This document shows, piece by piece, positions 1-64,000 of a stretch of DNA of 64,000 nucleotides. A program made the translations under genes and the position numbers. How positions within the stretch are numbered: the stretch's first letter is position 1; every line of letters begins with the position of its first letter. Source of the stretch: an uncultured bacterium (GTDB taxonomy: Bacteria > Verrucomicrobiota > Kiritimatiellia > CAIKKV01 > CAIJXV01). The stretch is from the NCBI GenBank assembly GCA_903824675.1, contig CAIJXV010000058.1, positions 1 through 64,000 on the forward strand. Direction: 5' to 3'. Below the pieces are notes generated by a model that saw only the letters and a list, made by a program, of their open reading frames with translations, ran no database searches and was not told the origin of the DNA.

Positions 1-264
1 ACAAATTTCTTCGGCAACACCGCGGAAGTGAGAACTCCGATTATTCTCACGCAAAGCCGCAAAGTTCGCCGAGGTCCTGATCGCCGCGCGACGAGCCCGC
101 CGCCAGGCCAGCGGGTGCCTCGCGCGGCTGCTAGCTCGGAACCGTGCCTCATTAAACGGGCTCAGACGCGGGGTGCACGATCACGCCCCGTGAGCGCTCA
201 CCCCGCGGCTTGGCTTTTCCCCTGCGCCTCCTCCGCGCCCTTTGCAACTTTGCGTGAAAAACAT
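1..264. repeat. Interspersed repeat copy 1 (MITE-like, degenerate terminal inverted repeats); truncated by window start
   Basis: Positions 1-228 are nearly identical to 2065-2292. Left end ttattctcacgcaaagccgc (41-60); right end aactttgcgtgaaaaa near 246-262 is a degenerate inverted copy. Confidence 0.75.
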
Positions 265-489
265 CCGACCTGGATTGGAGAATCCGATGCCTTCCGATTT
301 ACGCCTGTCCAGCTGATCATTTGAATATACCCGAGGCCAAATAATGTGGCTTTTCCCTATTTCTCCGAAATTTGTCTTACACCTGGACGGCGTAAGCGCC
401 GCGCGTCCGGCGTCGCCGGGCAATCGTCCAACAACGCCCGCAGGAAAAGAATACGCCAGCGCCAGGAACGGCGCACGGCGGGCGAAAGC

Positions 490-780
490 TTCCGGTCCAG
501 CGTCCTGAACCGCGTCGCCGCCCGGCGGTGCGTGGTAGCCGTCATGCCCGGCGGTCCAATCCGCCCGTAATTTCCGGGGACTGTCCGCGTAGGCTTCGTT
601 GGCCAACAAGGTCAACCCGGGCGTTATGCCGACGGCTTCGGCCGCCTCCAGAATTAACCGCAGACGGTGAATCATGGCGGCGGCCGCCGGGTCCCGTAAC
701 CCGCGATAGTGGTGCATATCGAATGCGCGGGCAGCCGGAAGGGGTCCTTTATCCTCAACCGATGGGTGCCAGCCGCAGCA
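490..780 (-). pseudogene. Remnant of a larger gene (putative glycan-related)
   Basis: Minus-strand frame reads EDKGPLPAARAFDMHHYRGLRDPAAAAMIHRLRLILEAAEAVGITPGLTLLANEAYADSPRKLRADWTAGHDGYHAPPGG. It looks coding, has no proper start, and degrades into low-quality sequence after HAPPGG. Confidence 0.45.
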
Positions 781-1912
781 AGGCTCCTTGGCCGGGAGCC
801 AGAAAGGCCTGGTGGTCGTGGAAGGGCGTCTCTTCCCCGGTATAGGCTGACACGATGGCGGCCACCTTCAGGCCGGCGCGCAGTTCCAGGCAGACAAAGA
901 TGGAACGGGCCAGATCGGGGTTGACCATCAGAATATAGGGCGTCTTGTCCGCCGCCTCGAATTCTCCGACAACCAGCGGGCCGTTGGGCGAGTTCTGGAC
1001 AAACCCGGCGTCATCTCTCCCGGGACATCCCGGCGGAACCGGGCCGAGGTGGTAGGCGCGGCGCCAGGTCAGCGGCAGAAGCGTCGGCGCCAGATTCTGT
1101 ATCTGGAGGTTGAGATTCTGCAGGTGGTACCAGGTCGGCGTTTCGTTGTTGAACTGGTCCACCGGACTCAGGCGGTAATTCCCGTGCGCCGGCGCAAAGT
1201 AGGTGAAATAGGCGATGCCGCCGGCGCCATAGGCGAGCGAGCCGAACGCCTGCAGTTTCAGATCGGCGTCGGTCGGCACCCGATAGCTGTACGAACCGAC
1301 ACAGCTGACGATGTTCCAGAACGGGAGGCCATGGCGGCGGGCAAAGACCGTTACCTCCTGGAGATTACTCCAAAAAAGATTATGCTCCGCCGGATCCTCA
1401 CGGGTCAGAAAATAGTTATCGTAACTCAGCGCCTGCGGCCGGCAGTGTTTGACAAAGGCTTCCAGATACGCTGCGTACGAGGGCGCGCCGATTTGCGCGG
1501 GAGAAGCAATGTTGGGAAGCAGATTGATGTAGATCCAGGTTTTAGGGTCAACCTCGCGGATCAATTCCGCCATGCGGCCCAGGCCCGGGAACAAGGCGCA
1601 GCCCGGTTCATCCATCAGGTAGTATCCGCCCAATCCCGGGTGGTTCATGAGTTGGCGTACCCGTTTTTGGACCGCCTTGCGGACCGCTTTCGGGTCAAAC
1701 GTCAGCCATTCATGCTTAAAGAAAATCGGATCCTGCACGATCAGGGTGAGGCCTGCCTTCTGGCAGTTGGCCAGGCCGGCGGCATCGCCGATGCCGGCCA
1801 TGGTTAACCCGCAGGCCCGGGCCCGCTTGAGCAACTTGAGGTCCGAGGGAGCTTCCGTGTTCCATCCCATCAAGGGGAAGTTCTTTCCTTGTACTCGTCG
1901 CGTGGACGGCAT
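755..1912 (-). CDS. Putative glycoside hydrolase-like TIM-barrel protein (385 aa)
   Basis: Full ORF with GMGWNTEAP-type start, internal GGYYLMDEPG and a beta-galactosidase-like overall pattern. Family assignment by eye. Confidence 0.6.
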   Translation of the reverse strand: MPSTRRVQGKNFPLMGWNTEAPSDLKLLKRARACGLTMAGIGDAAGLANCQKAGLTLIVQDPIFFKHEWLTFDPKAVRKAVQKRVRQLMNHPGLGGYYLMDEPGCALFPGLGRMAELIREVDPKTWIYINLLPNIASPAQIGAPSYAAYLEAFVKHCRPQALSYDNYFLTREDPAEHNLFWSNLQEVTVFARRHGLPFWNIVSCVGSYSYRVPTDADLKLQAFGSLAYGAGGIAYFTYFAPAHGNYRLSPVDQFNNETPTWYHLQNLNLQIQNLAPTLLPLTWRRAYHLGPVPPGCPGRDDAGFVQNSPNGPLVVGEFEAADKTPYILMVNPDLARSIFVCLELRAGLKVAAIVSAYTGEETPFHDHQAFLAPGQGALLRLAPIG

Positions 1913-2051
1913 GTGGTAAATCTCCCGTGTTCGATTCAGGCGTTTGGGTGCATTTCCTTTTTCAGACAGATGAGCAACTCGCTCACGGATCCCGTGCGAA
2001 TACTACTTTAACCATCCGGAACTGCGATAAAAAAAGAGATGCCTGGCAAAG

Positions 2052-2357
2052 GTCCGGGTGTAAGACAAATTTCTTCGGCAACACTGCGGAAGTGAGAACT
2101 CCGATTATTCTCACGCAAAGCCGCAAAGTTCGCCGAGGTCCTGATCGCCGCGCGACGAGCCCGCCGCCAGGCCAGCGGGGGCCTCGCGCGGCTGCTAGCT
2201 CGGAACCGCGCCTCATTAAACGGGCTCAGACGCGGGGTGCACGATCACGCCCCGTGAGCGCTCACCCCGCGTCTTGGCTTTTCCCCTGCGCCCCCTGCGC
2301 GTCCATCCCTTCAGCTTCCCCCCTCCGCGATCTCTGCGCCTCCGCGTGAAAATAATC
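2052..2357. repeat. Interspersed repeat copy 2 (MITE-like)
   Basis: 2065-2292 matches 1-228. Ends gattattctcacgcaaag (2103-2120) and gcgtgaaaataatc (2344-2357) are inverted relative to each other. Confidence 0.75.
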
Positions 2358-2434
2358 CTATGGGGAGGGCTTTGGGGGTCCGCCCCATCCGGTTTACCAC
2401 CGGTCCTTCTCAACCAGTTTTCGACCGGCGCTCA

Positions 2435-2632
2435 CACGCAAGCCGCAGCCGTGCAGGAATGCCCGGCTGTACCTCCGAAGGGCGTGAGGTCCCGTGGCCT
2501 GAGCCTGGGCGACCCGCCCGTGTCTGGAAATATATAACTTATTCAGGAAAACAATAACTATTTAAGCGATTCAGCGTTGATTATCATCTTTAAAAAAGTT
2601 AGTATTTCTTTTGTTTATCTTGGAGGTGGATC
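2435..2632 (+). promoter_or_regulatory. Leader region of giant gene 1, duplicated upstream of giant gene 2
   Basis: cacgcaagccgcagccgtgcaggaatgcccggctgtac...tctggaaatatataacttattcaggaaaacaataactatttaagcgattcag...ggaggtggatcatg is almost identical to 9321-9526. Confidence 0.7.
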
Positions 2633-5600
2633 ATGAATCCTCGCCATAAGATTAAGTGGGCCGTAGCGCTATTGGCATTGGGCATCGCACTGGCGGCGCA
2701 AGGCGCGGACTTCAACGGCTGGTCGAGGAAGGCGAAGATCCAGTTTGCCGGGTATAATCCTCCGGGGGGTGCCACGGCGCTGACCAACTTCCCGGCGTTG
2801 GTTGTTCTCAGCACGAATATCACCGGCTTTGCTTACGGGGATTTCCTGTCGTTGACGAATCAGGATCTGCGTTTCACGGCCTCGAACGGCACGGACGAGC
2901 TCAACTACGAAATTGAAAAGTGGAACACTAACGGCAGTTCGTACGTCTGGGTGCAGGTGCCGAGGTTGGCGGATACCAACACGTCTGTCTGGGCCTGGTG
3001 GGGCAAGGCGGGCACCAACGCGCCGGCGTACACGACCAACGGGGCGACGTGGTCCAACGGGTATGCCGCCGTTTGGCATCTGGGCGAAGCCGGCACGGGA
3101 GCGCGCGCCGACTCGGCGTCAACCAATCCTGCCACTCCCGTGGCTTTCAGCGGCAATGAGGCGACTAACGGCGTGATGGGGGGCGCCGTTAACCTCAACG
3201 TAACCAATTCGCTGGATTGCGGCCGGAATGTTGGCAACTTCGCACTGGCCAATCCATTCACTCTATCGGTGTGGGTAAACAGCGTTTCGAACGGCGCCAA
3301 CCAGGGAATCTACGGCAACGCTGACGGCAATGCGCCCTATGCTGCCGGCTATCATGTCAGAATCAATAATACCGGCAGAAGCATTCGCTTCCTCCTTCTC
3401 CAGAGCGGTTCTGTTTATGTCTACAGCGACTCATCCACTCTCGCGGCGGGTTGGCGTCACGTGACGTGCGTTTGGCCCGGAACGAGTCCGGCCGTCATCT
3501 ACGTTGATGGGGTTCGGAATAGCTCGGCGGGCACTCCAGGGGGGACGCTGACGACCATCACGACCACCAACTCGACGAGAATTGGATCCATTATTGCGAG
3601 TCAGGCAGGCTCTTTCAACGGCGGAATTGACGAAATGACCGTTGCCACCGTGGCTCGCTCCTCGAACTGGGTCTGGGCCACCTATATGAACGCGTTCACC
3701 AATGGGGCGTTCGCGGGCTCGTTCAATCAGTACGGCCCCGTTGAACTGATCGACCCCAATCCGCCCGTCGTCGCCAACCAGCCCGCCGTGAATATCCGGC
3801 GGCTTTCGGCGGATCTGGTGGGTTCGCTGACCTACACGGGGACTTCGCCGACCACCGTCTATGCCTTCTGGGCCACGAACGACTGCACGACGAATGAGGC
3901 GATCTGGATCGCCAACGGCGGAAGCTCGAACCTCGGGCCGCGGGTCCAGGGCGAGACGTTCACCAACTCTCTCGGCGGTCTCGCGCCCGAGACGCTCTAC
4001 TACTTCAATTTCATGGCCAGCAACACCTCGGCCAAGGTGTGGGGCAGCACGGCGGGGTCGCCCTCGTTCCAGACCGTTTTGGCGACGGGCGGCAATACCA
4101 CGAACGATATCGGCGTCTACCGTATCCACACGTTCACAAACAGCGCCACCGCCGGCAACTTCGTCGCCAACGTCAGCAACGTCGTCGAGGTGTTGGTTGT
4201 TGCGGGAGGCGGCGGGGGTGGGCAAACCATTGGCGGTGGCGGCGGCGCGGGTGGTTTGGTTTCCAACGCTTGGTATGCAGTAACTGCCGGCACGTATACG
4301 GTCTCTGTAGGCGCGGGTGGCCTCGGTTGTCCGACAAATGGTTCCTATGCCACGGATGGAGGAACTAAGGGCAATAACTCCATATTTGCTTCTCTAATTG
4401 CTTATGGGGGTGGCGGGGGCGGGAGCTATAATAACACAACAACGTATGCGTCTGAAGGTGGTTCGGGGGGTGGCAGAGGCGCCTTTAGCAGCTCCAATGG
4501 TGCGGCAGGCACCAATAACCAAGGGAACGCTGGAGGCAAGACAACCGCTAATTCAAATTCCGGTTCAGGCGGCGGAGGCGCCGGTACGGTCGGTTCCAAT
4601 GCCATTTCGGGAGTTGAGGGCGCAGGCGGCGCAGGATTATCGTCTGCGATTTCTGGAACATTGACTTTCTATGCCGGTGGCGGGGGGGGTGGCGCCCGTA
4701 ATCCGAGTGGCGGCAATGGTGGAGCGGGCGGAAGTGGTGTGGGGGGCGCAGGTAGTAAAACGAATGGCGCCAATGCATCAGCCAACACGGGCGGCGGCGG
4801 CGGCGGGGGGGGATACCTGAACACACCTGCAACGTCCTATGCCGGAGGTAACGGCGGATCCGGCATTGTGATCGTGCGGTATATTCTCGACTCCAATCTG
4901 CCGATAGTCGCCAACCAGCCAGCCGTGAATCTCCGGCTGAATTCGGCAGACCTGGTGGGGTCGCTGACCTCCACGGGGACTTCGCCGACCACCGTCTATG
5001 CCTTCTGGGCCACGAACGACTGCACGACGAATGAGGCGACCTGGATCGCCAACGGCGGAAGCTCGAACCTCGGGCCGCGGGTCCAGGGCGAGACGTTCAC
5101 CAACTCTCTCAGCGGTCTCGCGCCCGATACGCTCTATTATTTCAACTTCATGGCCAGCAACACCACGGGCAAGACGTGGGGGGCTTCGGCGGGGTCGCCC
5201 TCGTTCCAGACCCTCGCAGGCAACCGGATTTGGGCCAACGCCTCCGGAACCGGCGACTGGTTCACAGCCGCAAACTGGAGTCCGAGCGACAACTATCCCC
5301 AGCCCGGCGAGTGGGTGGTCATCACCTACGGCCTCGTTCTTCTGACCAATTCCACGGCAAACCTGGCATCGTTGTCGATCACCAACGCCTCCCTGCTCTT
5401 CACCAACTGGAGCACATGCCTGACAGCGTCGAACGTGACGATCAAGAGCGGCGGCACGGTCACTCTGCCGTCGGCTTTCACGAACGGCCAGATGTCGAAT
5501 CGGGTGTGGGTGGTCTGCACGAACTTCACGCTCAACGCCGGGGGGACCATCTTGGCCGATGTGCGGGGATTTGCGCGGGAAAACGGCCAAGCTCCGGGCG

Positions 5601-8600
5601 CCAACGGGGGGTTCAATGGCGGGGGAGGCGGGGGATATGGCGGGAAGGGAGGGAGCGGGAATGGAGGGGGTGCGGGTTTGGCCTGTGGGTCTACGAATAT
5701 GCCGATGGCTCCCGGTAGTGGCGGAGGTGATGGAGCCAGCGCCACGACCGGCCAAGGAGGAAATGGCGGAGGAGCGGTGCGAATCGACGCTTCCGGCACG
5801 GTGACGATTGATGGGATCGTGACCGCCAACGGCGGCAATGGCGCCAATGGTGGCAGTACTTATCGGGGCGGCGGCGGATCGGGTGGCGCGATTTACATCA
5901 CTTGCGGAACATTTGGCGGAACCACAAACGGTTTTCTGCGGGCAAATGGCGGAGATGGCTCCGCAACCACGGGCGGCGGCGGCGGGGGTGGGCGGATCGC
6001 CGTCGTCTATACAAACGTGAGCGCCGGAGCCGGTGTCCGGTTCTCCGTGAATTGCGGCACAAGTTTTTACAATGTGGACGCCAATGCGCCAGCATATACT
6101 TATGCGCCCCAGGTGGGAACGATGAGTTTCACGAATTCCGCGCTGCTGGATGGTGTTCTGGCAACCTGGGGCGGGACCGTCTCGTGGCTGAACGGCTACG
6201 TTTTCCTGCAGGCAACCAACATTTGGATGCCGAACCGGCTGGTCGTGAGCAACTGCACGGTGGGTATTCCTGAAGGATACCGTATGCAGGTCACCAACGA
6301 TCTGACGCTAATGGCAACCGGCGGAGTGGTGGTGGCCGCTCATGCGTCACTGGTCTGTAACGGGAACTTGCTCATGACCAACGGCGCCAGCCTGGTCGCC
6401 TATGGCGGCGAGACCAATGCGGTTTACACGAACTATGGCGCCTTGGTTTGGGTGACGAATACATTGACCGTCGCCTCCAACTGCTGGATTTATCCCTTCT
6501 CGCAATCGACGAACGGGGGGTCGGTTCTCTTCCGCGTTGGAAATGCGTCGATTCGGAGCGGGGGCGGCATCAACGCGACAGGTCGGGGGTATATGCGGAC
6601 GTTCGGCAAGGGAAAAGGCACCACTGCCGGCAGCGGCAGTGGCGGCAGCGGCGGCGGCAACGGCGGGAAAGGCGGGAACGGATCAGGCGCTGGGGGAGGA
6701 ACCTCATATGGTTCCACGAACGCGCCAACTGACCCTGGCAGCGGCGGCGGCGATGGCTACAACGCCAATGGCGCCATGGGGGGCCATGGTGGAGGCGTGG
6801 TGCGGATCGAGGCGACGGGCGATATGACGATTGACGGGGCGGTGTACGCGAACGGCGAAAATGGCAGAATTAATTCGTCATCCTATCAAAGCGGCGCCGG
6901 CTCGGGTGGCGCGATCTTCATGATGTGTGAAACGTTTGGCGGGAGTTCCTCCGGAAGCCTCCAGGCGAACGGCGGCAACGGCGGCGGAACCTTGGGCGGC
7001 AGCGGCGGCGGCGGGCGCATCTCGGTGGCCATTGGCTTATCCACCGCCGATCGGGCCAAGCTGATCGCCGGCCAGGAAGTTGCCGGGTTGCAGTCCTATT
7101 TGCAAGAGCCGGCTTTTGGAGGGACGATCTCCGTCACCAATGGCACGGGGTGGACTAATTTTCCGCCCGGTGGCGCCGCAATGGGGTCGCAGCAATTCTT
7201 GAAGGTGCAGGGGGCCAACCAACGGTCCGTGACGATTGACGGCACGCCGGGGCAGTATGGCGCGCCCTCCACGAACGGGTATTCCACCTGGACCGTGGGA
7301 GACGGGACGACGTTCACCAACACGGTCGCCACCCCTGCGAATGAGCTGAATGGCATACGTTGGTCCTGCCTGGGTTGGCGGCTCACCGATACCCTTCAGG
7401 GAACCCCGATTACGAGCGAGGGGACCACTCAAGCCGTGTTCACCGTGAACACCAACGTCACGTTGATGTGGCGTTGGACCAACGAATATCGGTTGGCGTT
7501 TGCCCCGGGGCCGAACGGAACGGTGAACTCAAACCTCCTGAACGGCTGGTACACCAACGGGACACCGGTGACGACCATCGAGGCCACGCCCGATCCGGGT
7601 TATTATTTCGTGGCGTGGATTGGCGCGGATGTGCCGGGCGGTCCGGCGATGAGTAACCCGCTGACGGTGCCCATGGACCGGGCGCGCACGAATATCACAG
7701 CCACCTTCGCCTCACAGGCCGGCTTGCCCATAACGTGGACGGGGACGGGCAATTGGATGAGTTTCACCAACTGGTCGCCGCCGGGAGTGCCCGGCTCGAA
7801 CGACACCGTTTTGGTGCAAACGGGAACTGTGACCTTGAGCGAAGCCTACCGCATGGGCTCGCTCGTCGTGAGCAACGGGGCGACCTTGGTATTCACCAGC
7901 TGGACCACCTGCCTCACGGCGAGCAATGTGACGGTCTTGAGCAATGGCGTGATGACCCTGCCGGCGGCGTTCACGGAAGCGCAGATGTCGAATCGGATCT
8001 GGGTGGTTTGCAGGACTTTCACGCTCCAACCCTGGGGAAAGATCCTCCTTGATGCTCGCGGCTATGCGGGGGCAAATGGTCGCGGGAAGGGGGGCAGTAG
8101 TGGTGTCACCGACGGTGGCGGCGGGGGTGGATACGGCGGGAAAGGGGGGAACGGAACAGGAGCTGGGGGTGGTGGACCCTATGGTTCTACGAATGCTCCG
8201 CTCGATCCTGGCAGTGGCGGCGGCCACGGGTATACCGCCGGCGCCGCCGCGGGTGGCGCGGGCGGAGGCGCTGTGCGGATTGAGGCTGCCGGAGTCTTGA
8301 CGATTGATGGGACGGTGACCGCCAATGGCGGCAACGGCGCGAACAATTCCCCGTACTTTAGCGGCGGCGGCTCGGGTGGCTCGATTTATATGACGTGCGG
8401 GACGTTCAGTGGCGGCACCAACGGGATCATGCGGGCCAAGGGCGGCGCCAACGGTGGCGGCGCAGGCACCGGCGGCGGCGCCGGCGGTGGCCGGATCGCG
8501 GTGTGGGTCGGCTTGACGGATGCGCAGAAGGAGAAGGCTTGGGCGGGTGATATAACGCAGGTGACGGTCGATACCCAGAACCGGAACTTCTTGGGAACCT

Positions 8601-8713
8601 TGTCCAGCATCAACGGGACCGGCTACACGAATTCTCCGCCAGGCGGAGCTGGACCGGGCACGGTTCTCTTCCTAACCCCACTGAGCCGGGGCACCATATT
8701 CGTTCTGCGTTGA
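2633..8713 (+). CDS. Giant exported protein (2026 aa): DUF2341-like, LamG-like, Fn3-like modules, glycine-rich domains, InlB B-repeat-like segment
   Basis: Uninterrupted ORF with RBS ggaggtg. Signal peptide AVALLALGIALAAQGA; FNGWSRKAKIQFAGYNPPGGATALTNFPALVVLS (DUF2341-like); VLVVAGGGGGG...GIVIVRYI glycine-rich domain; ATPDPGYYFVAWIGADV (InlB-like). Confidence 0.85.
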   Translation: MNPRHKIKWAVALLALGIALAAQGADFNGWSRKAKIQFAGYNPPGGATALTNFPALVVLSTNITGFAYGDFLSLTNQDLRFTASNGTDELNYEIEKWNTNGSSYVWVQVPRLADTNTSVWAWWGKAGTNAPAYTTNGATWSNGYAAVWHLGEAGTGARADSASTNPATPVAFSGNEATNGVMGGAVNLNVTNSLDCGRNVGNFALANPFTLSVWVNSVSNGANQGIYGNADGNAPYAAGYHVRINNTGRSIRFLLLQSGSVYVYSDSSTLAAGWRHVTCVWPGTSPAVIYVDGVRNSSAGTPGGTLTTITTTNSTRIGSIIASQAGSFNGGIDEMTVATVARSSNWVWATYMNAFTNGAFAGSFNQYGPVELIDPNPPVVANQPAVNIRRLSADLVGSLTYTGTSPTTVYAFWATNDCTTNEAIWIANGGSSNLGPRVQGETFTNSLGGLAPETLYYFNFMASNTSAKVWGSTAGSPSFQTVLATGGNTTNDIGVYRIHTFTNSATAGNFVANVSNVVEVLVVAGGGGGGQTIGGGGGAGGLVSNAWYAVTAGTYTVSVGAGGLGCPTNGSYATDGGTKGNNSIFASLIAYGGGGGGSYNNTTTYASEGGSGGGRGAFSSSNGAAGTNNQGNAGGKTTANSNSGSGGGGAGTVGSNAISGVEGAGGAGLSSAISGTLTFYAGGGGGGARNPSGGNGGAGGSGVGGAGSKTNGANASANTGGGGGGGGYLNTPATSYAGGNGGSGIVIVRYILDSNLPIVANQPAVNLRLNSADLVGSLTSTGTSPTTVYAFWATNDCTTNEATWIANGGSSNLGPRVQGETFTNSLSGLAPDTLYYFNFMASNTTGKTWGASAGSPSFQTLAGNRIWANASGTGDWFTAANWSPSDNYPQPGEWVVITYGLVLLTNSTANLASLSITNASLLFTNWSTCLTASNVTIKSGGTVTLPSAFTNGQMSNRVWVVCTNFTLNAGGTILADVRGFARENGQAPGANGGFNGGGGGGYGGKGGSGNGGGAGLACGSTNMPMAPGSGGGDGASATTGQGGNGGGAVRIDASGTVTIDGIVTANGGNGANGGSTYRGGGGSGGAIYITCGTFGGTTNGFLRANGGDGSATTGGGGGGGRIAVVYTNVSAGAGVRFSVNCGTSFYNVDANAPAYTYAPQVGTMSFTNSALLDGVLATWGGTVSWLNGYVFLQATNIWMPNRLVVSNCTVGIPEGYRMQVTNDLTLMATGGVVVAAHASLVCNGNLLMTNGASLVAYGGETNAVYTNYGALVWVTNTLTVASNCWIYPFSQSTNGGSVLFRVGNASIRSGGGINATGRGYMRTFGKGKGTTAGSGSGGSGGGNGGKGGNGSGAGGGTSYGSTNAPTDPGSGGGDGYNANGAMGGHGGGVVRIEATGDMTIDGAVYANGENGRINSSSYQSGAGSGGAIFMMCETFGGSSSGSLQANGGNGGGTLGGSGGGGRISVAIGLSTADRAKLIAGQEVAGLQSYLQEPAFGGTISVTNGTGWTNFPPGGAAMGSQQFLKVQGANQRSVTIDGTPGQYGAPSTNGYSTWTVGDGTTFTNTVATPANELNGIRWSCLGWRLTDTLQGTPITSEGTTQAVFTVNTNVTLMWRWTNEYRLAFAPGPNGTVNSNLLNGWYTNGTPVTTIEATPDPGYYFVAWIGADVPGGPAMSNPLTVPMDRARTNITATFASQAGLPITWTGTGNWMSFTNWSPPGVPGSNDTVLVQTGTVTLSEAYRMGSLVVSNGATLVFTSWTTCLTASNVTVLSNGVMTLPAAFTEAQMSNRIWVVCRTFTLQPWGKILLDARGYAGANGRGKGGSSGVTDGGGGGGYGGKGGNGTGAGGGGPYGSTNAPLDPGSGGGHGYTAGAAAGGAGGGAVRIEAAGVLTIDGTVTANGGNGANNSPYFSGGGSGGSIYMTCGTFSGGTNGIMRAKGGANGGGAGTGGGAGGGRIAVWVGLTDAQKEKAWAGDITQVTVDTQNRNFLGTLSSINGTGYTNSPPGGAGPGTVLFLTPLSRGTIFVLR
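3752..4077 (+). repeat. Fn3-like module copy 1
   Basis: VVANQPAVNIRRLSADLVGSLTYTGTSPTTVYAFWATNDCTTNEA...LYYFNFMASN recurs in four places with near-identical DNA. Confidence 0.8.
4888..5214 (+). repeat. Fn3-like module copy 2
   Basis: Same module as 3752-4077. Confidence 0.8.
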
Positions 8714-8780
8714 TTGACTTCAACCGGGGTGAATCTCTTTTCCGTCAGTTTGTGTGGGAGGGGCGCTCCGCCGCACCGAT

Positions 8781-8830
8781 CCTCACGAAGAGGCAGCCGT
8801 GCAGAAATGCCCGGCTGTACTCCGAAGAGG
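8781..8830. repeat. Partial third copy of the hairpin-containing leader motif
   Basis: gcagccgtgcagaaatgcccggctgtactccgaag matches gcagccgtgcaggaatgcccggctgtac(c/t)tccgaag in the two leaders. Confidence 0.65.
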
Positions 8831-9320
8831 CAGCCCTGCAGAAGCTTAAAGGTATAGGTCCCGCCTTGAGGCGGAATACATCCACAGACGATCAAATGGA
8901 TCGCGTCTTGGGGCTTCGGCGCATACCCCGCGGAGATAGCCCAACGGTACGGCAAAACATGCCGGAGAAGTGGGAGAGGTGCTTGAACCCCAGTTCCCTA
9001 AAAAAACCGGGATCCCGCCCCGTTGGTCTGGGGGAACCGTCCGCAATCTTACGGGCTTCCTTTTTTGCCCTTATTCAGAATGAGCCTTTTTTCATCGCTT
9101 TGTGGCTGACCTAACAGACTAAAGCCTAAGCACACCGGTTCATAAGTTCACTAACGTATCAACTGAAACACGAGATTCCTCGACTCCGCTACGCTCCGCT
9201 CGGACTGAACAAGCGAAAAGTTGTCATCCCGAGCGAAGTCGAGGGATCTCCATGCCGACTTATACGTCACTGTATTTACGCCGTCGGACTACCGACAGAA
9301 CTCCAGAGAACTGAGATCCT

Positions 9321-9526
9321 CACGCAAGCCGCAGCCGTGCAGGAATGCCCGGCTGTACTTCCGAAGGGCGTCAGGTCCCGCGGCCTGAGCCGGGGCGTCC
9401 CGGCAGGCCGTTATTGTCTGGAAATATATAACTTATTCAGGAAAACAATAACTATTTAAGCGATTCAGTGTTGATTATCATCTTGGGAAAAGTTAGTATT
9501 TATTTTGTTTATCTAGGAGGTGGATC
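9321..9526 (+). promoter_or_regulatory. Leader region of giant gene 2 (paralogous to 2435-2632)
   Basis: Near-identical to 2435-2632. Contains hairpins GCAGCCG/CGGCTGT (9331-9356), CAGG/CCTG (9372-9387) and GCCGGG/CCCGGC (9389-9404). Confidence 0.7.
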
Positions 9527-12500
9527 ATGAATTCCCGCAACATCAAGTGGGCCGTAGCGCTATTGGTATTGGGCATCGCACTGGCGGCGCAAGCCGCGGA
9601 CTTCAACGGTTGGTCGAAGAAGGCGAAGATCCAGTTTTCCGGGTATAATCCTCCGGGGGGTGCCACGGCGCTGACCAACTTCCCGGCGTTGGTTGTTCTC
9701 AGCACGAATATCAGCAGCTTTTCTTACGGGGATTTCCTGTCGTTGACGAATCAGGACCTGCGTTTCACGGCTTCGAACGGCACGGACGAACTCAACTACG
9801 AAATTGAAAAGTGGAACACCAACGGCAGTTCGTACGTCTGGGTACAGGTGCCGAGGTTGGCGGATACCAACACGTATGTCTGGGCCTGGTGGGGCATGGC
9901 GGACACCAACGCGCCAGCGTACACGACCAACGGGGCGACGTGGTCGAACGGGTGTGTGGGCGTTTGGCATCTTACGGACGGCACGGCACTTTCGGGTAAG
10001 GATTCCACATCGAACGCGAACACTGGAACGCTGAACGGTCCGCCGGGCGCGACGAATGGCGTCGCCGATGGCGCGGCCAGGTTCAGTGCGACAAATCAAT
10101 ACGTGACGAGTTCCAAGAACACGGGGATTACCGGTTCCGTAAGCCGAACGGTTTCGTTCTGGATCAATCCGGCCTCGACGAACGGACGACAAACCATCAC
10201 CTCCATGGGCGCCGGGGCCAGCACCCAAAGCTGGTCAATCGAGTACAATGGCGTTCTGGGTGGTCCCAGCAATATCTATGTTTTCGGTTACAACTGTGAT
10301 CTATACACAACCGCCAAGTTGCCGCTGAACGCCTGGAGTCATATTGCCGTGACGTATTCGGGCGGCGTCGTGAGCACCGGCACCAAGATATATTACAACG
10401 GAACGCCCCAGAGCGTGACGGTCAGCGGGGATGGCACTTTGAATACCGGCAATTCGGCCTTTTCGATCGGCAGGGATGTGCCCATGACCAGACAGTCTTT
10501 CACTGGCGCGGTTGACGAAGTGCGCATTGAAAACGGCGTCCGCTCCTCCAACTGGGTTTGGGCTGCCTATATGAACACGTTCACCAACGGCGCGTTCGCG
10601 GGCTCGTTCAATCAGTACGGCCCCGTGATCGATCCCAATCTGCCGAGTGTGGCCAACGGGGCGGCCGTGAATTTCCGGTGGAACTCGGCGGACCTGGTGG
10701 GTTCGTTGATCTCCACGGGGACTTCGCTGACCACCGTTTATGCCTTCTGGTCCACGAACGATTGCACGACGAACGAGGCGGCCTGGCTCGCCAACGGCGG
10801 CAGTTCGAACCTCGGGCTGCGGGTCCAGGGCGAGACGTTCACCAACACGGCCTCCGGCCTGATTCCCAATACGCTCTATTATTTCAACTTTATGGCCAGC
10901 AACACCACGGGTAAGGCGTGGGGGGCACCGGCGGGGTCGCCCTTGTTCCGGGCCGGTTGGGCGACCGGCACCGGCGGCAATACCACGAACGATAGCGGCG
11001 GCTACCGGATCCACACGTTCACAAACAGCGCCACTGCCAGTAATTTCGTCGTCATAGCCGGTGGCAACGTCGAGGTGCTGGTGGTTGCGGGAGGCGGCGG
11101 AGGCGGCGCCGCGTATGGCGGAGGCGGCGGGGCGGGCGGCCTGATTTACTCCAACGTGTTCCCGGTAACTCCCGGAACAACAACGGTATCGGTTGGATTG
11201 GGAGGCGCGGGCGGCCCGGTGGTTGCCGCGCAAAACTGGGGCACCAACGGGGGGAACAGTGTCTTTTCCAACCTGACCGCCTACGGCGGTGGGGGCGGCA
11301 GCGGATATCTTAACGCGGCGGGGAAAGTTGGCGGTAGCGGCGGGGGCGGGGCGCATACGGCGGGAGCCGGAGGAGTGGCGACGAACAGTGGGCAGCAGGG
11401 GAAGGATGGAGGCTCTTCAGTGGGTGCTCCCAACTACGGTGGGGGCGGCGGCGGTGGTGCCGGCACGCGCGGCACCAATGGGACGACGACGGCCGGAGGC
11501 AAGGGTGGCGCCGGTGTATCCATCAATATCTCGGGGTCCTGGGTGACCTATGCGGGTGGGGGGGGCGGTGGCACCTACCAGGGAGGCACTGCGGGAATAG
11601 GCGGGGATGGGGGCGGCGGGAATGGCGCCGTGGGAAGTGCCAATAACGTGGGCAATCCCGGCTTGGATGGGAGAGGCGGTGGCGGGGGGGGAAGTGGATA
11701 CCTCAATGCAACGGTCGCTGGCGGCAAAGGCGGGTCCGGCATTGTGATCGTGCGGTATATTCTAGATCCCAATCTGCCGAGGGTCGCCAATGGGGCCGCC
11801 ACAAATCTCCTGCTGAACTCGGCGGACCTGGTGGGGTCGCTGACCTCCACGGGGACTTCGCCGACCACCGTTTATGCGTTCTGGGCGACGAACGATTGCA
11901 CGACGAACGAGGCGGCCTGGCTCGCCAACGGCGGCAGTTCGAACCTCGGGCTGCGGGTCCAGGGCGAGACGTTCACCAATACCGTCGGCGGCCTTGCGGG
12001 GGACACGTTCTTCTATTTCAACTTCATGGCCAGCAACACCACGGGCAAGGCGTGGGGTAGCATGGCGGGGTCGCCCTCGTTCCGGACCCTCACGCTGCCG
12101 GTGGTCAACAACAGCACGGGCGCAACGGCCGTAAGCCAATATGCCGCCACGTTGAACGGAAACCTGACGACGGGCCTGACGGCGTACGTCTCCATCTACT
12201 GGTGGACGAACAATGCGAGCGTGACCAATGTCATTGACTTTGGTGCGGCGCGATCCCAGGGTCCCTTCTCGACGAACGTTACGGGTCTCGCGTGGGGAAC
12301 GCTGTACTACTACCAGTGCTTTGCCTCCAACGCGGCGGGCACGGCCTGGGCGGGTGCGGCGAGCAATTTTACGACCCAGACGCCATTCTTCCGTTATGTG
12401 ACGCAGACCGGCGGCGGCACCGCCCCGCTCGACGGTTCGGACTGGGCGCATGCCTACAGCAACGTCCAGGACGCGATCACCGCCTGTGTCGGGCAGGTGA

Positions 12501-15500
12501 GTGAAATTTATCTCAAGTCCGGCATCTATTCAAATGCCAGCCAGCTCGTCGTCAGCAATCATCCGGGCCTGACGATCCGGGGCGGGTATAGCGGCACGGG
12601 GCTGGACCTCTCGACGGGGCCCACGGTGCTGACCCGGGTCACGGGCACGACCACCCGCGTGATCTTCGGGAATTACGCGACGATCACCTTGAATAATGTG
12701 ACGATCAGTAATGGTCTGGCCGTCGTGGGTTCCGGATTGCTGCTCAGCAATTGCGTGACCACGATCACGAACTGCATGCTGGTGCGGAATGGTCCGCAAG
12801 CAGGCGAAATAACCGGCCCCTTCGGTTGCGGAATTTATGCATCAAATGGCGGCGTAAGCATTGTGAACAGCGTGTTCAGAGGAAACGGGCAACGGATATA
12901 TTATGGGGCGACAGCCGGAAGAGGCGGAGCGATTTATGGGGTCAACGGGACAACCATCATCCTGGATGGCGTAGAATTCACGGATAACCTCGTTAATGGC
13001 TACGACTATACCCTGGGAGGGTGTTTGTATTTGACGGGCTGCAGTCTCCAGATGCGCAACTGCCGGGTCGGATCCAATTATGCCGCCGCCTATTATGGCA
13101 CCGGCCTTCTGCATCTCAATGCAATGACCGCCTTGAGTATTTCAAATTGTGTGTTTTCGAATAACACCGTGTCCGTCAGCACGGGGGGCGGCCTGGTGTA
13201 TATCACCGGCGCTGGAGCGAATGATATGCAGTTCGTCGATTGTACGATGATGAGCAATACGACGAGTTTGGGTCAGATTACCCTGGCACAGGCCGGCGGT
13301 TCCACCTTGCTAAAGAACTGCGTGCTCGGCGGATCGACGGGACCGGGGATCTATCAGTCCGGATCCCCGTCCACGGTCATCACCAACTGCCTGATTTACG
13401 GGTTCAGTTCGCATGGCGTGCAATTGGCGGCGGGCCGCGCAACCATCTGCAACTCGACGATCGCGGATAATCTGGGCTGTGGCGTGACCAACACGACGGC
13501 CGGAATCGCGGTCACCAATCTCAATTCGATCTACTGGGGTAATACGCTGGGCGGGAGTTGCGGGCCGGTGACCTCCACCTACACCTGCGCGCAGGAGGTG
13601 CGAAGCGGCGCCGGCAACCGGGTGGAGGACCCGTTGTTTGTCGCGGGCTACTACCTTTCCGTCAACGGCTTGCCGTATCAGACGGCGGACAGTCCGTGTC
13701 TGGACGCCGGAAGTGCGGCGGCTGCGGACCTGGGAATGAACACGCGGGCCGCTCGCACGGATGGCATGGGTGATTCCGGTGTCGTGGATCTAGGGTACCA
13801 TTATCCCCTCGGCGCTGCGGCGGTTTCCAACATGGTGATCTACGCGGATGTCAATTTGGGCAGTGACGCCAATGAGGGGTGGACGGCCGGGGCCGGGGCG
13901 GTGAAGACCCTGACCCGGGCGTTATCCAAGGTCCTGCCGCGGGGCACGATCAATGTTGCCGTCGGGACCTATAGCTCTGCGACTCCCGGCGAAATCTTCC
14001 CGCTGAATGTCGCCACCCTCGGGATCACCATCAAGGGTACAAACCAAACGGCCACAATTTTTGACGCGCTTAAGAAAACCCGCGTGATGACGGTCTCGCC
14101 CCTGCTGGCGGTCTCCCTGTGGCTGGAAGGGGTGACGTTTGCCAACGGCTCCAATCTGGTGGCGGGAAGTGGACTCTATGCTCCGAGTTGCCGGACGACG
14201 GTCACCAACTGCACATTTTCCCGAAATTCCATCACGAATATCGCCTGTAGCCTGGCGGGCGGCGCCATCTATGCGGCTTCGCCGGGCAGTCTGACCGTGG
14301 TGGACAGCACTATCGTCAGCAATGGGGCCTATTTCTTCGGAACCGGTGTGTCGCCCCAGGGAGGCGGCATTTATGCGCTCAATATTCCGGTATTGATTGA
14401 CCGTTGCGTGTTTTATACCAATCGGGTGGACGGCTATGACAATGCGCGCGGTGGGAGTATTCATCTGCAAGGCGCCACCTGTTTTGCGACCATTCGAAAT
14501 AGCCAGTTCCGGGATAATTATGCCCGCGGCTTCTATTCTCCGAGCGCGATCATCAGCGTGGACGGAGTCGGCGGGTTGGTGATCTCCAACTGTGTTTTTG
14601 CCGGCAATAAGGTCGAGCCCTATGATCATGTCCAAGCGGGGCCGGGGGGGATCATCGGTTTTATCGGGACCGGAGTGAACGGGATGCAAATCGTGGACTC
14701 CACGTTTACCAATAATGCCGGCATGGCGACCGTCAATAACCGGACGGCGGGCCAGATTTGCATGCTTCAGAACAGCGGCTCGCTCCTCGTGCGGAATTGT
14801 GTGTTCGGAAATAGCAGCGCCGGCGCGGGCGTATTCAAGGTGGGTAACGGAACGATGAACCTGGAGCACTGTCTCATTTACGGACAAACCAATTGCGGGG
14901 TTATCAGCACGAATCTCAACTCGGTGCTGACGATCGACCAATGTACCTTTGCCAACAATCGGGGTTATGGCGTGAGCAATTGGTATGCCACGATCTCGGT
15001 CAGCAATTCCATCGCCTGGGGAAACAATGCGGGTGGCATCACGAATTGCACCGTGAACTACACCTGCTCGCAGGAGGCGCAAGCCGGCGTCGGAAACACC
15101 AACATCAATCCCCTGTTCGTCGACACCAACTATTTCCACCTGGCGTCCCGCGGGGGCCAGTACGAAAGTGGATTCTTTACGGGCGGAATCTGGTCGGCTT
15201 CCGCCACAACGAATAGCCCGTTGATCGACTCGGGCGATCCTTCGTCCACCGCATGGACTCTGGAAACGCAACCCAATGGCCGCCGGCTGAACCTGGGAGC
15301 CTATGCCGGAACCCCCGTGGCTTCGAGGACGTTCCTCGCCGAGCCGGGCGTCTTCTCCAGTCTTCGGGTGCATGTGTATGACCCGACGAATGTTGGGCCG
15401 GACTTTGCTTCGTTCAATGGGGAAATACTGCACAGCGGAAGCGCGCCGAATGCCCGGGCATTTTTCTGCTATGGGACCCTGGACCAGGGCGTTACGGATA

Positions 15501-18500
15501 CCGGGTTATGGGACCGGGTTGTCGATGTGGGCATCCGTGTGCCGTGGGAATTATTCACCACGAACATCACGGGGTTGGGCGGGTCAACCTATTACCGCGC
15601 ATTTGTCACCAACAGCGCCGGCGAGCAAAGTTGGTCATCCAATGCCATCCAACTGGGTTCGTTGGCACCGCCCACGGTTACCAACCAGGGCGCCCTTTCG
15701 GTCCGGCGCCGGAGTGCGGTGCTCACCGGCCGGGTCTATAACACGGATGTGATTCAGCCGGACTGCTGGTTTTATTATTGGACGAATGGGGCGGCCTCGA
15801 GCAACTTCGTTTCCATGGGCCCGCAGTCCGTCACGTTTTCCACAACCGTCGATAGTTTGGCGGCGGGAACGCTGTATTATTTCAAGATTCTGGCTTCCAA
15901 CAGCGCTGGATCGGTCTGGTCGGACGTCGCCAGTTTTACCACGTTGGATGCCGGCGCCCGCGGTTGGTACGTCTCGCAAAGCGGCGCCAATGCCGAAGGA
16001 ACCAACTGGAGTACGGCGATCACCTCAGTGACCAATGCTCTGTTGATCGCCGAGCCGAACGACAGTATTTACCTGGCCGGGGGCTCTTACAGTCTGGCGA
16101 CGCAATTGATTTGGAGCACGTCCTTCCTCACGATTCAGGGAAGTTATGCGGCCACAAACGATGCCGATCAGCCCGGCGTCAATGATCTATCCCGTTGGCC
16201 GACGGTATTTTTCCGGCCCTCCCAGGCACCCATCCCCTTCAGAATTCTATCCATCATCGGGGTTACCAACGGCACGCTGGACCAGGTCGTGATTACCGGG
16301 GGTGCCATCGGTTCGGATTCCGGCGGCACCTACCATGGCGCCGGAATCTACATCGGCAATTCCACGAACCTGATGATCTCCGGCTGCCAGGTGGTCAGTA
16401 ATACCTGCGGCGGGTATTATCACACGTTTAGGGGGGCGGGTATTTTTTCCAGTAATTCGTGGGGCACAATTTCGGATTGCCTGGTGAGCAGCAATATCGT
16501 CAACCGGTGGTATCCAGACGCCGGATGGGGCGAGGGGGTCGGCGGTGGATTTTACGTGTGGGGCGGGAACTGGACGATTCGGGATTCCGTGTTTCGGCGG
16601 AACACGGCCGGGAGCACCTTCTCTGATGCGGGCGTGTTGGCGATCACGAATGGCGTGGTGCGCGCGGTGAACTGTCTTTTTGCCGACAATATCAGCCAGA
16701 GCGGGGCCAATCCGGCCTCGGCGATCGTCCTCTCCGGGCCCTCCGGCCGGCTTCAAATGGAAAATTGCACCGTCGCCGGCAACGGCGGAAATTCGCGCGG
16801 ATTGAAAGTCTTTTCCAGCGCGAGCGCGGCCCTCACCAACTGCATCCTCTGGGGCAACAACGGGGAAGTTTCGGGAACGGTTTCGCTGGCGTATTGCGCG
16901 GTCCAGGACGGAACCGGCGCCGGGCAGAATGGAAATATTTCGGAGGATCCCCGTTTCGAGCGCGGATACTATCTCGCGGACGGAAGTCCCTGTCGGGATC
17001 GCGGCAATATGACCGTTGCGGCCGCCGGGTTGAGCGGATACACGGCGGTGGCCAACGGCCTGGCCGATACGGATGCCGTGGATCTGGGTTATCATCGTCC
17101 GGCTGGAACCGATGTGACGGCGAACGATCTCTATGTCTCGACCAATGGGAGCGACAACGTGGGCGTCACGGGCGCCGATCCGGATCATTCGCTTCGGACG
17201 ATTACCCGGGCGTTGGTTCTGGCCCAAAATTCCAGCCTCATCCACGTCGGGGCCGGCACCTACAATACCAATATCGGCGAAGTCTTTCCGCTGACGATTT
17301 CGAATTTGGTCACCGACATCGGGATCCAGGGGGCCGGACCGACCCAGACCGTTATCAGCGGCTCTTCTTTGACCCGAATCTTGAATTTTCCATCCAAGGG
17401 GAATCTACTGTTCGAAGGAGTGACGATTTCCAAGGGCGGGGGCGCGCTTTCAACCGGAATTGGACTGTACCTGGGGTACAGCGGCTATACCACTGTTACG
17501 AATTGCACGATCGCGCAAAACAATTATGCGCCGGCAAACGGGGGTGGGATCGCGCTGTTAGGCGGTCACTTGAATGTTTACAACAGCCTGATCGTCAGCA
17601 ATGGTTGTTTGACTAACCCCGGGTGGACCGCGGGCAACGGGGGCGGTCTGTATGCGGCCGATGCGGGCGTCACGCTCGATAACGTGCGGATGGATCGCAA
17701 CGAGATCGACGGGTACGATTACAGCTCGGCCGGCGCCATGTACCAAGTCCGAGGGAGCCTGATCCTCCGCAAGTCCCGATTCCTGGCTAATCTCAATGCG
17801 TCCTATTACACCAAAGGCCTTGTGCTGCTCGACTCGCCTCGCTATCTGAGCATTTCCAATGTCGTCTTCACGAGCAATAATGTCGCGGCAACCGCTGGTG
17901 ACGGCTACCTGATTGGGATTTTGGGAACCGGAGTAAATGGACTGGAGATCAGCGATTGTACCTTCGTCAGTAATAATGTGAACCCGGCTTATGAAGGCGG
18001 GCAGATTTATGTGTCCATGAGTGGCGGTTCGCTGAGCGTCCTCCGGTGCCAGATGGGGAGCAATCGCAAATCGGGAATCATCATGACCGGCGCCAGCGTC
18101 CTGGGACTCACGAATTGTTTGATTTATGCCCAAACCAATCATGGCGTGCGGGTGACGGCGGGGACGGTCTCGATTGCCAATTCGACGATTACTTCCAATC
18201 TATTCTTCGGGGTCACCAACTCGGCCGGCACCGTAAGCATTAAAAATTCGATTGTTTGGGATAATGGAATGGGCGTCGCCAATGCTTCGGTACTTTACTC
18301 GGATGTGCAGGGCTTGGCGGAAAATCTCGCAACGCATGTCATCAGCCAGGATCCCCAGTTCGTAGGCGCCATCACTCAAAATTATTCCCTGGCCCGAAGC
18401 AGTCCCTGTCTGGATGTCGGCACCAACGAGGACTGGATGGCGACGGGGATCGATCTGGATAAAAACTCCCGCAAATTCCGCGGTATCGTTGATCTGGGCG

Positions 18501-18553
18501 CCTATGAGCTGATGTATCGGGCCGATGGCGGAACGATTTTCACCCTGCATTAA
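9527..18553 (+). CDS. Giant exported protein (3008 aa): DUF2341-like, LamG-like, Fn3-like and glycine-rich domains, then several right-handed beta-helix domains
   Basis: Same N-terminus as 2633-8713. Repeated NCxF/NSTI/SNN beta-helix ladder patterns; blocks end in VVDLGYHYP, AVDLGYHRP, IVDLGAYE. Confidence 0.85.
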   Translation: MNSRNIKWAVALLVLGIALAAQAADFNGWSKKAKIQFSGYNPPGGATALTNFPALVVLSTNISSFSYGDFLSLTNQDLRFTASNGTDELNYEIEKWNTNGSSYVWVQVPRLADTNTYVWAWWGMADTNAPAYTTNGATWSNGCVGVWHLTDGTALSGKDSTSNANTGTLNGPPGATNGVADGAARFSATNQYVTSSKNTGITGSVSRTVSFWINPASTNGRQTITSMGAGASTQSWSIEYNGVLGGPSNIYVFGYNCDLYTTAKLPLNAWSHIAVTYSGGVVSTGTKIYYNGTPQSVTVSGDGTLNTGNSAFSIGRDVPMTRQSFTGAVDEVRIENGVRSSNWVWAAYMNTFTNGAFAGSFNQYGPVIDPNLPSVANGAAVNFRWNSADLVGSLISTGTSLTTVYAFWSTNDCTTNEAAWLANGGSSNLGLRVQGETFTNTASGLIPNTLYYFNFMASNTTGKAWGAPAGSPLFRAGWATGTGGNTTNDSGGYRIHTFTNSATASNFVVIAGGNVEVLVVAGGGGGGAAYGGGGGAGGLIYSNVFPVTPGTTTVSVGLGGAGGPVVAAQNWGTNGGNSVFSNLTAYGGGGGSGYLNAAGKVGGSGGGGAHTAGAGGVATNSGQQGKDGGSSVGAPNYGGGGGGGAGTRGTNGTTTAGGKGGAGVSINISGSWVTYAGGGGGGTYQGGTAGIGGDGGGGNGAVGSANNVGNPGLDGRGGGGGGSGYLNATVAGGKGGSGIVIVRYILDPNLPRVANGAATNLLLNSADLVGSLTSTGTSPTTVYAFWATNDCTTNEAAWLANGGSSNLGLRVQGETFTNTVGGLAGDTFFYFNFMASNTTGKAWGSMAGSPSFRTLTLPVVNNSTGATAVSQYAATLNGNLTTGLTAYVSIYWWTNNASVTNVIDFGAARSQGPFSTNVTGLAWGTLYYYQCFASNAAGTAWAGAASNFTTQTPFFRYVTQTGGGTAPLDGSDWAHAYSNVQDAITACVGQVSEIYLKSGIYSNASQLVVSNHPGLTIRGGYSGTGLDLSTGPTVLTRVTGTTTRVIFGNYATITLNNVTISNGLAVVGSGLLLSNCVTTITNCMLVRNGPQAGEITGPFGCGIYASNGGVSIVNSVFRGNGQRIYYGATAGRGGAIYGVNGTTIILDGVEFTDNLVNGYDYTLGGCLYLTGCSLQMRNCRVGSNYAAAYYGTGLLHLNAMTALSISNCVFSNNTVSVSTGGGLVYITGAGANDMQFVDCTMMSNTTSLGQITLAQAGGSTLLKNCVLGGSTGPGIYQSGSPSTVITNCLIYGFSSHGVQLAAGRATICNSTIADNLGCGVTNTTAGIAVTNLNSIYWGNTLGGSCGPVTSTYTCAQEVRSGAGNRVEDPLFVAGYYLSVNGLPYQTADSPCLDAGSAAAADLGMNTRAARTDGMGDSGVVDLGYHYPLGAAAVSNMVIYADVNLGSDANEGWTAGAGAVKTLTRALSKVLPRGTINVAVGTYSSATPGEIFPLNVATLGITIKGTNQTATIFDALKKTRVMTVSPLLAVSLWLEGVTFANGSNLVAGSGLYAPSCRTTVTNCTFSRNSITNIACSLAGGAIYAASPGSLTVVDSTIVSNGAYFFGTGVSPQGGGIYALNIPVLIDRCVFYTNRVDGYDNARGGSIHLQGATCFATIRNSQFRDNYARGFYSPSAIISVDGVGGLVISNCVFAGNKVEPYDHVQAGPGGIIGFIGTGVNGMQIVDSTFTNNAGMATVNNRTAGQICMLQNSGSLLVRNCVFGNSSAGAGVFKVGNGTMNLEHCLIYGQTNCGVISTNLNSVLTIDQCTFANNRGYGVSNWYATISVSNSIAWGNNAGGITNCTVNYTCSQEAQAGVGNTNINPLFVDTNYFHLASRGGQYESGFFTGGIWSASATTNSPLIDSGDPSSTAWTLETQPNGRRLNLGAYAGTPVASRTFLAEPGVFSSLRVHVYDPTNVGPDFASFNGEILHSGSAPNARAFFCYGTLDQGVTDTGLWDRVVDVGIRVPWELFTTNITGLGGSTYYRAFVTNSAGEQSWSSNAIQLGSLAPPTVTNQGALSVRRRSAVLTGRVYNTDVIQPDCWFYYWTNGAASSNFVSMGPQSVTFSTTVDSLAAGTLYYFKILASNSAGSVWSDVASFTTLDAGARGWYVSQSGANAEGTNWSTAITSVTNALLIAEPNDSIYLAGGSYSLATQLIWSTSFLTIQGSYAATNDADQPGVNDLSRWPTVFFRPSQAPIPFRILSIIGVTNGTLDQVVITGGAIGSDSGGTYHGAGIYIGNSTNLMISGCQVVSNTCGGYYHTFRGAGIFSSNSWGTISDCLVSSNIVNRWYPDAGWGEGVGGGFYVWGGNWTIRDSVFRRNTAGSTFSDAGVLAITNGVVRAVNCLFADNISQSGANPASAIVLSGPSGRLQMENCTVAGNGGNSRGLKVFSSASAALTNCILWGNNGEVSGTVSLAYCAVQDGTGAGQNGNISEDPRFERGYYLADGSPCRDRGNMTVAAAGLSGYTAVANGLADTDAVDLGYHRPAGTDVTANDLYVSTNGSDNVGVTGADPDHSLRTITRALVLAQNSSLIHVGAGTYNTNIGEVFPLTISNLVTDIGIQGAGPTQTVISGSSLTRILNFPSKGNLLFEGVTISKGGGALSTGIGLYLGYSGYTTVTNCTIAQNNYAPANGGGIALLGGHLNVYNSLIVSNGCLTNPGWTAGNGGGLYAADAGVTLDNVRMDRNEIDGYDYSSAGAMYQVRGSLILRKSRFLANLNASYYTKGLVLLDSPRYLSISNVVFTSNNVAATAGDGYLIGILGTGVNGLEISDCTFVSNNVNPAYEGGQIYVSMSGGSLSVLRCQMGSNRKSGIIMTGASVLGLTNCLIYAQTNHGVRVTAGTVSIANSTITSNLFFGVTNSAGTVSIKNSIVWDNGMGVANASVLYSDVQGLAENLATHVISQDPQFVGAITQNYSLARSSPCLDVGTNEDWMATGIDLDKNSRKFRGIVDLGAYELMYRADGGTIFTLH
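10630..10950 (+). repeat. Fn3-like module copy 3
   Basis: NLPSVANGAAVNFRWNSADLVGSLISTGTSLTTVYAFWSTNDCTTNEAAW... Confidence 0.8.
11765..12090 (+). repeat. Fn3-like module copy 4
   Basis: NLPRVANGAATNLLLNSADLVGSLTSTGTSPTTVYAFWATNDCTTNEAAW... Confidence 0.8.
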
Positions 18554-18869
18554 GGGTTGGATGAGCGAATGCGCACAAGGAGCGATATCGAGGCGATGGG
18601 TCGGGCTTTTTATCAATGACCGCACGGGACACAGGGCCTTCCCTCTCAAATAAATGGTGAGTTTTGATTTCCAGGGTGTGGGTGCCTTCGGCCAAAGGCC
18701 CATTGAACACCGCCTGGCGGGAGTGGGGATCCGGTCCGGATTTTTCGTTGCCGGCAGGGTGAGTGCGGCGATCGAGATAATCGTCAATAACAACCTGACC
18801 CCAACGACTCTTCATGTCCTTTGCATAGGATCGCGTTGACGCCCAAGCCCTCTCGCGCCTTTTGCGCAT
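18540..18869 (-). pseudogene. Possible remnant of a carbohydrate-binding or GH gene C-terminus
   Basis: SRWGQVVIDDYLDRRTHPAGNEKSGPDPHSRQAVFNGPLAEGTHTLEIKT resembles a beta-sandwich strand pattern, but the ORF is short and isolated. Confidence 0.3.
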
Positions 18870-18937
18870 TTCGTAGTGGACTCAACTGCACTTTTTAGGG
18901 TGAACCTTATTCTTCTGAGTCCCTGGGGGTGTTCTTC

Positions 18938-20218
18938 CTACGGATTAAGCGCGGGCGGCCCGGGATTTTCGATTCCCAAGTGGCGGGCGCCATGCGGCGG
19001 CAATGCGTCCGGTCCCACGGGTGGGAATTTGGGGGGAGTAGTGAAGCGCACGGTATCGTGGGGACCCACCACATCGGCGGTTTTCTGGCCGCGGCCCGAC
19101 ACGGTATTGCCTTCGATATAAATGTCCGTGCAACCCTCGCCGATGCTGATGGCCGGCTTTCCGTTGGGAACGAGGGTGTTGCCGAGCAGATGAATCCAAT
19201 GGAGGTTGGGAGGAATCTCGATTTCGGCCGATCCTTCCCGGCAACAATTTCCCTGGAGCGTATTGCCCAGCAGACAGACCCGGTCGCCGCTGCGCCGGGT
19301 CGGCATACGGAAGGAAATGCCCGGTCCCCCCTGGCCCCGGAGGGTGTTGTTGGCAATAAGATGGTCGGTGTCGCGTTCACCGATCGAGATGCCGATTCCC
19401 GCGTTGTTTTCGATGAGATTGCTCCGGCAGATGGAGTGCGTGGTTCGCAGACAGTAAAAAATGCCACAGCCACCATTGTCATGGATCCGATTCTTTTGGA
19501 GGAGGTAGCGGACACTGCCGCTCCCCGGATGGATGCCGCCGCCCGTATTGTGGTGCAAATGACAATCGTCCACGGTGATATCGATGTTTTGCTGAAAACT
19601 GAGCGCATCCCCGCGAAACTCCCGGATTTCGACTTTGCGCACGGCGACCCGGCGCGCCTGGTAGATGAAAAGACCCGCGCCCCGACAGCCGTTAAGCGCG
19701 AACGTTTCCTCCGCCTGGTTGCCGTCAAGGATCAGGTTTTCAATGATGACATCAGAAACCTGATCGGCTTCGATCAGCGAAAAGACGCTGACGGCCCGGG
19801 CCTTTGCGGCGGGTCCATAATCGTGATTGAGCATCCGGTCGAGGAACAGACGTTCGCCGTCGATTCCGAGGATCGTGGCCACGGTGGTATAAAAGCCCAT
19901 CGATAGATCGTCCAGGACGTGAATGCCCATGCCGACATGAAACTTCTGCGGCTCAGCCACGGTGATTTCGTAGTGACCATAACCGAGGTAATCGGGGATC
20001 AAGCTGGAAACGCTGGGGATCTTTTTAAGGATTGCGCCCGGTTCACCCATTAAATGCACGCCGGTGCGGAGGTGGACGGCGTTATCCAGAAGATAGGTAC
20101 CGGCCGGCACCGTGACGACACCTCCGCCGTTGGCCGCAGCCTGATCAATCGTCTGTTGAATGGCCCGGCCTGTCCAGGCCGTGACGCCGTCAGTGATGAC
20201 GCGAAATAGTTGACTCAT
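18938..20218 (-). CDS. Right-handed parallel beta-helix / pectate-lyase-superfamily protein
   Basis: AIQQTIDQAAANGGGVVTVPAGTYLLDNAVHLRTGVHLMGEPGAIL and repeated SNLIENNAGIGISIGERDTDHLIANNTLRGQG patterns. Start at MSQLF preferred over upstream ATG at 20254. Confidence 0.8.
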   Translation of the reverse strand: MSQLFRVITDGVTAWTGRAIQQTIDQAAANGGGVVTVPAGTYLLDNAVHLRTGVHLMGEPGAILKKIPSVSSLIPDYLGYGHYEITVAEPQKFHVGMGIHVLDDLSMGFYTTVATILGIDGERLFLDRMLNHDYGPAAKARAVSVFSLIEADQVSDVIIENLILDGNQAEETFALNGCRGAGLFIYQARRVAVRKVEIREFRGDALSFQQNIDITVDDCHLHHNTGGGIHPGSGSVRYLLQKNRIHDNGGCGIFYCLRTTHSICRSNLIENNAGIGISIGERDTDHLIANNTLRGQGGPGISFRMPTRRSGDRVCLLGNTLQGNCCREGSAEIEIPPNLHWIHLLGNTLVPNGKPAISIGEGCTDIYIEGNTVSGRGQKTADVVGPHDTVRFTTPPKFPPVGPDALPPHGARHLGIENPGPPALNP

Positions 20219-20360
20219 AGCAGTGCCTTTGGCTGAGCTGATTCCGCACAACAAAAAACGAATATAACCACGGATGACACGGATAGCACGGATTTTTTGC
20301 GGGGTGGGGCGATGTGTTTGGTTTCTTTACTCTTAACCTAAAAATCATCTTTGTTCTTTT

Positions 20361-20583
20361 TATTCTCACGCAAAGCCGCTGAGTTCGCCAAGGTCCTGAT
20401 AGCCGCGCGACGAGCCCGCCGTCAGGCCAGCGGGTGCCTCGCGCGGCTGTTTGTGCCACTTTTGACGACGCAACAAGGACGGGAACCAGACGCGCAAGGC
20501 ACCCTCCTGTTTCAGGTGGGCTCGTTGCGCGTCCCTGCTCACCTCCCTCTTTGCGCTTTCGGCGGCTTTGCGTGAAAATAATC
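20361..20583. repeat. Interspersed repeat copy 3 with 20-bp terminal inverted repeats (MITE-like)
   Basis: Left TTATTCTCACGCAAAGCCGC (20361-20380); right GCGGCTTTGCGTGAAAATAA (20562-20581) is its inverse with 19/20 matches. Core to 20450 matches copies 1 and 2. Confidence 0.75.
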
Positions 20584-20729
20584 CGATCAGGATGTCTTTG
20601 GGTGATCCGATCGTTCCGGTTTACATCTGCACGGCTGATCTTTTATCTATACCCGAAGGCCAAACAGGGAGTCTTTTTCCTGTTTTTTTCGGGTATACAC
20701 CAGTCTGGATTTTATTCTATCATCGCCCG

Positions 20730-23108
20730 ATGAATACATTGAATTCCTTTCCCGCCTGGGCCTCCCGCAACCGTGAAATCATGCCCGTTGAAGCCGCGCC
20801 GATGGCCTTCGATTGGCCGGAGCGTATCGCGCGGCATAATCCCAAATGGACCGGCGAAGCCAGCAACCGGGGCTATTGGAGCATGGGCGCGCCGCTCGGA
20901 AACGGCGATTTCGGTGGTTTGATTTATGGGGCGCCGGATAACCTGACGATTCTGCTGGGGAAGAATGATTTGTGGTTGAGAGCCTCTGAGAAAAGTCATT
21001 TTCCCGGCAAGAATTATGAAGAGATCTACCGCGTTTTCAAAACCGGCGATCGAGAGGCCTTCGCCCGGCTTACTCCGAGCGCCCCTCATTGGGAGGATGT
21101 CTTTCGACCCAGCACGGCGATCAACGGAGGGTTTTTCAGGCTGCATCTGGCTGAAGCGGCCAGCACCGACAAGTACCAGCAGGAGCTTTCGCTCTATGAC
21201 GCCACTTGGCGCAGTGGGTTTCAAGCGTTCGGACTCGACAACATGTGGCCCCAGACCGATGATTTCGAATTGATGTCCTTTGTGTCGGTGCCGGATGAGG
21301 TTCTGGTTCTGCGGGTTCGGCGGCATCGCTTGCCGTTGCGGTCCTTTACCTGGCGGCTTAACCGGGAGCGGCACCAACTCCTGCCCGCGGCGGCGTTCGG
21401 GGGGGAAGGGTCCCTGGTCTGGCTGGACCAGGAGATGCTGAAAGGCGACCGATATTCGATCGCCGTGCTTCAAGCGGGCGTTCCGGTCGATATCACCTTC
21501 ACCCGGCGTTCCGCCGTGGGCGAGAGCGCAACCGACGCCGGGCAGGAAGTGGTTTTTTACCTGGCGGCGGCCAGTCATCGGGACAGTCGCGATCCCCGCG
21601 ATCTGGCGTGTCAACGCGTGACCCAGGCGGCACAGAAGGGCGTCGAGGCGCTGCACGAAGCGCATCGCAAGCACTGGGCGGTGCAATGGGAACGGGCCTG
21701 GGTGTCGTGCGGCGACGAAAAAGTCGAACGCGCCTGGTATGTCTCCAACTACCTGTGCGGAACCACGCTGCGGCCGGGCAAGGTTTCGCCCGGGTTGCAG
21801 GGGATGTGGATCAAGGAGAATTTGCCGGCCTGGTCGGCGGACTTTCATGGCAATGTCAATATTCAGGCGGTATACCAGGGGCTCATGGGATCGAACCGCA
21901 TGGAATATTTCGAACCGTATGCCCGCCTTTACCACGAAATGCTGCCCCAATGCCGCAAGGATACCCATGACTATTTTGGGATGGAGGGGGCGCGTTTCCC
22001 GCATGCCGGCACGATTGAGGGGTTTGAAATTGCGGAATGGAACTGGGTACCCCTGCAGGTCTCCCTCGGACCGAGCGCGTGGATTGCCCGGCTTTATTGG
22101 TGGGCCTACCAGTATACCCAGGATCGCGAGTTTCTGGCGGAAGTAGCCTATCCGATCCTCAAGGCCGTGGCGCTGTATTATCATGGACTGCTTAACCTCA
22201 GTGGAAAGGGGCCGGATGGCCGATTTCTGGTGGAGCCGAGCATTTACAGCGAAATCAATGCCACGACCTTTGACGGGTGGGGGACCAATTCGATCTACGA
22301 TATTGTCAATCTGCGGATGGCCTTCCAGCAGGCGGCGGATGCCGCGGACTTGCTGGGACAGGATCTAGAACTCAAGACGGTCTGGCGTGACACTTTCCGC
22401 GATCTTCCCGAACTCCCGGCGGACGGGGATGGGATCTGGTTGCATTTCCCGCAACACCCAATGAACGGCCGGATCAACGCGGGGAGTTGGTGCTACCCGA
22501 TTTTTCCCGGCGAAGTGGCCAGCGTCTTTCATGGTACGGACATCGAACGCAACCAGGCGCGGGCGACCTGGGGCTACGCGCGCGGCCTGACCTCCAGTCC
22601 CTGGTGCGGAGGGTGTCCCACGGTGGCCGCGGCGCTGATGGGCGATACCGAATGGGCTCTGAAATCTGCCGCAGGGAACTCCAACAATAACGGGCTGTCC
22701 AGTAGTCCGTCCGGGAGCATCATGCAGGCGGAACACGGAACCGGCATGTCGCTGGCATTGAACAGCATGCTGGTGCTCAATGTGGAAGGGACCGTGGTAT
22801 TGTTTCCGGGGATGCCGGTGAAGACCGATGCCGCGTTTCATTCCCTGCGAGTTCCGGGCGCCATCCTGGTCAGCGCCGAACAACGGAACGGACAGGTGAT
22901 CCACGCCGCCTTTCAGTCCTTGCAGGGCGGGCGCGTGCGCGTTCTTAATCCCTTTGATCCGGTGTTGTTAAAATGTCCGCTGGCCCGCGTGCAAATTCGC
23001 CGGATGGATACAGATGCGAGGGTCCTTCAGGTCGAGCGCCAGATGCGCGAGCCGTTGGAATGGGATGCCGAACCCGGTATCGTATATCGGCTGGAATTAG
23101 GGAGCTGA
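20730..23108 (+). CDS. Six-hairpin glycosidase, GH95-like
   Basis: GYWSMGAPLGNGDFGGLIYGAPDNLTILLGKNDLWL N-terminal pattern; C-terminal GTVVLFPGMPVKTDAAFHSLRVPGAILVSAEQRNGQV. In-frame start MNTLNSFPAW preferred. Confidence 0.75.
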   Translation: MNTLNSFPAWASRNREIMPVEAAPMAFDWPERIARHNPKWTGEASNRGYWSMGAPLGNGDFGGLIYGAPDNLTILLGKNDLWLRASEKSHFPGKNYEEIYRVFKTGDREAFARLTPSAPHWEDVFRPSTAINGGFFRLHLAEAASTDKYQQELSLYDATWRSGFQAFGLDNMWPQTDDFELMSFVSVPDEVLVLRVRRHRLPLRSFTWRLNRERHQLLPAAAFGGEGSLVWLDQEMLKGDRYSIAVLQAGVPVDITFTRRSAVGESATDAGQEVVFYLAAASHRDSRDPRDLACQRVTQAAQKGVEALHEAHRKHWAVQWERAWVSCGDEKVERAWYVSNYLCGTTLRPGKVSPGLQGMWIKENLPAWSADFHGNVNIQAVYQGLMGSNRMEYFEPYARLYHEMLPQCRKDTHDYFGMEGARFPHAGTIEGFEIAEWNWVPLQVSLGPSAWIARLYWWAYQYTQDREFLAEVAYPILKAVALYYHGLLNLSGKGPDGRFLVEPSIYSEINATTFDGWGTNSIYDIVNLRMAFQQAADAADLLGQDLELKTVWRDTFRDLPELPADGDGIWLHFPQHPMNGRINAGSWCYPIFPGEVASVFHGTDIERNQARATWGYARGLTSSPWCGGCPTVAAALMGDTEWALKSAAGNSNNNGLSSSPSGSIMQAEHGTGMSLALNSMLVLNVEGTVVLFPGMPVKTDAAFHSLRVPGAILVSAEQRNGQVIHAAFQSLQGGRVRVLNPFDPVLLKCPLARVQIRRMDTDARVLQVERQMREPLEWDAEPGIVYRLELGS

Positions 23109-23418
23109 TGCGAGGGAACAGGTCCAGTTAGGGAAAGTTTTCCCTGATAGGGATATGACCTAAACCGAAGAATACGGTAGGGCTTCGCCCACAACCCGAT
23201 TCCCCATTGTTGTAGGCCGGGTCTCTGCGCCCGGCGTCCACGGATCCAGCCTCCTCCCTCTCTAGACGCCCGCCACAGGACGGGCCGACATCGCAAACTA
23301 TGGGTGTAAACGCCATTAGGCGTTTTCTATGCACCGAATCGCAGATGCGCCCCTCAAAACGAAACAGCGCGCATTTTTTTGTGTGATAATTCGCTAAAAT
23401 TGATATGATTAACGGTTA

Positions 23419-26400
23419 ATGACAACAGATCATTCTCACGGGTCGATGGTCCAGAGCCGAAGCCGGTTTTGGGTGTGTTGCCTGATTGCCGCCTGGCTCG
23501 GAATGGGGGGCGTGAGTGTTCAGGCCGCGCCGGGTTCTGTGGTATCCATCGAAGGCGTTTCCCAGGGTGGGAATCTCTTGCAAAACGCTGATTTTCAAGG
23601 GGATTGGCTTTGCCTATTGCCGGAAAGTCACACCTTGGTCTGGTGCTACCTCCCCGATTATTTCAATCGACGCGATTACAATCCCGATGCCTGGTGGTGC
23701 AAGGGGAACTGGCGCTGGGATAATGCCGATGGCCTGCCGGGCGAACGCCACTTGATGTTGCAAGGGCTCAATACGGTCGTTTCCCAAGCGGTCAACTGGG
23801 TGCTGGTCTATGACGACACCAAATTGCCGCCCAATGGGCAAATCGCTGATGACGGCGGATTCCCCCTGGCCCAGGCGGTCATCAGTACTCGCCCCTTGAG
23901 TTTGGTTCGCGACCTGACCCTTCGGGTCCGGATTCGGGGTGATAATGTGCCTGCGAGTGCCGGGTTGATGGAATTGCGGCTGATCAGTACCGCCTCCACC
24001 GCGACCGTTTCGGCGCCTTGGCCGACGGGCACCTATGACTGGCGCTGGATGACCCTGACGCTGCCGGCCGCCACCTGGAAGGCTGGCGCCCCCGCGCTCA
24101 ACGGCGGAACCGCCTGGTTGTTGCCGATGTTTGCAGCTACCCAGTTCTCCTATAATAATGCCGCCGGGTCGATTGAATTGGGGCAGGCGGAACTTTTCGA
24201 TCCGGGGCCAACATCGCCCAATCTGTTGTCCAACGGGGGATTTGAAGCGATAGATGCCACGAATTATCCGGTGGGCTGGAGCGCGCCCCAGAAGTTTTTG
24301 CGGTTTCCCCTCAAACTATTCTATCTCTTTCAGTCCTGGCACAATGCCATCTGTGATAATCGCGGCCCGGTGACGACCGATGCGATGGTGGCCCACGCCG
24401 GCGCGCGCAGCCTGAAAATGATCATGCCGTCCGGCGATGAAAAGCGGGTGGTGTCCGATCCGGTCTCGCTCAACCAGACGACCAACCGCGTGATCGAGGT
24501 TTGGGCCTGGGTCAAAACCGACCGGTTGGCCATGTTGAATATCGGCGCCTTGGACCAGAATGGGGGCGAGGTGCCGGGATATTACGTGATCCAGAAAGCC
24601 AAAGTGACCGGGGTTCCGCCGAACAGCAGTCCCTACCAATTTACGATCGTCGCGGATGGCGAGTGGACTTTGTTGCGGCAGGTTTTCAAGCCCCGGGTGC
24701 CGCTGACCAGTTTGCGGCTTCAACTGTGCGCCCGCGGGGTGAATGGGTATACCTTGGAGGATACCGGCGGGCAACCCCAGAACAATTCGGCGGGGACGAT
24801 CTGGTGGGATGATATCCGGGTGTATGAGCCGGAAAGCACGACCGACGAACTGATCGCGAGGGGCGTGTCGTGGGGATCCCATCGGTATGTTTTGCCCGGG
24901 GTTCAGGTCGCGCATCTGGATTTGGGCGAACGGTTGTTGGGACGGAATCGGTTGCGGGCCACGGTCGTCAATCCCGGCGCCGAACAACCATTTCGATTGC
25001 GGTGGAGTTTTGTATCGCCGACCGGGGTTGCTGTTTCCCAGGAAACCGCCCTGCAAACCGTGCCGGCCGGAGGGCGGGTTCCCTTTGAATTGTATTACGA
25101 TCTGACCAACCCCCTGGCCCAGGCCTACACCGAGTACAAGGGCCGGTTGGACGTGTTGAATTATGCGGGCTGGGTGGCGGCGTCCAATGAGTTGTGGTTT
25201 ACCACTTGGGACACGCCCATCGACATCCAACTGGGAGCTCTCTATGCGCCTCCGGAATATACCAACCAGTATGTGCGGATGAATCTGGGGTTGTCCTCGA
25301 TGACCTTGACCAACCTGAACGCAATCCGCCTGGAAATCCGGCGGCGGACTACCGGAGTGGTGACCCAATCGGTTGAATTTGCGGCCAACCTGACGACGCT
25401 GGCCGATCAGCGGGCCCATATTCCTCTCGAGCTCTACGATGATTGCCGGGCCTTGGTATTGCGGGATGTCAACATTTCAGCCCTGCCGATTCAGCCCTTT
25501 GATAATCCCCAACGGCAATGGTTTTTGCGCGCATTGGCATTGGATGCACAGGGAGGGGTTCTGGCCCAGGCCGATTCGGATCCGTTTTGCCGGTTGGCCC
25601 ATGAACCTTCGCAGCCGGCCTTGACCAACATCGTGATTACCACGAATAATCTGCTGTTCGCCGATGGGCGGCCCTACATTCCCTGGGGCCGGATCTATCA
25701 GAATGTGGCCACCTATGACGGGCCGGCGGTGACCAATAACTACCGTGATCTGCGTAATCTGCCCACCTGGAATCTCTATGGGTGGCGGTTCGCTACCTAT
25801 AATATGACCCGACAGCTACGCGATTTCAACGTCGTCCGGTATTATTGCTCTTCGCAAACCCCTAAAACAACCCTGCTCAATACGTGGAGCCAGGATAATA
25901 TCCAATGTGCCACGGCTTTTGCCTTTGGGTATCCGGTTTATAAGGTTAGCGACATGATCGCCCGGATGGGCGGACAGACGGCAGCCGATGCCTATCTGGC
26001 CTGGTGCAGTAATGCGCCGATGGTGGTTTCAATGGGACCGGGCATTGAGGAATGTTTTTCAGAGTTTGTTGCCAAAACACCGGAACAAATCGATGGGCTC
26101 CGACAAGTGGTGGAGTATATTCGCGATCACACCGGGAAACCGGTCACGGCCAGCCATGGCGGATATTGGAACCGGTTCGAGTTCGAGCGGATTCCGTTTT
26201 TCGATATTTTTGGACCCGAGACCGAACCCCTGTTCCCGGCCAATATTCATACCGACATCACGCCTTTCATCCAAGGGCAACGCAAAGCCGTCTGGTTGCG
26301 TCCCCAGATGTACGAGAATGTGCCTTATGAGCGGTGGCGGTTCCACACCTTTGTGGAATTGATGCGCGGTTGTCGGGGCTGGGAAATGGCCCACGGCGTG

Positions 26401-27426
26401 GGTGATTTGTCGTTGTTCAGGGGATTGCATGGCGAGTTGGATTACCTGGCGCCGGCGGCTTTTTCATCCGATCATGGACCGGCGGTCGACATCGATCCGC
26501 CGATGGAACATTGGGTGCGGCGGGCCAACGGGAAGACCACCATCATCGCCGCCACGACCCGGGGATTGACCCTGGGCAAATACCGCTGGGACGCTACCCG
26601 GCGCTCGCCCGTCGGCCGTAGCCGGTACACCACCGGGCGTAACGAGGCGCGCCACGACGACAATAGTTACTGCATGGGGTTGGAGACTCTTTCGACCGGT
26701 CCGTCGCTGCACGGGATCCAGAATATGCCCGATTGCCGGGTTTGGCCTGCCGGCAGTCGTCTGGTGCAATGGGTTTATCTGGATCCCGCAGCGACTCCGA
26801 CCAATCTGGCGTTTCTGGTCAAGGGTGACGGCCGGTGGCTGTATGGGGTTTCGTGGGGCGCATTCAATTCTGATTTCAACACTACGTCCAATCGGCAGGA
26901 GTGGTTTTTGCGAAGCCTTCATAAAAACTCGGCCGGTTTTGCCTTCTCCGGCGGGTGGGGCGCCCTGCTGTATGAAGGCAATAAAGGGTTTGTCATGACC
27001 CAATCCGTCGATCGGGGAAGTCTGCCCGCGGCCGGCGTCTGGCATCGGATCGAAGTGCCGTTATCCGAGTTTGGGATCACCACCCAACTGGTGGATGGCG
27101 TGGCCTTTATTCATAATGAAGAGGCGCGCGTTTGGTGGAGTCATACCACGATTGTCGATCCTGAAGGCCACACCTCGGTATTGTTCGGCGATTCCGTTGA
27201 ATATTCGCCGGCCCGTTTGGCGGAGACCCGGATCTCCGTGCAAGGGCTGACCGAAGAGACGCCCATCCGGGTCTTATTTGAAGATCGGACCTTGACGGGA
27301 TCGGATGGGTTTTTCACGGATGATTTTCAGGGTAAGGATATGTATCAACGGTTCGGCGGCGACTTTGGATTGGGATATGGCGCGGCGCCGGTGGCCTTGC
27401 ATATTTACGAAATCGATGGATTGTAA
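23419..27426 (+). CDS. Large secreted multidomain protein, putative carbohydrate-binding modules plus GH-like domain (1335 aa)
   Basis: Signal peptide FWVCCLIAAWLGMGGVSVQAAPG; CBM-like NLLQNADFQGDW and NLLSNGGFEAIDATNYPVGW; TIM-barrel-like central part. Confidence 0.65.
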   Translation: MTTDHSHGSMVQSRSRFWVCCLIAAWLGMGGVSVQAAPGSVVSIEGVSQGGNLLQNADFQGDWLCLLPESHTLVWCYLPDYFNRRDYNPDAWWCKGNWRWDNADGLPGERHLMLQGLNTVVSQAVNWVLVYDDTKLPPNGQIADDGGFPLAQAVISTRPLSLVRDLTLRVRIRGDNVPASAGLMELRLISTASTATVSAPWPTGTYDWRWMTLTLPAATWKAGAPALNGGTAWLLPMFAATQFSYNNAAGSIELGQAELFDPGPTSPNLLSNGGFEAIDATNYPVGWSAPQKFLRFPLKLFYLFQSWHNAICDNRGPVTTDAMVAHAGARSLKMIMPSGDEKRVVSDPVSLNQTTNRVIEVWAWVKTDRLAMLNIGALDQNGGEVPGYYVIQKAKVTGVPPNSSPYQFTIVADGEWTLLRQVFKPRVPLTSLRLQLCARGVNGYTLEDTGGQPQNNSAGTIWWDDIRVYEPESTTDELIARGVSWGSHRYVLPGVQVAHLDLGERLLGRNRLRATVVNPGAEQPFRLRWSFVSPTGVAVSQETALQTVPAGGRVPFELYYDLTNPLAQAYTEYKGRLDVLNYAGWVAASNELWFTTWDTPIDIQLGALYAPPEYTNQYVRMNLGLSSMTLTNLNAIRLEIRRRTTGVVTQSVEFAANLTTLADQRAHIPLELYDDCRALVLRDVNISALPIQPFDNPQRQWFLRALALDAQGGVLAQADSDPFCRLAHEPSQPALTNIVITTNNLLFADGRPYIPWGRIYQNVATYDGPAVTNNYRDLRNLPTWNLYGWRFATYNMTRQLRDFNVVRYYCSSQTPKTTLLNTWSQDNIQCATAFAFGYPVYKVSDMIARMGGQTAADAYLAWCSNAPMVVSMGPGIEECFSEFVAKTPEQIDGLRQVVEYIRDHTGKPVTASHGGYWNRFEFERIPFFDIFGPETEPLFPANIHTDITPFIQGQRKAVWLRPQMYENVPYERWRFHTFVELMRGCRGWEMAHGVGDLSLFRGLHGELDYLAPAAFSSDHGPAVDIDPPMEHWVRRANGKTTIIAATTRGLTLGKYRWDATRRSPVGRSRYTTGRNEARHDDNSYCMGLETLSTGPSLHGIQNMPDCRVWPAGSRLVQWVYLDPAATPTNLAFLVKGDGRWLYGVSWGAFNSDFNTTSNRQEWFLRSLHKNSAGFAFSGGWGALLYEGNKGFVMTQSVDRGSLPAAGVWHRIEVPLSEFGITTQLVDGVAFIHNEEARVWWSHTTIVDPEGHTSVLFGDSVEYSPARLAETRISVQGLTEETPIRVLFEDRTLTGSDGFFTDDFQGKDMYQRFGGDFGLGYGAAPVALHIYEIDGL

Positions 27427-27447
27427 ATTCACGCCGAGGCGTGGCCA

Positions 27448-28866
27448 ATGGAGTGGACTATGAGTTGGAAGGTGACAATCGCGGGATGGGGAGTCAGCGC
27501 AAGTCTGGTCGTTCAGGCTTTTGCGGCCGCCCTGCCTTTGTCCGATTCCTTCGAATTCCAATCCAATGGGAGTGCGCCGATCGCCTCCAACGGGTGGGGG
27601 ATGGCCGGTTCCGCCCAGGCCTGGGTGACGAATAATTCAGATCAAACGGTGGCGTTGTTGAATTGGGCTTTCGGAACCGGGGTCGGGTATCCGATGTCGG
27701 ATGTCACTCATACCCAGATTCTGGAGGTCAGTGGCTCCGTCTCCAACCTTTTCGGGACAACCGGTGAGCAAAATCTCTGGTTTGATTTCATGCTGGCCCC
27801 CCAGGCCTGGACCGGGGCCGCCCCGCCAGCCTTGTCGGCTTCTGCGCTGTGCGCTTTTTATGTGACGCCCGATGGGGATTTAGGTCTGGCCCGGGCTTCA
27901 GAACCTGGATTGCCGGCGTCCAATCTCTGGACCATCCTGCCCGGGGTTGGGATTGCGACCGATGCCTGGTCCCGGATTACGGTTCAGTGGGTGGGTGGGG
28001 TGGATACGGCCTTTTTTTCCGTGCGCATCAATGGGGGGAGTCCGGTCAGCCATGTTTCGGGCTGGTCAGCGCCGGATGAAACATCCTCCCGTAATGGACC
28101 GTGGTTTCCCTGCCCCAACGCCGCCGCACGACTGACTCCGGCTTCCTTTAATCTTACCGGGCGCAGCCATTTCGACGATTGGCGATTATCCAATGTCCAG
28201 CCCTCGATGGATCCCGCGCTGATCCCGACGGCTGTCATTACGCCGGTGACCGATCCCGAGGGGGGGGGCATTTCCCCGGGACCGCTGGTGGAAGTGCCTG
28301 CCGGCGGAGCGCCGCAGTTCGCCATCCAGGCCCTGCCGTATCATCATATTACGGCCTTGTTCACCAATCGAGTCCCCGTTGTGCATGATTTCATGACCGA
28401 CCGGACCGGACGATTCAATTTCGTCTGGGCTTCGGTACCGGTTGGCTGGCATACGCTGGAAGCCGATTTTGCGCCCGACCGAACGCCCATTGGCACCTCG
28501 ATTCCCTGGCTGTTGCACTATTACCCCGGAGTCGAGGATTTCGATGCGGCGGCCTTGAGTGACACCGATGGCGATACCGTTCCAGCCTGGGTGGAATATC
28601 TGGTGGGTACGGATCCGGATGATCCCGAATCCGTTTTCCAGATTGCCGGGCAGGGGGTGGAGGGCGGGTCCAACTACTTGATATGGATCAGCCGGGATGA
28701 GGCTGACCTGCCCCCGTTTATCATCCAGCGGAAGACCAGTCTCGCCTCGCCCTCCTGGCAGGAGGTGGGGACCCAGCCCCGGTCGACACATCTGGTGACC
28801 AATCTCTGGTTCGATACGAATTCTGTTCCCGGCTCTTATTATCGTATCGAAGTGCAATATCCCTGA
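27448..28866 (+). CDS. Secreted hypothetical protein (472 aa), probably translated with the preceding gene
   Basis: N-terminal signal; LamG-like first half (LPLSDSFEFQSNGSAPIASNGW); C-terminal YYRIEVQYP; starts 21 bp after the previous stop. Confidence 0.6.
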   Translation: MEWTMSWKVTIAGWGVSASLVVQAFAAALPLSDSFEFQSNGSAPIASNGWGMAGSAQAWVTNNSDQTVALLNWAFGTGVGYPMSDVTHTQILEVSGSVSNLFGTTGEQNLWFDFMLAPQAWTGAAPPALSASALCAFYVTPDGDLGLARASEPGLPASNLWTILPGVGIATDAWSRITVQWVGGVDTAFFSVRINGGSPVSHVSGWSAPDETSSRNGPWFPCPNAAARLTPASFNLTGRSHFDDWRLSNVQPSMDPALIPTAVITPVTDPEGGGISPGPLVEVPAGGAPQFAIQALPYHHITALFTNRVPVVHDFMTDRTGRFNFVWASVPVGWHTLEADFAPDRTPIGTSIPWLLHYYPGVEDFDAAALSDTDGDTVPAWVEYLVGTDPDDPESVFQIAGQGVEGGSNYLIWISRDEADLPPFIIQRKTSLASPSWQEVGTQPRSTHLVTNLWFDTNSVPGSYYRIEVQYP

Positions 28867-29150
28867 GCTTCGCAAGAATTTGACGGAACGAAGAGGCGCA
28901 CGCTTCCGTCGGGGACGCCGTCCTCCACCCGTTCGAGCCGGAGGGTTTTATGGGGGCGGGACCCGCCTTGAATGGGCGGCATGCGTTGTATACATTTTGA
29001 GCAGGAATGCGGAGTCGGATTCCAATTGCGCTCCGGAAAACCGGGTGTTATCGGTTCACCCAGAGTGAACCCCGTTCAATCCCAGGTGTGGCGTCGCCCA
29101 CAACCCAATTCTTCGGTGTAGGCCGAACCTCTACGCCCGGAGTCCGGTTT

Positions 29151-31061
29151 CTAAAACTCGACTTGCGCGCCCAGTTCGACGACCCGGTTGGGAGGCAGAT
29201 TAAAGAAGGCCGACGCATCGAGGGCGTTTCTGGACATCAGCAGGAAAAGCTCTTTTCGCCAACTGGCCATGTCCTTGCTTTGTTTCAGAACCAGAGATTC
29301 TTTTCCCAGATAGTAAGAGAACTGCAACGGGTCTTTCCGCGGGAGCAAGGGAGAGGAAATCTGCGCGATCGCTTCCGGGACGTCAGGGCTTTCCATGTAT
29401 CCATAACGCAACGTGACCGCGTAGAGACCCTGGCCGCATTCCGTCAGGGCGCATCGGTCCTCCGGTTTTACATACGGGACTTCCTCCGTCTGGACGCAGG
29501 TGATCAGATTAGTTGCGTGCAGAGTGCCGTTATGTTTGAAATTGTGAAGCAAGGACCGCGGAACGCAGGCCGCATTGCTGGATAAAAACACAGCGACTTT
29601 CGGCGTTCGAATGACCGAGGCCGATGACATCTCCCGGGCAAAATCCTCCAATCGCACCGCTGCCGCGATCACACTCTGATGTAACAACTTGCGGCCGGCG
29701 ATCCAGGTGGTCATGAGCAGGGTTATGATGGAAGCCATGACCACGACGATCCAGCCTCCCGATGCGAATTTGGATAAATTCGCACAAAACAAAACGGCAT
29801 CCAGCGCCAGCACCAGGGCGCCAACCGGCAGCACCAGGAACAACGGTGCTTTCCATAGCGATCGGGCAATCACCACGATCAGCAACGAGGTGATCAGCAT
29901 GGTGGCTGAAACGGCAACTCCGTAGGCGGAGGCCAGATTGCCGGATTTTTTAAAGCCCAGAATGAGTAAAAACGTCACGACATAAAGAGCGATGTTAACA
30001 AACGGGAGATAGACCTGGCCGATATTTGATTCCGACGTGTGGGTGACCTTGATGCGGGGCCAAAATCCGAGTTGGACCGATTGGCGAAAAAGCGAAAAAG
30101 CCCCGGAGATCACCGCTTGGGAGGCGATCACAGTCGCCAGGGTTGAAATAATGATCAAGGGAACCAGGAATCGGGTGGGAGCCAGGGAATAAAAAAGATT
30201 TGTCGGAAGATAGCCCAGAGAGAGGAGTTTGGCGCCTTGTCCCAAATAATTGAGGGCCAAGGCGGGGAGGACAACCGCAAACCAGGCCAGTCGGATCGAC
30301 GACTTGCCGAAATGCCCCATATCGGCATAAAGCACTTCCGCACCGGTCACCGCAAGGAATGCGGCTCCGAGAAGTAATAGGCTTTTGAAACCCAGCATTT
30401 TGAACAGATCCACCGCATACATCGGATTGAAGGCGTACAATATTTTCGGGCAGGCGACCAGTGAGCCCAGCCCCAGGAGTCCGATGGCCACGAACCAGAG
30501 CAGAAGAATGGGACCAAACAGGGCTCCGATTTTGGTGGTTCCATGGGATTGAATAAAGAACAGGATTGTCAGGACGGCCAGAGAGATGGGAATGACGAGA
30601 TGGCTCAATACCGGCGCCGCTTCGGATACGCCTTCGATGGCGCTCAAGACCGAAATGGCCGGGGTAATGACACCATCACTAAAGAGCAGGGCCGCACCCA
30701 GGATCCCCAGGAGGGGAAGGATGGCCCACTGGCGGACTTTTTCAGGGCCCATTCGACGAACCAGCGCCATGAGGGAAAGAATGCCTCCTTCGCCTTTATT
30801 GTCCGCCTGCAATACAAAGATCACATACTTAAGGGCGACAATAATAATCAGAAACCAGATGACCAGGGACACCGAACCGAGAACGGTGGCAGGGGTGACG
30901 GGCAATCCATGTACGCCGGCAAAGCATTCACGCAAAGCATACAACGGGCTGGTGCCGATATCGCCAAAAACAACGCCTAATGCGGCCAATGGAATCAGCA
31001 TCCGTTTCCCAGTCGAAAGGCTTGCCGATCCACTCGGATTATGGGTTAAAATGTCGGACAT
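29151..31061 (-). CDS. kup: KUP-type potassium uptake protein
   Basis: LAALGVVFGDIGTSPLYALRECF, DNKGEGGILSLMALV, LFSDGVITPAISVLSAIEG: diagnostic KUP motifs. Confidence 0.95.
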   Translation of the reverse strand: MSDILTHNPSGSASLSTGKRMLIPLAALGVVFGDIGTSPLYALRECFAGVHGLPVTPATVLGSVSLVIWFLIIIVALKYVIFVLQADNKGEGGILSLMALVRRMGPEKVRQWAILPLLGILGAALLFSDGVITPAISVLSAIEGVSEAAPVLSHLVIPISLAVLTILFFIQSHGTTKIGALFGPILLLWFVAIGLLGLGSLVACPKILYAFNPMYAVDLFKMLGFKSLLLLGAAFLAVTGAEVLYADMGHFGKSSIRLAWFAVVLPALALNYLGQGAKLLSLGYLPTNLFYSLAPTRFLVPLIIISTLATVIASQAVISGAFSLFRQSVQLGFWPRIKVTHTSESNIGQVYLPFVNIALYVVTFLLILGFKKSGNLASAYGVAVSATMLITSLLIVVIARSLWKAPLFLVLPVGALVLALDAVLFCANLSKFASGGWIVVVMASIITLLMTTWIAGRKLLHQSVIAAAVRLEDFAREMSSASVIRTPKVAVFLSSNAACVPRSLLHNFKHNGTLHATNLITCVQTEEVPYVKPEDRCALTECGQGLYAVTLRYGYMESPDVPEAIAQISSPLLPRKDPLQFSYYLGKESLVLKQSKDMASWRKELFLLMSRNALDASAFFNLPPNRVVELGAQVEF

Positions 31062-31171
31062 GGGAAAAAGGTGCCCGAACGGGGCTTAAAAAACAAGCAC
31101 AATGGAGAGACCCTGATCATCGCGTAATCTCCGCGTAGCGGCGGTCCCTGACCTGATCGGGCCGCGGACAG

Positions 31172-31257
31172 ACGGCTCGCCAGAGTCTCGCCCTCCAAAG
31201 GTCAATCTATACAAGATGGATAACTCTCCCCTGGAGGGCGAGACTCTGGCGAGCCGT
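31172..31257. repeat. Perfect 26-bp inverted repeat with 34-bp spacer
   Basis: ACGGCTCGCCAGAGTCTCGCCCTCCA (31172-31197) and its exact reverse complement (31232-31257). Confidence 0.9.
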
Positions 31258-31564
31258 GAGCGCAAGGGGTGATACATGCGGTCGCCATTCACCGATGCGC
31301 TCTGAGGCGAGGATTTGGGAGAGACCGGTTGAGAAGGGGGGGGATGATTTGTCTTGGCGCTCGGCCGTCACAAAAAAATTGAGAATTGTAATGTGAAATG
31401 CCGTTTTATAAATGCTTGCTGTGAGCCATCTTATATTCAGCGCCGGCTCGCTCGGAGAGATCGCCCTACCCATTGTCATCCCGAGCGAAGTCGAGGGATC
31501 TCATGAAGTTGCACAGTTTCTGGCCGCATTTTGTGCGGCATTTAACTTTATCATCCTCCCCGTC

Positions 31565-31609
31565 ACAAAAAAATACCTAAAACACTTGACGTTTTAGGGG
31601 CCTTTTTTT
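31565..31609. terminator. Terminator-like hairpin with T-tract on both strands
   Basis: cctaaaac-acttgac-gttttagg (31576-31598) followed by ggccttttttt; on the other strand followed by tattttttt. Confidence 0.6.
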
Positions 31610-31655
31610 ACTGTTACTGTTTCCGCATTCTTACTGAAATGGACTTGATTGCGAC

Positions 31656-32441
31656 ATGGACGCACGCGACGCGAATAAAATGGTGGCGGTTCCCTCCGCC
31701 CCCGTAGGCCGGGATATTGTCATCCGGGCCTTGGGGGTGAAACGGTATTATGGCCGGGGAGAAACCGTCACCAAGGCGCTGGATGGGGTCGATCTGGAGA
31801 TCTTCCGCGGGGAATATTTTTCAATCATGGGGCCCTCCGGGTCCGGCAAATCGACCCTGTTCAACATGATTGGCGGGATTGACGCCCCCACCGAGGGGAT
31901 GGTCTTCATCGATGAAATCGATATCGCCCAGTTGGATTCCTACGAATTAGCATGGATGCGTTGCCACAAAATCGGCTATATTTTCCAGTCCTACAATATT
32001 CTCCCGGTGCTGACCGCCTTGGAAAATGTGTCATTACCGATGATTTTTGCCGGATTGACCCCGGATCAGGCGCGGGATAAGGCGGCGGGTATTTTAACGC
32101 GGGTGGGATTGGGGACCCGTGTTTTTCACCGACCCTACGAGTTATCGGGCGGACAGCAACAGCGGGTCGCGGTCGCCCGTGCCATGGCGAACGATCCGGT
32201 CATCATTCTGGCCGACGAACCCACCGCCAATCTGGACGTCAACACCGGCAAAGAGATGATCGATTTGCTTCTCCAACTCAAGGAAGAGGACAACGTAACG
32301 ATTATCTCCGCCACACATGACATGAAAATGCTGGATGTTTCCGACCGGATTCTATGGATTCGCGACGGACGCATTCAGCGGTTGGAAGAGCGCAAAAACC
32401 TGGATATTCATATCGGGACCATCGAAAGCGCACCGGAGTAA
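31656..32441 (+). CDS. ABC transporter ATP-binding protein (MacB/LolD-like)
   Basis: Walker [10 protein letters not shown], signature [14 protein letters not shown], Walker [14 protein letters not shown]. Confidence 0.95.
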
Positions 32442-32451
32442 GGAAGTTCAC

Positions 32452-32826
32452 ATGTTCGGATGGGTTAAAGCCAAGCCGCCCGTGATTAACCGGGAACAGT
32501 CCTTGACAGGCGTCCCGATGATCAACGAGGGGGTTCGTGTTCAGCCGCGGGAAGAGGATGTCCAGCGCCTGGAATTGGTGATTCGCCTGCGCCGGGGGGG
32601 TGGTTTTTTGTCGCGATTCATGCCCCCGACCCTGGAGCGGAAGGTGAAACTGGACGAATTGGGGACTTTTGTGTTCGGTTTGATTGACGGACGGCGGAAT
32701 GTGCGGGAGATTGTCGAGGCGTTTTTGGCCCGGTACCGGGTGAACCGTCGGGAAGCGGAATTGAGTACAGTGGAATTTATCAGGTCCCTGGCCCAGCGTC
32801 AGGCCATATCGATTGTGATCCGATGA
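32452..32826 (+). CDS. PqqD-like family protein
   Basis: KVKLDELGTFVFGLIDGRRNVREIVEAFLARYRVNRREAELSTVEFIRSLAQRQAI fits the PqqD pattern. Confidence 0.75.
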   Translation: MFGWVKAKPPVINREQSLTGVPMINEGVRVQPREEDVQRLELVIRLRRGGGFLSRFMPPTLERKVKLDELGTFVFGLIDGRRNVREIVEAFLARYRVNRREAELSTVEFIRSLAQRQAISIVIR

Positions 32827-35800
32827 AACGAATGTTGATTTTATGGATGGGAGTTGTCTGTGGCCTGGTGTCCCTGGCACAGGCCGCAATGGGCGGAGAG
32901 TCCACCCCGGCAATGACGGAATTGCGGGAGCTGGTTCGCGACGCTGAAATGCGGTTTCCGGGGAGTCCGGGCAATCTCTTGCTTCAGGACAAAATCGGCC
33001 GATTGTTCGAATCGAGCGGATTGCCCTCGGGGAGCATGAGTTTCAATACCCCGGTTTTCGTGCCCGGTCCGGCTTCGCTGGAGTGGGCGGGGGGGGAACC
33101 TGTCCGCCTCTATACCTTTGGTCCAACCCTGGGTCGGCCGGGTAATTTTGCCGAAAAGGACTTCGAAGCCCCGCTGATCTATCTGGGACGGGGAGAGACG
33201 GCGGATTGGGACCGGTTGGACGGCCGATCATTGCAGGGTGCCATCGCGGTCATGGATTATGAGTGTGGTAATTTATGGCTACGCGTTCTGCGGATGGGGG
33301 TCCAAGGGTTCATTTTCATCGGTTCCGACCGGTATTTGCATGTGGATTCGGTCGCCAAGCTCTACACCTCTGAAGTCGCGGTGCCCCGCTATTTCATCCC
33401 CGCCTCCGACGGGGCCCGTCTCCGGGAGCGTCTGCAGGGACCCGCTGCGCTGACGGCCCGGATTCGGAGCGAACCTTCGGTCTGGCGGGAGGCGACCCTG
33501 CGGAATCAATGGGTTTTGATTCCCGGACAGGATCCGGCCTTGAGCAATGAAGTGGCGACTCTCGTGGCGCCGTTGGATAGCCAGTCGGCGGTTCCGGACC
33601 TCTCCTATGGCGCCCAATCCGCAGCGAATTTGATGGTGTTGACCCGCCTGTTGGATACGCTGCGACAATCCCCACCGGCCCGCTCCATTCTGCTCGTCGC
33701 CGTCAATGGGCACACGCTGAATTTTCTCGGGGAGCGGATGCTCTCCTGGAATCTGCTGGCCCCCCAGCTCGACGTCGAAAAAGTGCGAAATACGCTCGCC
33801 CAGGAATTGCGCAGCCAAACGGTCTTTCTTGAAAAGTACAAACCCCTCATATTCGACGGGGCGCATGATCAGACGAATGAGGACTACCTGGTCAATCTGC
33901 GTTTCATGAGCGACGATACCTCCGGTAAAATCCTCTCGATCAAGGAACCGGCGGTCGCCATGGCCAAGCGTGATTTGAACCAGGTTAAATCCCGAATGGC
34001 GGAACTGTTTCGGAGCGGATTGGATAAGGACGATAATCGGGTGCAATACGCCCGGTTGAAAGGGGAACGCGACGAGTTCACCCATGTGTTGACCCTCTTC
34101 AATAAAGTGGGGATCGTGTCCCGCTGGGGCGAATTGACGCCGAATGAACGCGGCATTCTGAAGGGTTATATTTCCGAGATTCGCAGCATGCTGACGAGTG
34201 GCATCGAGTTGAACCGGCAGGATCTCGCGGTCAGCACTGAAAACAGCCGGATTCGGGCCGTTTTAGCGGGGCGTCAGGTGGTTCTGGCTTTATCGCTGGA
34301 TCTGGACTGGCAAACGGATGATTACGGATTTTCGGCCAATAATAGTTGGGGAACCAAGCGTTGGCCCGCCCGGTTTGGCGCCAATCTGACACGGGTGGTT
34401 CAGACGGATGGCGGCATCAACCATTTCCGGGACACGTTGAGCCTGCTGGGTGGACTTCCCGAAGGACATTATTTCAATAGTGAGTCGTCCGGTTTGATCG
34501 TTTTTCATGCGGCGAGTGCGACTCCCGATAAGGGGGGGACCCCGGCCTTCAGCCTTCGGAATCTCTTCAGCAACCCCGGGGCGGCTTTCTCGCCCGGCGA
34601 CACCCTCGAGTCCCTGGATCCGGCCCGGGTCGAGACGTTGTGCGCAGAAATACCCCGTTTTTTCCAGGCCTTTTTGGCGGATCGCAAATTGACGATGCAG
34701 GGCGAATTGGATCGGCCCAAGGAGCGATATGATTTCGAATCCCGACTGTGGTCGATCCGGGTCCGGACCTTCAAGTTCGATGAATTTGCAGCGGGTGTGG
34801 TGCCGACAACGCCGGTCCGGAATACCTTGTTGGTTCTGAATGATGGGTCGCTGGGAACCGTGGGGCCTGTGGTCGGGACGGATGTGATCAATGCCTATAT
34901 TGCCCTGACGGATCATCGGGCGGCCGCGGTCGTATATGGGATATTCCGTTTGGGGCCGTTGTACTGTGCCGCTTTCCAATACGATTCGGCCTATGGAAAG
35001 GTTTTGCACGCATTGGATATCGGCGAGGTGAGCGGACGGGTGCCGAGTAGCGTGGCGAATTTGAATGAACAGACCCTGGCGCTGTTCTCCGTGGGCGAAG
35101 AAATTCCGGTTTTTGCGCGGAATGATTCGTCGCTTTTGGGGGCGGGGGCGATCCAGGCGAACAATTTTATCTTCCTGGAAGCCCGTAATAATTCGAGTCC
35201 CCGAAAATATTATGTGACCGGCGCTACGGCGACCTTGTCGAAGCGGGGGCCGATACCGGTGTTGAGCGGGCCGGCCGCCTTTTTTACGGATGGCCGGGAA
35301 ACGGTGAAAATCATGACCGACCAGAAGCGGCTGGCGATCCGGCCCACCGAGAAACAGCCCGATGGGATCGGGTATCGGACCCGGGCGGAATTGGGGGATG
35401 ATTTCATGGCCGTGGCGGCGCGCGACATGGAATCGTTGAACCGCCAGCGAATCAGCCGCTTGCGGGGGGTGTCGGACGAACTGGCCCAGGAATTTCTGGA
35501 GAAGGGCCGGGTGCAACTCGTCGGGATGAATGCCGCCCAGGCGGAACACCGGCATCTGGCCTATTTGAAATCGCTTTATGTGGCCTTGGGCGCCCAGACC
35601 AAGGCCTACCTTCAGCAGAGCCTGATCACGAATGATATGTTGAAGGCCGTGGTTTTCTATATGGCCTTGATGTTGCCCTTCTGTTTTTTCCTCCAGAAGC
35701 TGATTTTTAATTTCACCAAGGTCGAGGCACAGATGGGGGCCTTTGTCCTGTTGTTCATGGGCACTTATGTTTTATTCCGGACGATTCACCCCGCGTTTCA

Positions 35801-37769
35801 TGTCGCCCAGGCGCCGGAGGCGATGTTCATCGCCTTCGTCATGGGCGCGCTCGGCGCGTTTGTCATCCATATTTTACACGGTCGGTTTGAAGGCGAAATG
35901 CACGTCTTGTTCCACACTGTGGTCGGAACCGATTCCTCCGATGTGGGCTATTCCACGGTGACTCAGCAGGCGATGCTGATCGGGGTCAACAACATGAAAC
36001 GGCGGCGGATTCGGACCGCGTTGACCACCGGCACGATCGTGCTGGTTACCTTTACCATGCTGGCCTTCACCAGTATTTCCAAGAAGATGAGCCCGACGAT
36101 TGTCGCCCAGGGCAAGCAGGCGCCGTATACCGGCTTGTTGTTCCATATGCCGGGAGCTCCCATGGACGAAGCCTCCCTGGAGGTGTTATCCGAGCTCTTT
36201 TCGGGCGAGGGCGATGCGGTGGTTCGACGGTGGACCTTGGCGCCCAGCACCAAGGAAAGCAGTTATCCCTGGCGGCTCGATCTGCCGGGAACCAACCGTG
36301 ACGTTCGCATCGAGGCGGTGTTGGGGCTGGATCGTAAGGAGGACGGGTTCCTGTCGTCTCTTCCGTTGGTTGCGGGCGGACGGTTTTTCAGCGCGGATGA
36401 CGCCGAGGAGGCGATCCTGATGTCCGCCACCGCGTTGGCATTGGGCGTTACGCCCGCACAGGTGGAGACCGGGATCTCGGTTCGCTTCCAGGGACGGATT
36501 CTCCGGGTGGTGGGAATTATGGACGACGAGCGATTCAGTGAAATCAAGGATCTGGATGGTTTGCCGTTATTGCCGATCAAGAAGATGCTGACCCAGGCCG
36601 GTGCGGCCGATGCCTCGGCGCCCTCGATGTCGGCTGACGAAAATACGCGCAGTGGGGTCTTGTTCGCGGATGCCGCGACGGTATTAGTCCTGCCCCAATT
36701 GACGGCGCGATCCTTTAAAGCGGCGCCTTACAGCTTCTCGATCCGATTCAAACCCGGCACGGCAATCTGGACGGTGGTCGAAAAACTGTTAACCGCGACG
36801 CAGGCCAAATTTTACATCAGCAGTACCGAGGGATTTGCCCCCTCGGCGCAATCGAAGCACAAGACCGAGCCGGGCATTTACTATGTCGGCACCGGGTATC
36901 ATACCGCGATCGGCGGGCTGAATGTGCTGATCATCCCCCTGCTGATTGCCAGCACGATTATTCTCAACACCATGTTGGGTGCGGTGTTTGAGCGGAAAAA
37001 CGAAATCGCGATTTATAATGCGGTCGGGTTGAATCCGACCCATATCGGGACCTTCTTCCTGGCGGAGGCGTTCGTCTACAGTGTCATTGGCTCCATTGGA
37101 GGCTATTTGATCGGCCAGTTGCTGAGTATCGGCTTGAATCACTTCCATTTGGTCCAGGGGATCAATCTGAATTTCTCGTCGTTGAGTGTGGTCTATGTCA
37201 TTGTGTTTACGATTTTGGTGGTGATGTTGTCCACGCTCTATCCGGCGATTGTGGCGACCAAAGCCGCGGTTCCTTCGGGGAAACGGACCTGGTCCATGCC
37301 GGCACATGATGGTCTGCGGATGGAATTGCTGATGCCGTTCATCTGCCGGCCGGATCTGATCGTCGGGATGATGGCCTATCTGGAGGACTATTTTGACCGG
37401 TTCACCGAGGCTTCGGTGGGGGAAATCATCGCGCGGCTCGAGAGCCGGGAACGGGGTCGGGATGCAGCGGGCCGCGAGACCTACACGCTCCGGTACAATC
37501 TGGCACTGGCCCCGTTCGATTTGGGCGTGACCCAGACCGTCGAATTCCATGCGGCTTTTGATGACCAGTTATCGGCCTACCGGATCCGCTTGCGCATCGA
37601 CCGGGTCTCCGGGCAGGACAACAACTGGGTGACCACCAACCGGCCGTTCCTGGAAAAATTGCGTGCCTATCTGATGCACTGGCGCAATCTGGGCGCGTCC
37701 CAACAAGGCCTTTTCGTCGAGCGGGGAACGCAGACGCATGCGGCGACCGCGGACGCAACGAAAGCATAA
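32823..37769 (+). CDS. Giant FtsX-family permease with N-terminal PA/M28-peptidase-like extracytoplasmic region (1648 aa)
   Basis: Signal peptide; PA-like APLIYLGRGETADWDRLDGRSLQGAIAVMDYECGN; M28-like NLMVLTRLLDTLRQSPPARSILLVAVNGHTLNFLGERM; FtsX-like TIILNTMLGAVFERKNEIAIYNAVGLNPTHIGTFFLAEAFVYSVIGSIGGYLIG. Confidence 0.85.
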   Translation: MKRMLILWMGVVCGLVSLAQAAMGGESTPAMTELRELVRDAEMRFPGSPGNLLLQDKIGRLFESSGLPSGSMSFNTPVFVPGPASLEWAGGEPVRLYTFGPTLGRPGNFAEKDFEAPLIYLGRGETADWDRLDGRSLQGAIAVMDYECGNLWLRVLRMGVQGFIFIGSDRYLHVDSVAKLYTSEVAVPRYFIPASDGARLRERLQGPAALTARIRSEPSVWREATLRNQWVLIPGQDPALSNEVATLVAPLDSQSAVPDLSYGAQSAANLMVLTRLLDTLRQSPPARSILLVAVNGHTLNFLGERMLSWNLLAPQLDVEKVRNTLAQELRSQTVFLEKYKPLIFDGAHDQTNEDYLVNLRFMSDDTSGKILSIKEPAVAMAKRDLNQVKSRMAELFRSGLDKDDNRVQYARLKGERDEFTHVLTLFNKVGIVSRWGELTPNERGILKGYISEIRSMLTSGIELNRQDLAVSTENSRIRAVLAGRQVVLALSLDLDWQTDDYGFSANNSWGTKRWPARFGANLTRVVQTDGGINHFRDTLSLLGGLPEGHYFNSESSGLIVFHAASATPDKGGTPAFSLRNLFSNPGAAFSPGDTLESLDPARVETLCAEIPRFFQAFLADRKLTMQGELDRPKERYDFESRLWSIRVRTFKFDEFAAGVVPTTPVRNTLLVLNDGSLGTVGPVVGTDVINAYIALTDHRAAAVVYGIFRLGPLYCAAFQYDSAYGKVLHALDIGEVSGRVPSSVANLNEQTLALFSVGEEIPVFARNDSSLLGAGAIQANNFIFLEARNNSSPRKYYVTGATATLSKRGPIPVLSGPAAFFTDGRETVKIMTDQKRLAIRPTEKQPDGIGYRTRAELGDDFMAVAARDMESLNRQRISRLRGVSDELAQEFLEKGRVQLVGMNAAQAEHRHLAYLKSLYVALGAQTKAYLQQSLITNDMLKAVVFYMALMLPFCFFLQKLIFNFTKVEAQMGAFVLLFMGTYVLFRTIHPAFHVAQAPEAMFIAFVMGALGAFVIHILHGRFEGEMHVLFHTVVGTDSSDVGYSTVTQQAMLIGVNNMKRRRIRTALTTGTIVLVTFTMLAFTSISKKMSPTIVAQGKQAPYTGLLFHMPGAPMDEASLEVLSELFSGEGDAVVRRWTLAPSTKESSYPWRLDLPGTNRDVRIEAVLGLDRKEDGFLSSLPLVAGGRFFSADDAEEAILMSATALALGVTPAQVETGISVRFQGRILRVVGIMDDERFSEIKDLDGLPLLPIKKMLTQAGAADASAPSMSADENTRSGVLFADAATVLVLPQLTARSFKAAPYSFSIRFKPGTAIWTVVEKLLTATQAKFYISSTEGFAPSAQSKHKTEPGIYYVGTGYHTAIGGLNVLIIPLLIASTIILNTMLGAVFERKNEIAIYNAVGLNPTHIGTFFLAEAFVYSVIGSIGGYLIGQLLSIGLNHFHLVQGINLNFSSLSVVYVIVFTILVVMLSTLYPAIVATKAAVPSGKRTWSMPAHDGLRMELLMPFICRPDLIVGMMAYLEDYFDRFTEASVGEIIARLESRERGRDAAGRETYTLRYNLALAPFDLGVTQTVEFHAAFDDQLSAYRIRLRIDRVSGQDNNWVTTNRPFLEKLRAYLMHWRNLGASQQGLFVERGTQTHAATADATKA

Positions 37770-37775
37770 GGATTT

Positions 37776-39782
37776 ATGTCGAAGCCGAATCGTTTTGATG
37801 CCGAATTGGATCAGTACCGGAATCTGATGAAGGCGCCGGGGAAGTTTGCCGATGGGTTTAACTGGAAAACCATCGTCGGCGCCTTCTTCTTGGGCGTGGT
37901 GATGATGCCGGCCTCAATGTATCTCAGCCTTTTTGCCGGGGCCGGGGTCGGGGGCGCCGCCCAATGGGTGACCATCATTATTTTTGCCGAGATTGCCCGC
38001 CGGTCGCTCAAGGAATTGCGAATGCAGGAGGTCTACATCCTGTATTATATGGCGGGGTTGGCCATCGCGTCGCCCTTCAGTGGTCTGCTTTGGAACCAGT
38101 ATTTTGTCCAGTCGGAATATGTCAAGGCCATGGGGATTGCACAGGATATTCCCGCGTGGTTTGCTCCCCAGGAAGCGGTGATTCGCGAGGCGGGGCGGAC
38201 CTTTTTCACCAAGGCCTGGCTGGCGCCCATCCTGTTGAGTTCGCTGGGATTGGTCGTCGGCATGATCGACAATTACGGGTTGGGATATGTGCTTTACCGG
38301 ATTACGAGCGATGTCGAGGAATTACCCTTTCCCATGGCGCCGGTCGCGGCTTCGGGAATCGTCGCCCTCACCGAGAGCAAGGCCGAACGGGAATCCTGGC
38401 GGTGGCGCTGTTTCTCGATCGGCGGCATGCTGGGTCTCCTGTTTGGGACGATTTACATCGCGGTTCCCGCCGTGACGGGGGTCATTCTGACCAAGCCGCT
38501 GCAGTTTATTCCCATTCCCTTCATCGATTTGACGCCGCAGTTGACGCAGTTTTTCCCCGCCACGGCGTTCAATGTCACGCTCGATATCGGCGCGTTCATT
38601 GCGGGGACGGTCATCCCCTTCTGGGCGGTGATCGGTTCCGCCCTGGCAACGGTTCTCAATCTGTTGATTAACCCCTTCCTTTACCGGCACGGGATCATCA
38701 CCAGTTGGACCCCCCAGATGGATTTCATCGATACCTCCTTTAGCACCTCGCTCGATTTCTATCTCTCCTTCGGGATTGGAATCACGATCGCGGTCTCCCT
38801 GATCAGTATGGGAAAGGTGTTCAAACCGCTCTTCGGAGTGTTGGGGCGGAAACTACGGGGGAATTCCGGGTCCGAGGATCTGGCCGCCGCCGCGGTCCGC
38901 AAAGCGGCATGGAAACGGCTCTTTACCAATAATGTCGAGCGTGGCGACTTTTCGATCTTCATCGCCTTGGGAATCTACCTGGTGAATAGTGCGCTCTGGA
39001 TCGGGTTGTCCTGCTGGCTGGTCCCGGGTTTCCCCTGGCCCTTTTTTGCCTTCTATGCGCTGGTCTATACCCCGATGATTTCGTATGCCGCCGCCAAGTT
39101 GGAGGGCTTGATGGGGATGTCGGTGTCCATTCCCCTCATCCGCGAAGCCACCTATATTTTAAGCGGGTATCGGGGCGTGGCGATTTGGTTCGCACCCGCG
39201 CCGCTTCCCAATTATGGAACGGCCGCCGGATCGTACCGGGTCATGGAGTTGACCGGCACCAAGATCCGTAGCGTGATGAAGACCCAAATGGTGGTGATTC
39301 CGATCATCATCGTGTCCTCGTTGATTTTTTCTGAAATTCTCTGGCGCATGGCGCCGATCCCTTCGGATTCCTATCCCTATGCCCAGAAAATGTGGGAGTT
39401 GAACGCCAAAAACATGAGCTTGACCTACAGTTCCACCATGGAAGGCGGATCCCTTTTCATGGAGTCCTGGCGCTGGCCTTTCTTCTTTACCGGAATGGGA
39501 TTCGGATTGATCGCCTATCTGCTGTTGTCCGCTTTCGGCCTGCCCACGCTGTTGATTTTCGGGATGGTCCAGGGTTTGGGAGCGGCGGTGGGCGGCGGGT
39601 TCCTGTTATCCTTAATGGGGGCCCTGGTGGGACGGTTCTATTTGCGGCGCAGGTTCGGGTCGGATTGGCTTAAATATGCGCCGGTGATACTGGCCGGCTA
39701 TGCCTGCGGCATGGGGTTGATCGCCATGCTGTCGGTTTCTTTCACGATCTTGATGAAAATGATGTCGCCGTTGCTTTTCTAG
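37776..39782 (+). CDS. OPT-family-like (oligopeptide transporter) multispanning membrane protein
   Basis: NWKTIVGAFFLGVVMMPASMYLSLFAGAGVGGAAQWVTIIIFAEIARRSLKELRMQEVYILYYMAG and many hydrophobic helices. Confidence 0.75.
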   Translation: MSKPNRFDAELDQYRNLMKAPGKFADGFNWKTIVGAFFLGVVMMPASMYLSLFAGAGVGGAAQWVTIIIFAEIARRSLKELRMQEVYILYYMAGLAIASPFSGLLWNQYFVQSEYVKAMGIAQDIPAWFAPQEAVIREAGRTFFTKAWLAPILLSSLGLVVGMIDNYGLGYVLYRITSDVEELPFPMAPVAASGIVALTESKAERESWRWRCFSIGGMLGLLFGTIYIAVPAVTGVILTKPLQFIPIPFIDLTPQLTQFFPATAFNVTLDIGAFIAGTVIPFWAVIGSALATVLNLLINPFLYRHGIITSWTPQMDFIDTSFSTSLDFYLSFGIGITIAVSLISMGKVFKPLFGVLGRKLRGNSGSEDLAAAAVRKAAWKRLFTNNVERGDFSIFIALGIYLVNSALWIGLSCWLVPGFPWPFFAFYALVYTPMISYAAAKLEGLMGMSVSIPLIREATYILSGYRGVAIWFAPAPLPNYGTAAGSYRVMELTGTKIRSVMKTQMVVIPIIIVSSLIFSEILWRMAPIPSDSYPYAQKMWELNAKNMSLTYSSTMEGGSLFMESWRWPFFFTGMGFGLIAYLLLSAFGLPTLLIFGMVQGLGAAVGGGFLLSLMGALVGRFYLRRRFGSDWLKYAPVILAGYACGMGLIAMLSVSFTILMKMMSPLLF

Positions 39783-39789
39783 GACAAGC

Positions 39790-42726
39790 ATGAAATCGAA
39801 AACGATAACTGCGCGGGCTATTTCCCTGGGCTTGCTGGTCTCCGGGTTGTTTGCCTTCCTGTCGGTCTATTTCGGCAATCGCCATGGGTTGTACCTGACG
39901 GCCACCCAGATGGCGGTGCTGCCTTATATCTTTCTGTTCTTCACGGTCTTGCTGCTGAATCCGATCTGCTCCCTGATCCGGTTCTTGCGCCCGTTTACCG
40001 TGACGGAAATATTAGTGGTATTTTGCATGGGCACGGTCTCGGCCGGGATCAGCTCGTTCGGGTTGACCTCTCAATTGGTGCCGATCACCGGCAATTTATT
40101 CAATCGCCATTGGAACACCGAACAATCGGGGTGGGACCGGTTGGTGGTGCCCTTCATGAACGAGCAGTTTTTTGTTTCGGAACCGGGTATCCAGAATGCC
40201 GCGCTGCGGTATCACTCGGCGTCAGAGGACTTGCGGCTGATTCGGCACCGAATGGAGCTGTCGGAACAGTGGCTGGCGGCCCGGGAACATGTCGGCGCGG
40301 CCGAAACGGATCTGGCCGCGGCACGCGAGGGGACGGCGGGTCAGCGGCAGATCAAAATCAATCGGGCCGAAGGGCGGTTGCGGGCGGCGCGGGAGGCTCT
40401 TGAGAACCAGGGCAAGCTGTGCCGGGAGGCGGGATTGCCCGCGGATCCGGGTGACGCGCTCAAAGCCGATCGGGAAAGTCTGCCCGGACTCGAGGCCACG
40501 ATTGCGGTCCGCAAGACCGAATTGCAGGTCCTCAGCGAAAAAGCTTTTGAAAAAGTCGAACTTTACCGACAGGGCCTACCTTCGAATATCCGGGCCTTCC
40601 CGGGAATCTTTCCGTCGCCGGCCGATACGCAGGTGACCTACGCGGGACGGTTGACCCGATTGTGGTATGGGCGGTCGGCGTTGATCGAGTTGCGGAGTGC
40701 CTATGAATGGCTGGGGACGCCGGGACAAACGGCCATGGCGGGCGGCGCCTTCACGGAAGCGGCTCGAAACCTGGCACCGATCACCGCCCGGATGTCCATG
40801 GTTGTCGCCGACCGGACCGATGTCGAGGCCGAGGTTGAAAAATCGATCCGGGAACAGGAAGCGGCTCGGACTGAAATTGAACGCCTGTCGGCCTTGAGCC
40901 GATCCGCGACACCCAATGAACGGCGCGCACTGGAACGGCGGATGGTTCGCCTGGATAGCCGCCTATCCCGGATGGATCGAGACCTGGTCGATCTCAAGGC
41001 CCGGCGCGATGCCCTGGTGACCGAAGTGTCGATTTTGGAGTCCATCGCAACGTTGGAACAGGACACCACCCGCTGGGTGGAGCAGGCGAAAGCCGTGACG
41101 ATTCCGGGCGGACTGCGCACCGATGTGGGCGATGCGATCCGGCGTTTGGCGACGATGGACACCACGCTGGGCGGGTTCCTGGTGGGATATGTTCCGTGGA
41201 AGGTCTGGATCCGGCCCCTGATGTTTTGGGGATTGTTGATCGGATTCACCTATCTGGTTCTGCTGACCTTCAATATTCTGATTTTCAGGCAGTGGGCGCA
41301 CAACGAGAAACTGATTTACCCGCTGGCTGAATTACCGGAATACCTGTCCGGCAGCGAAGAAACCACGGATGGACGGGTGCCGGGGATTTTCAAGAGCGGC
41401 TTCTTCTGGGTCGGTGCGGCCATTTCGGGTGGAGCCCTCGGCTGGAATCTGCTGTGCGCATCGGGTTTGGTCCAGGGATTAAAACCCCTGGTGTTGAATA
41501 ATTTGTGGCGTGACTACATCATTAACACACCCCTGCATGGATTGCTGCCGGTCACCCGGTCGCTGGTGTTCTTTACGATGATCGGGTTCGCCTTCCTGAT
41601 TCCGCAGAAAGTTTCGTTCTCCCTCTGGTTTTTTACCGTTCTCTACATGGTTCAATTATTGATCCTGGTGGGGTTGGGCCATGGCACGACCGAGGATTCC
41701 TTCCCCATGGAATGGTGGTACACGTTGAATTTCAGGACGGCGGAAGGGGCGGGGGCCCTGATGGTATTCTCGGCCGTGGTCCTGTACCGCTGCCGGCGCT
41801 ACATCCTGTCGGCGTTTTCAGCCAAGGCCGTCTGCCATCTCGAGCGCGATGAGCAACTCGAATTGCGGATCTCCTCGGCCCTGTTCCTGCTGGGATCACT
41901 GGGGGTGATCCTGATGCTCTGGAAGGGTTTTGGCGCCAATTTATATTTTACGGTGTTCACGTTCATCGTCATCCTGATGATTACGATCGGGCTGGTCCGG
42001 GCGGTGGCGGAGGGCGGCATCCTGGGGTTCCAGGCGTGGGTCAGCCCCTTCCATTTTATCCGGACCTTTTTCGGCATGGACAAGGCCTGGACGACACCGG
42101 CGTTGTTTGCCCCGCTCATGGTTTATTATTCGGTGTTGTTCCTGGACATCAAGGCCTTCATTGCGCCGGCGATGGCGAATGCGATCAAGATTCGCGATGA
42201 TTTGCGTTTGGGCCGGGGCCTGTTCCACCTGTCGATTGCCGGGGCGATTCTGGTTGCCGTGGTGGTGGCGGTGGGCGCCGAGATCATGTTCAGCTATGGG
42301 ATGGGCGGGGACAAGATGAACGGCTGGTTCCACGGGAGTTTGCCCAAGGGGCTCTTCGACCAGATCGCCACGATGAGTAAAAATCCGCCCACGGCCTCCC
42401 CGACGGACACGGGATGGTTTGTTTTTGGCGCGACGGCCATGGCCATTCTGCTCTACCTGCGTCAGTTCCTTTTCTGGTTGCCGCATCCGATCGGGTTTAT
42501 CATGCTGGTCAATCCGATCATGCTCGCGTACTGGTTCTCGATCCTGATCGGCTGGCTGGCCAAGACGCTGGTAACGCGCTATGGGAATCAGGATTCGTAC
42601 CGCAAGGCCCGGTTCCTTTTCGTCGGTCTGATTTTCGGCGAATTGATCCTGGTGGCGATCAATATGCTCCTCTCCTATGAGACGGGCGTGCGAAGCGTCA
42701 TCGATTACAATTACAACTGGAAATAA
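39790..42726 (+). CDS. DUF6785-like multispanning membrane protein with long coiled-coil insertion (978 aa)
   Basis: TM helices at both ends; central charged region (about residues 140-450) with heptad-like content; WWYTLNFRTAEGAGALMVFSAVVLYRCRRYIL. Confidence 0.65.
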   Translation: MKSKTITARAISLGLLVSGLFAFLSVYFGNRHGLYLTATQMAVLPYIFLFFTVLLLNPICSLIRFLRPFTVTEILVVFCMGTVSAGISSFGLTSQLVPITGNLFNRHWNTEQSGWDRLVVPFMNEQFFVSEPGIQNAALRYHSASEDLRLIRHRMELSEQWLAAREHVGAAETDLAAAREGTAGQRQIKINRAEGRLRAAREALENQGKLCREAGLPADPGDALKADRESLPGLEATIAVRKTELQVLSEKAFEKVELYRQGLPSNIRAFPGIFPSPADTQVTYAGRLTRLWYGRSALIELRSAYEWLGTPGQTAMAGGAFTEAARNLAPITARMSMVVADRTDVEAEVEKSIREQEAARTEIERLSALSRSATPNERRALERRMVRLDSRLSRMDRDLVDLKARRDALVTEVSILESIATLEQDTTRWVEQAKAVTIPGGLRTDVGDAIRRLATMDTTLGGFLVGYVPWKVWIRPLMFWGLLIGFTYLVLLTFNILIFRQWAHNEKLIYPLAELPEYLSGSEETTDGRVPGIFKSGFFWVGAAISGGALGWNLLCASGLVQGLKPLVLNNLWRDYIINTPLHGLLPVTRSLVFFTMIGFAFLIPQKVSFSLWFFTVLYMVQLLILVGLGHGTTEDSFPMEWWYTLNFRTAEGAGALMVFSAVVLYRCRRYILSAFSAKAVCHLERDEQLELRISSALFLLGSLGVILMLWKGFGANLYFTVFTFIVILMITIGLVRAVAEGGILGFQAWVSPFHFIRTFFGMDKAWTTPALFAPLMVYYSVLFLDIKAFIAPAMANAIKIRDDLRLGRGLFHLSIAGAILVAVVVAVGAEIMFSYGMGGDKMNGWFHGSLPKGLFDQIATMSKNPPTASPTDTGWFVFGATAMAILLYLRQFLFWLPHPIGFIMLVNPIMLAYWFSILIGWLAKTLVTRYGNQDSYRKARFLFVGLIFGELILVAINMLLSYETGVRSVIDYNYNWK

Positions 42727-42731
42727 TAAGC

Positions 42732-43403
42732 ATGGATAAGGCCCCCCAGCAGATGGACGAGATTCCCAACCAGCGCGAAGTGGCCTGGCCGATCGCTTTT
42801 TCGGTGGCTTGGGGCAGTTTACGCCGGCGTTTCATGCGGGCCATGATCACCATGGCGGGGGTCATTCTGGCGATCGCCTTCCTGACCTATATGCTGATTA
42901 CGGACAATGTCAACCAGGCTCTGTTGGGTTTGCGCAGTGATGCGGTGAATATTCTGCTCCAAAAGGCCGGGGTGGATATCCTGGCGGCGGGGGCGACAGA
43001 CCAGATGATGTTGATGTTGATCGGCCTCTCGTTAATCACCTGTCTGGTGGGGATCATCAATGCGATGCTGATGGCGGTCACCGAGCGGATCAAGGAGATC
43101 GGGACGTTGAAGTGCCTGGGGGCGCTCGATTCCTTCATCGTTAAAACCTATTTCATCGAGGCCTCCTTGCAGGGGATCATCGGGACGGCGATGGGGATGG
43201 CCATCGGCTTTCTGATCGCGATCCTGATTGCCCTGTCGTATTATCACCAGTATGTCTTTCCGAATCTGCCCATGGGACGGATCGTGGGATCCTTGTCGAT
43301 CTCCCTGACGGTGGGCAGTCTGATTTCCATTGCGGCCGCCATTTTGCCGGCCTATTGGGCCGCACAAAAGGCGCCAGTGGACGCCATGAGGGTTGAAGAA
43401 TGA
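42732..43403 (+). CDS. Minimal FtsX-family ABC permease (223 aa)
   Basis: SLITCLVGIINAMLMAVTERIKEIGTLKCLGALDSFIVKTYFIEASLQGIIGTAMGM; LPAYWAAQKAPVDAMRVEE terminus. Confidence 0.9.
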   Translation: MDKAPQQMDEIPNQREVAWPIAFSVAWGSLRRRFMRAMITMAGVILAIAFLTYMLITDNVNQALLGLRSDAVNILLQKAGVDILAAGATDQMMLMLIGLSLITCLVGIINAMLMAVTERIKEIGTLKCLGALDSFIVKTYFIEASLQGIIGTAMGMAIGFLIAILIALSYYHQYVFPNLPMGRIVGSLSISLTVGSLISIAAAILPAYWAAQKAPVDAMRVEE

Positions 43404-44140
43404 CCGATATACCGATTATCCGCACGGTCAACGTGAAGAAAATTTACCGCATGGGGACCCATGAAGTCCATGCCCTGCGGGGGATTACCCTGGACATCAA
43501 GGCCGGGGAATATGTGTCGATCATGGGGCCGTCGGGCTCCGGCAAATCCACCTTCTTCAATATGGTCGGGGTGCTGGATATGCCCAGCGAAGGGGAAGTC
43601 TTCATGCGGGGCCATCCGGTCTCAAAACTCTCGCCGAGTCAACTGGCCTGGGTGCGCTGTCATAATATCGGTTATATTTTCCAGTCCTTCAACTTGATCC
43701 CCACCATGACCGCCCTGCAAAACGTGTCGATTGCCCGGATTTTTGCCGGCTCGAGCCCCGCCCAGGCGCGCGACGAGGCGGCCAAGGTCCTCGACCAGGT
43801 GGGCTTGGGCAACCGGATTCACCATGTGCCGGGCCAGTTGTCCGGCGGTCAACAGCAACGGGTGGCGATTGCCCGGGCCTTGGTCAATCAGCCCGCGATC
43901 ATCCTCGCCGACGAACCGACGGGTAACCTGGATCTTCGAACCGGCGAAGAGATCATCAATCTCCTGTCGAAAATGAAATCCACGATGGGCATCACCATCA
44001 TTACGGCCACGCACGATATGAAGATGCTCTCCGCCTCCGATACCGTGGTTCGAATCAAGGACGGGGCGGTCGAAAGCGTGCAAAGCCGGGATGAAATCCA
44101 GATCAGTGTGGGGACCATCGACGGCAAGACCCTGGCATGA
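43400..44140 (+). CDS. ABC transporter ATP-binding protein (MacB/LolD-like)
   Basis: [35 protein letters not shown]; 4-bp overlap with the preceding gene. Confidence 0.95.
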   Translation: MTDIPIIRTVNVKKIYRMGTHEVHALRGITLDIKAGEYVSIMGPSGSGKSTFFNMVGVLDMPSEGEVFMRGHPVSKLSPSQLAWVRCHNIGYIFQSFNLIPTMTALQNVSIARIFAGSSPAQARDEAAKVLDQVGLGNRIHHVPGQLSGGQQQRVAIARALVNQPAIILADEPTGNLDLRTGEEIINLLSKMKSTMGITIITATHDMKMLSASDTVVRIKDGAVESVQSRDEIQISVGTIDGKTLA

Positions 44141-45036
44141 GTTCAGAGCTCTCCCAACCCAGTCCAGCCGAACACCGTTTCGCCTGGGACGGGTTCGAAT
44201 TTGTCGTCCCCGCCGATTGGAATCTATCCTTTTACGATTTCTCCAACTCCGCTTCCCGTGTCGTTCGCCTCGAGGATGATGTCGGGATCCGGCTCCAAAT
44301 GGAATGGTGCCGCCCCCAGGCCGCGGTCGGGTTGGATCGGATCCAGTCCCGTTTCAAGGAACTGGGGGGCCAGGTGGAGACGATGGCCGAGTCGCAGTCG
44401 GCGGTGGAGGGATTGCCGGCGGGATGGACCGGCCTGATTTACGTGATGCCCGACAAGCGCCGTCTGGCGGTGGCTTTTTGGCTGGCGCCGGCCGGTCGGT
44501 TCTTTGTCTTTTTTCGCCTGCACTTCGATGGGGAAGGCAGTCGACAGGCCGGACAGGTCTTGCGTCGACTGGCCACCAGTTTCCGGCTCCAAACGGAACC
44601 CGCGATCGCCTGGCGGTGTTATGACCTTGATCTTGAATTGCCCGCCGATTTCCGCCTGGCGGAGACGGCCTTTCAGGCCGGTCGTAAATACATGCTCTTC
44701 GACTGGCATTTGCGGCGATTTTTCTTCTGGCAGTTTTCCCTGGCCGACCACGTGCTCGCCCGGAAACCCGATCTGGTGGACTGGGCTGCCGATTTCCTCA
44801 ACCATTGCAAATTTATCCGGGGGCCCCGTTTTTTCAAGGAAGGCGGACGCCTTCAAAACCAGCGTCGGGCGCAGTATCCCCTCGGCCATTATGACGAAAT
44901 CGGCCGGTTGTGTTTTCAGTGGTGGACCCGGGTCTGGCATGATCCGGATGAAAACTGGATTCGGTTGATGGTTTTTAATTACCGGCGGCCGTCTGATCTG
45001 GACCGGTTGCCGTCCTCCGTACGCGGCGGAGCATAG
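44137..45036 (+). CDS. Hypothetical protein (299 aa), last gene of the transport operon
   Basis: 4-bp ATGA overlap with the ABC ATPase. FAWDGFEFVVPADWNLSFYDFSNSASRVVRLEDD; family not recognised. Confidence 0.75.
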   Translation: MSSELSQPSPAEHRFAWDGFEFVVPADWNLSFYDFSNSASRVVRLEDDVGIRLQMEWCRPQAAVGLDRIQSRFKELGGQVETMAESQSAVEGLPAGWTGLIYVMPDKRRLAVAFWLAPAGRFFVFFRLHFDGEGSRQAGQVLRRLATSFRLQTEPAIAWRCYDLDLELPADFRLAETAFQAGRKYMLFDWHLRRFFFWQFSLADHVLARKPDLVDWAADFLNHCKFIRGPRFFKEGGRLQNQRRAQYPLGHYDEIGRLCFQWWTRVWHDPDENWIRLMVFNYRRPSDLDRLPSSVRGGA

Positions 45037-45073
45037 GTGGCCGTCCGGGTTGGAATGAACCGGTCCTCCCGGT

Positions 45074-45712
45074 TCAGGTCAAAAACGGATTGGTGCGAAA
45101 TTCCTCTTCCAGGGTACTGGAATCGCCGTGGCCGGGATGGATCAGGGTGGCGCCGGGCAGGCGGGCGAGTTGCTTGAGGGATTGGGTCAGGATGGCGCCG
45201 TTGCCGCCGGGTAGATCGGTGCGGCCAACCGTTCCGGCAAAGAGCGTATCGCCCGTGAAGAGGCGTCCAAGATCCGGGAAATAATAGCAGACTCCCCCGG
45301 GCGAATGGCCGGGAGTGGCGATGATCTCGAAAGAGAGGCCGGCCGCCGATGGGGGAGTAAACGGGGGCTTGAGGCGGTGGAGTGAGTCGGGAACGCCGGA
45401 TAGCGCGGGATAGTAGGGAAGCAGGGCATTGGCTTGAGTAAAAGCCCAATCGGCATCTGCGGTATGCATCTGCACTTCGGCCGGGTGGCGGGCGAGAAGG
45501 GCTTCCAAGGCTCCCAGATGATCGGCGTGTCCGTGAGTCAGCAGGTACAGGGCAGGGGTCAGGTCAAGGCGTTTCAATTGCGCCAGAATTTTATCGGCAT
45601 CACCGCCCGGGTCGATGACCAGGGCTTGGCGTTGGGTTCCAGCGACCAGCCAGCAGTTGACGGCAAAGGGGCCGACCACGAGCGGGGGAATCAGGGCGGG
45701 TTTCACATTCAC
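45074..45712 (-). CDS. MBL-fold metallo-hydrolase (glyoxalase II-like)
   Basis: LLTHGHADHLGALEALL (HxHxDH), ATPGHSPGGVCYYF, LFTGDTLFAGTVGRTDLPGG, IHPGHGDSSTLEEE. Confidence 0.95.
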   Translation of the reverse strand: MNVKPALIPPLVVGPFAVNCWLVAGTQRQALVIDPGGDADKILAQLKRLDLTPALYLLTHGHADHLGALEALLARHPAEVQMHTADADWAFTQANALLPYYPALSGVPDSLHRLKPPFTPPSAAGLSFEIIATPGHSPGGVCYYFPDLGRLFTGDTLFAGTVGRTDLPGGNGAILTQSLKQLARLPGATLIHPGHGDSSTLEEEFRTNPFLT

Positions 45713-47001
45713 GGCGAGGGTGCGGTCAGGGAGGCGATGGAGGTTTCGGTTTCGGAACGATCCGCCAGATTTTTAATGCGCACCGTGCCGCGGGCGACAT
45801 CATCCGGTCCAATGTAAATAGCGCGGGCCACGCCTCCCTTGCCGGAGCGGGCAAAAAAGTTTTTTGGCTTTTCAGCATGCAGGCCCAGGTCCACCCGTTT
45901 GTCCTGGCGACGCAGGGCATGGGTGATGGCGATCGCGACGGAGCGCTGATCCTCGGTCATATAGCCAACGGCGAAATCGCGGGATTCGGCGGTGGCGGGC
46001 AGGAGTCCCCGGTCCGCCAGGAGTTCGGCGACGACGACATCGCCGAAACCCAGGCCGACGGCGGTTTCAGTGCGGCCGCCGATATCGCCGAGGAGGTTGT
46101 CATACCGTCCTCCGCCGAAGAGGGCGCGGAGTGTTTTCCCGGCATCGAAGCCTTCAAAGACAATCCCGGTATAGTAGCCCAGTCCGCGGATAACGGAGAT
46201 ATCGAAGCGGATGGCCTCGGCGCAGCCGAAAAGGGCCAGCAGGGCGAATAATTCGCGAAGGGCCTGGCTGGCCGGGGTGGGGCCCCCGAGCAGGGCTTCG
46301 GCTTCATCCAGCGTTTGGACTTGGAGGAGGCGGAAGGCCGCGTCGACGGCGTCGGGGGCCAGGCCGGAATCGCGCAGGAGGGTCCGCAGGGCGTCATCAT
46401 CGATCTTGCCCCGCTTGTCCAGTGCGAGGAAAGTGGCGGCGTGATGGTCCCGCTGCACACCGGTCTTTTCCAGCAGTTCAGCCAGCAGGGCGCGGTTGTT
46501 GATACGAACACAGACCGCGTCACCCAGCCCGAGCCGCCGGAGGGCGTCGAGGGCGGTGGCGATCACCTCCGCCTCGGCCAGGAGTGATTTTTCGCCGATG
46601 ATATCGAGGTTCCACTGGTAATGTTCGCGCTTGCGCCCACGGGACATCCGTTCATAGCGGAAACATTGGGCGATGGTGTACCATTTAAGCGGGAAGACCA
46701 ACTCGTTCTGGCGGGCCGCAACCATCCGTGCCAGGGAGGGAGTCATTTCCGCCCGGAGAGCCAGATCCCGGTCGCTCTTGTCTTTGAAGCAGTAAATCTG
46801 GTCGACGATTTCCTCTCCGCCCTTGCGCTTGAGGAGGTCGAGTGATTCGACGACGCAGGCATCATAAGCATCGAACCCGGCAGACCGGGCGGCATCCGCC
46901 CAGGCCTTGAAGATCGCCTGACGGACGGTCATGTCGGCCGGGTAGAAATCGCGCATGCCGCGCGGTGCGGTAAAGGTGGGTTCGGCGCTCATACGTTTCA
47001 A
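45709..47001 (-). CDS. hisS: Histidyl-tRNA synthetase
   Basis: APRGMRDFYPADM, QCFRYERMSRGRKREHYQWNLDIIG, GLGYYTGIVFE, GGGRYDNLL. Confidence 0.95.
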   Translation of the reverse strand: MKRMSAEPTFTAPRGMRDFYPADMTVRQAIFKAWADAARSAGFDAYDACVVESLDLLKRKGGEEIVDQIYCFKDKSDRDLALRAEMTPSLARMVAARQNELVFPLKWYTIAQCFRYERMSRGRKREHYQWNLDIIGEKSLLAEAEVIATALDALRRLGLGDAVCVRINNRALLAELLEKTGVQRDHHAATFLALDKRGKIDDDALRTLLRDSGLAPDAVDAAFRLLQVQTLDEAEALLGGPTPASQALRELFALLALFGCAEAIRFDISVIRGLGYYTGIVFEGFDAGKTLRALFGGGRYDNLLGDIGGRTETAVGLGFGDVVVAELLADRGLLPATAESRDFAVGYMTEDQRSVAIAITHALRRQDKRVDLGLHAEKPKNFFARSGKGGVARAIYIGPDDVARGTVRIKNLADRSETETSIASLTAPSP

Positions 47002-47294
47002 GCGGGCGGGGTTTGGGATTTCATCACGTCGAGTTTCATTTTCTTGCCGGCCTTGAACCGGACGATCCGGCGGGGCGGAATGTTCATGGGCACTTTGGGC
47101 CGACGCGGATTACGGCCGATCCGGGCTTTGCGGGTCTTGACTTCGAAGACTCCGAAATCCCGGAATTCGACGGTTTCGCCCTTGACCAGGCATTCGATGA
47201 TATAATCCAGAGTTTTCTGCAGGATGCCAAAAACATCCTGTTGGGTGAACCCGGTTTCGTCGGCAATGCGCATCACCAAGTCTCGTTTTGTCAT
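46998..47294 (-). CDS. HU/IHF-family DNA-binding protein
   Basis: TKRDLVMRIADETGFTQQDV...VEFRDFGVFEVKTRKARIGRNPRRPKVPMNIPPRRIVRFKAGKKMK. Confidence 0.95.
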   Translation of the reverse strand: MTKRDLVMRIADETGFTQQDVFGILQKTLDYIIECLVKGETVEFRDFGVFEVKTRKARIGRNPRRPKVPMNIPPRRIVRFKAGKKMKLDVMKSQTPPA

Positions 47295-47306
47295 GATCGC
47301 CTCAGG

Positions 47307-48341
47307 TTATGGGGTTTTTGTTATCGTCAGGCGGCGTCCGGCCGCGACGACAAAGGGTTGAATGGCCTGCATCAGATCGGAAAACTGGTCGTGGGTCAAC
47401 TGTTGCGGGCCGTCACTGCAGGCCTCTTCGGGGTGTTCGTGGACCTCGACGATGAGTCCATCCGCCCCGACCGCGATGGCGGCGCAGGAGAGGGCCTTGA
47501 TCAGGTCGTGACGGCCGGCGGCGTGACTGGGGTCAACGATGACCGGCAGATTGCACTCGAGTTTAGCCAGGGCGACGGCGCTGAGGTCCAGCGTGTTGCG
47601 GGTGGCTTTTTCAAAGGTGCGGATCCCCCGTTCGCAAAGGATCACATTGGGATTGCCGTTTTTGGCCAGATATTCCGCCGCCAAAAGCCACTCCTCAACC
47701 GTTGACGAAGATCCGCGCTTGAGCAAGACCGGCTTATGGGCGCTGGCGACGGCTTCGAGCAGGGAATAATTGAGGGCATTGCGCGCGCCGATCTGAAGAA
47801 TATCCACGGTGTCGGCCATGTGCGGCAGGTCGGTTTCACGGATGACTTCGGAGACGACCGGCAAACCGGTGGCTTCCCGGGCCTCCCGCAAAATATCGAG
47901 GGCCTCGTTGCCCAACCCCTGGAAATCGTAGGGCGAGGTGCGCGGTTTGAAGGCACCGCCGCGCAGGAAGGTGGCGCCCGCCTTGGCGACGGCGCGGGCG
48001 GTGGAGAGGGTTTGCTCCCGGCTTTCGACGGAACAGGGTCCCGCCATGACATGGAAAACCGGTCCGCCGATCTCGTGGGGCCCCACCCGGACCCGGGTGG
48101 TTTCCGCCGAGGCTTCGCGGCTGACCAGCTTGTACCGTTTTTGAATCGGGATGACCTTCTCAACCATCGGCAGGCCGGCCAGAATTTCGAGGCTCCGCTG
48201 GGTGGTTTCGTCACCCACGGCGGCAATGACCGTCCGCACGACCCCGCGGATGACATGCGGCTCATACCCGAGTTGGCGGACGTTGTCCTCGACGTGCCGA
48301 ATTTGATCATCCGAGGAATGGGGGGTCAGCACAATGATCAT
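47307..48341 (-). CDS. 3-deoxy-7-phosphoheptulonate synthase (DAHP synthase, AroF-type)
   Basis: [64 protein letters not shown]-terminal ferredoxin-like domain. Confidence 0.95.
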
Positions 48342-50035
48342 TTCAACAACTCCACTATCTTTTGAGCGGCCTCGGCACAAGAGACCATGACTTTTTCATC
48401 GACTCCACGGCGCTTGATTTCGACCTGTCCGGCGGCCAGAGATCGTTCGCTGACGACGACGCGGAGCGGGAAGCCCAGCAGGTCGGCATCTTTGAATTTG
48501 AAGCCCGGCCGTTCATCGCGATCGTCCAGGATGACGGAAAAGCCCTGCGCTTCGAGAGTCGTCATGAGGCTTTCGGCGGTCTTCAGGCTTTCGGCATGGC
48601 TGACATTCAGGGGGAGGATGGCGATCTGGTAGGGGGCGATGGAGGCGGGCCAGATGATCCCCTGGGCGTCGTGGCTTTGTTCGATCACCGCCTGGAGGGT
48701 GCGGGTGACCCCGATGCCATAACAGCCCATGATCATCACCTGTTCCTTGCCGTTGGGGTCGAGGTAGGTGGCTTTGAAGCATTCGCTGTACTTGGTGCCC
48801 AATTTGAAGACATGCCCGACTTCGATGCCGCGTTTTTCATGGAGGGTCCCGGCGCACCGGGGGCATCCATCGCCCTCGCGACAGATCGCCAGATCGGCGA
48901 AAGCCGTGAAGGTTACGTCACGGGTCAGGTCAACCCCTTGTAAATGGGTATCCGCGCGGTTGGCGCCGGTGATCACGCGGCGACGTCCTTGCAGGGACAC
49001 ATCGGCGTAAATCGGCAGGGACAGGCCGACCGGACCGGCGAAGCCGACCGGGGCGCCCGTGGCTTTTTCAATCTGGGCGTCATCGGCCATCGCCAGGGTT
49101 TGACCGGGCAGGAGACGGGCGAGTTTATGCTCGTTCAGATCGCGATCTCCCGGGACCAGCACCGCAATCGGTTGGCCGTTGGCGGTGTAAATGAGGGTCT
49201 TGATCAGGTCCGTCGGCTTCGCCTTGAGGAACCGGGCGACATCTTCGATGGTTTTGTGTCCGGGGGTGGCGATCGGTTCCGGTTGGCGATCCGGGGTTTC
49301 GTCCGCAGGCGCGACCGCGCGGCGTTCCGCCCGTTCGAGATTGGCGGCATAGGCGCAGGCATCGCATTCGACGATGCCGTCTTCCCCGGCGTCGGCGAGC
49401 ACCATGAATTCGTGGGAGGAACTGCCGCCCATGGCGCCGGAATCGGCTTCGACGGCCTTGGTGCGCAAGCCGCACCGCTCGAAAATCCGGACATAGGCCT
49501 GGTACATCGCCTGGTAGCTGGTCTCCAGATCCTCCGGGCTCGTGTTGAAGCTGTAAGCATCCTTCATGCTGAATTCTTTGGCCCGCATCAGTCCGAACCG
49601 GGGACGGATCTCGTCCCGGAATTTGGTCTGGATCTGATAAAAGGTTTTGGGCAACTGGCGGTAGGAATTGATTTCACGGGCGACGAGATCCGTGATGATC
49701 TCCTCGTGGGTCGGGCCGAGCACCAAGTCGCGGTCCTGCCGGTCGCGGATGCGGAACATCACGTTGGACAGCAATTCGTAGCGCCCCGACTGCTCCCAGA
49801 TTTCGCGGGGTTGCAGGGCGGGCATGAGGACTTCGATGGCGCCGGCGCGATCCATTTCCTCGCGGACGATACGTTCGACATTGCGCAGGGCCTTTAAGCC
49901 CAGGGGGAGAAAGGTGTAGAGACCGCCGCCGAGTCGGCGGATCAGGCCGGCGCGTAACATCAACCGGTGGCTGGGGATTTCGGCTTCCTGAGGGTCTTCC
50001 TTCAGGGTGGGGATGTGCGTTTTGGACCAGCGCAT
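48338..50035 (-). CDS. proS: Prolyl-tRNA synthetase
   Basis: SHRLMLRAGLIRRLGGGLYTFLPLGLKALRNVERIVREEMDRAGAIEVLMPALQP; LGPTHEEIITDLV. Start MRWSKTHIPTLKE preferred. Confidence 0.95.
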   Translation of the reverse strand: MRWSKTHIPTLKEDPQEAEIPSHRLMLRAGLIRRLGGGLYTFLPLGLKALRNVERIVREEMDRAGAIEVLMPALQPREIWEQSGRYELLSNVMFRIRDRQDRDLVLGPTHEEIITDLVAREINSYRQLPKTFYQIQTKFRDEIRPRFGLMRAKEFSMKDAYSFNTSPEDLETSYQAMYQAYVRIFERCGLRTKAVEADSGAMGGSSSHEFMVLADAGEDGIVECDACAYAANLERAERRAVAPADETPDRQPEPIATPGHKTIEDVARFLKAKPTDLIKTLIYTANGQPIAVLVPGDRDLNEHKLARLLPGQTLAMADDAQIEKATGAPVGFAGPVGLSLPIYADVSLQGRRRVITGANRADTHLQGVDLTRDVTFTAFADLAICREGDGCPRCAGTLHEKRGIEVGHVFKLGTKYSECFKATYLDPNGKEQVMIMGCYGIGVTRTLQAVIEQSHDAQGIIWPASIAPYQIAILPLNVSHAESLKTAESLMTTLEAQGFSVILDDRDERPGFKFKDADLLGFPLRVVVSERSLAAGQVEIKRRGVDEKVMVSCAEAAQKIVELLK

Positions 50036-50274
50036 GCGAATTTCCTTATTCTTTGGATCAAACGATCTTTGAAAATGCCATAAACGCAAGGTGTTACGCA
50101 AGTGTTTTCGTGCGGCCGATCCCGCGTCGCGAAAGACGGGGCAAACGAGATCCGGCTCGACTTCCCTCAAGAATGGCCCTGCGCTCAGGCCTGATATTTT
50201 AATACCTTTTTTTGTTTCCGTGGACGGAGAAATGCGGTAATAATACCATCGTGATGAAAAACTGGAGGTGCCTC

Positions 50275-50742
50275 ATGGCCGACGAAACCACCGATCCGAC
50301 TCTCGATACTGCCGCTGATGATATCAAAACCACCGATATCGTCTTCGATTGTCCCTATTGTGAAAAAAATCTAGCCATCGATTACCGGGGAGCCGGATTG
50401 ATTATCACCTGCCCGGATTGCAAGAGCAAGGTTCAGGTCCCTATTCCCGAAGGCATGGAGGTGACCGATTTTGACACCACGGAAGAAGACCGCGAGATCC
50501 ATATCATTCAGTTGCGCCAATTGATTGCCGAATCCCAGAAGCGGGCTGCCGATTTGGAGGGCGAAGTGCAGTCCCTCAAGATGCGGCGGGACAGCCTCGA
50601 GCAGGCGCGGTCGGAAAACACCGTTCGCTTCGAGATTATCAGCCGGGAAATCGACACCATTCAGCGCTCGCTGAAACGTATCGTCGACGCCGTCGAAAGC
50701 GCAACCGGCCGCAAGCGTCCGGTTCCCTTGGTGGACGAATAA
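50275..50742 (+). CDS. Zinc-ribbon protein with C-terminal coiled coil
   Basis: FDCPYCEKNLAIDYRGAGLIITCPDCKSKVQVPIPEGME (two CxxC) then charged heptad-like helix. Confidence 0.75.
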   Translation: MADETTDPTLDTAADDIKTTDIVFDCPYCEKNLAIDYRGAGLIITCPDCKSKVQVPIPEGMEVTDFDTTEEDREIHIIQLRQLIAESQKRAADLEGEVQSLKMRRDSLEQARSENTVRFEIISREIDTIQRSLKRIVDAVESATGRKRPVPLVDE

Positions 50743-50748
50743 GGGATA

Positions 50749-51909
50749 TTAACTCCAGACTCCGGGAATGACCGCCCCGCAGAACTCGCATTTTCCGCCG
50801 GTAATCCGGTTTTCGCGAATCTGGTAGCCGTAGCGGCGGACGACTGTTTTTTTACACGCTGGACAGATGGTATCCTGACCCTCCAAGCCCGGAACATTAC
50901 CCGTATAGGCAAAATGGCAACCCGCCTGGATCGCAATCTGGCGGGCTTTGAGCAGGGTGTCCGACGGGGTTGGCGGCAGCCCGCGCAACTGGTAGGTCGG
51001 CTGGAAGCGGGTGAAATGAATCGGCACGTCCGGTCCCAGTTGGGTGACCACCCACTCCGTCATCCGTTGCAACTCCGGGACGCTGTCGTTGAGCGTGGGG
51101 ATTAACAGGACCACGATTTCCAGCCAGGTGCCGTGTCGATGGATGCGTTGGAGACTGTCCAAGACAGGGGCCAGGGCGCCCTCGCAGATCTCGGCGTAAA
51201 ACTTTTCGGTAAAGGCTTTCAAGTCGACCTTGACCGCCTTCAGGAGCGGCAGGAGCGCCGCCTGCGGTTCGGCCTGGATGTACCCGTTGGAAATCATCAC
51301 GCTATAAAGGCCGGCGGCATTTCCGGCGCGCGCGCAGTCGGCCAGGTATTCATAAAAAATGGTGGGTTCGTTATATGTATAGGCGATCGCCCGGGTCCCG
51401 TGATCGCGCGCCGCCTGGACGATCGCATCGGCATTCATCGAGCGGGTGGGGATCGTTTCCGGGCGAACTTGTGAGATGTCCCAGTTCTGGCAGAATTTAC
51501 AATGGATGTTACAGCCCGCCGTGGCGATGGAATAGGCTTGGGTGCCGGGGAGAACGTGGAAGAGCGGTTTTTTTTCGATGGGATCGGTATTGCCGGCACA
51601 GGGTCGGTTATAGACGAGCGTGAATAACCGGCCGCCGCGATTTTCGCGAACACCGCAGGACCCCCGTTGCCGGTCGGGGATGACGCATTGTCGGGGACAG
51701 AGCCGGCACTGGACTCCGCCCCCCTCGAGGACCGAGTAATAGAGCGCTTCCCGCTCCGGAAAAGAATCAGGGGCGCCAGGGGTTTCGGCAACGGCCAAAC
51801 GGGGGGCGCACGCCGCTGCCATCCCGCATCCGGCCAGTTCGATAAAACGGCGCCGGGTAACCCTTCCGGCGGAAGAAGAGCCGCCGGTCGCAGGAAACGA
51901 TTTCATCAC
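50749..51909 (-). CDS. AmrS-like radical SAM enzyme (AmmeMemoRadiSam system) with Tat-like signal
   Basis: CRLCPRQCVIPDRQRGSCGVRENRGG; radical SAM CxxxCxxC in GCNIHCKFCQNW; SRTMNAD/AYTYNEPTIF; N-terminal TRRRFIELAGCGMAAACAPRLAVA. Confidence 0.85.
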   Translation of the reverse strand: MMKSFPATGGSSSAGRVTRRRFIELAGCGMAAACAPRLAVAETPGAPDSFPEREALYYSVLEGGGVQCRLCPRQCVIPDRQRGSCGVRENRGGRLFTLVYNRPCAGNTDPIEKKPLFHVLPGTQAYSIATAGCNIHCKFCQNWDISQVRPETIPTRSMNADAIVQAARDHGTRAIAYTYNEPTIFYEYLADCARAGNAAGLYSVMISNGYIQAEPQAALLPLLKAVKVDLKAFTEKFYAEICEGALAPVLDSLQRIHRHGTWLEIVVLLIPTLNDSVPELQRMTEWVVTQLGPDVPIHFTRFQPTYQLRGLPPTPSDTLLKARQIAIQAGCHFAYTGNVPGLEGQDTICPACKKTVVRRYGYQIRENRITGGKCEFCGAVIPGVWS

Positions 51910-52018
51910 AAAATTATAGCGTTTATTTTCGTGTGGCCGCCATAGGAAAATGCTAGATTCAAAATCTTGTAACGCCGATTCCAGACGGTCGGCTTTCTGG
52001 GCCGACGTCCGGTACGGG

Positions 52019-52954
52019 ATGCCGAAACGTCGGAAGGATGAGGATCGGGCCGGGACGTCCGGCCCGAATAGGATGGCCAGGGACGGACATTGCGTGAAAT
52101 CAAAATTGCCGGGTTGGCTTAAAATACGCGTGCGGGTGGGGGGCCGGGATTATGAGGCACTGCAGAACCTGATGCAGGGCGCACAACTCCATACGGTTTG
52201 CGAAAGCGCCCGGTGTCCCAATGCCCACGACTGTTTTGCCCGGGGTACGGCGACGTTCCTGATCATGGGCGACCGGTGTACCCGCAATTGCCGGTTTTGT
52301 GCCGTCCCGTCAGCGGCGCCGGTGCCGCCTGATCCCCGGGAACCTGAACGGGTTGCCCGGATGGCCGCCCGCCTGGGGTTGCGGCACGTGGTGATCACCA
52401 GCGTGACCCGCGACGATTTGCCCGACGGGGGCGCCCGCTGGTTTGCCGCCGTCATCCGTGCGGTTCGCCGTCGCCGACCGGAGGCGACGATCGAGGTGTT
52501 GACCCCCGATTTCAAGGGCGACCGGACCGCCTTGCGCAAGGTGTTGGCCGCTCATCCGAACGTGTTTAATCACAACCTGGAGACCGTTCGGCGACTTCAG
52601 CCCACGATTCGACCCCAGGCCGATTACGACCGGTCCCTGTCGGTCTTGAAGATGGCCGTTGAAATGGGGCGGGGCCGGATCCGGGTGAAATCCGGATTAA
52701 TGGTGGGCTTGGGCGAAACGGATGCGGAAATTCGCGGCGCCTTGGATGATTTACGCGCGGCGGGGTGCGAATGGCTGACGGTGGGGCAGTATCTGGCTCC
52801 CACCGCAGCGCATGCCCCCGTTAAAAGATACGTGACACCCAGGACCTTCAACCGGTATGCTCAATGGGCTCGGGAGAGGGGTTTTACGGCAGTGGCCTCC
52901 GGCCCCTTGGTGAGGTCTTCGTTCCATGCCGCGGAGATGATGGCTGATGGGTGA
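52019..52954 (+). CDS. lipA: Lipoyl synthase
   Basis: LHTVCESARCPNAHDCFARGTATFLIMGDRCTRNCRFCAV; HNLETVRRL; KSGLMVGLGE; TVGQYLAPT. Confidence 0.93.
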   Translation: MPKRRKDEDRAGTSGPNRMARDGHCVKSKLPGWLKIRVRVGGRDYEALQNLMQGAQLHTVCESARCPNAHDCFARGTATFLIMGDRCTRNCRFCAVPSAAPVPPDPREPERVARMAARLGLRHVVITSVTRDDLPDGGARWFAAVIRAVRRRRPEATIEVLTPDFKGDRTALRKVLAAHPNVFNHNLETVRRLQPTIRPQADYDRSLSVLKMAVEMGRGRIRVKSGLMVGLGETDAEIRGALDDLRAAGCEWLTVGQYLAPTAAHAPVKRYVTPRTFNRYAQWARERGFTAVASGPLVRSSFHAAEMMADG

Positions 52955-53834
52955 ACTTTTTAACTATCGGTTGACTGCCTTGTGGGGCCGGTGCCTTCCC
53001 CGTCGCCTCGGGTTGGCCATGGGGCATCGGGTTGCGGATTGGTGCTATGCCCATGATGTCGCCGGCCGACAGGGGGTCATGGCCAACCTGCGGCGGGTTT
53101 TTGCTTTTCAGGGCCGGGTGCTGGATGATCCGGCGCTGGAACGCGAGGCCCGGCAGACCTTCCGTTTTTTCAGCCAATACCTGTTTGATTTTTTTGCCTA
53201 TTCCAAACCGCTGACCCCGACACAACTGAAACGGGAGATCACGATTAAGAATCGCGAATATCTGGATCAGGCGATGGCAGCCGGGAAGGGCGTCCTGTTG
53301 CTGACCGCGCATTTGGGCAACTGGGAATTGGGGGGTGCGGCCGTGACCGGGTTGGGGTATCCCTTATGGGTCATTGCCCTGCCCGAACCGAAGCCGGAAG
53401 TCGACCGATTTTTCCTGGAGCGCCGCCGCCGGCGGGGCATGCAGGTGATTCCCGCCGGCAGTGCCGTTCGCGATGTATTGCGCATCCTGGGACGACGGGA
53501 GATGGTGGCGTTGCTGGCCGATCGCGATTATACCCCCCGGCAGGATCGGGTGGTCTTTTTTGGCGAGCCGGCCCGCCTGCCGCGCGGGGCGGTCTGGTTG
53601 GCCAGCCATACCGGAGCGGCGATCCTGCCCACTTTTGTGGTCTACGATGCCCAAAATCGGTTGGAATTACATCTCCATAAGCCTTTGATTCCCGAGACTT
53701 TTGAGAGTCCGGCGGCGATCCAGCAGGCGATTGTAAAGATCCTGGAGGAAGAAATTGGCAAGGCGCCCCATCAATGGTATATGTTCAGAGACCTGTGGCG
53801 CGATGACTCCTATGGCGGCCCCAGCGCCCGGTAG
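52947..53834 (+). CDS. Lysophospholipid acyltransferase (LpxL/HtrB-like)
   Basis: LLLTAHLGNWELGG (HxxxNWE), hydrophobic N-terminus, QWYMFRDLW. Confidence 0.85.
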   Translation: MGELFNYRLTALWGRCLPRRLGLAMGHRVADWCYAHDVAGRQGVMANLRRVFAFQGRVLDDPALEREARQTFRFFSQYLFDFFAYSKPLTPTQLKREITIKNREYLDQAMAAGKGVLLLTAHLGNWELGGAAVTGLGYPLWVIALPEPKPEVDRFFLERRRRRGMQVIPAGSAVRDVLRILGRREMVALLADRDYTPRQDRVVFFGEPARLPRGAVWLASHTGAAILPTFVVYDAQNRLELHLHKPLIPETFESPAAIQQAIVKILEEEIGKAPHQWYMFRDLWRDDSYGGPSAR

Positions 53835-53849
53835 AAGCGGTAATACAAG

Positions 53850-54575
53850 ATGAATGAAACGGTAACCAAAGCGATCAAAACCTGTGTGCTGATTCCCGCC
53901 TATCGGGAACAAGGCCGGATTGGATCCGTCATCAGCCGGGTGCTGGATCACGTGCCGGATGTGGTGGTGGTCGACGACGGTTCGGGCGACGGCACGGCTT
54001 CGGAAGCGGAGGCGTTGGGCGTGGTGGTTTTACGGCACACGGAGAACAAGGGCAAGGGCATGGCCCTGAATACCGGATTTGCCTATGTGCGCGAGCAGGG
54101 ATTTGACGTGGTGATCACGCTGGATGCCGACGGCCAGCATAATCCCGATGATCTGCCGCGGTTCCTCGAGGCCTATCGCCGGACGGGAATTCCGGTTTTG
54201 ATCGGCAACCGGATGAAAGACACTGGACGAATGCCGATGGTGCGGCGCCTGACCAACCGGTTCATGAGCTGGTTATTGAGTCGGGAATTGCGCCAGTTTA
54301 TTCCCGATACCCAATGTGGATTTCGCCTGTATGCCAGCGATATTCTTCCGCCCAAACCGGTGAAGTCCACGCGGTACGCCGCGGAATCGGAAATCCTGTT
54401 GCACCTGGCAGACCGGGGAATCCGGATGGATTCGGTGCCGGTCTCGACGATTTATCGGGATGAAAAGAGCAAGATCAATCCCTGGACGGATACCCTGCGA
54501 TTTTTCAAAATGCTGCAACGTCATCGGCGGGAGCGGAGCCGGGTGGGACAGCCTCGCAAATTCGAAGACGATTAA
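53850..54575 (+). CDS. Glycosyltransferase family 2 (dolichol-phosphate mannosyltransferase-like)
   Basis: TCVLIPAYREQGRIGSVI, VVVVDDGSGDGT, ITLDADGQHNPDDL, DTQCGFRLY. Confidence 0.9.
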   Translation: MNETVTKAIKTCVLIPAYREQGRIGSVISRVLDHVPDVVVVDDGSGDGTASEAEALGVVVLRHTENKGKGMALNTGFAYVREQGFDVVITLDADGQHNPDDLPRFLEAYRRTGIPVLIGNRMKDTGRMPMVRRLTNRFMSWLLSRELRQFIPDTQCGFRLYASDILPPKPVKSTRYAAESEILLHLADRGIRMDSVPVSTIYRDEKSKINPWTDTLRFFKMLQRHRRERSRVGQPRKFEDD

Positions 54576-54633
54576 AACATTGACCGTAAAAAAAAATCGT
54601 GTAGAGTACGCGGTTTGCTTTTGAGATCTTTAT

Positions 54634-54710
54634 CGGGGCATAGCGCAGACTGGTAGCGCGTTTGGTTCGGGACCAAAAGGTCGAGGGTTCAAATCCCTCT
54701 GCCCCGACCA
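54634..54710 (+). tRNA. tRNA-Pro (anticodon CGG), CCA encoded
   Basis: CGGGGCA/TGCCCCG acceptor, TTTGG-TTCGGGA-CCAAA anticodon arm, GAGGG-TTCAAAT-CCCTC T arm, ACCA end. Confidence 0.95.
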
Positions 54711-54743
54711 GCCTTCGCTCGCCGCTGGCGCGGCGAGCTACGG

Positions 54744-54848
54744 CTCGGCACGCCAGCGGGTGAGAGAAGGCTGCCGCGCCGAAGTGGCGAAGCCACGAAG
54801 GTGGGCCTCGGCACGCCAGCGGGTGAGAGAAGGCTGCCGCGCCGAAGT
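54744..54848. repeat. Two perfect 42-bp direct repeats, 63-bp period
   Basis: ctcggcacgccagcgggtgagagaaggctgccgcgccgaagt at 54744-54785 and 54807-54848. Confidence 0.9.
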
Positions 54849-54857
54849 TCACATCTG

Positions 54858-55166
54858 ATGCGGGACGTAGGCGGGCGGTATTTGTTTGATCCAGGGAAAA
54901 GGGGGATCGAGCGTTTGAATCCGGGCTTTTTCTACGTATACATTCTGCGAACCGAAACCTCCCCGTCCCATTTCTACACAGGCTTTACCGAAAATCTCCA
55001 AGCCCGGCTCGAGCATCACAACTCCGGAGGAGATTCGCACACCGCCAAGTACCGCCCCTGGTGTATCAAGACGGCGGTCGCCTTCACCGATCGAGAACAG
55101 GCCCTTGCCTTCGAACGGTATTTGAAATCACCTTCCGGCCGTGCTTTTTCCAAGAAACGTCTGTAA
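54858..55166 (+). CDS. GIY-YIG nuclease family protein
   Basis: GFFYVYILRTETSPSHFYTGFTENLQARLEHHNSGGDSHTAKYRPWCIKTAVAFTDREQALAFERYLKS. Confidence 0.85.
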   Translation: MRDVGGRYLFDPGKRGIERLNPGFFYVYILRTETSPSHFYTGFTENLQARLEHHNSGGDSHTAKYRPWCIKTAVAFTDREQALAFERYLKSPSGRAFSKKRL

Positions 55167-55350
55167 TTCGGTCTACCTGCCCTTTTAAGCCTTTTCCTGT
55201 TTTGGGACGATTTGAAGGACGATTCGTCACTCGGGGGAGGGGAAAGAGGAGGGGCGGCAGCCCTACAGGCAAACGGGGGAAATTTCTGGCTGCTGCCCAA
55301 TCTGATTGGAACGGCATGGATCAGCCGCTGCGACGTATTGTCCATGGCTC

Positions 55351-55584
55351 CTACCGTCCACGGCTAGCAGCGGCTGCATCCGTTGGTTCGGCCTTTGCCC
55401 ATGTCCTTGGTTTATCTCCCAGGGACGCTTCGAGTTCATCGAGCATCCCCTGAATGCCATAGGCCCGTCGGGCTGATTCTATCGTTCGATGCTTCCCCCT
55501 ATCAAGCTCTTCCACTACCTGCCGTTTAAACGCCTCACTGTACCTTAACCTTGTCCCCACTTTGACCGTCCTTTCCCCTGTCAA
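55351..55584 (-). pseudogene. IS3-type OrfA transposase remnant
   Basis: RYSEAFKRQVVEELDRGKHRTIESARRAYGIQG matches the OrfA HTH start; the rest of OrfA and all of OrfB are absent. Confidence 0.6.
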
Positions 55585-56140
55585 AGTGACAACCTATATC
55601 AGGACGAGACCCCCATTCCCACAACCCTCTCCCTATCAACCCCTTCTCCCTGTCAGGCTGTTCGCTTTTGCTCGCTCCAACCGTTCGCTTTTGAAAATCC
55701 CCCGACACAAAAAAACGACTCCGAAAAGATTATTCAGCAAACTATTGCGACCAATCGGTCATAATCGACTCAAAGAAGAATTATCGGGGATTTCCAAAGC
55801 GTCGTTTCGGCAGAAGCAATCCGAAAAATATCTAATTCGGAATTGCTGTCTTGCCCCTCGCCACCCCTCCGTATCGGCACCCGCTACTGTGCAGCCCCCT
55901 GCCGTCTCAGTTCCCGCTGTGGCACAAGCCCGGGATTTTACCTACACGACCAACAACGGCACGATCACCATCACCAGGTACACGGGTTCAGGCGGCAATG
56001 TAGCCATCCCCGGCACGATCAACAGGCTGCCGGTCATCAGCATCGGCAACAGGGCGTTCTCTGGCTGTTCCAACCTGACCAGCGTCACAATCCCCACCAG
56101 CGTCTCCAACATCGGTAATCGCCCTCAATTCTTTGTTTAA
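55562..56140 (+). pseudogene. BspA-like leucine-rich-repeat fragment
   Basis: DFTYTTNNGTITITRYTGSGGNVAIPGTINRLPVISIGNRAFSGCSNLTSVTIPTSVSNIGN followed immediately by an unrelated end (RPQFFV). Confidence 0.6.
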
Positions 56141-56568
56141 ACAAAATATTAGAAGGTGCAAAGGGAATAGGCGGGCGGGTATGCGCCTCCATGCCATTCA
56201 TCTATGCCGCCATTGGACGCCGCCTTGGATATCGGGAGCAAATTGTTCGGGAAACGATGACTTTCCTGCGGGTCATCCAAGCCTCAGACATCCTGAAAGT
56301 GACGGCCGACGATGTTGAGGAATTTATCGAAACTTATGAAAGCAACGACAAGCGGCAAGCAGCTCTGGGACTTCTGGATTACATTCAACTCGGTCTCGGA
56401 ATTGTGTGGTAAATTGAAAGCCTCGACAATCAGATACAACACGTTCGTTGTGCTACGCCTCGCATTAAACAATATAAATGTTGTGCGGTATTGACTTTTT
56501 CACAATTAATATGTTGTTATAATGCGGAATCGGAATCTGCATCCCTGTTTTTGAAGGAGGACCGTTAT

Positions 56569-57030
56569 ATGAACAAAAGTAAACTCATTCGCGAACAACT
56601 GGAGGTTTCTCTGCAGCGCCTCGCTCCTTTGCGCAGTGTCGCCCAACCCCCGAAAGGGTGGATTCGCGCCATACGCGACGCTCTCGGGATGACCGCCAAG
56701 CAACTAGCAGGCAAACTCGGCGTGGCCCAGCAGGCGGTGGCACGCATCGAAAAAGACGAATTGGCAGGAGCGGTCACAATCAAGACCATGCGTCGCGTCG
56801 CGGAGTCTCTGGACTGTGTATTCGTGTGCGGATTTGTGCCACGCTCAAGCCTCGAAACCACCCTCCGCAGTCAAGCCGAATGCGTTGCTGCCAAACGCCT
56901 CCGGCAAGCCTCCCATACCATGACGCTCGAAGACCAATCTCTTACCAAGGCAGAAGACCAGAAAGTTCTGTCCGAATTGGTTGACGAGTTGGTCGACACC
57001 CTTCCCGCAAATCTGTGGAGCGAATCATGA
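56569..57030 (+). CDS. Mobile mystery protein A (XRE-type HTH)
   Basis: PPKGWIRAIRDALGMTAKQLAGKLGVAQQAVARIEKDELAGAVTIKTMRRVAESLDCVFVCGFVP; RBS gaaggagg at 56553-56560. Confidence 0.9.
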   Translation: MNKSKLIREQLEVSLQRLAPLRSVAQPPKGWIRAIRDALGMTAKQLAGKLGVAQQAVARIEKDELAGAVTIKTMRRVAESLDCVFVCGFVPRSSLETTLRSQAECVAAKRLRQASHTMTLEDQSLTKAEDQKVLSELVDELVDTLPANLWSES

Positions 57031-57614
57031 TCAACTTCGAATACCCGGAAGGGGCTACGCCCATTGATCTGGACGAAGCGCAGGGTTTACGTCTCACGCA
57101 CGTAACAACACGCGGTGAGTTGGATCGATGGGAACAGGACAACATCATCCAGGCTCTTGCCTGGCTGGACAGGACGAAACCCTCCGATATTCTGAATGAG
57201 CCATTCGTCAAGGCGCTCCACCGCCACATGTTCGGCGTTGTCTGGAAATGGGCCGGCCACTTCCGGCACAGCGACAAGAACATCGGTGGGCCCTGGCATC
57301 AAGTCCCGACGAGTGTGAGGAACCTATGCGATGATGCCCACCTGTGGCTGGAACAGCGGGATGAGTCACCTGATCAGATTGCTGTCCGATTTCACCACCG
57401 GCTCGTCTCGATCCACCCCTTTGCCAATGGCAATGGTCGTCACGCCAGACTGATGACAGACGTTCTGTTGGAGAACATACTGAAGCGACCGCGGTTCACC
57501 TGGGGAAGTGAGGACTTGTCGAGACCCGGAGATACCCGGCACAGGTACATCGCGGCTCTCCAGGCCGCAGATCAACAGAACTACACCCCTTTGCTCGAAT
57601 TCACAAGAACGTAG
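57027..57614 (+). CDS. Mobile mystery protein B (Fic/DOC family)
   Basis: Fic motif HPFANGNGRHAR; FVKALHRHMFGVVWKWAGHFR; ATGA overlap with protein A. Confidence 0.92.
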   Translation: MINFEYPEGATPIDLDEAQGLRLTHVTTRGELDRWEQDNIIQALAWLDRTKPSDILNEPFVKALHRHMFGVVWKWAGHFRHSDKNIGGPWHQVPTSVRNLCDDAHLWLEQRDESPDQIAVRFHHRLVSIHPFANGNGRHARLMTDVLLENILKRPRFTWGSEDLSRPGDTRHRYIAALQAADQQNYTPLLEFTRT

Positions 57615-58011
57615 GCCGCCCCTGGTACGACGCGCTGCGCTCATGTTCCGAGGCCATCTCCCTTGGAGGGCGAGAGGCTGGCGATACTGTGCATCAGGCA
57701 GTAAAGCCAGACCTATGGGCTGGCTTGCGGGAGAGCTGCCACGCGATGCGCTCTTAGCCGGAACGATTCAGTGGCGATGAGCGTCCACAGCGACTCCGCG
57801 TGAAAATCGGGGGTACACTCTGCTCTTTTCTCCTAGCTCTCTCCTCCCTCCACCCGCCGCAGGGAACCGCCTTCGTCCAAGCACTACGGGGTGACACGCG
57901 CGTTGGGCCACTTCGAAAACGGATGGACACTGAATCGTTTTGGCTTAGGCGAGGATTCGGGTCCCCCATATTTGATTGAAGCCGCCCTTAAATCGCCGTA
58001 AGGTTGCGGGT

Positions 58012-60552
58012 ATGAAATGTCTATCCTTAAGACGAACTGGGGTGATTATTCTCATCCTCAGTTTGCTCGCCATTCTCCAATCCCAAGCTGACACTTATTT
58101 TGTTTGGACGAATAGCCCATCGGATGGGCCGGGAACGACTTGGGATACCGCCTATCATACGATTCAAGGGGCGGTGGATGCGGCGATAGATGGGGATACG
58201 GTGCTGGTGACGAATGGGGTTTATGATCAAGGCTCCAACACCATCGATGGTTTTAATAACCGGGTTGCGATTACCCGCGAGATTTCTGTTGTGGGGGTGT
58301 GCGGGGCGGAGAATACTTTTATTGTCGGAGAGCCAAATCCAGACGAAACCCATGCCGGGATGCGATGTGTTTACATGACAGCAAACGCCTTGTTGTCGGG
58401 ATTCACGCTGACGAATGGGTCGGTATATGCCGATTTAATCCTTGGAAATGGTGGAGGCGTGCTCATCGAATCCAATGGGGTGGTTTCAAATTGTAATATT
58501 GCAGGAAACGCTGGCTATAAAGGAGGAGGCGTTGAGTGTCTGAATGGTGGGATAATAGTCGATTGTCGAATCGCAAGTAATCGAGCCCAAAGTGGGGGGG
58601 GCGGCATATATTTTGAGCGTAGCGGGCTTGCTCGAAATTGTGTGATTTCAAATAATATCGCACATCAAGGAGGCGGGGTGGCGTTCTCTCAGGGAGGAGA
58701 AATGCGAGATAGCATAATCATCCATAATACCGCCATATTCTATGTGTTTGCAGGTGGTGGCTTGGGAGGAGGTGCGTTCCTATATGCAGGGGGCTTATTG
58801 ACGAATTGTGTAATCAAACAAAACACAGCAAATGGAACGAATTGGTATGATTCTGTTTCGGGAGGCGGCGTAAGTGTCGTTGGAACAGGGTTGCTCACGA
58901 GCTGTGACATCCAAGGGAATGTTATTGCCCGTTTAGGAGATGGAATTCCTTCGGATGATGGGGGCGCAGGCGTTTCAGTTTATGATGGGGGGATGATTGA
59001 TAATTGCCGAATACATGGGAATATCGCGACCAACAAGGGTGGGTGTGCAGGGGGCGTATATGTTCACGGCGGAATTCTTAAAGATTCATTCGTATATAAC
59101 AATCGGGCAAACTGGGCCGCTGGCGGGTATTGCAAAAGATCAACATATTCTGGAATGGCTGGATTTGTGAATAATTGTGTGTTCGCAGAGAATTATGCCG
59201 TTAACGGAAACTGTGGAGGATTATCAGTAGAAGCGGGAGGATTCGTATTTGATAGTTTATTTGAAGCGAACCAGGCGTGGCGTGGTGGCGGAATAGGTAT
59301 TTGGCGTGGTGGGTTTGTCGATAATTGCACTATTGTTGGCAATATTGCATCCAATAAGGGCGGTGGGGTTTATTTGTGGGATTCCGGAGATGCTTTGAGG
59401 AATACTATCATCTATTCCAATGTGGCCCCAACGGATAGTAATTACTCGGTAGAAAGCCTTTACACTTTTGGATGCACATCAAGCTTTTCCTATTGTTGCA
59501 CCACCCCCGACCCAGCTTATTTAGGCGGCATGGGCAACATCACCAATGCCCCTTTGTTCATCGATGCTTCAGAAGGAAATTACCGGCTCCGCTATGATTC
59601 CCCCTGTCGGGACTCTGGAACCAATATGGCAGCAATGTTTGAAGCGAACGATTTAGACGGCAAGCCCAGAGTCGTCAATCAAACGGTGGATATGGGCGCC
59701 TATGAATTTCACGCCTTTTCGGTGTTCAATGATTATGACCGCAATGGCAAATCCGACCTGACCCTTTACGATACGAATTCGGGCAACTGGTATATCAAAG
59801 GAGTATCGGGGGAAGTTCTGGCATGGGAACAGCAATGGGGCGGCAAAGGACTCCAGCCGATTACAGGGGATTATGACGGGGATAGCCGGTCGGATTTGTC
59901 GGTTCTATCGGGGCTACAACGCCTTTGGTATGTCCTTTCGATGACGGGAAGCAATCTGATGTGGGGTCAACAATGGGGTTGGGATAAATCGCTTTCAGTC
60001 CGAGGGGACTACGATGGGGATGGGAAATCGGACTTGGGCATTTTCGGGGACGGCAGGTGGTATGTCCTTTCGAGAACCAATACCGTTATTCAATGGGCAA
60101 AGCAATGGGGCTGGAGTGGAACGATACCTGTCAGCGGCGATTATGACGGAGATGGGAAGGCTGATTATGCGATATTCGATGGGAAGCAGGGCAACTGGTA
60201 TGTTTTATCCGCCTCCAATACGGTTCTGACTTGGGCATTTCAATGGGGTTGGGAGGGTGCGATCCCTGTTTCGGGTGATTTCGATGGGGATGGGAAATCG
60301 GATCTTGCGGTTTATGACGATGTCCAGGGCAATTGGTTTATTGTCACCTTGGATTTGAAGGTCTTGGCGTGGTACACGCAATGGGGCTATGAAAAGACAA
60401 TTCCTGTCTCAGGGGATTACGATGGGGACGGGAAATCGGACTTGGGGATTTACGATCCGAGCTTGGGGAAATGGTATGTCAGGGCGGTCAATGGGAAGGT
60501 CATTACTTGGAGCAATAATTGGGGAACAAAGGGGTTAGTGCCGGTGAGATAA
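58012..60552 (+). CDS. Secreted beta-helix protein with C-terminal FG-GAP/VCBS-like calcium-binding repeats
   Basis: Signal peptide TGVIILILSLLAILQSQA; beta-helix (GGGVLIESNGVVSNCNIAGNAG); repeats of IPVSGDYDGDGKSDLGIYD...WYV...W..QWGW. Confidence 0.85.
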   Translation: MKCLSLRRTGVIILILSLLAILQSQADTYFVWTNSPSDGPGTTWDTAYHTIQGAVDAAIDGDTVLVTNGVYDQGSNTIDGFNNRVAITREISVVGVCGAENTFIVGEPNPDETHAGMRCVYMTANALLSGFTLTNGSVYADLILGNGGGVLIESNGVVSNCNIAGNAGYKGGGVECLNGGIIVDCRIASNRAQSGGGGIYFERSGLARNCVISNNIAHQGGGVAFSQGGEMRDSIIIHNTAIFYVFAGGGLGGGAFLYAGGLLTNCVIKQNTANGTNWYDSVSGGGVSVVGTGLLTSCDIQGNVIARLGDGIPSDDGGAGVSVYDGGMIDNCRIHGNIATNKGGCAGGVYVHGGILKDSFVYNNRANWAAGGYCKRSTYSGMAGFVNNCVFAENYAVNGNCGGLSVEAGGFVFDSLFEANQAWRGGGIGIWRGGFVDNCTIVGNIASNKGGGVYLWDSGDALRNTIIYSNVAPTDSNYSVESLYTFGCTSSFSYCCTTPDPAYLGGMGNITNAPLFIDASEGNYRLRYDSPCRDSGTNMAAMFEANDLDGKPRVVNQTVDMGAYEFHAFSVFNDYDRNGKSDLTLYDTNSGNWYIKGVSGEVLAWEQQWGGKGLQPITGDYDGDSRSDLSVLSGLQRLWYVLSMTGSNLMWGQQWGWDKSLSVRGDYDGDGKSDLGIFGDGRWYVLSRTNTVIQWAKQWGWSGTIPVSGDYDGDGKADYAIFDGKQGNWYVLSASNTVLTWAFQWGWEGAIPVSGDFDGDGKSDLAVYDDVQGNWFIVTLDLKVLAWYTQWGYEKTIPVSGDYDGDGKSDLGIYDPSLGKWYVRAVNGKVITWSNNWGTKGLVPVR
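59728..60545 (+). repeat. About six tandem FG-GAP-like units of roughly 45 aa
   Basis: DYDGDSRSDL, DYDGDGKSDL, DYDGDGKADY, DFDGDGKSDL and DYDGDGKSDL spaced evenly with QWGW motifs. Confidence 0.85.
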
Positions 60553-60791
60553 GTAGTATGCGATCGAAGCCGTCCTTAAAATCGCCATAGGGGTGGGGTG
60601 CCCATTACCGGCAACTGCCCCTTGCGAGTTCCTTACCCCGTTGGCTCTGTTATCTGCCGGGGATCAGTCGGACGACGCGGAGGAAGCAGAAACAGGAAAA
60701 AAGTTGCTACCGAACTTGCCACCGACTTTATTCAGAAGGCGGGGAAACGGATGCGAAGAAGCACAAGGCATTGGAAATAAAGGGGAAATAA

Positions 60792-60868
60792 TGGTGGGCG
60801 ATAGAGGGCTCGAACCTCCGACCCCCACCATGTCAAGGTGGTGCTCTAGCCAACTGAGCTAATCGCCC
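60792..60868 (-). tRNA. tRNA-Val (anticodon GAC), CCA encoded
   Basis: Reverse complement gggcgat-ta-gctc-agttggcta-gagc-a-ccacc-ttgacat-ggtgg-...-ggagg-ttcgagc-cctct-atcgccc-acca. Confidence 0.95.
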
Positions 60869-61132
60869 GCTCAAACAGAACGCGAATACTAATAAGCTTG
60901 ACCGGTCCTGTCAATCCCGCGATTTTTCATTTTTACCATGGGCATTTCACTGGAATCCCCAGTCTGTAGGAGCTTAGGCTTTAGGCTGTTAGGCCAAAGC
61001 ACAAAACCAGGCGTGTCCGAAATCAGAAATAGCACGCAGGGTTGGATCAGTATTTTTGGTTTCAGCGGCTTTTCTAAACAGCCTACAGCCTGAAACCCTA
61101 TCGCCTGTGCATCATGGGAGGCTACTGATCTT

Positions 61133-62113
61133 TTACCACAAATGCCGGACCACGACCACGACCCCCACGATCACCAGCAGGCTGATCACCAGACGAAGCA
61201 TGGATTGTTTAAAAGTTGCCAGGTCGGTTTGAAATTCAGTTTGGGGGGCGGCTGGGGGCGTCACCCCGGGTTTTGAACCGGGGTTCAGATCGGGCCGTTG
61301 GGCGGTCCGGGTCGCGGCTACGGTGCGTAGGGGCCGATTCTGTCCTTCGTTGCGTTGCTCCCGCTCGACTTCCATCGCTGCCTGATTCTGGGCATACTCT
61401 TCACGAAATAGGTGGCTCAGCGTGCTCAAGGTCAATTGCGAAGCCTCAAACCCGATTTCCATTCCCTCCCGGTTGATCGTGATCAGCCGATTGGAAACAG
61501 ACGTTAGGGTCCCGGTCATCCGGATTCCGGTTCGGGTCTCGACTTCCAGAAGGCTTCCGGGCGAAAGGGGCGTAAATTGGGGTAAATACACCACGTACCA
61601 ATGTTCAAAACGCGCCTGCCATCGGGAATCCCTTGAGAAAGTCGGAAGGGTGTCGGGAATCACGATCGGGAGACCATGGGCGGGGGCCCTGCTTTCAGTG
61701 GCATGCGGGGCGACGGCCGCAACGGGGGCGGTCTCCGGGTCCCCGCTTCTCATTTCAGCCCACTGGCGCATGAACCAAACCGTCAGCCAGAGCCCGAGTC
61801 CGAATACCACAAAGAGGATGAGAGCGCCCAGAAATAATCGTTTGAACCAGACCGGGAAAAATGGGGTGGAGGAGTCTTCCTCCGTCGGGATCTCCGGCTG
61901 CTGGTTGGCGGATTGTTTGGCACCCGGGGGGGGTGTCGGTAGCGGTTTGAATTCAGATCCGCATTTTACACAAAAGGTGCCGTTGCGGGAACGTTCCGCA
62001 CCGCATTCGAGACAATAATCACCAATCCCGCGCCCGCAGTGGTCGCAAAACTCATGACTGCGAGAGGTCTCTTGCTGGCAGAGCGGGCATTTCCGGGTGT
62101 TCAAGGGGGGCAT
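61133..62113 (-). CDS. Double zinc-ribbon membrane protein
   Basis: CPLCQQETSRSHEFCDHCGRGIGDYCLECGAERSRNGTFCVKCG, then a TM helix (LFLGALILFVVFGLGLWLTVWFM) and a C-terminal TM helix. Confidence 0.75.
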   Translation of the reverse strand: MPPLNTRKCPLCQQETSRSHEFCDHCGRGIGDYCLECGAERSRNGTFCVKCGSEFKPLPTPPPGAKQSANQQPEIPTEEDSSTPFFPVWFKRLFLGALILFVVFGLGLWLTVWFMRQWAEMRSGDPETAPVAAVAPHATESRAPAHGLPIVIPDTLPTFSRDSRWQARFEHWYVVYLPQFTPLSPGSLLEVETRTGIRMTGTLTSVSNRLITINREGMEIGFEASQLTLSTLSHLFREEYAQNQAAMEVEREQRNEGQNRPLRTVAATRTAQRPDLNPGSKPGVTPPAAPQTEFQTDLATFKQSMLRLVISLLVIVGVVVVVRHLW

Positions 62114-62127
62114 TCGCAACCTGTCGA

Positions 62128-63981
62128 TTAGGGCCGAAGCGGCGCATCCAAGTCTTTGACACAGCGGAACCCGATCATGGGACGGGCGTCGGTAAAGCAT
62201 CCTTTTTTCATATTGTCATTTACGGGAATCCCGCGGGTGAATACCCGCAATTCCTTGGTGTCGTCGGCCGAGAGATAGGATCCGCCCCGGAAAACATGGA
62301 CGGTACCCTGGATCGGACCCGGGGGATCGCGAAAGATATTCGTGACATATGCGGTCGGCGAATACCAGTCATTCACCCATTCGGCGGCGTTTCCGGCCAG
62401 GTGCAATAATCCATAAGGCCCGGCCAGATCTTCGTTCCATTCCAATTTTCCGATAGCCTGGGGTGGCAATAACTGATCCGCGTCCCAGGGTTCCACCGGC
62501 AGATTCCAATGCGGAGGCGGCAGGGGGGGCTCTTTGCGTTGCAGGCAGCCAAAAATTCCCCGCGACGGGGGACGGGGCGCCGGGAGCGGCATTTGCCGAT
62601 CCATTTCCGTCGCCAAAAATTTGCGTCCGCCGGGACTGCTGACAATCGTCTGGCCCGGCAGAAGATCGCCCCACGAATAGATCCGGTCATCGCCGCCGCG
62701 GGCGGCGCATTCCCATTCGGCTTCCGTCGGCAGGCGTTTGCCGGCCGCCTTGGCATAGGCATAGGCATCGAACCAATCCACGCCCACGACCGGTTGATCG
62801 TCGCGGCTGAGCGCAGGTGTTTTCCAGCCGAGGGCGTCGTGATTTTTCATCGGGGGCGAGAGGGGATGTTCCATGGAGACATCGCCGCTCGTCCGGGCCT
62901 GTTCGACAAATTTGCGGTAATCCGCATTGGCGACCTCGCAGCGGTCCATGAAAAACGGTTTGACGTAAACGACCCGGAGCGGAAAGTCGGGCTCATTCGG
63001 CTTGGCATCCTCGCGCCCCATCAGCGCGTATCCGCCCGGCACATAGACCATTCCCGGCGGGGGCGTCACCCCGGCGGGTAGCGGGCGCGGCGGAAGGGCC
63101 TGGGCGGCTCCGATAATGCGGCGGGCCAAACCGGTGATCAGGCTGAAATCCATGGATTCAAACGGGGTTTCCCCGAAGAGCGCCCGATCCGCAGCTTCCG
63201 CCTCGTTTTTCATGACCCGTTCCAGCCAGAAATTGAGGAAGGCATTCAGTTCAGTGGTGGCCGAATCGATCTCCCCTTGGGCCAGCAACAAGGGCAATCG
63301 TTCCCGAATCACACCGGCCAGACTTCGGGCGATGGCCCGGCGTTGTTCGAGTAATTGCTCATATCCCTTGCGGACCTTGGGTTGGGCGGTATAAGAGGCT
63401 TTTTCAACACCGGGATACTGCTTGGTCAATTCCCGCATCCGACTCGTTACTCCGCGAAACCGGAAAATGGCTCCCTCGACGGGCAACATCCAGCGGGTAT
63501 CCACTTTTTCCAATCCTTTTTTGACCTGCTCTAATTCGGCCGCGGTGTCCTGGCGCAGCGATTTTAATTCCGCCCCTTCCGGATAATCGGGGAATTTTGT
63601 AAAAAATTCATCAAACAGCAACAGCCGGCGCGCATACTCCGCCCGGGGTAGCGCCGCATCGGGAGAGAGCTGGAGCTTTTTGAGTTCATCGGCAAACACG
63701 CGGCCAATGTTGACCGCGACGATCGTCACGTCCTGGGTTGCATAAATCTTCCGGGTCGTGATTGAACCCTCGGTTACTTTGAGCGACAGAGTGTCGGGCG
63801 AGGAGGGTTGGCGTTCACCCCGGACGATAAATCCATTCTTTAATTTTACCGTCAGGATTCGTTCATCCGGCAGAAAGGCTTGTGCATCTGCGGACAAATC
63901 CGAGCGTTCCACGGCAACGGTCGCTGTGGATAAAACTCCGGCAACACATAACGCCCAGCCCATCAACCAGCGTAATTTCAT
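62128..63981 (-). CDS. SUMF1/FGE-sulfatase-fold secreted protein
   Basis: PGMVYVPGGYALMGREDAKPNEPDFPLRVVYVKPFFMDRCEVANADYRKFV; VVGVDWFDAYAYAKAAGKRLPTEAEWECAARGG; HLAGNAAEWVNDWY; FRGGSYLS; MIGFRCV. Confidence 0.9.
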   Translation of the reverse strand: MKLRWLMGWALCVAGVLSTATVAVERSDLSADAQAFLPDERILTVKLKNGFIVRGERQPSSPDTLSLKVTEGSITTRKIYATQDVTIVAVNIGRVFADELKKLQLSPDAALPRAEYARRLLLFDEFFTKFPDYPEGAELKSLRQDTAAELEQVKKGLEKVDTRWMLPVEGAIFRFRGVTSRMRELTKQYPGVEKASYTAQPKVRKGYEQLLEQRRAIARSLAGVIRERLPLLLAQGEIDSATTELNAFLNFWLERVMKNEAEAADRALFGETPFESMDFSLITGLARRIIGAAQALPPRPLPAGVTPPPGMVYVPGGYALMGREDAKPNEPDFPLRVVYVKPFFMDRCEVANADYRKFVEQARTSGDVSMEHPLSPPMKNHDALGWKTPALSRDDQPVVGVDWFDAYAYAKAAGKRLPTEAEWECAARGGDDRIYSWGDLLPGQTIVSSPGGRKFLATEMDRQMPLPAPRPPSRGIFGCLQRKEPPLPPPHWNLPVEPWDADQLLPPQAIGKLEWNEDLAGPYGLLHLAGNAAEWVNDWYSPTAYVTNIFRDPPGPIQGTVHVFRGGSYLSADDTKELRVFTRGIPVNDNMKKGCFTDARPMIGFRCVKDLDAPLRP

Positions 63982-64000
63982 GGAAGTCTCCCCTTCGCCC

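Follow-up and report, generated by a model that had tools for sequence, protein, structure and literature searches.

What is a peptidase fold for when it is built onto a membrane permease and has lost the residues of its active site? The question is raised by an intact open reading frame at 32823–37769 of the window, by which we mean the whole 64,000-nucleotide stretch of DNA analysed, from an uncultured bacterium of the class Kiritimatiellia. The frame lies on the forward strand, as do all the window features given below, and encodes a fusion protein of 1648 residues. A sequence-only reading had proposed that this is a catalytically dead peptidase fold serving as the substrate-binding exodomain of a mechanotransmission permease. 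The fold, the loss of the metal site and the permease family bear this out, here and in a broad family of proteins, while substrate binding would be the presumed role.

The fusion and its pseudo-peptidase head

The protein starts, as the sequence-only reading had it, with a signal peptide (residues 1–21, MKRMLILWMGVVCGLVSLAQA; 32823–32885), recognised by eye from the sequence and from hydropathy. This is followed by a PA domain and the first M28-like part (residues 22–317; 32886–33773), a helical insertion (residues ~318–478; 33774–34256), the second M28-like part (residues 479–620; 34257–34682) and a region that is rich in beta structure in the AlphaFold model (residues 621–860; 34683–35402). 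A helical stalk with extra hydrophobic helices (residues 861–1060; 35403–36002) leads into the FtsX/MacB permease (residues ~1061–1485; 36003–37277), made up of TM1, a MacB_PCD-like periplasmic domain and TM2–4, and the protein ends in a conserved domain (residues 1500–1648; 37320–37766).

Some match to the protein was found in 52 of 58 whole genomes from the same order or class, the weakest being to FtsX domains alone. Full-length relatives in these genomes are 47–50% identical and many others about 30%, and 34 neighbourhoods were taken from them. When GTDB species genomes were scanned with the permease part, at least 552 relatives emerged; by record title the best 80 belong to Lentisphaerae, Kiritimatiellae, Verrucomicrobia, Planctomycetes, Omnitrophota, Armatimonadota, TA06, Gemmatimonadetes, Poribacteria and others. 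Because these relatives were picked by their permease part, the state of the peptidase site in them is unbiased by the choice.

The PA-like and M28-like segments noticed in the N-terminal half are only weakly detectable in the single sequence and clear in the family. With the fusion alone, Pfam gave Nicastrin at residues 247–323 (E = 0.022), which at 14.7 bits does not reach the cut-off of 25, and searches of NCBIfam and the PDB picked up the FtsX unit and not the PA/M28 part. A profile of residues 22–345 built from 34 relatives, on the other hand, matched the PDB chains of the M28 aminopeptidase 2ek8 (1.5e-16), YwaD (2.9e-14) and nicastrin (4e-10), followed by KP1/PaAP (5e-9), nicalin (3e-7) and leucyl aminopeptidase (1e-5). 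Among 34 family members Pfam finds Peptidase_M28 in 18 (best 1.8e-11), Nicastrin in eight and PA in two. The AlphaFold2 model of residues 22–1050 (mean pLDDT 87.7, pTM 0.86) agrees with the profile search, in that the top Foldseek matches in the PDB belong to the M28 clan: 2ek8 (4e-16), PaAP, BSAP, the transferrin receptor and GCPII. The TM-scores reach no more than 0.60 by target length (BSAP 0.60), a modest value that is partly due to the helical insertion. Members from Armatimonadota, Omnitrophota, TA06 and Gemmatimonadetes do not have this insertion, and the family profile jumps from about residue 327 to 503 in them. From homology and modelling we therefore assign residues 22–620 to a PA plus M28 aminopeptidase fold, an M28 alpha/beta fold with a PA insertion in the style of the YwaD/PaAP branch. 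The earlier alignment by eye had the fold right. Since the insertion at ~318–478 splits it, however, the second half, with Asp493 and Phe589, lies further downstream than that alignment implied.

We number the M28 site as in the Aeromonas aminopeptidase, where we take the zinc ligands to be His97, Asp117, Glu152, Asp179 and His256 and the catalytic residue to be Glu151. At the place of the acidic motif of M28 enzymes the fusion reads VNGHTLNFLGERM, so that His297 and Thr298 (33711–33716) occupy the positions of the catalytic Glu151 and the zinc ligand Glu152. The loss of this Glu pair had been noticed before, but it is not limited to the pair: Pro250 (33570–33572) replaces His97, Gln265 (33615–33617) replaces the bridging ligand Asp117, and Phe589 replaces His256. 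Five of the six catalytic and zinc positions are thus substituted, and of the five zinc ligands only Asp179, as Asp493, survives. The loop carrying Gln265 has a one-residue deletion, and its register with Asp117 was fixed by alignment with genuine M28 enzymes. In that control set, 20 enzymes of the same class counted in the same columns after removal of five antisense frames, the site reads H in 20/20, D in 19/20, E in 19/20, E in 20/20, D or E in 20/20 and H in 19/20. Separately, at one locus of a related genome (L174:843–3588, G033), an open frame of about 1471 residues apparently joins a genuine M28 peptidase, its ligands present, to a beta-lactamase-like serine hydrolase domain.

The relatives do not retain the full set of zinc ligands either. 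Glu152 is kept in 0/95 and His256 in 0/96, His97 and Glu151 in 5/94 and 5/95 respectively, and Asp179 in 49/95. By a strict count no relative keeps more than two of the six positions; by a lenient one, accepting Asp or Glu and a neighbouring register, a single protein reaches four, and both glutamates are present in none. No protein among these ~95 relatives, which represent some ten phyla, has a working catalytic set. In a tree, which is unrooted and contains long branches, the exodomains form one group apart from the genuine M28 enzymes with a support of 100/100. This grouping is consistent with a single loss, and the zinc and catalytic residues were probably lost once, in a common ancestor.

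Conservation shows that the dead site is not in decay. Its former active-site loops have a median score of 0.43, against 0.32 in the remainder of the domain (p = 1e-7), and hold 11 of the 30 most conserved positions, with 3.6 expected. Asp252, at the position of Asp99, is kept in 93 of 94 relatives and Asp593, at that of Asp260, in 94 of 96, while the catalytic Glu151 has become His in 76 of 95 (80%). In the PA part and its link, conservation is highest at Trp152, Pro188, Arg189, Tyr/Phe190 and Trp221. This pattern fits a retained candidate binding cleft; a structural or interface role would look similar, and the conservation of the loops could instead serve the stability of the fold or an interface between proteins. 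The exodomain might accordingly be purely structural, a dead M28 fold that dimerises, in the way of the transferrin receptor, or serves as a dock for the OPT-like and DUF6785 proteins described below, with no ligand transported or sensed. Such a role would suit an obligate partner, the presence of the transferrin receptor, a non-peptidase M28 relative, among the Foldseek matches, and the strong variation of the insertion and beta regions among clades. We nevertheless consider it somewhat unlikely, as the positions preferentially conserved are those of the former active-site loops and the PA domain, and one histidine is kept at the catalytic position in four fifths of the relatives.

The permease unit and its operon

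The FtsX-like helices are confined to the C-terminal part, as had been noted. Pfam places FtsX (PF02687) at residues 1369–1481 (1.7e-13, above the gathering score) and MacB_PCD (PF12704) at residues 1065–1251 with an E-value of 5e-5, just below the cut-off. In single-sequence searches of NCBIfam and the PDB the closest relatives are ADOP, LolC, MacB and FtsX, all of them far under the equivalog cut-offs, and the fusion therefore fails as a LolCDE or MacB equivalog proper (LolC 28/473 bits; MacB 18/966 bits). A second profile (A3, against the PDB) reached MacB at 4e-15. The model of residues 950–1648 has a pLDDT of 81 and a pTM of only 0.49; with it Foldseek found MacB (1.7e-12), LolE (1.3e-11) and then YtrF, HrtB, FtsX and the isolated MacB periplasmic domain (3ftj; TMt 0.57, rmsd 3.7). 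Two features of type VII permeases are present, a periplasmic domain between TM1 and TM2, seen in the sub-cut-off PF12704 match and the 3ftj match, and an associated ATPase of the LolD/MacB type. Profile and model evidence together identify residues 1065–1481 as a MacB/LolC/FtsX (type VII ABC) permease. Hydropathy and the model place extra hydrophobic helices at ~939–1033, which suggests about three additional TM helices ahead of FtsX TM1. The C-terminal domain is probably cytoplasmic by topology. It is strongly conserved across phyla and gives weak Foldseek matches to START/PRELI (Ups1) lipid-binding folds (E 0.006–0.02).

In the window the operon runs in the order ATPase, PqqD-like protein, fusion, OPT-like transporter, DUF6785/6784 protein, mini-FtsX, ATPase and a 299-residue protein. 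The first ATPase (31656–32441; Pfam ABC_tran 9e-32) is of the LolD/MacB/DevA type, its Walker A, signature and Walker B motifs all intact, and scores 6e-64 against LolD and 8e-62 against MacB in NCBIfam, both below the equivalog cut-offs. It is followed by a PqqD-like winged-helix protein of 124 residues (32452–32826; Pfam PqqD 8e-10, and itself conserved in this neighbourhood), the start codon of which is inferred. A protein of this RiPP-recognition type here accompanies an ABC/OPT operon in which no RiPP genes were seen. Downstream of the fusion are the OPT-like transporter (37776–39782) and the DUF6785/DUF6784 membrane protein (39790–42726; Pfam 1.9e-67 and 6e-22, and co-occurrence), the N-terminal half of which contains a long, charged stretch resembling a coiled coil. 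The mini-FtsX (42732–43403; Pfam FtsX 4e-16) is a permease of 223 residues almost without a periplasmic domain and a candidate heterodimer partner of the fusion. In divergent operons (L040–L050) it has ~490–540 residues, and its TM1 and TM2 are separated by a long, helical-looking segment that is absent from the window copy. A second ABC ATPase (43400–44140; ABC_tran 2.6e-34) and the 299-residue protein (44137–45036), which is conserved in part of the operons and gives no match in a Pfam search, complete the set.

Much of this arrangement recurs. Among 51 loci with ample flanks the OPT-like gene is present in 50, an ATPase in 48, mini-FtsX in 44, DUF6785 in 38 and the PqqD-like protein in 37, and mini-FtsX and the ATPase occur together in 44. 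The Omnitrophota and TA06 loci inspected have the fusion and OPT-like genes, no ABC ATPase nearby and a small protein in front, so we do not extend an ATP drive to these members. In two of them (L114:2990–3547 and L131:4251–4796) a TPR-like-looking protein of ~180 residues lies directly upstream of the fusion, replacing the ABC genes.

The OPT-like partner

The assignment of the downstream transporter to the OPT family comes from Pfam matches to PF03169 in 5 of 31 members of its family (best 1e-10), most members being below detection; its profile gave no match in the PDB. Comparison with DUF6785 by hhalign gave only a weak relation (36.6% probability), and we claim no kinship.

Of the 96 loci whose downstream flank covers at least 900 bases, 79 have the OPT-like gene on the same strand within 400 bases of the end of the fusion. 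Of 243 genomes sampled from the phylum, 42 carry the fusion; the OPT-like protein is found in 41 of these and in none of the 201 others (Fisher p = 8e-46, shared ancestry ignored). In the lone exception (G214), the genome is 86% complete and the fusion lies at the edge of a contig. Copy numbers of the two proteins nearly always match, including in genomes with two or three copies. DUF6785 has nearly the same distribution, in that 40 of its 41 genomes carry the fusion, and one (G093) has DUF6785 alone. A frame of 2324 residues over the OPT-like gene in G146 had the look of an OPT-FtsX fusion but proved spurious, being a GC-rich open stretch that overlaps the FtsX gene and is read in a different frame. 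On these genomic grounds the OPT-like transporter is an obligate partner of the fusion. It did not figure in the sequence-only reading and, with the wider operon, probably matters as much as the dead site.

An obligate pairing might still join two separate functions, for example an ABC system of the envelope-stress or lipoprotein type beside a nutrient transporter, co-inherited in one operon and not forming one machine. The presence of DUF6785 and the 299-residue protein in the operons, and of DUF6785 without the fusion in one genome, would be in keeping with this. We regard it as improbable given the almost one-to-one matching of fusion and OPT-like protein, even in genomes with several copies, and given that in the Omnitrophota and TA06 loci the two stay together where the other genes are missing.

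Proposed working and known systems

On balance we think it somewhat probable that the fusion is a type VII ABC permease subunit with a pseudo-aminopeptidase head, kept as a binding or gating surface beside the OPT-like transporter. In this scheme the two LolD/MacB-type ATPases would drive a heterodimer of the giant FtsX subunit, that is the fusion, and mini-FtsX, and its opening and closing would move the stalk in the periplasm together with the pseudo-peptidase head, which would bind a ligand, most simply a peptide or the N-terminus of a protein, in the former substrate cleft beneath the PA domain, and would either present it to the obligate OPT-like transporter, in a physical complex, or gate that transporter. 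We infer the energy coupling and any direction of transport in the same way. In a more far-reaching version, which is possible but doubtful, the type VII ABC module would act mechanically on an OPT-family carrier, driving or gating it by way of the pseudo-aminopeptidase receptor. The outcome would be a previously undescribed, ATP-powered and receptor-fed translocation of peptides or proteins in PVC bacteria, Armatimonadota, Omnitrophota and other phyla. That the head is still an enzyme with a rebuilt site, perhaps for another metal or reaction (His297 with Asp493, or in the Armatimonadota type Asp at His256 and Glu at Asp117), is very unlikely: the frequent His at Glu151, Asp at Asp179 (Glu in 26), Asp at His256 (32/96) and Glu at position 265 (32) would be in its favour, but the other positions in the fusion are Pro, Gln, Thr and Phe, poor or impossible metal ligands, the combination varies by clade where a catalytic site should be constant, and the equivalents of Glu152 and His256 are never kept.

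Pseudo-M28 heads are known in eukaryotic membrane machines, namely nicastrin, of gamma-secretase, and nicalin. With these and the transferrin receptor the fusion shares an M28-derived extracytoplasmic head on membrane machinery, though they are eukaryotic and are not ABC permeases. The peptidase-derived ectodomain of nicastrin has been proposed to be the substrate receptor of gamma-secretase, and it keeps a Glu (E333) that is thought to lie in the former pocket (PMC2647162), where the fusion family mostly has His. Nicastrin is the nearest working analogy. The head of the fusion would most likely be a nicastrin-like pseudo-enzyme exodomain with a receptor or gating role in a type VII ABC-OPT complex. 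The PA-bearing M28 aminopeptidases (2ek8, YwaD/BSAP, PaAP) have the same fold and PA/M28 order, but the fusion is without their zinc ligands and catalytic Glu, carries a permease and has, in its clade, the helical insertion.

FtsX-type TM helices, a MacB_PCD-like periplasmic domain and separate LolD/MacB-type ATPases are common to the fusion system and MacB, LolCDE, YbbAP and FtsEX. Unlike these, the fusion has about 1000 extra residues, comprising the PA/M28 pseudo-peptidase head and the extra TM helices before the FtsX unit, and its system includes the adjoining mini-FtsX and the obligate OPT-like partner. Mechanotransmission in MacB homologues has been reviewed (PMC5985334). The type VII system YbbAP works with a periplasmic hydrolase, TesA, which is active and separate (PMC12646458), whereas the hydrolase fold here is dead and fused. 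The partner, in turn, differs from the OPT family it matches in being mostly below detection and strictly tied to the FtsX fusion.

In the open-access literature we found no published description of the fusion, and nothing relevant on DUF6785/DUF6784 or on FtsX with PqqD or OPT. The arrangement of a dead M28 head on an ABC permease, beside an OPT-like gene, is kept across many phyla and looks like an undescribed envelope machine. A bacterial pseudo-M28/ABC fusion that is dead yet conserved, and linked one-to-one with an OPT-like protein, would be a tractable system for studying how a dead peptidase becomes a receptor or a gate, and the family may represent a composite transport machine of a new sort, in phyla that have been little studied.
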